From Bacilli bacterium (GTDB lineage: Bacteria > Bacillota_I > Bacilli_A > RFN20 > CAG-826): DNA of 40,102 bases. Shown piece by piece: positions 1 through 40,102 of this stretch (its first letter is position 1; each line of letters opens with the position of its first letter). The notes beneath the pieces are model-generated. The model worked only from the letters and a program-made list of their open reading frames with translations. It was not told the DNA's origin and made no database searches. The position numbers and the translations under genes were made by a program. The stretch is from the NCBI GenBank assembly GCA_017635565.1, contig JAGBLE010000011.1, positions 1 through 40,102 of the forward strand, in the 5' to 3' direction.

Positions 1-810
1 AATCATTTCAAAAACTTCTTTTATTTCTTCATATCGATCAGTGTCTTCCTTTAAAGTTGTGGAATTTCCAATTGATTTTGGATCTTCATATTCAGTGATG
101 ATTTCATCAGATCCATAACCATTTATCCAGAGTTTCAGCTCATCAGAAAATTTTCCTAAGATATTTAATATATCTTCGTTATTGTTATTTAAGGCGTTTG
201 CTAAATCTCCAATTGTCTTAATTCCCATCGTTTTTAATCTTGGAGCAGTCTTTTTTCCGACCCCAAACATATCTTCGATTGGAAGAGGATATAAAATTTT
301 AGCGATATCTTTTCTTCTAATAATGGTAAGCCCCATTGGTTTTTGATAATCGCTTCCCATTTTTGCTAAAAATTTAGTTGGGGCAACACCGATGGAACAT
401 TTTAATCCGGTTTGTTTATATAAGTTTTGCTGAAGAGTTCGGAAGAAGCCTTCAACATCTTTCTCCTTTTTGATTACTTCGGTAAAATCAGCGTAAAGTT
501 CATCAATTGAAGCAATTTCAACTTTCTTGGTGTAATTAGAAATAAAATTTCTAAATTCGTGACTAAGAGCGCGATAAAAATGAAAATCTGGATTAATGAC
601 TTTTAAGTGTGGACATAATGTGAGCGCTTTATTCATTGGCATTCCACTTCTCACACCAAATTTTCTTGCTTCATAAGAACAAGTTGAAACAATTCCACCA
701 CGACCTATGTGGCCTACTGCAACCGCGGTGTTTTCAATCGATGGATCTTTTAATTCTTCTGCTCTAACAAAAAAAGCATTTAAATCGATATGAACAATTA
801 CTTTTGCCAT
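1..810 (-). CDS. dinB: DNA polymerase IV (Y-family), 3' end cut by window edge
   Basis: Translesion DNA polymerase that copies past damaged bases with low fidelity. The frame is open from the ATG at 808-810 to the window edge, giving 270 residues; the family has about 350-420, so the end of the little-finger domain is missing. The start reads MAKVIVHIDLNAFF, with the metal-binding Asp at residue 9 and Phe14 in the steric-gate position. The second catalytic motif SIDE lies at 101-104 (D103, E104). The helix-hairpin-helix stretch with YPLPIEDMFGVGKKTAPRLK follows near residues 170-190. There is no Shine-Dalgarno sequence; a -10 box sits 6 bases before the ATG, so the mRNA is probably leaderless. 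It lies downstream of dxs but has its own promoter. Family assignment is firm; the missing end is only an effect of the window. Confidence 0.93.
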   Translation of the reverse strand, partial: MAKVIVHIDLNAFFVRAEELKDPSIENTAVAVGHIGRGGIVSTCSYEARKFGVRSGMPMNKALTLCPHLKVINPDFHFYRALSHEFRNFISNYTKKVEIASIDELYADFTEVIKKEKDVEGFFRTLQQNLYKQTGLKCSIGVAPTKFLAKMGSDYQKPMGLTIIRRKDIAKILYPLPIEDMFGVGKKTAPRLKTMGIKTIGDLANALNNNNEDILNILGKFSDELKLWINGYGSDEIITEYEDPKSIGNSTTLKEDTDRYEEIKEVFEMI

Positions 811-816
811 GTCATT

Positions 817-846
817 ATTATATAATGCTTTTATTGATTATGTTAA
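817..846 (-). promoter_or_regulatory. Promoter of dinB, leaderless type
   Basis: On the minus strand TTAACA (841-846) and TATAAT (817-822) are separated by 18 bases, close to the sigma-A consensus. Only 6 bases lie between the -10 box and the dinB ATG, so transcription would start at or next to the start codon. Confidence 0.65.
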
Positions 847-857
847 CTAAAGACTTA

Positions 858-2702
858 TTAAATTAATGAAATGATATCTTCAATAGCTAGTCCAAATTCT
901 TTTCTTTGTTCATCAATTGTTGCTTGTTTAACAAATTGAGTTGGAACGCATCTAACAATTACTTCGCCTTTATATCCAATTGAATATAATTTACTTTCTA
1001 AAGCGTTTGCAAAGCCCTCTTTAGTGGAATATGGATTATAAATAATGATTCTTTGATAATTTAATAATTGATTCACTTTTTCAATGTCCATTGGTCGAAG
1101 ATAAATCGCATTAAATAAAGTGACATCTTTATTTTCCTTAATCAAAGCTTCTTTGAGTTTTAAAGTCATTGGTCCAGTTGAAATAATTGCTGTTCCGTGG
1201 CCACTTAATTCAACTTTCCAGCTTCCATAAGGAATTATTTCGTCTACTTTAAAAATATCATGAAAATATTCGCGAGGATATCTAATTGCAAACACACCAT
1301 GATTAGATAAACTTTCTTTAAATAAAGAAAGAGATTCACTACTTCTACTGGCCATGGTTATTGTGACATTTGGGATTGTATATAAGAAAGCTTCATCATA
1401 TATTCCTTGATGAGTTTCTCCATCACTTCCCACTAAACCAGCGCGATCAATTAAAATAGTAGCGTTAAGATTCATTCTTGCTAAATCATGTAAAAGTTCA
1501 TCATAACTTCTTTGCATGAAAGTTGAATAAATGGAAACGACTGGATGAAGTCCACTGGCGGCAAGTCCTCCCGCAAAAGTAAAAGCATGTTCTTCAGAAA
1601 TACCGACATCAATCACTCTTGTTGGATAAGCTTTAAACAAAGAATCTAAAGCGCTTCCGTGGCCTGTAGCAGGGACAACCGTAACGATTTTATCGTTAAT
1701 GGCCATTTCTTCTTTTAAAATGGTGTTATATTGTTCACTCCAAGAAATCTCACCTTGCTTTTTAGCGATTTCACCAGTTTCAATATTGAATTTACTGACA
1801 CCATGCCAATCTCCTTCAGTGTCATCTTCAGCAGGTTTATATCCTTTTCCTTTGATGGTTTTAATATGAATTACTACTGATTTGCTCTGCCTTTTTGCTC
1901 TTTCAAAAGCGTGATCGAGTTGTCTAATATAATGTCCATCAATTGGTCCAATAACCGCGTAGCCAAGATTATCAAAAATTGTCATATTGACCACTTTTCT
2001 TTTTATCCAGTTTTTAATTCTTGTGAATTTAACGAGGAGCCATCGACCAAATCGACCTCTTAAAATTTTTCTAAAAGCCCCTTTGGTTTTTCGATAAATG
2101 AGAGAAGTTGAGAAATTTCTAAATAGAGAAGATAGGCCACCGACACCTTTAGAAATTGACATATCATTATCGTTTAAAACGATAATAACTTTATGACCTG
2201 ATTCGCTTAAAGTATTCAATCCCTCAAGCGCTAATCCATTTTGTAGAGAAGATTCGCCAATAAAGGCGATGACATTATATTTCTCTCCTTTTAAATCTCT
2301 AGCGTACGCCATTGCCGAAGCAACACTAATTGAGGTAGAAGAATGTCCTGCTTCAAAATGGTCATAAATCGATTCATCCATTTTTTGGAATCCGCTTATT
2401 CCATCTTTTTTTCTGAGAGTATCAAGCTTTCGGCCAGTGAGAATTTTGTATGTATAAGTTTGATGACCAACATCAAAAACAATTTTATCTTTGGTAAAAT
2501 CAAAATTTTTGCATAGAGAAATAATTGCCTCTACCGTTCCTAAGTTACTTGATAAGTGTCCACCATTTTTGGAAGTAATTTCAATGATATATTTCCTGAT
2601 GTCTTCACTTAAAAGATCGAGTTCTGGATAAGACAAGTCCTTTAAAAACTCTGGATTTTGAATTTCTTGGATATCAAATTGTCTAAGTTTCTTTTTGGCC
2701 AT
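858..2702 (-). CDS. dxs: 1-deoxy-D-xylulose-5-phosphate synthase
   Basis: Thiamine diphosphate enzyme that joins pyruvate and glyceraldehyde 3-phosphate, the first step of the MEP isoprenoid pathway. Its 614 residues match the usual length of about 620. Visible motifs are GGHLSSNLGTVE (catalytic-type His49), GHQTYTYKILTGR (His80), EAGHSS (His120), NDNDMSIS (177-184), the Glu-containing EEHAFTFAGGLA, DRAGLVGSDGETHQG and RYPR. The cofactor-metal motif, normally GDG or GDA, reads GES at 149-151 (Glu150 for the usual metal-binding Asp), which is odd in an otherwise complete enzyme. The gene follows xseB by 8 bases and ends the nusB-xseA-xseB unit; ispA, often between xseB and dxs, is absent. No Shine-Dalgarno is seen before the ATG; TAATAT lies 5 bases upstream, so it may also have its own start. 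DXS identity is secure; full activity with GES is not shown. Confidence 0.93.
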   Translation of the reverse strand: MAKKKLRQFDIQEIQNPEFLKDLSYPELDLLSEDIRKYIIEITSKNGGHLSSNLGTVEAIISLCKNFDFTKDKIVFDVGHQTYTYKILTGRKLDTLRKKDGISGFQKMDESIYDHFEAGHSSTSISVASAMAYARDLKGEKYNVIAFIGESSLQNGLALEGLNTLSESGHKVIIVLNDNDMSISKGVGGLSSLFRNFSTSLIYRKTKGAFRKILRGRFGRWLLVKFTRIKNWIKRKVVNMTIFDNLGYAVIGPIDGHYIRQLDHAFERAKRQSKSVVIHIKTIKGKGYKPAEDDTEGDWHGVSKFNIETGEIAKKQGEISWSEQYNTILKEEMAINDKIVTVVPATGHGSALDSLFKAYPTRVIDVGISEEHAFTFAGGLAASGLHPVVSIYSTFMQRSYDELLHDLARMNLNATILIDRAGLVGSDGETHQGIYDEAFLYTIPNVTITMASRSSESLSLFKESLSNHGVFAIRYPREYFHDIFKVDEIIPYGSWKVELSGHGTAIISTGPMTLKLKEALIKENKDVTLFNAIYLRPMDIEKVNQLLNYQRIIIYNPYSTKEGFANALESKLYSIGYKGEVIVRCVPTQFVKQATIDEQRKEFGLAIEDIISLI

Positions 2703-2710
2703 AGAGAATA

Positions 2711-2908
2711 TTATTTATCAATATTGATAACTTTTTCAACCTTTGATTCTGCTTTTTTGAGTTCTTCTGATAACAAAGAGATGATTTTTTGACCCTCTTC
2801 ATATAACTTGAGACTTTCATCAATTGAAATGTCTTTTTGTTGAATATCATTGACGATTTGTTTAAGTCTATTTAATTCTTCTTCGAAATTGATTTGCTTT
2901 TCTTCCAT
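2711..2908 (-). CDS. xseB: Exodeoxyribonuclease VII small subunit
   Basis: Small helical subunit that binds several copies to XseA to form exonuclease VII, which degrades single-stranded DNA from either end to short oligonucleotides. The 65 residues match the family length of about 60-80. The opening INFEEELNRLKQIV and the central SIDESLKLYEEGQ are the family hallmarks: two helices around a short turn, with a charged Lys/Glu tail. It starts 2 bases after the xseA stop codon, so the two subunits are made from one mRNA, probably coupled. The preceding sequence has only a weak GAAGG-type ribosome site. High confidence. Confidence 0.95.
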   Translation of the reverse strand: MEEKQINFEEELNRLKQIVNDIQQKDISIDESLKLYEEGQKIISLLSEELKKAESKVEKVINIDK

Positions 2909-2910
2909 AT

Positions 2911-4050
2911 TTATTTACCTTCGATTTCTGTAACGACACTATCGAATTCTCCATCGCTTAAGATGGTTTTAATTCTTTGTGTCTTTTTTATTTTGCTAAT
3001 TGATGTTACTGCTTTTCCTGATTCATCTAAGGATATTGAATATCCTCTTGATAACACTGATTTAGGATTTAAGAGTTCGAGTTGAGTCTTATAATGCTCA
3101 AGGTCTCTCTTTTGATCATCTACTTTTTCTTTGAGCGCTTCGTTGAGCTCTTCTTTTAAAGAAGTGAGTTCTTCTTTTTTGCTTTCAAGAAGTTCTTTTA
3201 TTGCTTGCTCCATTTCAAGGAGCGAATAGTCAAATTCTTTTTGAATTTCTCGACGATCCACGGTTGCTAATTCGGCTGCTCCTGTTGGAGTTGACGCTCT
3301 TTTATCAGCAATGTAATCAATTAATGTAATATCGATTTCGTGGCCAACAGCGGCAATTATTGGCATTTTGCTATTTGCTACTGCTCGAACCAAGCTTTCA
3401 TCGTTAAATGCGCTTAAATCCTCACTAGCGCCACCACCTCGACCAATGATCAAGGTATCTAAATCATATTTTTGTGATTCGTTGAACGCTTTTAATAATT
3501 CTTTTGGAGCTTGCTCTCCCTGAACTAGAGAAGGAAAAACATAAATATCAGCGATTGGATATCTTCTTTTGATATTAGTGACGATATCTCTTATCGCTGC
3601 TCCATTAGGAGCGGTAATGATTCCGATTGCTTTTGGGAAAATATTTATTTCTCTTTTTCTCGATTCGTCAAACAAACCTTCACTAGCAAGTTTTCTCTTT
3701 AATTTTTCAAGTTCAATGAGTTGTTGGCCTAGCCCAACTTCTTCCATTTCAAAAACGTTGAGATTATAACTTCCTCGAGGAACGTAAGCATCAACGCTTG
3801 CTAATACCACAACTTCATCTCCGTTTTTTGGAGAAAAAGATATACGCTTTGCGTAAGTGGAAAACATAACCGCACTAATCGTACTTTCATTATCTTTCAA
3901 AGAAAAATAAAAATGTCCGCTTGGATAGGCTTTAAAATTACTGATTTCGCCTTTAATACGCACAAATTTTAATCGTTCATCGCTACTTAAAACAGCTTTT
4001 ACATACGTATTGATGTCAGTGACTGTCAATATTGGAGTATTTTCAAACAT
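2911..4050 (-). CDS. xseA: Exodeoxyribonuclease VII large subunit
   Basis: Catalytic subunit of exonuclease VII, a single-strand DNA nuclease in repair. An N-terminal OB-fold for DNA binding occupies about residues 5-105 (ISNFKAYPSGHFYFSLKD). The catalytic core follows, with GRGGGASEDLSAFNDE and AAVGHEIDITLIDYIADKR, then TPTGAAEL. A coiled coil rich in Glu and Lys (about 270-335) binds XseB, and the closing element is NPKSVLSRGYSI. At 379 residues it is shorter than the common 400-450, mainly in the coiled coil. It begins 1 base after nusB and ends 2 bases before xseB, so it is an internal operon gene without its own ribosome site of note. FolD, which separates nusB and xseA in Bacillus, is absent here. 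Confidence 0.95.
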   Translation of the reverse strand: MFENTPILTVTDINTYVKAVLSSDERLKFVRIKGEISNFKAYPSGHFYFSLKDNESTISAVMFSTYAKRISFSPKNGDEVVVLASVDAYVPRGSYNLNVFEMEEVGLGQQLIELEKLKRKLASEGLFDESRKREINIFPKAIGIITAPNGAAIRDIVTNIKRRYPIADIYVFPSLVQGEQAPKELLKAFNESQKYDLDTLIIGRGGGASEDLSAFNDESLVRAVANSKMPIIAAVGHEIDITLIDYIADKRASTPTGAAELATVDRREIQKEFDYSLLEMEQAIKELLESKKEELTSLKEELNEALKEKVDDQKRDLEHYKTQLELLNPKSVLSRGYSISLDESGKAVTSISKIKKTQRIKTILSDGEFDSVVTEIEGK

Positions 4051-4051
4051 G

Positions 4052-4471
4052 TTATGCTAAAACTCCGCTATCAAGGATGGCGTTAATAAATTTTGATTGT
4101 TTATCGTCGATATATTTTTTGGCTAATTCAACAGCAACATTGATAATAACTTTACGGTCAACTTTTTCAATGTAGTTATAATGAGCATAGCTCATAAGTA
4201 AAATTGCTTGAGTTAATAAAGGAAGTCTTTCCCATTTCCAATTCTTCAAATAAGGGAGATAAGCATTTCTAATCTCACTATAATTTTTCAAAGAAACCAT
4301 AACAGTGTTAACAATATATGGATCAACTTCACTGATGTCACATTCACATAAAGACGCAATCATTTCTGATGCATCACGAGAAATATTTCCTTCTCCAAAA
4401 GTAAAATCAGTTAGTTCATTATATATGACTGTCATGATGATGAAATGTTGTTGATTTCTTGATATTTCCAT
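4052..4471 (-). CDS. nusB: Transcription antitermination factor NusB
   Basis: Small RNA-binding protein that with NusE (S10) recognises boxA in ribosomal RNA transcripts and supports antitermination. Its 139 residues fit the family. The C-terminal signature is clear: WKWERLPLLTQAILLMSYAH, then a VDRKVIINVAVELAKKY segment and KFINAILD. The N-terminal half is divergent (no typical ARE/ALQ start), but helical spacing is kept. It is the first gene of nusB-xseA-xseB-dxs. The ATG at 4469-4471 has no Shine-Dalgarno sequence, and the only -10-like box overlaps a perfect 13-base palindrome, giving an unusually short 5' untranslated region of about 10 bases. Good confidence. Confidence 0.9.
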   Translation of the reverse strand: MEISRNQQHFIIMTVIYNELTDFTFGEGNISRDASEMIASLCECDISEVDPYIVNTVMVSLKNYSEIRNAYLPYLKNWKWERLPLLTQAILLMSYAHYNYIEKVDRKVIINVAVELAKKYIDDKQSKFINAILDSGVLA

Positions 4472-4476
4472 TTTAT

Positions 4477-4494
4477 TTACCGTCGGTAATTATA
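4477..4494 (-). promoter_or_regulatory. nusB -10 box overlapping a 13-base palindrome
   Basis: TATAAT (4489-4494 on the minus strand) is the best -10 box for nusB. Directly downstream, 4477-4489 reads TTACCGACGGTAA, two perfect 6-base half-sites around one base. The predicted transcription start falls inside the palindrome, the position of a repressor operator. No ribosome binding site follows. Confidence 0.45.
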
Positions 4495-4518
4495 TATAAA
4501 ATATATCATAAACGCAAA

Positions 4519-4545
4519 ATAAAAAGAAATGGAAACTCCATTCCT
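4519..4545 (-). terminator. Rho-independent terminator after tkt
   Basis: On the minus strand GGAATGGA and TCCATTTC pair (8 bp, one G-U) around a 3-base loop and are followed by five T residues. It lies 21 bases past the tkt stop codon and separates tkt from nusB. Confidence 0.75.
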
Positions 4546-4565
4546 TATTATTTATTCGCTTGATA

Positions 4566-6539
4566 TTATTTCAATATCTCTTCACACATTCTCACTAAAT
4601 GTTCACTTGTGAAGTCGAATTTTTTAATCGCATCTTTTGCTGGAGCGCTAGTTCCAAACGTATCAATACCCATATTGTATTTGGCCCATTTTGCCCAGCC
4701 AAAGGTCGATAACATTTCAACTGACACTCTTTTTTCTCTTGGTAAGAGTAAGACTTCATTTTGATAATCAGAACTTTGTTCTTCAAATATTTCCCAAGAA
4801 GGCATAGAAACAACACGAACATCAATTCCTTTTTCAAGAAGCTTTTGTTGAGCTTCAATTGCTAAAGAAACTTCACTACCTGTTGCAATTAAAACTAATT
4901 GAGCGGTTTTCTTTTCTTGAGAAACAACATAAGCACCTTTTGAAACGCCATCACCATTACTATTTTCAAGTAGAGGTAAATTTTGGCGAGAAAGAATTAA
5001 TGCGGTTGGAGTTTTAGTGCTCTTTAGAGCAAGTTTCCACGCTGCAAATGTTTCTCTTTCATCGGCAGGTCTAATAACTCTTAAATTTGGAATTGAACGG
5101 AGCATTGCTAATTGTTCGATTGGTTGATGAGTTGGGCCATCTTCTCCAACAGCGATACTATCATGAGAAAATAAATAAATTCCTGGAAGGTGAGATAAAG
5201 CCGCCATTCTAAGAGCAGGTTTCATATAATCGGAGAAAACTGCAAAGCAGCCGACATAACTTCTTATTCCTCCATGGAGCAGCATTCCATTTTGCATGCA
5301 TCCCATAGCAAATTCTCTGATACCCCAGTTAATGTTATGGCCATCGCGATGTTCAGGAGTGAAATTCACTCCTTCATTTAATTTGGTCATAACGCTTCCA
5401 GCAACATCGGCACTTCCACCAACAAGCATTGGGACAGAGAGCATATAGGCATTAAGCGCCCTTCCGCTTGCAACACGAGTGCTTGTTTGTGAGTTAGGAA
5501 CGAAGTCTGGCAATTCTTCAGGAATATATTTTTCTAAATCTAAAGATTTAAGTGTTTCAAACCTTGCGGCTTCTACTTCGTTATTTTTCTTATATTCCGC
5601 AAAAGATTTTTGATAGTCGTTATAAGCTTTTTCTCCACGAGCAATAAATGTTTCTTGGAAATGTTTTTTGACTTCTTCAGGAATGTAGAAATCTTCGTGA
5701 TCAAATCCATAAACATCAACTTTGGCGTGTTTACCATCTTCCACTCCTAAAGGAGAACCATGAACTTTTGAAGTTCCTTGTTTACTACTACCATATCCAA
5801 TCACAGTGTGGACGATAATTAAAGTTGGTTTTTCTTTTGATTTTTTGGCTTTAGTAATTGCTTCATCAATAGCCTTTACATCATTACCATCTTTAACTTC
5901 TAAAATATCCCATCCACTAGCGATAAATCTTGTTTTTACGTCTTCTGAGAAGGATAAATCAAGCCCACCATCAAGTGTAACTTGATTAGCGTCGTAGAAT
6001 AAGATTAATTTATTCAATTTTTGGTGTCCTGCAAAAGAAATTGCTTCTTGAGAAAGACCTTCTTGTAAACATCCATCTCCACATAATACATATGTGTAAT
6101 GATTCATAATCTTTTTTCCATCGGTGTAATTGGCGGCAATTGATTCTTCGGCAAGAGCCATACCAACAGCTTGAGCAATACCTTGTCCTAAAGGACCACT
6201 TGTGGCGTCCACTCCTTCAGTCCAATGATATTCTGGGTGTCCTGGAGTAAGAGAATCAATTTGCCTAAAATTCTTTAAATCATCAAGGGAAAGGTTATAT
6301 CCAGATAAATGAAGCATTGCATAGAGAAGGCTTGATGCGTGACCCGCTGATAAAACAAAACGATCACGATTAATCCATTCTGGATCTTTTGGATTAGCAA
6401 CTAAATGTTTAGTGAATAAAGTATAAAGAATTGGTGCGCTTCCAATCGCCATTCCTGGATGGCCAGAATTTGCTTTGTTAATCATATCGATACATAAGCT
6501 TCTTATCGTTGCGATTGATAAATTTTGGATGTCTTTCAT
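4566..6539 (-). CDS. tkt: Transketolase
   Basis: Thiamine diphosphate and Mg-dependent enzyme of the non-oxidative pentose phosphate pathway that moves two-carbon ketol units between sugar phosphates. The 657 residues match the family. Seen in order: ANSGHPGMAIGSAPI (His near residue 27), GPLGQGIAQAVGMALAE, the cofactor motif GDGCLQEG with the paired Asn further on, HTVIGYGSSKQGTSKVHGSP, the pyrimidine domain GGSADVAGS, GIREFAMG, HDSIAVGEDGPTHQP and RPAD. All catalytic elements are intact. The start is fixed by an AAAAGGAG ribosome site 7 bases upstream; an ATG 5 bases earlier is out of frame and stops at once. It follows aspS after 68 bases and ends at a terminator. A 14-base palindrome in that gap may control it. 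Confidence 0.97.
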   Translation of the reverse strand: MKDIQNLSIATIRSLCIDMINKANSGHPGMAIGSAPILYTLFTKHLVANPKDPEWINRDRFVLSAGHASSLLYAMLHLSGYNLSLDDLKNFRQIDSLTPGHPEYHWTEGVDATSGPLGQGIAQAVGMALAEESIAANYTDGKKIMNHYTYVLCGDGCLQEGLSQEAISFAGHQKLNKLILFYDANQVTLDGGLDLSFSEDVKTRFIASGWDILEVKDGNDVKAIDEAITKAKKSKEKPTLIIVHTVIGYGSSKQGTSKVHGSPLGVEDGKHAKVDVYGFDHEDFYIPEEVKKHFQETFIARGEKAYNDYQKSFAEYKKNNEVEAARFETLKSLDLEKYIPEELPDFVPNSQTSTRVASGRALNAYMLSVPMLVGGSADVAGSVMTKLNEGVNFTPEHRDGHNINWGIREFAMGCMQNGMLLHGGIRSYVGCFAVFSDYMKPALRMAALSHLPGIYLFSHDSIAVGEDGPTHQPIEQLAMLRSIPNLRVIRPADERETFAAWKLALKSTKTPTALILSRQNLPLLENSNGDGVSKGAYVVSQEKKTAQLVLIATGSEVSLAIEAQQKLLEKGIDVRVVSMPSWEIFEEQSSDYQNEVLLLPREKRVSVEMLSTFGWAKWAKYNMGIDTFGTSAPAKDAIKKFDFTSEHLVRMCEEILK

Positions 6540-6580
6540 TTCATTTCTCCTTTTAGTAGAATTTTAGTAATTAATTAGTA

Positions 6581-6594
6581 TTTGTATATACAAA
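6581..6594. promoter_or_regulatory. 14-base perfect palindrome upstream of tkt
   Basis: TTTGTATATACAAA is a perfect 7+7 inverted repeat in the 68-base gap between aspS and tkt, 42 bases before the tkt ATG. Its size and AT-rich symmetric form suit a dimeric regulator. I could not place a convincing -35/-10 pair around it, so its role is inferred from position only. Confidence 0.35.
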
Positions 6595-6607
6595 GTATAT
6601 AAATTTG

Positions 6608-8341
6608 TTATTTTTCCCAATCTATTACTGCGATACCAAGGTCTTTTAATTGGTCATTATCGACAATATTTGGGGCTCCTGACATAGGACAAACAGCAGC
6701 GAGATTTTTAGGGAAGGCAATGACATCACGAATGTTGTCTGTATTTCCTAAAATCATTGTTAATCGATCTAAACCAAAAGCCATTCCTGCATGAGGTGGA
6801 GTTCCATATTGGAAGGCATCGACAAAGAAACCGAATTTACGTTTGATATCTTCATCTGAAAGCCCTAAGACTTCAAAGACTTTCTTTTGAACGTCTTGGT
6901 TATAGATTCTTAAAGATCCACCGCCAGCTTCATATCCATTAATAACGATATCGTAAGCATAGCTTAAAATCTTTGTTGGATCAGTATCTAAATATTTTAA
7001 ATCTTCATCTCTTGGGCGAGTAAATGGGTGATGGGTTGAGGTGATTTGTCCATTTTCAACATCTCTTTCGAAAAGTGGGAAATCAACAATCCATAATAAA
7101 TCGAATGTTCCTGGCTTAATTAAACCGAGTTGGCGACCATATTTAAGACGTAACGCTCCTAAAAGTGGACAGACACGGTTATATTTTCCAGCAGCGATGA
7201 TTAATAAATCATTGTCTTTAATATTCAATTGTGTTTTTAAGGCTTCTTTTTCCTCTTCTGAAAGGAATTTAACGAATGAGCCAGTAAAGTCATTGTTTTC
7301 AACCTTAATGACGCTCAAACCGCCTAATCCGAACTTTTTCGCTTCAAGAGTAAGTTCATCGATTACTTTTCGGCTGGTTTCATGAGCCACTCCATTAACA
7401 ACGATTGCTCTAATGGCTTCGACATCTTTAAAACCACCAAATTCACTATTTTTAAAGATCTCTTTAACATCATTAAGTTTAATGTCAAAACGAGTATCTG
7501 GTTTATCACTACCATAATTGTCCATGGCGTATTGATAAGACATTCTTCTTAATGGTGTTTTTACTTCGTAATTAATGGTACGCGCAAAGATTTCTTTGAT
7601 TAATCCTTCCATCATGGTGAGGAATTGATCTTGATCTAAGAAACTTGTTTCGATATCGATTTGAGTGAAGTCAGGTTGACGATCCGCTCTTAAATCTTCA
7701 TCTCTAAAACATCTTGCGATTTGGTAATATCTTTCAAATCCACCAATCATTAAGAGTTGCTTAAAGATTTGTGGAGATTGAGGAAGAGCGTAGAATTTTC
7801 CGTGATGAACACGGCTTGGGACTAAATAGTCCCTCGCTCCTTCTGGAGTAGAAAGAGTAAGAATTGGAGTCTCAACTTCAATAAAATGTTCTTTTGATAA
7901 ATATTCGTGAACCGCCATTTTGATTTGATAACGAATATCTTGATAAGACTGCATAATTGGTCTTCTTAAATCGAGATATCGATATTTTAATCTCGTATCT
8001 TCAAGAGCATCAGTTTCATCAGCAATGATTAATGGGGTTGTTTTTGCAGTATTAATAACTTCCACTTCTTTAGCGATGATTTCAATTGCCCCTGTTTTTA
8101 AATTTGGATTTGCTTTCTCTTTAAGAGAAACAGTTCCAGTAACTGTAATGATATATTCATTACGAATATCAGGTAAATTAACTCCTTCGTTAACTGTGAT
8201 TTGAATGATACCGCTTCGATCTCTTAAATCGATAAAAACGATTGAGCCAAGATTTCTTTTTTTGCTAACCCAACCGATGAGGGTTACTTCTTGTCCAACA
8301 TTCTTTTCACTTAGTTCGGTATTAAAACAAGTTCTTTTCAT
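6608..8341 (-). CDS. aspS: Aspartate--tRNA ligase
   Basis: Class II aminoacyl-tRNA synthetase that loads aspartate on tRNA-Asp. At 577 residues it is the bacterial type. The OB-fold anticodon-binding domain covers about residues 1-105 (VTLIGWVSKKRNLG, FIDLRDRSG). Class II motif 2 lies at about 211-230 (CFRDEDLRADRQPDFTQID). The bacterial GAD insertion follows at about 280-410, and motif 3 is at the end (GMAFGLDRLTMIL). The ATG overlaps the hisS stop by one base (TAATG), so translation is coupled to hisS, the common Bacilli pairing. Whether it is discriminating or not cannot be told from sequence alone. It has no separate ribosome site. Confidence 0.97.
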   Translation of the reverse strand: MKRTCFNTELSEKNVGQEVTLIGWVSKKRNLGSIVFIDLRDRSGIIQITVNEGVNLPDIRNEYIITVTGTVSLKEKANPNLKTGAIEIIAKEVEVINTAKTTPLIIADETDALEDTRLKYRYLDLRRPIMQSYQDIRYQIKMAVHEYLSKEHFIEVETPILTLSTPEGARDYLVPSRVHHGKFYALPQSPQIFKQLLMIGGFERYYQIARCFRDEDLRADRQPDFTQIDIETSFLDQDQFLTMMEGLIKEIFARTINYEVKTPLRRMSYQYAMDNYGSDKPDTRFDIKLNDVKEIFKNSEFGGFKDVEAIRAIVVNGVAHETSRKVIDELTLEAKKFGLGGLSVIKVENNDFTGSFVKFLSEEEKEALKTQLNIKDNDLLIIAAGKYNRVCPLLGALRLKYGRQLGLIKPGTFDLLWIVDFPLFERDVENGQITSTHHPFTRPRDEDLKYLDTDPTKILSYAYDIVINGYEAGGGSLRIYNQDVQKKVFEVLGLSDEDIKRKFGFFVDAFQYGTPPHAGMAFGLDRLTMILGNTDNIRDVIAFPKNLAAVCPMSGAPNIVDNDQLKDLGIAVIDWEK

Positions 8342-9633
8342 TATTCTTCATCTCCTTCATCCATAAGTTCGTCTAGTTTATTAACTAGTTCATCAATACT
8401 TACAGTGATTTGTTCTTGTTTAGCTAAATCTTTAATGATAACTGAATCAGTATTTATTTCTTCTTCACCAACGATAACGGCAAATTTAGCGTTTTTATTT
8501 GTAGCGCGCTTAAACATATTACCTAATTTTGTTTTATCAAAACAAATATCAGTTTTATATCCACCACCATTTCTTAAAATGACAGCGATTTCTTGAGCGT
8601 ATAAGTTCGCTTCTTCTCCAAGAGGCATGATGTAAACATCAACTTTCTTTTTGATGTCTTCTAATAATTCATCATCTTTTAAGACTGAAACAATTCTTTC
8701 GATTCCAAAACTAAATCCAACTCCTGGTAATTCTGGACCACCGAGTTCTTGCATTAATTTACCATAATGTCCACCAGCACCAATCGCGCCATAATCAGCG
8801 CCTTTTTTGGATTTGTAATGAAATTCAAAAACGGTTTCTGAATAATAATCAAGTCCTCTGACAAGTCCTTCGTCGATTTCATAAGGAATTTGCAATACTT
8901 CTAAAGCTTCTAAAATCGTATCAAATCTTTGTTTACTTTCTATTGAAATATAATCTCCAATTTTTGGAGCGTGATCGATTATTGGTCGATCTTCAGGGAC
9001 TTTACAGTCTAAAATCCTGAGTGGATTGAGTTCAAATCTGCTCTTACAATCTTCGCACATATTTCCAATATGAGAAGAGAAATATTTCTTCAAAGCATTT
9101 CGATAATTATCTCGAGAACTCTCATCTCCTAAGGTATTGATTTTAAGAGTAACACCTTCAAGACCCAAGGAACTGAGAATTGTATAAGCGAGAACGATGA
9201 CTTCAACATCATTCATTGGAGCGTTATTTCCAATTGATTCCACTCCAAATTGATTGAATTGGCGATATCTTCCTAATTGAGGTCTTTCATATCTGAAAAC
9301 TGGACCGCAGTAATAAAGTTTAATTGGGAGTTCACTTGTGGCGTAAAGCTTGTTTTGAACAACTAATCTCATGATTCCTGCAGTGAATTCTGGGCGGAGA
9401 GTTAAATCTCTTCCTCCTTTATCTGGAAATGTGTACATTTCTTTTCTAACGATATCACTACTTTCACCAACTCCTCTAACGAAGACTGAATTATATTCTA
9501 AAACTGGAGGTCTAACTCCGTTAAATGCATATAATTCGGAAATTGATTTCATTAATGATTCAACATAATCATATGCATCATTTTCTTCTGCGAATATGTC
9601 ATGCGTTCCTTTTACGTTTTTAATGATTTCCAT
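8341..9633 (-). CDS. hisS: Histidine--tRNA ligase
   Basis: Class II aminoacyl-tRNA synthetase for histidine, active as a homodimer. The 430 residues match the family. The opening KNVKGTHDIF is typical, followed by LRPEFTAGIMRL, motif 2 FRYERPQLGRYRQF (about 113-126), the histidine-specific GLVRGLDYYSETVFEF (about 257-272) and motif 3 LPGVGFSFGIERI. The C-terminal anticodon-binding domain (about 325-420) follows, with a short acidic tail. A ribosome site AAGGAG sits 8-9 bases before the ATG. It lies 13 bases after relA and overlaps aspS by one base. This places both synthetases in the stringent-response transcript. Confidence 0.97.
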   Translation of the reverse strand: MEIIKNVKGTHDIFAEENDAYDYVESLMKSISELYAFNGVRPPVLEYNSVFVRGVGESSDIVRKEMYTFPDKGGRDLTLRPEFTAGIMRLVVQNKLYATSELPIKLYYCGPVFRYERPQLGRYRQFNQFGVESIGNNAPMNDVEVIVLAYTILSSLGLEGVTLKINTLGDESSRDNYRNALKKYFSSHIGNMCEDCKSRFELNPLRILDCKVPEDRPIIDHAPKIGDYISIESKQRFDTILEALEVLQIPYEIDEGLVRGLDYYSETVFEFHYKSKKGADYGAIGAGGHYGKLMQELGGPELPGVGFSFGIERIVSVLKDDELLEDIKKKVDVYIMPLGEEANLYAQEIAVILRNGGGYKTDICFDKTKLGNMFKRATNKNAKFAVIVGEEEINTDSVIIKDLAKQEQITVSIDELVNKLDELMDEGDEE

Positions 9634-9646
9634 GTTGTGTAACTCC

Positions 9647-11860
9647 TTAATGTATAACTCTTTTCACTTCGTAAACGCCTTTGATGTTTTGCAAGATATT
9701 AAATATATCATTTAATCTTTTGACATCGCTTACATAAATTGTGACATTTACTAAAGTAATCGAGCGATTGTGTTTTTGTAGTTGAGCATGAATTGATGAG
9801 ACAGTAACTTTAGCACTACTCATCGTATTCATAATATCGATTAAGAGATTTGGTCGATCATTTGCTTCTAAAGAAATATCGACAGGATAAGTGGCAAATT
9901 CAATATCATCTTTCCAATAAACATCAATTAATCTTTTTGTTTCTTTAGCGATATTTGGACAATTATATCGATGGACCGTTATCCCTTTACCTTTGGTAAT
10001 ATAACCTTTAATCATATCTCCTGGTATCGGTGTACAGCAGTTAGCGAGTTGAATAGCGATTCTATCCGCTCCTTTACAGTAAACAGGACAAGAGTCTTCG
10101 TTTCTGATTTTTGCTTTTCCAGTTGGAAGAATAAGAGGCTTCTTAATTCCAAGATAATCGATAATTGCTGCAGGTGTTGGCTTACGATTTGAAACACCGA
10201 TAAGCAAATCATCGACACTATTGAAGACAAAATGTTCAAGAACTTTCTCTTGAGAGATTAATTCCATCATTTCTTCTTCCTCAATTCCACGATCTTTAAA
10301 AGCATCAAGAACTGATTGTTTGCCTTTGGCAATTTTTTCGCCTTTTAGTAATTCAGCGTTCTTTTTAGCAACAAATCTTTTAATCTGTGTTTTGGCGAGG
10401 TTTGATTTAACAAATTCAAGCCAGCCTTCACTTGGTCCAGGAGAAGTTTTACTCGTTTTGATTTCCACCATATCTCCAGTTTTAAGAACTGTATTAAGTG
10501 GGACCATTCCTCCATTAACAAGCGCTCCAACAGCACTATCGCCAACTTTAGTGTGAATTCGATAAGCAAAATCGATTGGAGTACTTCCTTGAGGAAGTTC
10601 AATAACTTTTCCGTTTGGTGTAAAGACATAGACGTTAGCTTCAAAAATATCGTGGGTAAGAGTTTCCATATATTCAGAAGCATTGCCGTGTTCTTCCTTA
10701 CTCACAGAGACAAAGTCTCTGAACCAGTGCAATTTATTTTCAATTTCTTTTTGTTCTTCTTTTGGGTCATATCCTTTTCTTTCTTTATATGCCCAGTGAG
10801 CAGCAACACCAGCTTCGGCGATTTCATCCATATATTTGGTTCTGATTTGAACTTCGTAGAAATTTCCATCTCCAGAAATTACTGTCGTGTGAAGAGACTG
10901 ATACATATTTGGTTTAGGCATCGCAATATAATCTTTAAATCTCATTGGAACAGGCTTATAACTTTGATGGATTAAACCTAATATTTCATAACACTGCATC
11001 TCAGTTTCAGTAATAATTCTAAGAGCGAGAATGTCATATATTTCATCAAATGTATGTCCTTTTTTATACATCTTTTCATAAATGGAAGAAATCGATTTCA
11101 CTCTTGAAAAAATTTCAAAAGGAATGTTGTGTGAAAAGAGAATATCCGCTAATTTCTTTTGGAAGACATTAAGTGATTTTTTTAATGTCTTTTCTTTCTT
11201 TGAAAGAAGGGAAACGATTTCATCATATCGATCTGGATGTAAATACTTTAAACAGAGGTCTGCTAATTCACATTTGATATTATCTAAACCTAGGCGGTGA
11301 GCAATAGGAACAAATACTTCTTCTGTTTCTTTAGAAAGAGCGATTTGACGTTCTGGCTTTAAAGAAGCAAGAGTTCTCATGTTGTGTAATCGATCAGCGA
11401 GTTTAATGATAATGACGCGAATATCTTTGGCCATTCCGATAAAGATTTTTCGGTGATCTTCCGCTTCAAAATCTGCGCTTTCGATTTTTGAGAGCTTTAA
11501 TCTTTGGATTTTTGTTAGAGAATCAACGAGTTTAGCAACATCGCTCCCCCAAACTTTTTCAATATCTTTAACTTCAACATCGGTGTCTTCGACAACATCA
11601 TGCAATAAACCTGCAATAATTGTCGTTGGTCCAGCTTGTAAAGTCGCTAAAATATAGGCAACTTCGATGAGATGATGATAATATGGCTCACCACTTTTTC
11701 TCATTTGACCATCATGTTTTTTCAATATAAAAGCGTAAGCGTCTTCAATATTTTTACGGTCAACTGGATTAGTAATATAGTTTTGATATATTTCTTGAAG
11801 TTGTTCGAATGTATGTAGTGGATAACCACCATTGACTAAAAGCTTATTCGTTTCGTTCAT
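9647..11860 (-). CDS. relA: Bifunctional (p)ppGpp synthetase/hydrolase, Rel type
   Basis: Makes the alarmone (p)ppGpp from ATP and GTP/GDP when uncharged tRNA stalls ribosomes, and also degrades it. The 737 residues carry the full domain set: HD hydrolase (YHHLIEVA with His62/63, and LLHDVVED at 86-92, both intact, so hydrolysis is expected), synthetase (RVKSISSIYEKM, DILALRII, MPKPNMYQSLHTTV, FYEVQIRT), TGS (about 405-465, VFTPNGKVIELPQGSTPIDF), a zinc-finger-like region (CCTPIPGDMIKGY, NCPN) and a C-terminal ACT domain. Both activities should therefore be present. It heads relA-hisS-aspS. The ATG lacks a Shine-Dalgarno sequence but has TAAAAT 6 bases upstream, a leaderless arrangement. The apt gene common before relA in Bacilli is missing. 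Confidence 0.96.
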   Translation of the reverse strand: MNETNKLLVNGGYPLHTFEQLQEIYQNYITNPVDRKNIEDAYAFILKKHDGQMRKSGEPYYHHLIEVAYILATLQAGPTTIIAGLLHDVVEDTDVEVKDIEKVWGSDVAKLVDSLTKIQRLKLSKIESADFEAEDHRKIFIGMAKDIRVIIIKLADRLHNMRTLASLKPERQIALSKETEEVFVPIAHRLGLDNIKCELADLCLKYLHPDRYDEIVSLLSKKEKTLKKSLNVFQKKLADILFSHNIPFEIFSRVKSISSIYEKMYKKGHTFDEIYDILALRIITETEMQCYEILGLIHQSYKPVPMRFKDYIAMPKPNMYQSLHTTVISGDGNFYEVQIRTKYMDEIAEAGVAAHWAYKERKGYDPKEEQKEIENKLHWFRDFVSVSKEEHGNASEYMETLTHDIFEANVYVFTPNGKVIELPQGSTPIDFAYRIHTKVGDSAVGALVNGGMVPLNTVLKTGDMVEIKTSKTSPGPSEGWLEFVKSNLAKTQIKRFVAKKNAELLKGEKIAKGKQSVLDAFKDRGIEEEEMMELISQEKVLEHFVFNSVDDLLIGVSNRKPTPAAIIDYLGIKKPLILPTGKAKIRNEDSCPVYCKGADRIAIQLANCCTPIPGDMIKGYITKGKGITVHRYNCPNIAKETKRLIDVYWKDDIEFATYPVDISLEANDRPNLLIDIMNTMSSAKVTVSSIHAQLQKHNRSITLVNVTIYVSDVKRLNDIFNILQNIKGVYEVKRVIH

Positions 11861-11866
11861 ATGGGT

Positions 11867-11895
11867 ATTTTAGACTTTTTTATTGCTTTTATAAA
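11867..11895 (-). promoter_or_regulatory. Promoter of relA, leaderless type
   Basis: On the minus strand TTTATA (11890-11895) and TAAAAT (11867-11872) are 17 bases apart, and the ATG begins 6 bases after the -10 box. The -35 is a weak match (4 of 6). The preceding recJ terminator makes a promoter here necessary. Confidence 0.5.
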
Positions 11896-11914
11896 GCATA
11901 AACAAAACAAAGAT

Positions 11915-11948
11915 AAAAAAACAAAATTAATGATAACTCATAATTTTG
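11915..11948 (-). terminator. Terminator after recJ
   Basis: On the minus strand CAAAATTATGA pairs with TCATTAATTTTG (11 bp with one bulged T) around GTTA, then seven T residues. AT-rich but long; it lies 33 bases after the recJ stop and isolates relA. Confidence 0.65.
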
Positions 11949-11981
11949 CCGTTTTTAAAATGATAAAATCAAAATTGTAGT

Positions 11982-13541
11982 TTAATTACTTGAGTCTAAA
12001 AATTCTTTGCAGGAAAATTCGAGATAAAAATATCCTCGATATGATTTTTTATTTATTGTACCAAGGACATCAATATATTTTTTGTTTGCTAATTCTTTTT
12101 CTGGATAATTGAAATAAACGATTTTTAATTGATTTCCTAAATTAGTGATTATATGTTTATGATCTCGAGAAAAAGTTAAGGTATCGACTTTGATATGTCT
12201 TAATCTAAAAGTTGGAATTGGCCAACTCTCTCCAAAAGGAGCAAAAGAATCAATCAAAGCAGCGTTTTCAAAGCCGAGTTCACTCATCCCTATTTCAATA
12301 TATGGATGTTCGACTTTTTTAATCGGCTTATGAGAAATTATTTCATAAAATTTATTTTTGAAAGCTTCAAAATCTTCTCTTTTTATTGAGCAACCCGCTG
12401 CAGAAGAATGGCCTCCACTCGTGAGAAGATATTCGTTGAGTTCACTAAATATTTCAACAATATCATATCCTTCTGGAGCTCGAGCGCTTCCTTTATATGT
12501 ATCATCAATTGCGGGAGCAAAAACAATAACTGGTTTATCATATTTAATCATTAACGAATTAGCAATTAATCCGATGATTCCTTCTTTATAATCACCTTTG
12601 ATAATGATTGCGTTATCTTCACTATTGAACTGTAAATAATTTAAGTCGATTCTAGAGATATTTTTTCTTTCTTCATTCATATCAATAATGAAGGAATAGT
12701 AGTTTAAAATGAAATCTTTGTTACTACTGACAAAATATTCAACAATTTTATTGATACTACTATCTTCTAATAATCTTCCAATCGAATTGATTCTCGGAGC
12801 GATTTTCATGCCAATGACTGTCTCGTTAAGTGGCTCATGATCCGCCAACAAGTCGATTGATAAAAATTCACCAGGATTATAGTCTTTAAAAATGCATCTT
12901 AATAAATCTCTATTATATTGTAATAGAGGCATCATATCGCTGATTACGGAGATGGAAGCAAGAGTTGCTAAATATTTATCGACTCGGCCAAGTAAAGAAA
13001 TGGAGTAAATAAAAGCAGTAAAAGCTCCACTAGAAGTTATTTCTCCAAAATGAGAAACGATTGGATGACATATCGCATCTGCCTTTGGAAGAGTGTCTTG
13101 GGCTTGATGATGATCAAGAATTAAAACTTTAACTCCATTATTATGGAGAAGTTCAATTGGTTCAAAAGCTGTTATTCCATTATCGACAGTAATTACTAAA
13201 TCATAATGCGAATCGACAAATCTTTGAGCGTGATTCATATTGATTCCATATCCATCGACATATCGATTAGGAATATAATAATCAACAACGACATCTAAAT
13301 ATTGAAAACATTTAACTAAGATACTTGTTCCCATTATTCCATCTGCGTCATAATCGCCATAAATGATAATTTTTCCTTTTTTATCAATAACACCTTTAAC
13401 GAGATTAATCGCATTATTGATATCATCAAAATTATGACCAAGATAAAAACTATTGAGATCTACATCTTTGTTGAGCAAAAGATATTCCTCATATGAAATG
13501 TGATAAAAATCTAATAATCTTTCTAATAATGATTTATTCAT
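11982..13541 (-). CDS. recJ: Single-stranded-DNA-specific exonuclease RecJ
   Basis: 5'-3' exonuclease on single-stranded DNA acting in recombination and repair. The DHH phosphoesterase core is intact: IYGDYDADGIMGTSI (about 60-74) and LILDHHQAQD near 140. The DHHA1 domain follows (GGHSSAAGCS near 378-387), then an OB-like C-terminal region with a FAPFGESWPIPTF segment. At 519 residues it is shorter than Bacillus-type RecJ (570-790) and ends soon after the OB domain, so it is a compact form. The gene follows secDF, as in many Firmicutes, and is followed by its own terminator. The start is unusual: the secDF terminator ends only 5 bases before the ATG, and no Shine-Dalgarno or -10 box is possible in between. 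Later in-frame starts would remove conserved sequence only after residue 50 or so. Confidence 0.95.
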   Translation of the reverse strand: MNKSLLERLLDFYHISYEEYLLLNKDVDLNSFYLGHNFDDINNAINLVKGVIDKKGKIIIYGDYDADGIMGTSILVKCFQYLDVVVDYYIPNRYVDGYGINMNHAQRFVDSHYDLVITVDNGITAFEPIELLHNNGVKVLILDHHQAQDTLPKADAICHPIVSHFGEITSSGAFTAFIYSISLLGRVDKYLATLASISVISDMMPLLQYNRDLLRCIFKDYNPGEFLSIDLLADHEPLNETVIGMKIAPRINSIGRLLEDSSINKIVEYFVSSNKDFILNYYSFIIDMNEERKNISRIDLNYLQFNSEDNAIIIKGDYKEGIIGLIANSLMIKYDKPVIVFAPAIDDTYKGSARAPEGYDIVEIFSELNEYLLTSGGHSSAAGCSIKREDFEAFKNKFYEIISHKPIKKVEHPYIEIGMSELGFENAALIDSFAPFGESWPIPTFRLRHIKVDTLTFSRDHKHIITNLGNQLKIVYFNYPEKELANKKYIDVLGTINKKSYRGYFYLEFSCKEFLDSSN

Positions 13542-13546
13542 AAGTG

Positions 13547-13570
13547 AAAAAAGCTACACATTTGTGTAGC
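13547..13570 (-). terminator. Terminator or attenuator between secDF and recJ
   Basis: A perfect 8-bp stem, GCTACACA with TGTGTAGC, around a 2-base centre, followed by six T residues on the minus strand. It is 8 bases past the secDF stop and its T-run ends 5 bases before the recJ ATG, so recJ expression must come from read-through. Confidence 0.8.
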
Positions 13571-13578
13571 CTAAATAA

Positions 13579-16314
13579 TTAATCGTTAATACCAATGAAA
13601 ATTGCTTCTTCAGGTTCGGCTGATTTCTTAACGACAGCTTTCTTGTTATTCTTATGTTCTTTTGGTTTACGATTAACGTTAACTTTGGAGAACCATTTAT
13701 ATAACAAGTTAGCGCAAGGGACATATAAGAAAGTCGCGATTGCAAACGCTCCAAGAGAAGCAAGAATGGCCATTAAGAAGATATTGGAAGTAACTGAGGT
13801 TCCAAATCCAAAGAAGTTAATGAAGATGTATAAAACAATCATAGAGACCGCTAAAATTGGAGTATAAGCAATTCCAAGGGCTCTTTTTGAAAGTTCTTCG
13901 CGATGTTCATAACTTGTATCTCTACTCTTATCATCGATAATCATTTCTCTTTCTTTGTTCATAATGAGAACGAGAAGAGAATATGAATAAATAACAACAA
14001 GAGGTAAAGAAGCAACCACTAAAGCGGTAAATCCAGAAAGTTTTAATAAGCTTGCTAATGCGATTAAGGCAAGACTTAAAGCGCCACTAGCAACTGGAAC
14101 AATAATTGTTGCTAATCCTCGACTTAAGCGATATCTAAGCACGAAATACAAAGTAAGGACTAAAATCGCAATTGCAGAAGCTAGAGTTACTTTGCCCCAT
14201 TCTGGAGAAGCAACTTTAATAGTGGTTTCAATCTTTTTAATTGAGATGGAATTTGAAACGCTGCTACTGAATAAATTGGTTTCTTCAAAGAAGTTAGTTA
14301 AGGTTGTTGATAATGGGTTAACATCAGTTTGACCTTTAATTCTTGAATTAGTGTTTTCTAAATCGAGAACACTATTGAGTTTAACGACATAATATGTAGT
14401 TAAGTAATTTGTGGTTGTGCTTTCAACAGTTTTAGATTCTGTTGTTGTGAAATTAACATATGAACTTGAATTAACATATGTCAATAATTCAACATAAGTT
14501 GAAGAACCATTTTCTTTCTTTTCAACTTCGATATAACTTAAAATTTGTTCATTTAAACTTGTTTCATTTAATTCAGATTTACTATCATCATCTAAAACAA
14601 CAATTTTGTTTTGAACATATATTTCATTTCCAGCAACTGAGGAAGTTGGCTTTTTGAGTAAGTTACTTCCATTTAAAGAAGTCATAACGATAACGCCAAC
14701 TAAGCTAAGAACAAAAACGGAAAGAGTGGCAATAGCAACTGGTTTTTTCTTAGCGGTGAAGTCTTTATCAGCGTAAGGACCATAATATTTTTGTTTTTCT
14801 TCCGCCATATGGTTTGGAACGTTTTCTGGGTTGATTCCAAATACTTCGTATTTACCAATGAGTCCAGTTGTATTTGTGGATAACCACATCATACCTTTAA
14901 GACCTAATGTATTGACGATAGCGGAAACAATTGATCCAAACATGAGGAGTGAACCAAATCCGTGCAAGGCTGTTCCACCTAATAAATAAGTTAATAAACC
15001 AACCACCACTCCAATAACGTGGATATCGAGGATTGGTAATAAACTCTTTTTACTCGCTTCAGTATTTGCTTTCTTTAAAGTGTGTCCACGATAAGCATCT
15101 TCTTTAAGCTTATTTAAATAAATGATGCCACTGACAAGAGAAATAATAGCAACGGCGGCTAATCCAACAACAGATAAAGTTCCATATTCAAGTCCTGCTA
15201 AGAACATGAATAAGAATCCAGCAAAAACGCTGACTAAGGTAGTTGTAATAACGCTTAATGCACCTAAGCGATAGAAAACAAATAATAATAATGAAATGAT
15301 GACAATAGCAGCAACAACAGCAGTTAAAGTTGAATTCCAAACAATTTTACCTTCTTGGCTTAAGATTGCTTCAACTGATGGATTTAACCAAACTTCAGTT
15401 CCACTAGCGAGACCTTTAATGCATTTAACATCATAATCTAAAGCGGAAGCATTAAATAAATTTAATAAGTAAGAAGCTTGGTTATGAGCAGCTTTAACTT
15501 CGTTAGCGTCTGCGTAGCCATTTCCGTTTTTATCTTGATAGCCACAAACTTGGGCTAAAGAATTTTTATTTGAATCGTAATATAAATCAGAAGAGAAATC
15601 TTCACCTTCACTGATGTTTTCAAATTGGAAAGTTAATAATAACTTTTCGTTTAATTTATTTGATTCATTGAGGGTTTGATATGTATCACCTTTTTGGTAA
15701 TTGAAGACTAAATAAATAACTCCATAACTACTAGCTTCTGTTCCACTTTCTTCATCAGCTTCAGTAGTTTGAGGATTATCGGCGGCTTGTTTTACGAGAG
15801 TCTCCCATTCGGTGTAATCTGTTTTGACTGGGAGAATGACAGTTGGGTATTCATTGACTGCAACATTTTTAAGATATGCACTACCATTTCTGAATTGTTC
15901 AGCGGTAACGACATCATCTTGTGTATTCATTAAAGCAAATGAACCACTAAAAGTTAAATAAGTGGTAATTTGTTCATATTGTTCATTACTATCTGCGGTA
16001 AAGGAAACGGTAACGATATCTCCGACTTCATTATCACCAGAAGTTGTGATGTCGTAAGAAGAAACACCGTAATTGATGAGTCTTTGCTCCATGATTGCCG
16101 CCATTTCTTTAGCGGAATCTTTTGTTAAAGCTTTTGTTTCTTCTCCGTCTTCCTCTTTTTCTCTTTGAGTGAGTTGGAAAGTAAATTGACGGCGAGTTTG
16201 ATGATCTCCGTTTGAACTATTTAAGCTAATTCCCTTGATGATTGAAGGAGAAGCAGCAAAAATTGCAACAATTGCGGCAAATGCAATGATGATATGTGCC
16301 CATAGTCTTCTCAT
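13579..16314 (-). CDS. secDF: Divergent SecDF protein-export membrane protein
   Basis: SecD and SecF fused, an accessory of the SecYEG channel that helps pull exported proteins across the membrane. The 911 residues show the expected 12-helix plan: TM1 about 7-22, a large outer domain to about 325, TM2-6 about 328-475, TM7 about 525-545, a second outer domain to about 700, and TM8-12 about 707-875, with a basic tail. The family hallmarks are eroded: the GLDLxGG motif after TM1 is absent; the TM4 Asp-Ala-Asn motif aligns with VSG (394-396); and the SecF Asn-Asp of TM10 aligns near Ser777-Tyr778. LDIH at 429-432 may keep the second SecD Asp. Residues 261-272 form a textbook EF-hand loop. The ribosome site GGAGG lies about 9 bases upstream. 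Its place before recJ supports SecDF over another RND-type protein. Confidence 0.82.
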   Translation of the reverse strand: MRRLWAHIIIAFAAIVAIFAASPSIIKGISLNSSNGDHQTRRQFTFQLTQREKEEDGEETKALTKDSAKEMAAIMEQRLINYGVSSYDITTSGDNEVGDIVTVSFTADSNEQYEQITTYLTFSGSFALMNTQDDVVTAEQFRNGSAYLKNVAVNEYPTVILPVKTDYTEWETLVKQAADNPQTTEADEESGTEASSYGVIYLVFNYQKGDTYQTLNESNKLNEKLLLTFQFENISEGEDFSSDLYYDSNKNSLAQVCGYQDKNGNGYADANEVKAAHNQASYLLNLFNASALDYDVKCIKGLASGTEVWLNPSVEAILSQEGKIVWNSTLTAVVAAIVIISLLLFVFYRLGALSVITTTLVSVFAGFLFMFLAGLEYGTLSVVGLAAVAIISLVSGIIYLNKLKEDAYRGHTLKKANTEASKKSLLPILDIHVIGVVVGLLTYLLGGTALHGFGSLLMFGSIVSAIVNTLGLKGMMWLSTNTTGLIGKYEVFGINPENVPNHMAEEKQKYYGPYADKDFTAKKKPVAIATLSVFVLSLVGVIVMTSLNGSNLLKKPTSSVAGNEIYVQNKIVVLDDDSKSELNETSLNEQILSYIEVEKKENGSSTYVELLTYVNSSSYVNFTTTESKTVESTTTNYLTTYYVVKLNSVLDLENTNSRIKGQTDVNPLSTTLTNFFEETNLFSSSVSNSISIKKIETTIKVASPEWGKVTLASAIAILVLTLYFVLRYRLSRGLATIIVPVASGALSLALIALASLLKLSGFTALVVASLPLVVIYSYSLLVLIMNKEREMIIDDKSRDTSYEHREELSKRALGIAYTPILAVSMIVLYIFINFFGFGTSVTSNIFLMAILASLGAFAIATFLYVPCANLLYKWFSKVNVNRKPKEHKNNKKAVVKKSAEPEEAIFIGIND

Positions 16315-16327
16315 TTTAATACCTCCG

Positions 16328-16344
16328 AGGTTTAATATAAACCT
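16328..16344 (-). promoter_or_regulatory. Hairpin next to the secDF ribosome site
   Basis: AGGTTTA and TAAACCT pair perfectly around TAT, and the stem ends directly before CGGAGG, the secDF Shine-Dalgarno. Other inverted repeats in the 126-base ruvB-secDF gap are GTGCATA/TATGCAC (16384-16390, 16403-16409) and TGTAGTG/CACTACA (16427-16433, 16439-16445), the last spanning the ruvB stop. A weak promoter TTGAAT-17-TATTTT lies among them. Confidence 0.35.
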
Positions 16345-16440
16345 GTTACGTAAAACGTCTATCTAAAAAAATACATTAATTCAGTGCATAATTCAACATA
16401 AATATGCACACGCGTACATAAAGGAATGTAGTGATATACA

Positions 16441-17445
16441 CTACAATAGAGATTCTTGATAAGTGATTTTAAGGTGCTTATAAGCTTTATCTCTTGCCAC
16501 TCTTCCTCGAGGAGTTCGATCAATAAATCCGATTTGAAGTAAATATGGTTCATAAACATCTTCGAGATTCATTATTTCTTCTCCGATGGCGTTAGCTAAA
16601 GATTCAAGTCCAACTGGGCCACCTTTAAAACGAAGTATCAATGTTTTTAAATATCTAATGTCGACATCATCTAATCCGATGGAATCAACTTTCAAAGCAT
16701 CAAGAGCGTTAATTGTGTCTCGATAATTAACTGTGTCACGATGTTGATAATTAGCAAAATCTCTCACTCGCTTAAATAAGCGGTTTGCAATTCGAGGAGT
16801 TCCTCTACTTCTTTTAGCAATTTCTAATTGACCTTCATCATCAATTTCGGTATTGAGAACTCTTGAAGTCCTTTTAACGATATCTTTGATTTCATCAACG
16901 GTGTAGAAATTTAATTTTTCGACAATTCCAAATCGAGCGCGTAAAGGAGCGCTTAAATCACCCGCTCGAGTGGTTGCACCAATTAAAGTAAAAGGAGGAA
17001 GATTAATACTGATTGATTTAGAAGATGATTCGCGATTAATAACGATATCAAATCTAAAATCTTCCATCGCTGAATATAAAGATTCTTCAACCACTCTTGG
17101 CAAACGATGAATTTCATCGATAAACAAAATATCGCCTGCCTCTAAATCAGAAAGGATAGCGGCTAAGTCGCCTGTCTTTTCAATGGTTGTCCCAGTAACA
17201 ACTTTAATATTTGCACCCATTTCATGAGCAATAACATGAGCGAGAGTTGTTTTTCCTAATCCTGGTGGGCCATATAACAAAACATGGTCTAAAGGTTCGT
17301 TTCTATGAAGAGCAGCGCCAATAAAAACTTTCAAATTATCTTTGAGGTCTTTTTGCCCAACATACTCTTTTAGAGTAAGTGGTCTAAGAGAAGAATCCAG
17401 AGTATCTTCTTTTTCGTTTGGTTTAGCGTCTAATAACCTACTCAT
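16441..17445 (-). CDS. ruvB: Holliday junction branch migration helicase RuvB
   Basis: AAA+ motor that, guided by RuvA, drives branch migration at Holliday junctions during recombination. The 334 residues match the family. The N-terminus has [13 protein letters not shown]; Walker A is GPPGLGKTT (59-67), Walker B is [10 protein letters not shown], then the sensor [19 protein letters not shown] and the arginine-finger region; the C-terminal winged helix ends in [16 protein letters not shown]. It starts 1 base after ruvA. RuvC is not present, as expected in Firmicutes where RecU resolves junctions. A hairpin straddles its stop codon and may be a weak terminator. Confidence 0.97.
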
Positions 17446-17446
17446 A

Positions 17447-17998
17447 TTAATTCTTCAACCTCTTGAGAGCGATTCTTAAAATATCTTCATTAGTGGCTTC
17501 TGGTTCGTTGATGGTCGCTAAAACACGATCGATTGCTGCACCTTTGAAACCTAATGTTTTTAAAGCATCATAAACTTCTTCATATTGTTTTGGATTGCCT
17601 TTGCTACCAGTAATTTCTCCTTTTAAGTCGAGAATTATTTGTCCGGCTGCTTTAGCGCCTAATCCTGGTAATTTCTTTAGGAAAGCAACGTTATTACTAG
17701 CGATAGCGTTAATGACTTCTTGAGGAGTGGTCGCACTTAATGCGTTAATCGCGGTTTTTGGGCCGAGTCCTTTAACTTTTATAAGAGACATGAAAACATT
17801 TTTTTCTTCTTGATCTTTAAAACCAATTAAATAATTTTCATCTTCTCTAACGACATTATATGTATACATTAAAACTTCATCACCTAGATGGTATTCATCG
17901 ATATGGCTGACAAGCATTTGATAACCGACATCTCGAACATCAATAACGATACTATCGGATTCAATCATGGCAACTTTTCCTTTGAGGAAATAAATCAT
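17447..17998 (-). CDS. ruvA: Holliday junction binding protein RuvA
   Basis: Tetrameric junction-binding protein that holds the four DNA arms and loads RuvB. Its 183 residues are slightly short for the family (190-205). An N-terminal OB fold (about 1-62) is followed by helix-hairpin-helix motifs ([16 protein letters not shown] and [20 protein letters not shown], about 72-125) and, after an abridged linker, the RuvB-binding domain III ([16 protein letters not shown]). A strong AGGAGG ribosome site lies 8 bases before the ATG and overlaps the stop codon of a small upstream gene, suggesting translational coupling. Cotranscribed with ruvB. Confidence 0.96.
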
Positions 17999-18009
17999 TT
18001 TGTTACCTC

Positions 18010-18099
18010 CTAATTTATTAAAATAAATAAGATAAGGATTACCAATCCTAAAAATGATGTGATTAGACCAGAATAAATAACTTTATCTAATTTATTCAT
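18010..18099 (-). CDS. 29-residue single-helix membrane peptide, function unknown
   Basis: The frame from the ATG at 18097-18099 encodes MNKLDKVIYSGLITSFLGLV and nine more residues, ending ILIN. After six polar residues it is one continuous hydrophobic helix (about 7-28), with a positively charged N-terminus. It overlaps the end of nadE by 8 bases, and its TAG stop lies within the AGGAGG ribosome site of ruvA, so it fills the whole nadE-ruvA gap. That fit, the sharp amphipathic-to-hydrophobic boundary and the lack of any other explanation for the gap support a real gene. Only a weak AAGAG ribosome site is seen, but coupling to nadE would suffice. I recognise no family; a chance frame cannot be excluded. 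Confidence 0.55.
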   Translation of the reverse strand: MNKLDKVIYSGLITSFLGLVILILFILIN

Positions 18100-18835
18100 C
18101 GTCTCTTATAAACTCCTTTGGAGTAGGAATTGGAACACGCTTATGTTCACTGATTTTGTGAAGGTGCTCAATTCTTTCTTTGCTTTTTTCATCGATTTCT
18201 TTTCCGAGAAGAAAATCATCTAAAACAGAATATTTAACTCCCATTTCTGTTTCATCAGTCTGCCCTTCAAATAATCCAGCGGTTGGTGTGCGTTCCGCTA
18301 ATTTGTCACTTATTCCATATAATTTACAAGCTTCAACAACTTCCCTTTTTAATAAGTGGACAATTGGTAAGATATCAACTCCACCATCACCATATTTAGT
18401 GAAATATCCAGTGTATCTTTCATCAGCGTTATCAGTTCCAACGACTAATCCACCAACTTTTTGAGCGTAAGCGTATAAGATGCACATTCTAATTCTAACT
18501 TTTAAGTTAGCAAGAGTTGCTGTATCTAAAGAAATACCTAATTTATTAAATTCATCAACCATATGATGATATGGATCGCTTCCATCAATAACTAAGTAAT
18601 TAATATCTAATTGACTTGCTAAATCTTCAGCGTCTTCTAAATCAGCAGGATTTGAATCGATAGGCATGTTGATACAAATTAATTTATCCTTACCAACCGC
18701 GTTTTTACAAATTGCCGCTACTAAAGAAGAATCAACTCCACCAGAAAGACCTAAAACATATTGTTTTTGGTGGCTATTTTCTAAATATTCTTTAACGAAC
18801 TGTTCTATTTCTTTTAAATATTCTTCTAATTTCAT
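18092..18835 (-). CDS. nadE: NAD synthetase, ammonia-dependent
   Basis: Converts nicotinic acid adenine dinucleotide to NAD with ATP and ammonia, the last step of NAD synthesis. The 247 residues are the short form without a glutaminase domain. The ATP-pyrophosphatase P-loop is LGLSGGVDSSLVA (SGGVDSS at 31-37), followed by NLKVRIRMCILYAYAQ, VVGTDNADERYTGYFTKYGDGG and the KREV segment with RTPTAGL. It begins 2 bases after the obgE stop and shares 8 bases with the following small gene, so it belongs to the obgE-ruvAB transcript. This neighbourhood is not the usual place for nadE. Confidence 0.95.
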   Translation of the reverse strand: MKLEEYLKEIEQFVKEYLENSHQKQYVLGLSGGVDSSLVAAICKNAVGKDKLICINMPIDSNPADLEDAEDLASQLDINYLVIDGSDPYHHMVDEFNKLGISLDTATLANLKVRIRMCILYAYAQKVGGLVVGTDNADERYTGYFTKYGDGGVDILPIVHLLKREVVEACKLYGISDKLAERTPTAGLFEGQTDETEMGVKYSVLDDFLLGKEIDEKSKERIEHLHKISEHKRVPIPTPKEFIRDDE

Positions 18836-18837
18836 AA

Positions 18838-20115
18838 TTATCTATAATATTCGAAGGTAAAGTCATCTAAGATGACTAAATCTCCATCTTGAGCTCCTAA
18901 CTCTTCTAATTTATCATCGACTTTTAATTTTCTTAATCTCGTTAAAAGTTTCATCATTCCTTCATCGGTTGAGATATTTGTCATTCGATAAAATTTAATA
19001 ATCTTATCTCCGGTGATAAGCCAAGTATGTAAATTTGGATGTTTAATTTCAAATTCTTTTTCTTCATCAGGTAATGTGTACACTTTTGTTTCAAGAACTT
19101 CTTCTTCGCTATCAAAGAGAGGGAATTGAGGAGTTTTGTCTAACAAATCAGCGCATTTATAAATGAGTTCATCAATTCCTTCTTCGGTTAAAGCAGAAAT
19201 TGGCAAACATTTAATTTTGGCTTTTTTCTCAAACGCTTTTAGTTTTTCGTTTGCTCCTTCTTCATCCATTTTGGAGGCGACATAAATCACTGGTCGCTTA
19301 TCTAAACCAAACCCATATTCTTTCAATTCTTGAGAAATAATTTTGTAATCTTCATATGGATCTCTTCCTGATTCACCCATATCAATGATATGAACGATAA
19401 TGCGACACCTTTCAATATGTCTTAAAAATTGGAGTCCAAGACCTTTTCCGGTGTGGGCTCCTTCAATGATTCCTGGGAGATCTGCCATAACAAAACTTCT
19501 TCCATCTTTAGAAGTAACAACACCTAAATTAGGAACGATTGTTGTGAATGGATAATCAGCGATTTCTGGTCGAGCTGAGCTAACAACTGATAATAATGTT
19601 GATTTGCCAACACTTGGGAAACCAACAAGTCCAACATCAGCGAGTAATTTTAATTCTAAAATTAATCTTTTTTGTTCGCCAGGTTCACCATTTTCTGCAA
19701 TTCGAGGAACGCGATTAGTTGAACTTTTAAAACAAGTATTTCCTCTTCCACCTCTTCCACCCTTTGCCACTCTTAAAGTGAGACCATCTTGAGAAAGATC
19801 CCCTAAGAATTTATGTCCTTCTTCTTCATAAACAACAGTTCCAACAGGAACATCGACATAAACATCTTCGCTATGGCGGCCATATTGATTTTTAATTCCG
19901 CCTTTTTCTCCATCGAGTCCGATGAAACATTTTGAATGTCTGAAATTGAATAATGTATTGATTTTGCTATTCGCTCTTAAAATAACAGAAGCACCACGAC
20001 CTCCGTTTCCTCCAGCTGGTCCACCTTTAGGAACATATTTCTCTCTTCTGAAGGCAATAGCGCCATCTCCGCCTTTACCACTTCTAACTTCAATAATTGC
20101 TCGATCGATAAACAT
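18838..20115 (-). CDS. obgE: GTPase Obg (CgtA), ribosome assembly
   Basis: Essential GTPase that binds the 50S ribosomal subunit and links its assembly to GTP and ppGpp levels. The 425 residues have three domains: the glycine-rich Obg fold (about 1-158; GKGGDGAIAFRREKYVPKGG and KGGRGGRGN), the G domain with GFPSVGKST (165-173), the switch DYPFTTIVPNLG, DLPGIIEGA and the SKMD guanine-specificity motif, and the C-terminal OCT domain (about 350-425). It follows rplU-prp-rpmA, the classic Firmicutes order, but a terminator separates them. There is no Shine-Dalgarno; TAATAT lies 6 bases before the ATG (or TATAAT 8 bases), so the transcript is probably leaderless. Confidence 0.97.
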   Translation of the reverse strand: MFIDRAIIEVRSGKGGDGAIAFRREKYVPKGGPAGGNGGRGASVILRANSKINTLFNFRHSKCFIGLDGEKGGIKNQYGRHSEDVYVDVPVGTVVYEEEGHKFLGDLSQDGLTLRVAKGGRGGRGNTCFKSSTNRVPRIAENGEPGEQKRLILELKLLADVGLVGFPSVGKSTLLSVVSSARPEIADYPFTTIVPNLGVVTSKDGRSFVMADLPGIIEGAHTGKGLGLQFLRHIERCRIIVHIIDMGESGRDPYEDYKIISQELKEYGFGLDKRPVIYVASKMDEEGANEKLKAFEKKAKIKCLPISALTEEGIDELIYKCADLLDKTPQFPLFDSEEEVLETKVYTLPDEEKEFEIKHPNLHTWLITGDKIIKFYRMTNISTDEGMMKLLTRLRKLKVDDKLEELGAQDGDLVILDDFTFEYYR

Positions 20116-20121
20116 ACAAGT

Positions 20122-20129
20122 ATATTATA
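20122..20129 (-). promoter_or_regulatory. -10 region of obgE, leaderless type
   Basis: The minus strand reads TATAATAT here; TAATAT ends 6 bases and TATAAT 8 bases before the obgE ATG. The -35 region is weak (TTGTGG, 19 bases upstream, inside the preceding terminator stem). Confidence 0.4.
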
Positions 20130-20141
20130 TCAAAATATAAT

Positions 20142-20166
20142 AAAAAGACCACAATTAATGTGGTCT
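20142..20166 (-). terminator. Terminator after rpmA
   Basis: AGACCACA and TGTGGTCT form a perfect 8-bp stem around a 5-base loop, followed by TTTTT on the minus strand, 20 bases beyond the rpmA stop. Confidence 0.85.
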
Positions 20167-20186
20167 AATTATCATTATTTCGCTAA

Positions 20187-20471
20187 TTATTTGTCAGCGA
20201 TAACTCTAACTTGCTTGCGATCTTTGCCTAAGCGTTCGTATTTAACGACACCGTTGACTGTGGCGAAGATTGTATCGTCTTTACCTTTTTTGGTATTTTC
20301 ACCTGGATAGATACGAGTTCCTCTTTGTCTATAGATGATGCTACCAGCATGGCACCATTGACCATCTGCAACTTTAGCACCTAACCTACGACCAGCGGAA
20401 TCACGTCCGTTTTTAGTAGAACCGACACCTTTTTTAGAAGCGAGGAGTTGTAAATTAAGTTTAAACATCAT
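20187..20471 (-). CDS. rpmA: 50S ribosomal protein L27, with cleavable N-terminal extension
   Basis: Large-subunit protein whose N-terminus reaches the peptidyl transferase centre. The sequence [20 protein letters not shown] shows the Firmicutes extension: the segment up to LQLLA is removed by Prp, and the mature protein begins [15 protein letters not shown] and [11 protein letters not shown] are the L27 core signatures. I chose the first of two adjacent ATGs (20469-20471) because AAAGGA lies 11 bases upstream; an ATG at 20481-20483 overlaps that ribosome site and is unlikely, while 20466-20468 would give the usual MFKLNLQ start. The cleavage motif has LL where FF is usual. It is the last gene of rplU-prp-rpmA. 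Confidence 0.96.
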
Positions 20472-20489
20472 AATGTGATTCATCCTTTC

Positions 20490-20798
20490 TTATAGATTTT
20501 CGATTCGGACGTATTGATGATTACTTTCTTCAATTGTGAGTAATTGAGTTTCTATTGTCTTTAAGACAACTGAATCATAATCACTCGGGATATTTTGTGA
20601 GTTAATTAGGATATAGCCTTCTTTTAAAGCAAAGTCATAATTCTTATCTTGTAAAGCGTTCATTCCACCGGTTAATACGGTTGTAACAGCTGCGCAGACA
20701 AGATCTTTACCATAGACATCACTATTGGCGTGACCTTTAACCTCGATTTTTGTAATCTTTTGTGTTTTTACGTCCCTTTTAATAACAATTTTTATCAT
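20490..20798 (-). CDS. prp: Ribosomal-processing cysteine protease Prp
   Basis: Cysteine protease that removes the N-terminal extension of L27, needed for functional ribosomes in Firmicutes. The 102 residues match the family (formerly YsxB). The catalytic pair is visible as KGHANSD (His23) and GKDLVCAAVTTV (Cys35). It lies between rplU and rpmA, 6 bases after the former, and its substrate is the next gene. No own ribosome site is seen, so it is probably coupled to rplU. The active-site residues and the substrate's extension together make the assignment firm. Confidence 0.95.
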   Translation of the reverse strand: MIKIVIKRDVKTQKITKIEVKGHANSDVYGKDLVCAAVTTVLTGGMNALQDKNYDFALKEGYILINSQNIPSDYDSVVLKTIETQLLTIEESNHQYVRIENL

Positions 20799-20804
20799 CG
20801 TTAA

Positions 20805-21113
20805 TTAAGCGTTAATGCTTTCAATTAATAAGCAAGTATATGGTTGACGATGACCTAAAGTGCGTCTTTCGTTAGCCTTGTTCTTATAAGTGAAAACACG
20901 AATCTTTTTGGACTTTCCTTGTTTTTCAACTTTTGCAACAACAGTAGCTCCTTCAACATATGGGGTGACAACTTTTGCTTTCTTATCGCAAACGAGAAGT
21001 ACTTTATCGAGTGTGATGGAATCTCCGACTTTGACATCTAATTTTTCAACGAAAATTTTAGCACCAACTTCGACACGAATTTGTTTTCCACCAGTTTCAA
21101 TGATTGCGTACAT
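20805..21113 (-). CDS. rplU: 50S ribosomal protein L21
   Basis: Large-subunit ribosomal protein that binds 23S rRNA. Its 102 residues match the family: [17 protein letters not shown] at the start, then [13 protein letters not shown], and the C-terminal [20 protein letters not shown] with QPYT. A strong AAAGGAGG ribosome site precedes the ATG. It is the first gene of rplU-prp-rpmA and is preceded by an L21-type structured leader of about 100 bases and a good promoter, so expression is probably adjusted by a ribosomal-protein feedback structure. Confidence 0.97.
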
Positions 21114-21124
21114 AATGTCCCTCC

Positions 21125-21219
21125 TTTATTTAAATTTCACTAAGGACTCGCTATGAAGGTAACCATAAGGTTTTTGAATAAACCTTTTCTATGCGGTTGT
21201 AGCTAGTGAGGCGACAACG
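21125..21219 (-). promoter_or_regulatory. L21 leader (structured 5' region of rplU)
   Basis: The leader between the predicted start near 21219 and rplU holds CTCACTAGCTACAACCGC, a hairpin AGGTTT/AAACCT, and GCGAGTCCTTAGTG. CACTA (21204-21208) and TAGTG (21138-21142) can close the structure. Sequence and place fit the known Firmicutes L21 leader family; a covariance search would confirm it. Confidence 0.8.
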
Positions 21220-21225
21220 TTAGTT

Positions 21226-21255
21226 ATATTACCATAACTTATTAAGTTAAGACAA
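21226..21255 (-). promoter_or_regulatory. Promoter of rplU-prp-rpmA
   Basis: TTGTCT (21250-21255) and TAATAT (21226-21231) lie 18 bases apart on the minus strand; the -10 is preceded by TGG, an extended -10 element. Confidence 0.65.
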
Positions 21256-21263
21256 TATTCTTT

Positions 21264-21941
21264 TTACTTTTTTATCGCTTTAAAGGAAAAATATCCATTT
21301 TCTCCGATGATCAAATGATCAATCATTGGAATATTTACCCTTCGACTTTCTAAAAATAATTCGCTTGTAAAAATCTTATCTTCTCTACTTGGTTCACAAC
21401 TTGAATTTGGATGATTATGAATTAAATAGAAATATTGTCCGTGATGATTATATAACTCCCTCCAAATATCTCGATATGAATAACACATATTTTTCTCTGT
21501 TCCGACATATAATGTTTTTTCATGAATTACTTTTCGACTTTGATTGAGAATTATGAGGATTAAATGCTCTTGATGTTTTGATTTTAAAGTGGTCTTATAT
21601 TTATTGTATAAATATTCAGCGTTAACTTCTACGTTTTCAACATTTTCAGTTTCTTTAGTTAATAAGCGCTTATGAAGTTCAAATATTGCACTTAAATTAA
21701 GCGCTTTTGCATCTTTAATCCCCTTTACTTTTTCTAATTCAAATATCTCAGCTTTAGATAAGTTATACAATCCATTAAATTCACTGATTAAATTAGTAGC
21801 GATTTCTAAAGCATTTACTCCTTGATAACCAGAAGATATAAGTAGAGTAAGTAATTCAATATCACTTAATGTATTAACTCCATATCGAAGTGCTTTTTCT
21901 CGTGGGCGATCTAATTTTGGCAATTCTTTTATCTTTCCCAT
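21264..21941 (-). CDS. radC: RadC/YsxA-type JAMM-domain protein
   Basis: Member of the RadC family, which carries a JAB/MPN zinc-metalloprotease fold; the role in DNA repair or DNA metabolism remains uncertain. The N-terminal UPF0758-type region with RPREKALRYGVNTLSDIELL and a helix-hairpin-helix (IFELEKVKGIKDAKAL) is followed by the JAMM motif HNHPNSSCEPSRED (His175, His177, Asp188) and the closing ENGYFSF. All metal ligands are present. I chose the ATG at 21939-21941 (225 residues), which overlaps the TGA of the upstream peptide gene; a TTG three codons earlier is possible. The usual partners in Bacillus (maf, mreBCD) are absent; here its translation is coupled to a bacteriocin-like peptide, which is unusual. 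Confidence 0.92.
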   Translation of the reverse strand: MGKIKELPKLDRPREKALRYGVNTLSDIELLTLLISSGYQGVNALEIATNLISEFNGLYNLSKAEIFELEKVKGIKDAKALNLSAIFELHKRLLTKETENVENVEVNAEYLYNKYKTTLKSKHQEHLILIILNQSRKVIHEKTLYVGTEKNMCYSYRDIWRELYNHHGQYFYLIHNHPNSSCEPSREDKIFTSELFLESRRVNIPMIDHLIIGENGYFSFKAIKK

Positions 21942-22123
21942 CAGTTCCAAGTAAATTTCCAGCCACCAGGAATAGTCGCTGTTCCTTTTTTAGATAAGAA
22001 GAGCTTATAAACAATTACTGCTAATACTGCTGTTGCTAATACCGCCATCACTGCGGTTAAAGTAATTGCTGCTCCACTTTCTTCATTAATCATTTCTTCT
22101 TGAGTCATAAGTTCGTATTTCAT
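21941..22123 (-). CDS. 60-residue leader-type secreted peptide, bacteriocin-like
   Basis: The protein starts MKYELMTQEEMINEESGAA, an acidic Glu-rich leader like the double-glycine leaders of class II bacteriocins, though with SGA or GAA at the possible cleavage site in place of GG. A hydrophobic, Ala/Val-rich helix follows (about 20-43), then SKK and the tail GTATIPGGWKFTWN with two Trp. The start is set by a strong CAGGAGG five bases before the ATG; an upstream in-frame TTG lies inside the hairpin and is not credible. The stop TGA overlaps the radC ATG. No exporter, modification enzyme or immunity gene is seen in the window, so function is inferred from layout only. A small membrane protein is the alternative. 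Confidence 0.7.
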   Translation of the reverse strand: MKYELMTQEEMINEESGAAITLTAVMAVLATAVLAVIVYKLFLSKKGTATIPGGWKFTWN

Positions 22124-22133
22124 ATTTACCTCC

Positions 22134-22198
22134 TGAGGGACCAAACCAGATATGAATGAATAAAGGCCGATTGATTTTTGTGAGAGTTTGGCCCCTCA
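22134..22198 (-). promoter_or_regulatory. Long hairpin in the 5' region of the peptide gene
   Basis: TGAGGGGCCAAAC (22186-22198) pairs over 13 positions, one of them G-U, with GTTTGGTCCCTCA (22134-22146), enclosing 39 bases. The 3' arm ends next to GGAGG of the peptide ribosome site. The arm CCCTC is itself complementary to that site, so opening the stem could block translation. No T-run follows, so it is not a terminator for valS, which has its own. Confidence 0.55.
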
Positions 22199-22250
22199 TT
22201 TAATAAATAGAGGAAGAAAATTTGATTTTTTGAAAAAAATTTTTTTGACG

Positions 22251-22277
22251 AAAAAAAAGACCTAACAAGTTAGGTCT
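22251..22277 (-). terminator. Terminator after valS
   Basis: AGACCTAAC and GTTAGGTCT form a perfect 9-bp stem around two bases, followed by eight T residues on the minus strand, 17 bases beyond the valS stop. Confidence 0.9.
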
Positions 22278-22293
22278 AAAATTTAAAATTTTT

Positions 22294-24891
22294 TTATTGA
22301 AGTTTATTAAGCTTATCGAGAAGGTCTTTTAAATTTGCTTCATGAATTTCTAATTTTGACTTCTCGGTATCAATTTTTTCTTTTGGCGCTTTCGCTAAGA
22401 AATTTGGATTATTGAGCATCTTTTGGCTTCGTTCGATTTCGCTTCTTTCGATTTCAATGTCTTTTTCGAGTTTCTTTTTGATTTCTTCTTTATTAACTCC
22501 ACTTGTGATGATTAGTGAACCGAAATTAAATGAATACATCTCTCCAGTTAATTTAGTGACATCATTAGTTAATTCAACATTTGAGAATGTGAATCTATTC
22601 AAATAGATGAAGAAATCATCACTGACATCAATTTTTAAAGAAACACTGATACCAAGTTTTGCACTTGGAGAAAGTTGATTACTGATTTTATAATTTCTTA
22701 CTTCCTTAATCATTGAGAAGAGGAGATCAATTTCTTCATCAGCGCTTTTATCGAGATATTCTTCTTCAACTTTTGGATAAGTTTCAAGCATGACACTTTC
22801 TAAGTGAGTTGGAAGATTTTGATAAAGTTCTTCAGCGATAAATGGAGTGTAAGGATAGATAAGTAAAATGATGGTTTTTAAAGTTTTAAGCAAAATGGTG
22901 CGAGTGATTTCACTAGCAATTGCGTCTTCACCATTAAGTTTAACCTTACTCATTTCAAGATATTGAGAGCAGAAATCATCATAAACAAAGTTATATAAAT
23001 GATTACTTGCAGCGTTAAAATCATATTTATCCATATTTGTGGTGACATTATTAATGGTAATCATTAAACGATTAAGTAGCCAAATATCAAGTTTTGATAA
23101 TTTAGATTTCTCTAATTTAACTTCTTTAAAGCCTTCAGGAATAACGCTTAAAACATATCGAGCAGAATTCCAGATCTTATTGAGGTAATTTGCACTACTT
23201 TGGACTTTTTCATCACTATATCTCATGTCTTGACCAGGAGTGCTATTGGTTGTTAAGAAATATCTTAAAGCATCAACACCATATTTATCGATAACATCGA
23301 TTGGGTCAACACCATTACCGAGAGATTTTGACATTTTTCTTCCTAATTCATCACGAACTAAACCATGAATAACAACATCGCTAAATGGTTTTTCTTTCGT
23401 GACATTAAGAGATTGGAAAATCATCCTTGATACCCAGAAGAAAATGATGTCATAAGCGGTTACTAAACAAGAGGTTGGAAAATATCTTTTTAAATCTTCA
23501 GTGTCAGTTGGCCACCCTAAAGTTGAAAATGGCCATAACCCACTAGAAAACCATGTATCAAGAACATCAGTGTCTTGTTCATAATTTTCAATATCTTTAG
23601 GAGGATCCATGGAAACAACGACTTCTCCGGTAACTTTATGATAATAAGCAGGAATTCTATGGCCCCACCAGAGTTGTCTTGAAATACACCAATCTTCAAT
23701 ATTATTCATCCACTGTAAGAATGTATTTTCAAATCTTGTAGGAACAAAATTTACTCTTCCTTTACCCTCTTGATTTTTGATTGCCTCTTCAGCAAGAGGT
23801 TTCATTTTCACAAACCACTGCTTAGAAAGCATTGGTTCAACAACACAGTTATTTCTTTGAGAATGACCAACCGCGTGAATGATTTTTTCTTCTTTAATGA
23901 AATCTCCACGAGCTTTAATGTCTTTGATGAGTTCTTCTCGACACACGAAGCGATCTAACCCACAATATTTGCCACATTTCTCATTCATTGTTGCATCTTT
24001 GTTAAAGATGATTGGCATATCAAAACCATACTTCTTACCAATATTAAAATCGTTTGGGTCATGAGCAGGAGTACATTTCATCGCTCCTGTACCAAAACCG
24101 ATTTCAACATATTCATCTTCAATCAATGGAATTTCTTCTCCATTAGCAGGATTAATAACTTTGATATTTTTATGATGATATTTTTCGTATTTTTCATCTT
24201 TTGGGTTAATGACAACACAGACATCTCCAAACATTGTTTCAGGACGAGTAGTTGCAACTTCAAGATAATCATCGCTACCGACGATATGATATTTGAAATA
24301 ATACATATATCCTTCATCATCTTGGTGAATGACTTCAATATTGCTTAAAGCGGTTTGTTGAACTGGGTCCCAGGAGATGATTCTTTCTCCTTGATAAATG
24401 AGACCTTTGTTATATAAATCTACGAATACTTTTCTAACAGCGAGATTAAGTCCTTCATCTAAAGTGAATCTTTCTCTTGAATAATCAAGAGCGAGTCCCA
24501 TTTTTGCCCATTGCTCATGGATGTTATTGGCGTATTCGCTTTTCCATTCCCATGCATATTTAAGGAATTCATCTCTCGTAATTTTAGTGACATCAATTCC
24601 CATTGAAACAAGTTTTTGCATGACTTTTGCTTGAGTTGCAATTCCAGCGTGATCCATTCCAGGAAGCCAAAGAACATCATATCCTTGCATTTTCTTATAT
24701 CTAGCGATGATGTCTTGGATAGTTGTGTTCCAAGCATGTCCTAAATGTAATTTACCAGTGACATTTGGTGGAGGGATTACCATTGAAAATGGAGATTTTG
24801 ATTTATCTCCAGCGGTAAAATATCCTCTGTTTTTCCAAGTTTCGTATTTTCCTTTTTCAACATCGTGTGGGGAATATCTTTTTTCTAACAT
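22294..24891 (-). CDS. valS: Valine--tRNA ligase
   Basis: Class I aminoacyl-tRNA synthetase for valine with an editing domain that removes mischarged threonine. The 865 residues match the Firmicutes type. Seen in order: PPPNVTGKLHLGHAWNT (HIGH motif), GMDHAGIATQ, the editing domain with TTRPETMFGD and GTGAMKCTPAHDPNDF, WCISRQLWWGHRIPAY, DTWFSSGLWPFS, KMSKS motif GRKMSKSLGNG, the helical anticodon domain, and a C-terminal coiled coil (about 800-865) that contacts tRNA. The ATG at 24889-24891 is chosen because GGGAGG lies just upstream; an in-frame TTG overlapping that site is not the start. Single-gene unit controlled by a T-box and ended by a terminator. Confidence 0.97.
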   Translation of the reverse strand: MLEKRYSPHDVEKGKYETWKNRGYFTAGDKSKSPFSMVIPPPNVTGKLHLGHAWNTTIQDIIARYKKMQGYDVLWLPGMDHAGIATQAKVMQKLVSMGIDVTKITRDEFLKYAWEWKSEYANNIHEQWAKMGLALDYSRERFTLDEGLNLAVRKVFVDLYNKGLIYQGERIISWDPVQQTALSNIEVIHQDDEGYMYYFKYHIVGSDDYLEVATTRPETMFGDVCVVINPKDEKYEKYHHKNIKVINPANGEEIPLIEDEYVEIGFGTGAMKCTPAHDPNDFNIGKKYGFDMPIIFNKDATMNEKCGKYCGLDRFVCREELIKDIKARGDFIKEEKIIHAVGHSQRNNCVVEPMLSKQWFVKMKPLAEEAIKNQEGKGRVNFVPTRFENTFLQWMNNIEDWCISRQLWWGHRIPAYYHKVTGEVVVSMDPPKDIENYEQDTDVLDTWFSSGLWPFSTLGWPTDTEDLKRYFPTSCLVTAYDIIFFWVSRMIFQSLNVTKEKPFSDVVIHGLVRDELGRKMSKSLGNGVDPIDVIDKYGVDALRYFLTTNSTPGQDMRYSDEKVQSSANYLNKIWNSARYVLSVIPEGFKEVKLEKSKLSKLDIWLLNRLMITINNVTTNMDKYDFNAASNHLYNFVYDDFCSQYLEMSKVKLNGEDAIASEITRTILLKTLKTIILLIYPYTPFIAEELYQNLPTHLESVMLETYPKVEEEYLDKSADEEIDLLFSMIKEVRNYKISNQLSPSAKLGISVSLKIDVSDDFFIYLNRFTFSNVELTNDVTKLTGEMYSFNFGSLIITSGVNKEEIKKKLEKDIEIERSEIERSQKMLNNPNFLAKAPKEKIDTEKSKLEIHEANLKDLLDKLNKLQ

Positions 24892-24910
24892 TGTTGTTCC
24901 TCCCAAAATA

Positions 24911-25085
24911 AAACGTCCCTATTTCTAAGGACGCGATTAACGTGGTACCACCTTAGTTCCCATAAAATTTCTTTATGAGCACTCTTTTGAGTGTTCTCCT
25001 TAGCGACCTTCGTTAAGACTTGCTATTAGGCTTCCACCATCCCTAATTCTCTATGAGCAGTTTCTTAATTACTCCTCTAATTCAT
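24911..25085 (-). promoter_or_regulatory. T-box riboswitch, valine-specific (GUC)
   Basis: The leader of valS contains the T-box sequence AAGGTGGTACCACG, which pairs with uncharged tRNA, and a terminator stem with CGTCC/GGGACG followed by TTTTATTTT. Stem I shows the AGTA bulge, the distal loop GGTGGAAGCC, and an ATTAAGA/TCTTAA helix placing GTC (25005-25007, in CGAAGGTCGC) in the specifier loop opposite AGTA. GUC is a valine codon, agreeing with the gene. Uncharged tRNA-Val would favour read-through. Confidence 0.93.
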
Positions 25086-25096
25086 TGAACGTAGTA

Positions 25097-25125
25097 ATTA
25101 TATTAAGAATAAATAATTTTGTAAA
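25097..25125 (-). promoter_or_regulatory. Promoter of T-box-valS
   Basis: TTTACA (25120-25125) and TATAAT (25097-25102) are separated by 17 bases on the minus strand, just upstream of T-box stem I. Confidence 0.75.
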
Positions 25126-25131
25126 CTAAAT

Positions 25132-25155
25132 AAAAGGAAGGATTATAACCTTCCT
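25132..25155 (-). terminator. Terminator after the 25154-26041 lipoprotein
   Basis: AGGAAGG and CCTTCCT form a 7-bp stem around a 7-base loop, followed by TTTATTT on the minus strand; the stem begins at the stop codon. Confidence 0.7.
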
Positions 25156-26041
25156 AGTTTTTTAAAGTAACAGAAATAGCTTGCAATCTCCAGTGACCAC
25201 TTGTTCCTGGAACGGTCAAGGTTACTGAAGAAGCGCTTCCAGTCCAAGAAGATGTATCGACATCATAACTTCCGACATTAGCAATGGTATTACTTGTTGG
25301 AGCTTTATTTCCCCAAGTATAGACGATTTTAGAAATCAAACTTCCATCATTAGTCTTAATTGTCACTGAACCACCATAATAAATTCTTAATGCTTCTCCA
25401 TTAGAATAATAAGTTGTTGGAGTTGATGTTCCATCAGTAAATTCGATTGTAACTTTTTCTCCAGTAAAAACGGAATATTGTTCTTGGTCGATTAAACCAA
25501 GCGTTCTGAAATCAACTTCTAGTCCATCTCCAATATCACTAGTTTCTCCACCAGCTCCACTTTCTCCATATAAATCTGCATAAGAATAAACATCTAACCA
25601 GGTTCCAGCGTCTTCTTCACTTTCTTCTTGAGAAACGTATTGAACATCAAATTCCATTAATTCATTAGGATCAATACATTCATATCCATAAATACTTTCA
25701 GTAGTAGGAACAGTCCATCCAGCGTCAGATAATCCTGACAAAAGATTATCCAAATAATCGCCTTCTAATCTCACTTCATAATATGGAACGTATTCTCCAT
25801 CAAATTCTGTTTGCATTTCTTCAAATAAAATGTTTTCTTGTGAGAAAGAATGAAGGACATCAATTTTATTAACTGAAGAAATACCACGAGCGTTTAAAAA
25901 TGTGATGACTTGTCCTTCTAAATAACCCGCTACATAAGTATCTTCACCAGAATCATCATCTTTTGGTGAAGAAGAATTATTTCCACAACCAACAATTGGT
26001 AATGATGCAAGTAATAAGAGAGTTAGAAATTGTTTTTTCAT
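25154..26041 (-). CDS. Surface lipoprotein with C-terminal beta-sandwich domain
   Basis: A secreted protein anchored by lipid: the signal peptide MKKQFLTLLLLASLPIVGC ends in a lipobox with Cys19, followed by a Ser/Asp-rich linker. The middle part (about 35-165) is acidic and I do not recognise it. The C-terminal part (about 180-295), with VTIEFTDGTS, YYSNGEALRIYYGGSVTI, IVYTWGN, WTGSASSVTLTV and WRLQAISVTLK, resembles an adhesive beta-sandwich found beside nucleases and surface proteins in related Bacilli; this is from memory of the pattern, not a search. It has its own promoter, a GAGGT ribosome site and terminator. Cargo or partner unknown. Confidence 0.8.
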   Translation of the reverse strand: MKKQFLTLLLLASLPIVGCGNNSSSPKDDDSGEDTYVAGYLEGQVITFLNARGISSVNKIDVLHSFSQENILFEEMQTEFDGEYVPYYEVRLEGDYLDNLLSGLSDAGWTVPTTESIYGYECIDPNELMEFDVQYVSQEESEEDAGTWLDVYSYADLYGESGAGGETSDIGDGLEVDFRTLGLIDQEQYSVFTGEKVTIEFTDGTSTPTTYYSNGEALRIYYGGSVTIKTNDGSLISKIVYTWGNKAPTSNTIANVGSYDVDTSSWTGSASSVTLTVPGTSGHWRLQAISVTLKN

Positions 26042-26058
26042 GATTAGACCTCGTTTTT

Positions 26059-26087
26059 ATTATATTTGGATAAGAAAAAAGAGACAA
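26059..26087 (-). promoter_or_regulatory. Promoter of the 25154-26041 lipoprotein
   Basis: TTGTCT (26082-26087) and TATAAT (26059-26064) are 17 bases apart on the minus strand. The -35 box lies inside the 3' arm of the engB terminator, so the two elements share DNA. Confidence 0.65.
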
Positions 26088-26103
26088 CATTAATTGTTGT
26101 CCC
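26075..26103 (-). terminator. Terminator after engB
   Basis: GACAACA and TGTTGTC pair (7 bp plus flanking) around a 5-base loop, followed by six T residues on the minus strand. It begins at the engB stop codon and ends the tig-lon-engB unit. Confidence 0.8.
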
Positions 26104-26675
26104 TATTTCTCTAAAACATTTCTTAATAATTCAAATGTTCGAGGTTTTAAAATCGAAACGTAAATCACATTTTCTAAATCAATTCCTACGGATTTGATAT
26201 TTTCATTAAGCTTATGTTTTTCACTTTGATTAATCTTATCAACTTTCGTAAAGACTAATCGGTAATTGATGTTTTTTTCTTCTAAATAATTAATAATTTC
26301 AATATCATCTTCATTAAGTTCTCTTCTTGAGTCAAGAAGAACGAGGACAACTTTTAATCTCGTTACTTTGGAAAAATAATCGTCCATCATTTCTCCAAAT
26401 AATTTATCGAGATTAAATCCGCCTTTCGCGTACCCATATCCAGGAGCGTCCACTAAATAGAGCTTATCATCAACATTATAATAATTGAGTAAACGTGTAT
26501 GTCCTGGTTTAGAAGAAGTAAATGCAAGGTTCTTTTTGTTACACAAGGCATTGATTAATGAAGATTTACCAACATTTGAGCGACCAACTAGCAAAACCTC
26601 AGGAAATAATCCCTGAGGTGCATCTTTTAAGCTTTGAGCGCTTTTAACAAACGATGTGTTTGAAAAATTAATCAT
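26103..26675 (-). CDS. engB: Ribosome biogenesis GTPase EngB (YsxC/YihA)
   Basis: Small GTPase needed for late assembly of the 50S subunit. The 190 residues have the G motifs in order: VGRSNVGKSSL (31-40, G1), TRLLNYY switch, DAPGYGYAKGG (G3), FTKVDK (G4) and a VSILK-type G5. The TrmE-Era class N-terminus SAQSLKDAPQ is typical. Its ATG overlaps the last 8 bases of lon, so it is coupled to it; lonA-ysxC is the same pair as in Bacillus. Ends at a clear terminator. Confidence 0.96.
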   Translation of the reverse strand: MINFSNTSFVKSAQSLKDAPQGLFPEVLLVGRSNVGKSSLINALCNKKNLAFTSSKPGHTRLLNYYNVDDKLYLVDAPGYGYAKGGFNLDKLFGEMMDDYFSKVTRLKVVLVLLDSRRELNEDDIEIINYLEEKNINYRLVFTKVDKINQSEKHKLNENIKSVGIDLENVIYVSILKPRTFELLRNVLEK

Positions 26676-29004
26676 TCATTTCTCCAAAAACAATTTTATA
26701 AGCATCATCAACTGAACTCATAAAGTGAATTTTGAGAGCTTTCTTCACTTCTTTTGGAAGTTCATCAACATCTTTCTTATTCTCTTTAGGAACGATGATT
26801 ACTTTAATGCCACTTCTCGTAGCCGCAAGAGATTTTTCTCTTAACCCACCGATAGGCAAGGCATTACCGCGAAGAGTGACTTCTCCAGTTAAAGCAATAT
26901 CTGGAGAAACTGGGGTGTTACTTAAAGCAGAAATAATTGCTAAAGTCATCGCAACACCTGCTGAAGGTCCATCTTTTGGAACAGCGCCTTCTGGAACGTG
27001 AACGTGAATATCATTTTCAAGGAAAATATTAGGATCGACATGATATTTTTCAGCGTTTGCCTTGACATAGTCAAGAGCAATTGTCGCGCTTTCTTTCATT
27101 ACTTCACCTAATTTTCCAGTGAGGATTAATCCGCCTTTTCCTTTAAAATAAGTGACTTCAATAGGAAGGATATCTCCACCATATTCTGTATAAGCAAGTC
27201 CAGTAATAACTCCGACTTGTTTTGCTTTTTCTTTTTTGGTGTAATCAAAGATTTCAACACCTAGGTATTCTCTAACCTTCTTTTCATCAATTTCAATATG
27301 AGTAATTGAAGGATCTTTAACAATTGCAACCGCAACTTTTCTTAAGCAAGAAGCAATCTTTCTTTCTAAATCACGAACACCAGCTTCACGAGTGTAATAA
27401 TGGAGAATATATTCAATGGCTTTTTCAGTAAAAGTAACATTTTCCATTTTTAAACCATTGAGTTCGACTTGTTTTTTGATTAAGTGTTCAAAAGCGATAT
27501 GTTTCTTTTCAATTTCGGTATAACTATTGAGTTGAATTAATTCAAGACGATCTCTAAGAGGGCCAGGAATATTTTCTAAATAGTTAGCGGTACAGATGAA
27601 TAAAACATCACTTAAATCATATGGTTCTTCGACATAATTGTCGTTAAACATGAAATTTTGTTCAGGATCGAGAACTTCAAGAAGCGCGCTTGCAGGGTCT
27701 CCTTTATATGAAGAAGCAAGTTTATCGACTTCGTCGAGAAGGAAAACTGGGTTACTGACTCCCGCTTTTCTCATTCCCTGAATGATACGGCCTGGTAAAG
27801 AACCAACATATGTTCTTCTATGTCCTCTAATTTCTGCTTCATCAGAGATTCCTCCTAAGGAGCATTTGAAGAATTTTCTTCCTAAAGAACGGGCGATTGA
27901 TTTACCTAAAGAGGTTTTACCAGTTCCCGGTGGACCATAGAAACAAAGAATTGGGCTTTTTAAATTACCAGTCAATTTCTTGACCGCTAAATATTCGACA
28001 ATTCTCTTTTTTGGAGTATCTAAGCCATAATGATCTTCGTTTAAAATGTCTTCGACATTTTTTAAATCATTGTTGTCTTCGGTTTTTTGCCACCATGGAA
28101 TTGACATGATGACGTCTAAATATGAAAGAATTAAGGCGCCTTCTAATGAGCCCTGTGGCATCATTTCATATTTTTTAATTTCGGCTCTTACTTTAGCTTT
28201 GATATTTTCTGGATAAGGGAATTTATCAAGTTTAGCTAAAATGGTGTCAGGATCATTATTTCCTCCGACATCTTCACCGAGTTCTTTTTTAATCGCTTTT
28301 AATTTTTCTCTAAGGAAATATTCCTTTTGAGATTTTTCAGTGCTTTCTCTAACACTTTCAGAGATGTTCTTTTCGATTTCATCTTTGGTGTTTTCTCCAC
28401 TGATAAGAGCGACAACAGATTCTGCTAAAACGACAAAGTCGTTTGTTTCAAGTAATTTTTGTTTCTCACTAGTTGATGATTCAAAGTGACCTGCTAAAGC
28501 ATAGCAAAGTTCAAGAGCAGCGTGATTATCACTTGTTAAATTAATGATGTTTTTTGGAAGTCGAGAAATAATTGTTGGATATTTTTCGAGTTCGTGATTA
28601 ATTGCGTTAACAACTGCCTCGCTACTTTTATAATCTACTTCGATAGGTGGGAGTAAAGTTCCATTAGCAGTAAAGCATTTATCTTCTTCATCAAGAGCAA
28701 TGTTTGATAATTCCACTCTTTCAATGATTTCGACGCGAACTTTGATTCTTTTTTCTCTTTCAGAAATTGAAACAATACGAGCGAGAACACCAACTTTGTA
28801 AATATCATTTTCGGTTGGATTATCGACATCACCATCGACTTGGCTCGTGACTAAAATGAGTGAATCAGCTTTTTCTTTGCTAACTTTGATGGAATTAATG
28901 GAAAATTCTCTTCCAGCATCAATTACCCTTTGGTTATGTGGATAAACAACTAATCCACGAGTAATGAGAAGTGGCAAGTTTAAAGTTGATGGATTTTCTG
29001 CCAT
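26668..29004 (-). CDS. lon: ATP-dependent Lon protease
   Basis: Cytosolic AAA+ protease that degrades misfolded and regulatory proteins, working as a hexamer. The 778 residues have the N-terminal substrate-binding LON domain and coiled coil (about 1-300), the AAA+ module with FYGPPGTGKTSLGK (Walker A) and FLLDEVDKL (Walker B), and the C-terminal protease domain with the catalytic Ser in PKDGPSAGVAM and Lys in GGLREKSLAA. All catalytic residues are present. Strong AAAGGAGG ribosome site about 8 bases upstream. It sits between tig and engB; clpX, which usually accompanies tig and lon in Bacilli, is absent from this cluster. Confidence 0.97.
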   Translation of the reverse strand: MAENPSTLNLPLLITRGLVVYPHNQRVIDAGREFSINSIKVSKEKADSLILVTSQVDGDVDNPTENDIYKVGVLARIVSISEREKRIKVRVEIIERVELSNIALDEEDKCFTANGTLLPPIEVDYKSSEAVVNAINHELEKYPTIISRLPKNIINLTSDNHAALELCYALAGHFESSTSEKQKLLETNDFVVLAESVVALISGENTKDEIEKNISESVRESTEKSQKEYFLREKLKAIKKELGEDVGGNNDPDTILAKLDKFPYPENIKAKVRAEIKKYEMMPQGSLEGALILSYLDVIMSIPWWQKTEDNNDLKNVEDILNEDHYGLDTPKKRIVEYLAVKKLTGNLKSPILCFYGPPGTGKTSLGKSIARSLGRKFFKCSLGGISDEAEIRGHRRTYVGSLPGRIIQGMRKAGVSNPVFLLDEVDKLASSYKGDPASALLEVLDPEQNFMFNDNYVEEPYDLSDVLFICTANYLENIPGPLRDRLELIQLNSYTEIEKKHIAFEHLIKKQVELNGLKMENVTFTEKAIEYILHYYTREAGVRDLERKIASCLRKVAVAIVKDPSITHIEIDEKKVREYLGVEIFDYTKKEKAKQVGVITGLAYTEYGGDILPIEVTYFKGKGGLILTGKLGEVMKESATIALDYVKANAEKYHVDPNIFLENDIHVHVPEGAVPKDGPSAGVAMTLAIISALSNTPVSPDIALTGEVTLRGNALPIGGLREKSLAATRSGIKVIIVPKENKKDVDELPKEVKKALKIHFMSSVDDAYKIVFGEMND

Positions 29005-29037
29005 AACTTTTCCTCCTTTCTTTTATTTAAAAAGAAA

Positions 29038-30312
29038 TTATTTATTGATTTTAAGTAATTCTTCTTCAATTCTTGTCATCAAGAGATTGTGTTTGAATTG
29101 TTGTTCTTGGGCTTTAAGAGCTTTTTTAACATCTTCAAGTTTCATGCTATATTGATCGGCTAATTTTTGATATTCAGCTTCAATATCAGCATCGCTTAAT
29201 TCGAGTTTTTCAATTTCTCCAACTTTTTCTAAGATAAAGTAATTGGTGATGTCTTTTTTAGCATCTTCTTTAAGCTTCTTCATGAAATCTTCTTCGGATT
29301 GACCAGTGAACTGTAAATATTGTTCAAGAGTTAATCCAGATTGCTGCATTCTGTTTACCATGTCTTTTTTCATGGATTCAGCTTGGTCATCAATCATTTC
29401 TTCTGGGATTTCAATTTTCGAACTATTAGCGATTTCAGCGTATAATTTTTCGAGATATTCTCTCTTTTCTTTTGCTTGTTTAGATTCTAAAAGTTCTTTC
29501 TTTTTGCTTTCTTTTAAAGCTTCTAAGGTTTCAATGCCTTCCATTGCTAAATCTTTAACAAATTCATCGTTTAATTCAGGCATTTTCTTGGTTTTCACTT
29601 CGTGAACATCACAAGAGAATAAAGCGGCTTTACCAGCGAGTTCTTTGGTGTATTGTTCTGGGAAAGTGACATTAACATCGCGATGTTCTCCTGGTTTGAC
29701 ACCAATTAATTGATCTTCAAAACCTGGAATGAAAGAACCACTTCCGAGTTCGAGTTCATAATTTTGAGCGGAACCGCCTTCAAATTTAACTCCATCGACA
29801 CTTCCTTCAAAATCCATGACCACTGTATCACCTTTTTCAGCAGCGTCATCTTTAGTAACTAAAGAAGCATTTTGTTTTCTGACATCTTCAAGAGCGTCTT
29901 TAACTTCTTTTTCGGTAACTTTAACTTCTTTTCTACCAAGTTCTAAGCCTTTATATTTACCGAGTTCCACTTTTGGAGAAGTGACAACGATAAATCTAAC
30001 TTCGAGTTCAGTTTCACTAATTTTGGTAACATCAACCTTTGGTTGAGCAAATGGTTCAAGTTTTCCTTCTTTTAAAGCTTCACGATAAGCTTCTGGTAAA
30101 AGCGAATTGATAGCGTCATCAAGCATCTTTCCTTGATCGATATGTTTTCTTGCTAAAGCTTCTGGAGCTTTGCCTTTTCTAAAACCATCGACTTGTACGT
30201 TTTGAGCGAGTTTTTTGAAACTTGCTTCTTGAGCGGCTTTCCATTTTTCAGTTTCGATAACAACATCGACTTGAGTGTGGCAAGCTTCTAATTCTTTAAA
30301 TGTAAATTTCAT
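29038..30312 (-). CDS. tig: Trigger factor
   Basis: Ribosome-bound chaperone with peptidyl-prolyl isomerase activity that meets nascent chains at the exit tunnel. The 424 residues show the three domains: ribosome-binding N-domain (about 1-110) with the signature DGFRKGKAPEALARKHI, the FKBP-type isomerase domain (about 150-235; KGDTVVMDFEGSVDGVKFEGG, FIPGFEDQLIGVKPGE) and the helical C-domain rich in Lys and Glu. A good promoter lies upstream, and the AAAGGAG ribosome site lies in the loop of a small hairpin. First gene of tig-lon-engB; the gap to lon is 33 bases. Confidence 0.97.
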   Translation of the reverse strand: MKFTFKELEACHTQVDVVIETEKWKAAQEASFKKLAQNVQVDGFRKGKAPEALARKHIDQGKMLDDAINSLLPEAYREALKEGKLEPFAQPKVDVTKISETELEVRFIVVTSPKVELGKYKGLELGRKEVKVTEKEVKDALEDVRKQNASLVTKDDAAEKGDTVVMDFEGSVDGVKFEGGSAQNYELELGSGSFIPGFEDQLIGVKPGEHRDVNVTFPEQYTKELAGKAALFSCDVHEVKTKKMPELNDEFVKDLAMEGIETLEALKESKKKELLESKQAKEKREYLEKLYAEIANSSKIEIPEEMIDDQAESMKKDMVNRMQQSGLTLEQYLQFTGQSEEDFMKKLKEDAKKDITNYFILEKVGEIEKLELSDADIEAEYQKLADQYSMKLEDVKKALKAQEQQFKHNLLMTRIEEELLKINK

Positions 30313-30313
30313 G

Positions 30314-30335
30314 AGATTATTCTCCTTTGTAATCT
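30314..30335 (-). promoter_or_regulatory. Hairpin presenting the tig ribosome site in its loop
   Basis: AGATTA and TAATCT form a 6-bp stem around a 10-base loop that holds AAAGGAG; the stem ends one base before the tig ATG. Such a structure could tune initiation. Confidence 0.35.
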
Positions 30336-30350
30336 GTGCATGCGAGAAAA

Positions 30351-30379
30351 ATTATAAATTAAATAATAATTTATGGCAA
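30351..30379 (-). promoter_or_regulatory. Promoter of tig-lon-engB
   Basis: TTGCCA (30374-30379) and TATAAT (30351-30356) are 17 bases apart on the minus strand, 5 of 6 and 6 of 6 matches to consensus. Confidence 0.75.
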
Positions 30380-30394
30380 TCAAAATGCTTCATA

Positions 30395-30432
30395 AAAGAA
30401 AAATAGACCGATTTTATTGATTTCAGTCTATT
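30395..30432 (-). terminator. Terminator after the 30444-31349 gene
   Basis: AATAGACTGA and TCGGTCTATT form a 10-bp stem with one T-G pair around an 11-base loop, followed by a T-rich run on the minus strand. Confidence 0.7.
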
Positions 30433-30443
30433 GTTTTTTCGCT

Positions 30444-31349
30444 TTATAACGTACCTAATTTTTCTTCAATGTCATTAATTAAATCATTAATATGATTTTT
30501 GTCTAACTCCATCGCATCGAAATAAGTATCTAAATCTTTGACTGGTTGATTAGCGTATTTACGGGCAATGATATAAAAGGCAGCGGATAAATCTTTTGGC
30601 GCTTCTTTAATACTTCGAGGATAAAGATACATTTCATATTCTGAATATAATTGAGTGGCACTTTCAGTTAATGTTGGATCTTTATATTCTTGATTCATCA
30701 AACGAATTGTTTCATTAAAAACTGAACTCGTAAATGGAGGATTGAGGTGTTTTGGGTTAACTTCAATAATTTCATCTAATGATTTCATTTTTATTGGTCG
30801 ATCAACTTCCTTTTGCACTAAAAGCATTAATGCATAACTTCTAACGAGTTGCTTTGGGTGATTAAGAAGAACATATTGCACTAAATCAAGAAGAGGTAAT
30901 ATATCTCGATTTCTTAAAGCGTCAAGTCCAATTAGAACATCATTTAAGGAATCACTTTTTAAATATTTTTCGATTTGTTCATCATCATAAAATCTAATGG
31001 TCGCTTGTTTCTTTTCTTCCAAAGCGATAAGTTCGGGCATTTTTCTTAAGACTTCTTCCACGACTTGACTTTCATAAGGTAGGTTATTGTAATAATCGAG
31101 AGTTGAATATGCTTGGTCAAACCTTCCTAAAGCGCATAATAAATTGATATGAACATTGATTAAACTTGAAAGATTTGACTCTAATGTTTTTTGATTATCT
31201 TGAATAACAAAAAGAGCGTCTTCATATTTAGACAAATAAATATAGGCTGAAATACGATAAAATAAGTCGCTTGGAGAAGTACTTCCTTCTGTTAATTTAA
31301 GGACTAAATCATATTTCTTTTGATCGAGTAAAGTTTTCAAACTGTCCAT
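30444..31349 (-). CDS. TPR/HEAT-like helical repeat protein, function unknown
   Basis: A soluble 301-residue protein with no signal peptide. The first third looks like tetratricopeptide repeats (KKYDLVLKLTEG, SDLFYRISAYIYLSKYEDAL, NVHINLLCALGRFDQAYSTL), and the middle looks like a HEAT-type helical pair (DVLIGLDALRNRDILPLLDL, HPKQLVRSYALMLLVQKE). The C-terminal part is helical and acidic. This layout recalls small uncharacterised TPR proteins of Bacilli and mycoplasmas (DUF3196-like), but I cannot confirm the family. It starts 1 base after rarA ends, so the two are cotranscribed; it may be a scaffold, but its link to rarA is not evidence of a repair role. Confidence 0.8.
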   Translation of the reverse strand: MDSLKTLLDQKKYDLVLKLTEGSTSPSDLFYRISAYIYLSKYEDALFVIQDNQKTLESNLSSLINVHINLLCALGRFDQAYSTLDYYNNLPYESQVVEEVLRKMPELIALEEKKQATIRFYDDEQIEKYLKSDSLNDVLIGLDALRNRDILPLLDLVQYVLLNHPKQLVRSYALMLLVQKEVDRPIKMKSLDEIIEVNPKHLNPPFTSSVFNETIRLMNQEYKDPTLTESATQLYSEYEMYLYPRSIKEAPKDLSAAFYIIARKYANQPVKDLDTYFDAMELDKNHINDLINDIEEKLGTL

Positions 31350-31350
31350 A

Positions 31351-32583
31351 TTACTTCTTTATTTTATCCCAATAATCTTTTGTTGTTTGCTCTAATTTAT
31401 TATTTCCGTAGATATAATAATGATGGTCTTTGACATCATCAGGAAGATATTGTTGATTGACCCAATGATTTTTATAATCATGAGGATATTTATAATTTTG
31501 TCCTTTTTCTAAATCGTCTTTTCCATCAAAATGTGTATTTTGTAAATGCCGAGGGATTGAAATTCCTTTTCCCATATTAATATCTTCGCAAGCTTTGTCA
31601 TAAGCGAGATACGCGCTATTACTTTTTGGAGCGGTTGCGATTAATATAACAGCGTTACTAAGAGGCAATTTCGCTTCAGGCATACCTAATTGTAGGGCAA
31701 TATCAACACATGATTTAACAATTGGAATTAAATTAGGATAAGCTAGACCAACATCTTCATTCACCGAACAAAGAAGTCTTCGACAGACTGAGATGATATC
31801 TCCAGCTTCAAGCATTTTTGCTAAATAAAATATAGCAGCGTCTGGATCACTTCCCCTTAATGATTTCATTAAGGCACTTAAATGGTCATAATGACGGTCT
31901 TCGCTTTTATCGTAATTAATATTAGCCTTATCAACGATTTCATTAACATCTTTTAGAGTGATTTTTTTATTCCCTAAAGCGTTAATAAGAAATTCAAGAT
32001 TATTAATTGCTTTTCTCATATCTCCATTAGAAGACATTGATAACATTTCTAAAGCGTCATCATCTATTTTAATCTTTTTAAGATTAATGATTCTAATTAA
32101 TCCTTTTTTAATATCACCGCTATTGATTGATTTAAATTCAAAAACTGAACAGCGAGATAATAAAGCTGGATAAATATAAAAATATGGGTTTTCAGTTGTT
32201 GAAGCAATTAAGGTTATGAGGCCTTTTTCGACATACTCAAGTAAGGATTGCTGCTGCTTCTTATTAAAATATTGGATTTCATCTAAATATAATAAGACTC
32301 CTTTAGAAGCAAAAACACTTTTGGAATCATCAATTACTTTTTTAATATCTTCTAAAGAAGCGGTTGTTCCATTTAATTTACAAAGTAACATATCAGTGTT
32401 TTTAGCAATGATATTAGCGACTGTTGTTTTTCCAACTCCAGGAGGACCATAAAAAATCATATTAGGAATGAGGTTTTTAGAAATGGTTTTTTGAAAAATT
32501 GAGCCTTTTTTAAATAAGTGTTCTTGGCCCACCATATCTTCAATTTTTTCTGGTCTTAATAATTCTGCTAAAGGGGTACTCAT
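31351..32583 (-). CDS. rarA: Replication-associated recombination protein RarA (MgsA)
   Basis: AAA+ ATPase of the clamp-loader clade that acts at stalled replication forks, known from E. coli and Bacillus. The 410 residues include TPLAELLRPEKIEDMVGQEH, Walker A FYGPPGVGKTT (44-54), Walker B LLYLDEIQYFNKKQQ, the sensor STTENPYFYIYPALLSRC and the C-terminal MgsA domain (KMLEAGDIISVCRRLL, DVGLAYPN, YKYPHDY). Residues DEIQ and a short N-terminus are normal variants. No Shine-Dalgarno is present; TATAAT lies 7 bases before the ATG, so the message is probably leaderless. Cotranscribed with the TPR-like gene. Confidence 0.96.
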   Translation of the reverse strand: MSTPLAELLRPEKIEDMVGQEHLFKKGSIFQKTISKNLIPNMIFYGPPGVGKTTVANIIAKNTDMLLCKLNGTTASLEDIKKVIDDSKSVFASKGVLLYLDEIQYFNKKQQQSLLEYVEKGLITLIASTTENPYFYIYPALLSRCSVFEFKSINSGDIKKGLIRIINLKKIKIDDDALEMLSMSSNGDMRKAINNLEFLINALGNKKITLKDVNEIVDKANINYDKSEDRHYDHLSALMKSLRGSDPDAAIFYLAKMLEAGDIISVCRRLLCSVNEDVGLAYPNLIPIVKSCVDIALQLGMPEAKLPLSNAVILIATAPKSNSAYLAYDKACEDINMGKGISIPRHLQNTHFDGKDDLEKGQNYKYPHDYKNHWVNQQYLPDDVKDHHYYIYGNNKLEQTTKDYWDKIKK

Positions 32584-32590
32584 ATATAAA

Positions 32591-32596
32591 ATTATA
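32591..32596 (-). promoter_or_regulatory. -10 box of rarA, leaderless type
   Basis: TATAAT on the minus strand ends 7 bases before the rarA ATG. No good -35 is visible; the region upstream is the terminator of the lemA unit. Confidence 0.45.
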
Positions 32597-32600
32597 TAAT

Positions 32601-32623
32601 AAAAAGGCTGTTATTTAACAGCC
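32601..32623 (-). terminator. Terminator of the lemA unit
   Basis: GGCTGTT and AACAGCC form a 7-bp stem around a 4-base loop, followed by TTTTT on the minus strand, 20 bases after the rubredoxin-like gene. Confidence 0.85.
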
Positions 32624-32643
32624 TAATTATAATTAAAGAATAA

Positions 32644-32766
32644 TTATTTTTCTTCTTCGTCTTCGACTGGTTCAAGACATTCTGGACCTGCTCCACAAAT
32701 TGGGCAAGGCTCTCCATCTTCAACTTCGACAACTTGTCCGCAGACCATGCATTTATATTTCTTCAT
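32644..32766 (-). CDS. Rubredoxin-like small metal-binding protein
   Basis: A 40-residue protein that begins MKKYKCMVCGQVV and continues EPCPICGAGPECLEPV, with two CxxC knuckles at Cys6/Cys9 and Cys21/Cys24 that should bind one iron or zinc. The pattern fits the rubredoxin domain at the C-terminus of rubrerythrins; it is shorter than classical rubredoxin (about 52 residues) and has an acidic tail (DEEEK). It begins 2 bases after lemA, so it belongs to the same transcript, and a terminator follows. A role in electron transfer or oxidative stress is possible; a structural zinc ribbon is the alternative. Confidence 0.85.
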   Translation of the reverse strand: MKKYKCMVCGQVVEVEDGEPCPICGAGPECLEPVEDEEEK

Positions 32767-32768
32767 GA

Positions 32769-33425
32769 TTAGAAGAATGTTCCTCTGGCAGCGGCTTTAA
32801 TTTCACTACTAGTTGTGAATGGAATACGGGTTGTTAAGCCTTTCTTAGCAGCAACAATTCTCTTTGTTGGCCATTCTTGAATTTCTCTATTCCATGTTGC
32901 AACAGTGTCATTATATGCTTCTCTGGCAGCGGTAATTTCTCTTTGTAAATAAGAGTTTTGTTGCATTGCATCCATAATTTCATTATGGGCTTTTAAATCT
33001 GGGTAAGCTTCAATTGCAACATTGATTGCTTTGTTGATGTTTTCAACCGCATCACCTTGACCGTTAAGATCACCATTGCCTCTTGCTTTGGCAACTTCTA
33101 CAAAGGTTTCTTTATCAAGATTGATTGATTTATCAAGCAAACGAGCAACGTTTTGAAGAATCATTACTCTTTGCTCAAGATAGTTATCAATTTGAGATGC
33201 ATCATGTTGAATTTTTTGTTGAAGTTTGTCGAGATAGTCAGCAGCTTTTCTCTTTTTGTATAACCAAATTAATCCACCGATGAGTGGGATTGGTAAAATC
33301 CAAATAACAACTTCAAAGACTTTGCTTCCGGTTCCTACTGTTACAGGAATTTGTTTAGCGATGACGTTTACGTCTCTTCCAGCTTCATTAACTGGTCCAG
33401 TTAATTCGTCGAGTTCATTTGCCAT
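32769..33425 (-). CDS. lemA: LemA family membrane protein
   Basis: A 218-residue protein with an N-terminal stretch, one transmembrane helix (about 36-56) and a long helical cytoplasmic or outer part. The LemA signature is clear: LDKLQQKIQHDASQIDNYLE, RVMILQNVARLLDK, a KARGNGD segment, IEAYPDLKAHNEIMDAMQQN and AAREAYNDTVATWNREIQEWP. The family is widespread, but its function is not settled. A strong AAGGAGG site precedes the ATG. It follows a DUF3137-like gene, a pairing known for lemA, and is followed by the rubredoxin-like gene. High family confidence, low functional certainty. Confidence 0.93.
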   Translation of the reverse strand: MANELDELTGPVNEAGRDVNVIAKQIPVTVGTGSKVFEVVIWILPIPLIGGLIWLYKKRKAADYLDKLQQKIQHDASQIDNYLEQRVMILQNVARLLDKSINLDKETFVEVAKARGNGDLNGQGDAVENINKAINVAIEAYPDLKAHNEIMDAMQQNSYLQREITAAREAYNDTVATWNREIQEWPTKRIVAAKKGLTTRIPFTTSSEIKAAARGTFF

Positions 33426-33463
33426 AAATATTTTCCTCCTTATTTCTAGCAGATATGAATGTG

Positions 33464-35269
33464 CTATTTATTTTTAGGAATGAAGGACATGAGTCTCTTC
33501 TTGAATAGTATAGCACTACTATTTCCAAAACGGTTGATGATATTGTTATATTTTCCTTCATTATATGAAGAGTAATAACCACTTTTATCTGTTTCTGTAT
33601 CCTTAACAATAAATGGAGTTTCTTTAACAATTGGTTTATATTCAATCCAGTGAACAGGAACATTATGCATATGTCCATCTCCACCTAAAGTTGGGACATA
33701 TTCAATTCGTTCAGTACCACTAAAGGAGTGAGCGGAAATAATATATTCTTCTCCACCAGCTTCGCTATCTTGATATTTACTTTTTAGAATAACTCCATCG
33801 GAATATGTATTAGGGTGTTTGAATAAATTAAAGCCGTGCGAATTAGCAGCGCTTTCAACTTCTGAATTGGTGGTTTTTCGATTAAAACCTTTACCATATA
33901 TATAATTCAAATCTTTATGTTGTTGATATAGAGGGATTGAAATTAAAGGTGCTAAATCAAAATAGACATCTTTAAGATATTTATCTGCATAATTAACAAA
34001 TAACTCTTTAGCTACTTTATGATCAAAATGAATGAATGAATCAGGATTTTTATCTAAGGAATCGCTTCCTTGCATATGACCAGACTTAATGTAATTAAGC
34101 ATCTTTCTTTTTTTGAAGATGAAGTCATCACCAAAGCCAACATCTTTTCCTTTTAACAAGGAAATCATATTTTTTTGACCAAGAGGAGTGAAAAGTAAAC
34201 GGAACTCCACTTCATTATCACGGTCAAAACAATTGAATAAAGCTTCAAATTCTTCATTATGTAAACGAGTGAATGAACCATCATCTTTCATCAAATCGTC
34301 TTTAACCATCTTGTCGAGTTTCTTATCGATTTTACTGACATATTTTTCAATTTGTTTTTCATTCATTGAATTAACATCAGTTGGATATCTTGAAAATGAT
34401 AAATTAGGGGCTGCTTCGTTACCATAAATTAACCAAGTATCGAGATAATAATATGGTTCAGGAGCGGTATAATGGGCGACTAATGTTTGAGTTCTTGTTT
34501 CTAATCTCGATCCACCTTTACCATCACTGACTCTCACTGTATAAGTAATTGTCAATGTTCCTTCGTAAACGTGATCTCTCATTGATTGACAGTAGTTTTT
34601 TTCAAAAACAAATGGATTTCCTAAAATTGATCCAGATTGGACATACAAAGAAGAAATGTCACTACCGCTATATTCTTCGTATCCATATTTTTCATGTAAA
34701 TATTGGAATTTTTCAGAAATAAAGATTGGGTCTAATTCAATTAATGGAGTGGTTTTACTCATTAAACCTGCCGCCATATTCCATTCATATAAAGAATTAA
34801 GGCCTTTCATTGTTTCATAAGCATCCGCTTTATGTTTAGCGGCTTTTTCTTCATGCTCTTTAATTTCTTTTTTGAGATTACTAATCTTATGAGAAATGTG
34901 AATGATTGGGAAAATTAATCCAATAGCAACGAAAATCGAAGGAATACCAATTCCTAATCCAATTCCATCACTAATACCTTTTCTGATGTTAACTAATAAA
35001 AGTACACCGGCAACAAAAACACCGATGGTCAATAAAATGAGGAGGACTCTTAAAAAATTACGGAGTGCTTTTTTCTTTTTTAAATCCTTAATTAGATCAC
35101 ATTCATGATAATAATTCTTGCAGTGTTCTTGATTTAATGGGACATCAACTCCGCCTTTTTTAGTGAGGTTATCAAAATATTCGATGGCGTTATTATGAAA
35201 AGCGTCTTTAAGACGTTCATCGTACAGTTTTAAAGGCTCTAATAAGTCTTCGTTTCCAAATTTTTCCAT
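33464..35269 (-). CDS. DUF3137-like membrane protein, partner of LemA
   Basis: A 601-residue protein with two adjacent transmembrane helices near the N-terminus (about 72-94 and 102-126), then a coiled-coil stretch (KISNLKKEIKEHEEKAAKHK) and a large soluble region. The part around EEFEALFNCFDRDNEVEFRL with LLFTPLGQKNMISLL resembles the core of DUF3137 proteins, which often lie beside lemA; lemA is next here, 38 bases on. The remaining C-terminus (about 440-601) is unfamiliar. The ATG lacks a Shine-Dalgarno and has TATAAT 6 bases upstream (leaderless). It diverges from yggS. Family assignment is by pattern and context; function unknown. Confidence 0.8.
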   Translation of the reverse strand: MEKFGNEDLLEPLKLYDERLKDAFHNNAIEYFDNLTKKGGVDVPLNQEHCKNYYHECDLIKDLKKKKALRNFLRVLLILLTIGVFVAGVLLLVNIRKGISDGIGLGIGIPSIFVAIGLIFPIIHISHKISNLKKEIKEHEEKAAKHKADAYETMKGLNSLYEWNMAAGLMSKTTPLIELDPIFISEKFQYLHEKYGYEEYSGSDISSLYVQSGSILGNPFVFEKNYCQSMRDHVYEGTLTITYTVRVSDGKGGSRLETRTQTLVAHYTAPEPYYYLDTWLIYGNEAAPNLSFSRYPTDVNSMNEKQIEKYVSKIDKKLDKMVKDDLMKDDGSFTRLHNEEFEALFNCFDRDNEVEFRLLFTPLGQKNMISLLKGKDVGFGDDFIFKKRKMLNYIKSGHMQGSDSLDKNPDSFIHFDHKVAKELFVNYADKYLKDVYFDLAPLISIPLYQQHKDLNYIYGKGFNRKTTNSEVESAANSHGFNLFKHPNTYSDGVILKSKYQDSEAGGEEYIISAHSFSGTERIEYVPTLGGDGHMHNVPVHWIEYKPIVKETPFIVKDTETDKSGYYSSYNEGKYNNIINRFGNSSAILFKKRLMSFIPKNK

Positions 35270-35275
35270 AGATTT

Positions 35276-35322
35276 ATTATATTAGATTATTTAATTATTT
35301 AAAATAATTTATGTGGTAATAT
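35276..35322. promoter_or_regulatory. Divergent leaderless promoters
   Basis: In the 59-base gap, TATAAT on the minus strand (35276-35281) ends 6 bases before the DUF3137-like ATG, with TTTAAA 17 bases upstream. On the plus strand an extended -10, TGGTAATAT (TAATAT at 35317-35322), ends 6 bases before the yggS ATG. Neither gene has a ribosome binding site. Confidence 0.6.
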
Positions 35323-35328
35323 ATCAAT

Positions 35329-35961
35329 ATGCTAAGAAGTGACATTGATTTATTCTTAAAGACCATTCCTAAAAACGTAACTCTTGTTGCGGCAACTAAA
35401 TATATATCCGCTAAAGAAATGGAAGAGTTATTGGAGCACCACATCTATGATTTTGGAGAAAATCGAGTGGATTCATTTTTGGAAAAATATGAACATTTTA
35501 AAGATATATCTTTAATTAAGTGGCACTTCATCGGTCACTTACAAAGGAACAAAGCCAAAAGAGTTATTAACAAAATCGATTATCTTCATTCTTTAGATTC
35601 TCTTGAACTCGCTAAAATAATTGATAAAGAAAGAAAAACTCCTTTAAAAACATTTATTGAAGTTTCAATTAATCTTGAAGAAAGTAAAAATGGAGTTCCA
35701 TATTATGAAGTTGATTCATTTTTAAAAGAATTACTGAATTATCATAATATCCAAGTTGTTGGACTAATGATGATGGCGGTAAAAGGAAGTCTAAATACTG
35801 AAGAACAATTCAAAAAATTAAGAATTTTAAGAGATGAATTAGAAAAGAAATTTAATATCAAAATCCCTTATCTATCAATGGGGATGAGTGATGATTATAT
35901 TTCTGCAATAAATAATGGGGCCACCCATATTAGATTAGGAAGAATTTTATATAAAATATAA
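35329..35961 (+). CDS. yggS: PLP homeostasis protein, YggS/PROSC family
   Basis: Pyridoxal phosphate-binding protein that keeps the cofactor pool balanced; it has no known catalytic reaction. The 210 residues form a single TIM-like barrel: VTLVAATKYISAKEM with the PLP lysine at residue 24, DFGENRVDSF, WHFIGHLQRNKAKR, HSLDS, VSINLEESKNG, VVGLMMMAV, LSMGMSDDYISAI and the closing GATHIRLGRILY. It is about 15-20 residues shorter than common homologues, all at the N-terminus. It is the only complete plus-strand gene and stands alone, ending in a terminator. The usual Bacilli partners (sepF, ylmG) are not here. Confidence 0.95.
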   Translation: MLRSDIDLFLKTIPKNVTLVAATKYISAKEMEELLEHHIYDFGENRVDSFLEKYEHFKDISLIKWHFIGHLQRNKAKRVINKIDYLHSLDSLELAKIIDKERKTPLKTFIEVSINLEESKNGVPYYEVDSFLKELLNYHNIQVVGLMMMAVKGSLNTEEQFKKLRILRDELEKKFNIKIPYLSMGMSDDYISAINNGATHIRLGRILYKI

Positions 35962-35962
35962 A

Positions 35963-35985
35963 AGAGCGAGGTAATCGCTCTTTTT
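35963..35985. terminator. Bidirectional terminator between yggS and lipoprotein
   Basis: AGAGCGA and TCGCTCT form a 7-bp stem around GGTAA. T-runs follow on both strands (five on plus, four on minus), so it can end both converging units; it overlaps the lipoprotein stop codon. Confidence 0.8.
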
Positions 35986-37135
35986 ACATCGAATGTGGAT
36001 ATTTGGTAAAGGAGATAACCATAAACCCTCGAGGATATTGATCATCAGGTGATGAATATGACAAGGCAACTTGATAATGCTTTGAACCGTCTTCAGTGAT
36101 ATTTTTAATCATTAGATGGTCGCATTTAGTTTCTGATAAAAGAGTTTCATCAAAGGTTTCAGTAAATCCAACTTCTCGAAGTTGAGACATATATTCAGCT
36201 GAGATATCTCCACTAGCTTTATCGGTCATGATTACTGTTGATAATCCAGCGCTCATAAGAGAGAAAGAGAAGGAATATGTTTTAGGGAAAGGAATAGCCA
36301 TTCCAATATTTTGTTCCATCCAGGAAATTTCTTCTTCAGTAAAATAACCCACTCTTTTTTCAAGTTCTTTTGGATTCTTTTTGAATTTTTCAACAGCCTC
36401 TAATTTAGTGTTACCAATATTGGTAATATCATAAATTGAAGCAGCGAAATAATCAGAATAGACTTCAAAATGTAAACTATAATCGCTTTTAATGACACAT
36501 CTCACTTTGTCTAACGAACCATTAACATAATATCCATCTTCATCAGTGTCGAGTTCTAATCGACCCAATAAGGCTGAAACGGTGATTGCTTGATCATAAG
36601 TTGATTCAAAGACACCATGATTATTTTCATAAATTGCTTTGACATCACCACTTTGAGTTTCTGGTATTTCAAAATTCTCAAGTTCATGCCAAGCAAAATA
36701 ATATGGTTCTTCAACTTCATATCGAGCGTAATCATATAAATCTTTTGGATTATCAGTGTGCTTAGTGATGTAAGTTGATAAAGTTTCAAAAGAGAATGCG
36801 CTTTTAAGTTGAACCTCATTATTTTCGATTATAAATGAACAAAGCGCTTGTTTAGTGTCGATATATCCAAAGTCGTTATAGCTTTGATCTTCTAAATAAT
36901 CGATGTAATCGATATAATAAGCCCCATCCATGTAATATTCAGTTCCATATCCATCATTTTTAATCGTGAGATTTAAAGAAGCGCAGTCTTCAAACATTGC
37001 TTCTAAATAATCAAGTCGATCATTGATTTCTGGGTGTGGATCTTCTGGAGATGGATTTCCACTACTTGAATTACATCCTACTAAAGTAGAAAAAGATAAA
37101 ATAGAGATAAATAAAGGTATAATCTTTTTAACCAT
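35984..37135 (-). CDS. Lipoprotein, function unknown (second of pair)
   Basis: The signal peptide MVKKIIPLFISILSFSTLVG leads to a lipobox Cys at residue 21, followed by a Ser/Pro-rich linker. The mature part is acidic with many Tyr and Asp and no domain I recognise; segments such as AYYIDYIDYLEDQS and LLGRLELDTDEDGYYVNG suggest a beta-rich surface fold. I chose the ATG at 37133-37135 (383 residues), one base after the previous gene's stop and 8 bases after AAGGA; a longer frame would start within that gene and put extra residues before the signal peptide. Cotranscribed with the 37137-38498 lipoprotein. Function unknown. Confidence 0.8.
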   Translation of the reverse strand: MVKKIIPLFISILSFSTLVGCNSSSGNPSPEDPHPEINDRLDYLEAMFEDCASLNLTIKNDGYGTEYYMDGAYYIDYIDYLEDQSYNDFGYIDTKQALCSFIIENNEVQLKSAFSFETLSTYITKHTDNPKDLYDYARYEVEEPYYFAWHELENFEIPETQSGDVKAIYENNHGVFESTYDQAITVSALLGRLELDTDEDGYYVNGSLDKVRCVIKSDYSLHFEVYSDYFAASIYDITNIGNTKLEAVEKFKKNPKELEKRVGYFTEEEISWMEQNIGMAIPFPKTYSFSFSLMSAGLSTVIMTDKASGDISAEYMSQLREVGFTETFDETLLSETKCDHLMIKNITEDGSKHYQVALSYSSPDDQYPRGFMVISFTKYPHSM

Positions 37136-37136
37136 G

Positions 37137-38498
37137 TTATTCATCCTTAGTGAAGTAATTGACGTATTCAAATACTAAGCATTCTTCGGTTTCATCATAT
37201 TCAAATTCAAGTTCATCATCCACTGTGTAATTAGGGTTATCATATTGTTCTTCATCGACATATGTGACAGTGAAGAAAATCGTTAAACCATCATTAGAAA
37301 GATATGTGTCACCTAATGAATAAACGCCCATATCATCTTTATATTCAGCAACAACTTCGTTAGTTTCGCTATCTCTATATACGTTCAAAGTATAATAAAT
37401 CATTTCATCTTCATCGTAGAGAAATGACCATGAGCCTAAAAATAAAGCGTATTCATCTTCTTCTGGTGTACTTTGATTTGTTTTAAAATTGACAGTTCTT
37501 TTATTTGTCACTTCTTTTTCATTAAGAGAATAAGTTGCATTTAATTCATATTCCCCAACTTCAGTGGCCATAATATCAAATAAGCTTGGATTGTTTTCTC
37601 TTTGTGTAATGGTAACTTTTTCACTACTACAAGTTAAAGAATAGGTTGCTCCTTCAGTGTCTTTATCGCTTAAGCGTACACCGGATTCATCTCTTGGCTG
37701 AAGAGAAACAGTATATGATTCATTGACATATACATCATTTTTAAAGACATCAATTTCATTGACAACGATATCAAGGGTGCTTGCTTCTTTCTTTTCTGGG
37801 ACGTAATCTGGATTATTTAATACAAATGTACTTCCAAGAACATCAACTTGAAGATAATCACTTTCTTGATTTTGAAAGTGCCTAACATTGATTGTTGTAC
37901 CGGTTTGATCAAATTCTAAAGGTTTTAATCTATATTCAGTTCCGGCATTAACAACGCTTGCCACCATTAAGGCTGTATCATGTTGATTGATTGACATATC
38001 AACGACTGCGAAATATTCGTTACTTCCTTCATTGACTTCTTCTTGCTTAAAAGTCATTGATGCACTAGTGATTTTATTTCCTTCTGGATCCTTTAAATCA
38101 ACTTCATCGCTTATAACTAATTCATTGTAATTACCACCTGGCAAAGTGAATTTAGACATATCTGGATAGACTAATAAATCTTTTTCGCTAGTCTTTTCGC
38201 CGACAGTGGCTTTAACACGATATAAGCCTCCAACTGTGACATTAGAAGTCGATAAAACATATCGATTTTCTGGGTCCTTGACAATAGAAATGCCACTATT
38301 TTCTGGTAAAACTGTAAAAGTAGGTTCGCTAGATACTTTCTTATCTAAACTAACGTAAATTGAATCACCTATTTTTGCGTACGAATTTGAAAATTCGAGA
38401 TTGAAATTTACTTCTTCAGTAGTAGCAGTATTATTTCCACAACCCGCTAAAAGTAATGATGTAAATATAACTAATGGGGTAAATAAATTCTTTTTCAT
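37137..38498 (-). CDS. Lipoprotein with Ig-like domains, function unknown
   Basis: The signal peptide MKKNLFTPLVIFTSLLLAGC ends in the lipobox Cys20. The mature 433 residues are acidic and look like a string of immunoglobulin-type beta domains: KIGDSIYVSLDKKVSSEPTF, GGLYRVKATVGEKTSE, VFKNDVYVNESYTVSLQPRD and VGEYELNATYSLNEKE. A last acidic domain (about 360-453; FLGSWSFLYDEDEMIYYTLN) may be separate. It has a promoter and AGAGGA ribosome site, and it precedes another lipoprotein by one base. Probably surface-exposed, in binding or adhesion; I recognise no catalytic motif. Confidence 0.8.
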   Translation of the reverse strand: MKKNLFTPLVIFTSLLLAGCGNNTATTEEVNFNLEFSNSYAKIGDSIYVSLDKKVSSEPTFTVLPENSGISIVKDPENRYVLSTSNVTVGGLYRVKATVGEKTSEKDLLVYPDMSKFTLPGGNYNELVISDEVDLKDPEGNKITSASMTFKQEEVNEGSNEYFAVVDMSINQHDTALMVASVVNAGTEYRLKPLEFDQTGTTINVRHFQNQESDYLQVDVLGSTFVLNNPDYVPEKKEASTLDIVVNEIDVFKNDVYVNESYTVSLQPRDESGVRLSDKDTEGATYSLTCSSEKVTITQRENNPSLFDIMATEVGEYELNATYSLNEKEVTNKRTVNFKTNQSTPEEDEYALFLGSWSFLYDEDEMIYYTLNVYRDSETNEVVAEYKDDMGVYSLGDTYLSNDGLTIFFTVTYVDEEQYDNPNYTVDDELEFEYDETEECLVFEYVNYFTKDE

Positions 38499-38526
38499 TG
38501 TTGTAAATCCTCTTTTATAAATAAAT

Positions 38527-38554
38527 ATTTTATTTATTGGAAAAGTACAGTCAA
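38527..38554 (-). promoter_or_regulatory. Promoter of the lipoprotein pair
   Basis: TTGACT (38549-38554) and TAAAAT (38527-38532) are 16 bases apart on the minus strand, followed by an AGAGGA ribosome site before the ATG. Confidence 0.6.
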
Positions 38555-38588
38555 TATGACGAGAAAAAATATTAGATTAAATCAAGAT

Positions 38589-38616
38589 AAAAAAACGCCC
38601 CAAATTTTTGAGGCGT
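38589..38616 (-). terminator. Terminator after the 38635-39885 gene
   Basis: ACGCCTCAAA and TTTGGGGCGT form a 10-bp stem with one T-G pair around two A residues, followed by seven T residues on the minus strand. Confidence 0.85.
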
Positions 38617-38634
38617 ATATATGTGAGTTAGATA

Positions 38635-39885
38635 TTATTTCTTAGCTGCTCTAAGTTCAGCTCTAATATCTTTTACAAAGTCATGTGCGACTGGTTCTTT
38701 TTCTTTACTATATCCATCAGCAGCAAATGCTTGACTTGCTAATTCTTTAGCACGTTTTACTGATAAGTTGGATTTAACTTTGAGTAAAGCTGGAACTTCT
38801 TCGTAAGCAACTTTGTCACTTGCATCGGTCACTGGGATTGGTGAATCTTCAAAGTCTCTTGGGTTTAAAGCGAAGTAGACTTTAAGTGTCTTACCAACTA
38901 AAGTGATCTTACAATATGGTTTACGATGTAATCTGAATGTATCTCCAGCGATAGAAACTCTACTAGAAGCACCATAAGCGAGCAATTCACTCTTGAGTTC
39001 ATTGTATTTTTCTCTGAGATCTTTATCAGCTTTAACAATCTTTTCAGCGAATGGAATTCTTTGAATTGAAAGTTTCTTGGCCTCTTCTTCTTCAACTGGA
39101 GCAGGTGCTGGGGCTGGAGCTGGAGCAGGTGCAGGTGCAGGTTTTTCAACTTGCTTCACTACTGTCTTAGCAATAACAACTCTGTCGAGTTTATCGAGTT
39201 CTTCTCTAACGATTTCTCTAATGTTATTGAGCATTTCCACTCTATCAGCAGCTTCTTTTTCTTCTCTAGCAGCTTTTTCTTCGGCGGTTTCTTCTCTTGC
39301 ACCAGCTGGTTTTTCTTCTTCTGGTTCAGGTTGAATTTCGCCTTTGTTAACTTTAACAGCAGTACCGATACCATTAACTAAGCAGATGATTGCGAGCACT
39401 AAATAGACGATGTCTAAGATTAATGTGCAAATAAATCCACCCATGATTAATGCAGTTTCAAGTGATTTGTGAGTATTTAAAACGACAAATCCGTGGCTGA
39501 AGAAATCAATAACTCCTCCAGTAAAACCAAAGACAGCTGGAATGACTAATGCAGCACCAAGGATTGCGCATCTAACTTTAACTTTTTTACTGTGTTTGAT
39601 TAAAACAAATGATAATACAACGATAACAATAGCCGCTAAGATGAAGACATAAGCGAGTAAGTTACCGAGGATTTGTGCCAACAAGCGCATAGGATGACCA
39701 GCGTTTTGACCATAATCAAATAACATACCGAAAGTACCAGATTGTGGGAATCCGACTTCAGAGCTATTTAATGTAGGTGAAAGCATAATTAAGGAATTTG
39801 TAAAAACTGCAAATACGAAAAGAGCAATTAAAATTCCAAATGCCATTGTGGACAAACGACCAAATGATTGTGTTTCCTTTTTCAT
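38635..39885 (-). CDS. Four-helix membrane protein with Pro-Ala linker and conserved C-terminal domain
   Basis: The 416-residue protein has four transmembrane helices (about 13-34, 68-96, 104-128, 145-176), then a charged coiled coil (about 186-247), a Pro-Ala repeat of seven PA units plus a final P (249-263) and a C-terminal domain (about 270-416) with AEKIVKADKDLREKYNELKS, GDTFRLHRKPYCKITLVGK, LKVYFALNPRDFEDSPIP and LKVKSNLSVKRAKELA. The last domain is probably cytosolic. I know of similar-looking domains in uncultured Bacilli but cannot name a family. The ATG at 39883-39885 follows a good AGAGAGG site; a longer frame starts in the promoter and is not credible. Monocistronic, ended by a terminator; a palindrome sits in its promoter. 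Confidence 0.82.
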   Translation of the reverse strand: MKKETQSFGRLSTMAFGILIALFVFAVFTNSLIMLSPTLNSSEVGFPQSGTFGMLFDYGQNAGHPMRLLAQILGNLLAYVFILAAIVIVVLSFVLIKHSKKVKVRCAILGAALVIPAVFGFTGGVIDFFSHGFVVLNTHKSLETALIMGGFICTLILDIVYLVLAIICLVNGIGTAVKVNKGEIQPEPEEEKPAGAREETAEEKAAREEKEAADRVEMLNNIREIVREELDKLDRVVIAKTVVKQVEKPAPAPAPAPAPAPAPVEEEEAKKLSIQRIPFAEKIVKADKDLREKYNELKSELLAYGASSRVSIAGDTFRLHRKPYCKITLVGKTLKVYFALNPRDFEDSPIPVTDASDKVAYEEVPALLKVKSNLSVKRAKELASQAFAADGYSKEKEPVAHDFVKDIRAELRAAKK

Positions 39886-39907
39886 AATTATTTTCCTCTC
39901 TGCAAAT

Positions 39908-39937
39908 ATTTTATGCTTATGATTTATAATCATTCAA
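39908..39937 (-). promoter_or_regulatory. Promoter with a palindrome in the spacer
   Basis: TTGAAT (39932-39937) and TAAAAT (39908-39913) are 18 bases apart on the minus strand. Between and partly within them, 39919-39933 reads ATGATTATAAATCAT on the minus strand, two perfect 6-base half-sites around three bases: the place for a repressor, or for an activator that bends the spacer. Confidence 0.5.
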
Positions 39938-39978
39938 GTAAACTTTTAAAAAAGTGCTATTTTATAACTTGAAAAACT

Positions 39979-40019
39979 AAATTCCGTTTATAGAATTAAA
40001 ACTTTGTTTTTCGGAATTT
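39979..40019. repeat. Inverted repeat in the right-hand intergenic region
   Basis: AAATTCCG (39979-39986) and CGGAATTT (40012-40019) are perfect 8-base inverted repeats around 25 bases, between the 38635-39885 gene and the plus-strand start at 40077. It could be a hairpin, an operator or part of a mobile-element end. The rest of the 191-base gap holds only the promoter and ribosome site of its two flanking genes. Confidence 0.4.
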
Positions 40020-40076
40020 TCTCTTACAAATGTTATGTTTTATATGTCTATGCTTCCGTCGAAAGGAGGTCATCAT

Positions 40077-40102
40077 ATGAAGCAAAAGCATATGACAAAA
40101 GA
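40077..40102 (+). CDS. Start of a plus-strand gene, cut by window edge; possible transposase
   Basis: A strong AAAGGAGG ribosome site ends 7 bases before ATG, and the frame reads MKQKHMTK before the window ends. The combination of site and start makes a real gene likely. The few residues resemble the beginning of IS30-type transposases (short basic start, then MTK plus acidic residues), and the preceding gap has an inverted repeat, but eight residues cannot prove a family. Its opposite orientation to its neighbour also sets it apart. Confidence 0.5.

Follow-up and report, generated by a model that had tools for sequence, protein, structure and literature searches.

A conserved 60-residue peptide encoded 5' of radC in an order of Bacilli: a probable membrane mini-protein precursor and its link to a C39 protease gene beside ybeY

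What is made from the short reading frame that overlaps the start of radC, and is its product a peptide destined for export? The window (the whole stretch of 40,102 nucleotides analysed here) carries this frame on its minus strand, and a preliminary description had taken the product for a bacteriocin-like exported peptide, perhaps an orphan precursor. The position of the frame, the peptide sequence with its leader, hydrophobic stretch and tail, and the sharing of bases between the peptide's stop TGA and the ATG of radC (TGATG) are read from the sequence just as they were described. A GGAGG ribosome site lies ten bases 5' of the peptide's ATG. The features of the locus and of its surroundings are collected in Table 1.

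Table 1. Features of the peptide-radC locus and of its surroundings in the window.
Feature	Position	Strand	Basis and remarks
L21 leader	21133..21208	-	5' of rplU; above the Rfam gathering score
radC	21264..21941	-	Pfam PF04002 + PF20582; HxHx7SxxD motif intact (HNHPNSSCEPSRED)
Peptide gene, 60 aa (MKYELMTQEEMINEESGAAITLTAVMAVLATAVLAVIVYKLFLSKKGTATIPGGWKFTWN)	21941..22123	-	stop included (coding span 22123-21944, stop 21943-21941, read from the sequence); sequence, homologues, dN/dS
Leader, residues 1-17	22073..22123	-	predicted C39 cut after Gly17
Mature peptide, residues 18-60	21944..22072	-	sole part kept by leaderless relatives
Hydrophobic helix, about residues 19-43	21995..22069	-	predicted membrane-spanning
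Conserved tail, residues 47-59 (GTATIPGGWKFTW)	21947..21985	-	predicted beta-hairpin, PGG at the turn
Shine-Dalgarno GGAGG	22129..22133	-	sequence
5' leader hairpin	22134..22198	-	arms 22198-22185 (5') and 22147-22134 (3'); 14 pairs
Terminator-like hairpin	22259..22276	-	between valS and the peptide unit; GACCTAAC/GTTAGGTC inverted repeat, then T run, by eye
T-box leader	24924..25094	-	5' of valS; above the Rfam gathering score
Lipoprotein-like ORF, 295 aa	25154..26041	-	signal LPIVGCGNN; lies between a GTPase gene and the T-box of valS

The peptide gene is under strong purifying selection. The dN/dS ratios were 0.08–0.22 for the window gene against relatives of the same genus or family with unsaturated dS, and 0.00–0.05 for closer pairs of peptide genes. 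These values, well below 1, exclude a chance or decoy frame, and the near-neutral ratio that would have refuted the earlier proposal was not seen. No Pfam or NCBIfam model matched the window peptide up to an E-value of 10, which flags it as a conserved gene covered by no protein family library searched.

The distribution of the peptide was determined in 59 related genomes of the order. It was present in 54 of them, including each of the 42 with a completeness of 90% or more, with one confident copy per genome. The coupling to radC, earlier considered a new arrangement, is conserved across the order: radC lay 3' of the peptide in 51 of 53 loci, the two others being a contig edge and a genome (G058) without a detectable radC match. 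In this genome set valS was found upstream, and rplU-ysxB-rpmA-obgE downstream, in most cases. The radC product of the window matches the Pfam RadC model with an E-value of 2e-26. No immunity gene was apparent in the peptide neighbourhoods, where the neighbours are valS, radC, rplU, ysxB, rpmA and obgE in most cases, and no histidine kinase or response regulator was found in the conserved neighbourhood.

A wider survey covered 395 genomes of the class, with families coded f11, f17, f20, f22 and f25, and weaker relatives of the peptide were found in f20, f22 and f25. Those of f20 and f25 are encoded directly 5' of radC, or one or two genes away from it, followed by mreC and mreD. Those of f22 are encoded directly 5' of rplU or after ileS-lspA, and have GEIKTKD...KW-like tails. 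Family f22 reads TGA as Trp and is for this reason called mycoplasma-like. Several genomes of f11, also mycoplasma-like, have double-glycine peptides encoded 5' of rplU with GxhK...W tails. No radC was present within the stretches read around the f22 and f11 peptides beside rplU or lspA. The names RF39, Erysipelotrichales and Mycoplasmatales probably apply to these groups, as judged, inter alia, from the genetic code and the published arrangement of the orders (PMC10868615). In two genomes (G303 and G204) the peptide gene is present three or four times, mostly as tandem copies 5' of radC.

The leaders of the order were compared with the double-glycine pattern of class II bacteriocins, and the pattern recurs in the majority of the order and also in other families. 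Outside the genus of the window most leaders are textbook cases (for example LTIEEMKNLKGG and KLNDFELEMVEGG), and perfect LxxxE[LM]xx[IVL]xGG leaders occur among the relatives; E at −8 and G at −1 are each kept in at least 90% of the order alignment. The window's own genus has a degenerate cut site, SG in place of GG. Gly17 of the window peptide aligns with the last glycine of the double-glycine leaders, and it is at least 90% conserved in one alignment (A1) and invariant in another (A4). A type IV or Flp prepilin was also considered and is ruled out: the leader fits the double-glycine pattern, and E at +5 is not conserved.

The mature part has 41 residues in leaderless relatives versus 43 in leadered ones. 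Across the order its tail follows the consensus SxxGxxxxPGG[WF]xFxW, in which, in the numbering of the window peptide, G47, P52, G53, G54 and W59 are at least 90% conserved and F57 is invariant. The best 19-residue segment has an average hydropathy of 2.7 in the order. A five-sequence AlphaFold model of moderate confidence (mean pLDDT 71) consists of a long helix, predicted for residues 8–43, and a beta-hairpin tail with predicted strands at 47–51 and 55–59 (pLDDT of this block about 70–74). The net charge is +1.8 after the helix and −0.7 before it, which by the positive-inside rule suggests an N-out/C-in orientation. Taken together, hydropathy, charge and the moderate-confidence model indicate that the mature peptide probably has this topology.

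A leader of this type points to a C39 peptidase. A C39 domain was found in 52 of the 59 order genomes, including the source genome, mostly in a frame of about 400 residues; C39 exporters are about 700 residues long. The gene was located directly 5' of ybeY in 18 of 20 neighbourhoods read, and ybeY, dgkA or cdd, era, recO, glyS and dnaG followed downstream in nearly all of the 20, which places it in a conserved housekeeping cluster. At one locus a single gene separates C39 from ybeY, and two short contigs show no such cluster in view. The preliminary description had proposed a search for a C39-peptidase ABC exporter elsewhere in the genome. A C39 protein is indeed encoded there (398 residues; PF03412, E-value 1e-16), but the Pfam scan of this protein gave neither an ABC_tran nor an ABC_membrane match. 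No other C39 protein was found in the source genome, the assembly of which is about 73% complete. An alignment of the C39 proteins (A3) shows no variation at the catalytic Cys and His and at least 90% conservation of the Asp; the profile made from it matches the chains of PCAT1 (4ry2, 6mpz) and ComA (3k8u, 8hf4).

In other families the machinery beside ybeY takes different forms. Full exporters are encoded 5' of ybeY in f20 (670–690 residues) and f11 (610–690 residues), and one locus of another family combines C39, membrane part and ATPase in one chain (Pfam). Family f25 has C39 alone at this site (116–141 residues). The order's protein has C39 and a membrane part but no ATPase, and it appears to be an exporter that has lost its ATPase domain. 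At two f22 loci the ybeY-linked exporter seems to be broken up into a C39 frame and frames downstream of it; an artefact of TGA being read as a stop may account for part of the splitting.

The co-occurrence of peptide and protease was then assessed. In f20 both are found in the same 16 genomes, and in f22 all 26 genomes with C39 also have the peptide. Family f25 encodes both leadered (57 residues) and leaderless (41 residues) peptides. The Met start of the latter lies nearly at the start of the mature part, with 21 residues to a conserved basic residue versus 23 in the leadered form. Among the f25 genomes with a leadered peptide in which ybeY was found, C39 adjoined it in 15 of 15; among those with a leaderless peptide and a readable stretch upstream of ybeY, it did so in 0 of 22. 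Fisher's test gives a p-value of 1e-10, inflated by kinship, or 1e-9 if one genome with a degenerate leader-like start containing GG and no C39 at ybeY (G472) is counted against the association. A radC tree shows just two or three losses of the leader and yields no more than two independent pairs, so that the statistic is not phylogenetically strong. A second, separate loss of the leader was found in a genome (G541) that has no C39 match genome-wide. Four genomes, two of f25 and two of the order, have a leadered peptide and no C39 (G534, G501, G023 and G051). A ybeY match is absent from all four as well, and the C39 locus is thus probably missing from these assemblies. In two genomes (G478 and G521) the leader's Gly-Gly is encoded as GGAGGT and thereby resembles a ribosome site; leaderless starts could possibly arise in this way.

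In f25 leader and C39 were thus lost together while the mature peptide was kept, which makes C39 the most likely agent of leader removal; the leader pattern, the conserved catalytic residues and the co-occurrence are consistent with this. The earlier suggestion that an acidic leader of the double-glycine type ties the peptide to a C39 peptidase is supported by the perfect leaders of the relatives and by the joint loss in f25. When the families are placed side by side, a series is visible from exporter to bare protease to the disappearance of both protease and leader.

On this basis we favour, with good though not full confidence, an explanation in which a small membrane protein is made from the gene as a precursor. 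The leader of 13–17 residues would be cut after its last glycine by a cytosolic C39 protease, the product of the gene 5' of ybeY. The released peptide of about 43 residues would stay in or enter the membrane as a single helix, with its beta-hairpin-like tail shown to the cytoplasm. Where the coding frame begins with the mature part, the C39 protease would be dispensable. A housekeeping role, rather than one in warfare, is probable from the single copy, the synteny and the purifying selection. Export is not the shared step, because the order has no ATPase, f25 has no membrane part either and the leaderless lineages have no leader. The apparent loss of the ATPase from the order's exporter points to proteolysis, and not pumping, as the step that is conserved; families that have a full exporter may export the mature peptide.

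The RNA around the peptide start was analysed as well. The stem before the ribosome site, previously given as 13 bp, is real and has 14 bp (z = −3.6 versus dinucleotide shuffles), and its 3' arm abuts the GGAGG. A TGAG...CTCA stem is present at the same site in 12 of 17 members of the genus; most of these stems end directly 5' of GGAGG and several start right after a TATATA-like element. Comparison within the genus showed compensatory changes at pairs 5 and 8–11. The recurrence at the same place and the compensatory changes indicate that the hairpin is more than chance, within the genus only. Other families have different hairpins, many of which enclose the ribosome site, and they keep the radC coupling; hairpin type and coupling therefore do not covary, and the conservation of the hairpin is limited to the genus. 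Within the genus the 5'-terminal stem probably sets the stability of the peptide-radC transcript or its translation. At eight loci outside the genus the hairpin pairs with the peptide's GGAGG and is often followed by a T run; such a hairpin may be both the terminator of valS and a lid on the ribosome site.

Three other explanations of the locus were weighed against these data. The stop-start overlap and the upstream hairpin are what one would expect of a cis-acting leader frame that merely sets the translation of radC. The peptide persists, however, where the next gene is not radC, its tail is conserved across orders and its dN/dS is 0.01–0.2, so we give this explanation hardly any weight. Rather more can be said for an interaction with RadC, in which the JAMM domain would cut the PGG tail as a substrate or bind it as a partner: the genes overlap, the coupling is order-wide, the JAMM residues of RadC are intact and some JAMM proteases cleave after Gly-Gly. 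Yet PGG is not kept beyond the order, so that cleavage at this site is rejected as a general mechanism. Moreover, in mycoplasma-like genomes the gene precedes rplU or follows lspA and the stretches read there contain no radC, and G058 has the peptide and no detectable radC. The confinement of PGG to the order and the position of the mycoplasma-like genes make RadC an unlikely general partner, and we regard this explanation as improbable.

The remaining alternative is a class II bacteriocin or a signalling pheromone, the leader of which is cut by a C39 exporter and the mature part secreted. It accounts for the double-glycine pattern of the leader, for the full C39-ABC exporters kept in some families and in mycoplasma-like genomes, and for the several peptide copies of two genomes. 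In addition, 8 of 29 relatives weakly match TIGR03949 (best E-value 8e-5). The window peptide itself matches no family, and for the TIGR03949, NCBIfam and Pfam bacteriocin models it did not reach the curated cut-off. Furthermore, the peptide is universal in the order, occurs in a single syntenic copy and has a conserved mature part. The order's C39 protein lacks an ATPase, f25 has C39 alone, a further group keeps the peptide without leader and without C39, and the neighbourhoods read show no evident immunity gene or histidine kinase. These observations, with the leaderless group making just the mature part, speak against the bacteriocin or orphan exported peptide originally proposed, which we consider unlikely, if the least so of the three.

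Overall, the data are best described by a membrane mini-protein precursor with a C39-cleaved leader. The peptide would then be an ancient single-copy membrane protein, present order-wide and in related Bacilli including mycoplasmas. With somewhat less confidence, we lean towards a so far unrecognised housekeeping system of ancient origin, spread over a large part of the Bacilli as far as the mycoplasmas. In it a membrane mini-protein would be made with a double-glycine leader and matured by a domesticated C39 protease from which the export machinery was repeatedly shed, and the mycoplasma members would be the missing substrates of the orphan C39 transporters that even reduced genomes retain.

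Exporters of f17 with short double-glycine peptides were considered as the same system and rejected, since the leaders match and the mature parts are without the tail. At seven f17 loci C39-ABC exporters are encoded, followed in most by a membrane accessory protein of about 140 residues and often by at least one short double-glycine peptide that contains Cys or has a GRSxG-like end. In many f17 genomes this locus looks like a genuine exported-peptide system.

Double-glycine peptides are usually taken as weapons or signals; the same chemistry here appears to serve a conserved, syntenic housekeeping pathway. With PCAT, ComA/ComC and the class II bacteriocin systems the present one shares a leader with E at −8, L/M at −7, a hydrophobic residue at −4 and G at −1, and a C39 protease with Cys-His-Asp. 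It differs from them in that a long distance separates the peptide gene from the protease gene, each at a fixed housekeeping locus of its own, and in that the peptide is single-copy across the order with a conserved mature part. In contrast to the PCAT exporters, the order's protease has no ATPase, and that of f25 has no membrane part either. The similarity to TIGR03949 (class IIb bacteriocin, lactobin A/cerein 7B), seen in some relatives, presumably runs via the leader; the window peptide is unmatched, and gene context and conservation differ. Nothing on the peptide gene was found among the titles and abstracts listed for lcnDR3 in mycoplasmas or for double-glycine peptides with RadC. The C39 transporters of mycoplasmas, such as JCVI-syn3A 0401, are a further close system: in the mycoplasma-like genomes analysed a C39 exporter is encoded directly 5' of ybeY and a double-glycine peptide 5' of rplU. 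According to a study of JCVI-syn3A (eLife 2019, PMC6609329, citing Dirix 2004), 0401 and other mycoplasma C39 proteins have no known double-glycine substrate, and a lipoate role was proposed instead. A link between the peptide and 0401 is a prediction made from these mycoplasma-like genomes, and it offers the mycoplasma C39 proteins a concrete candidate substrate.
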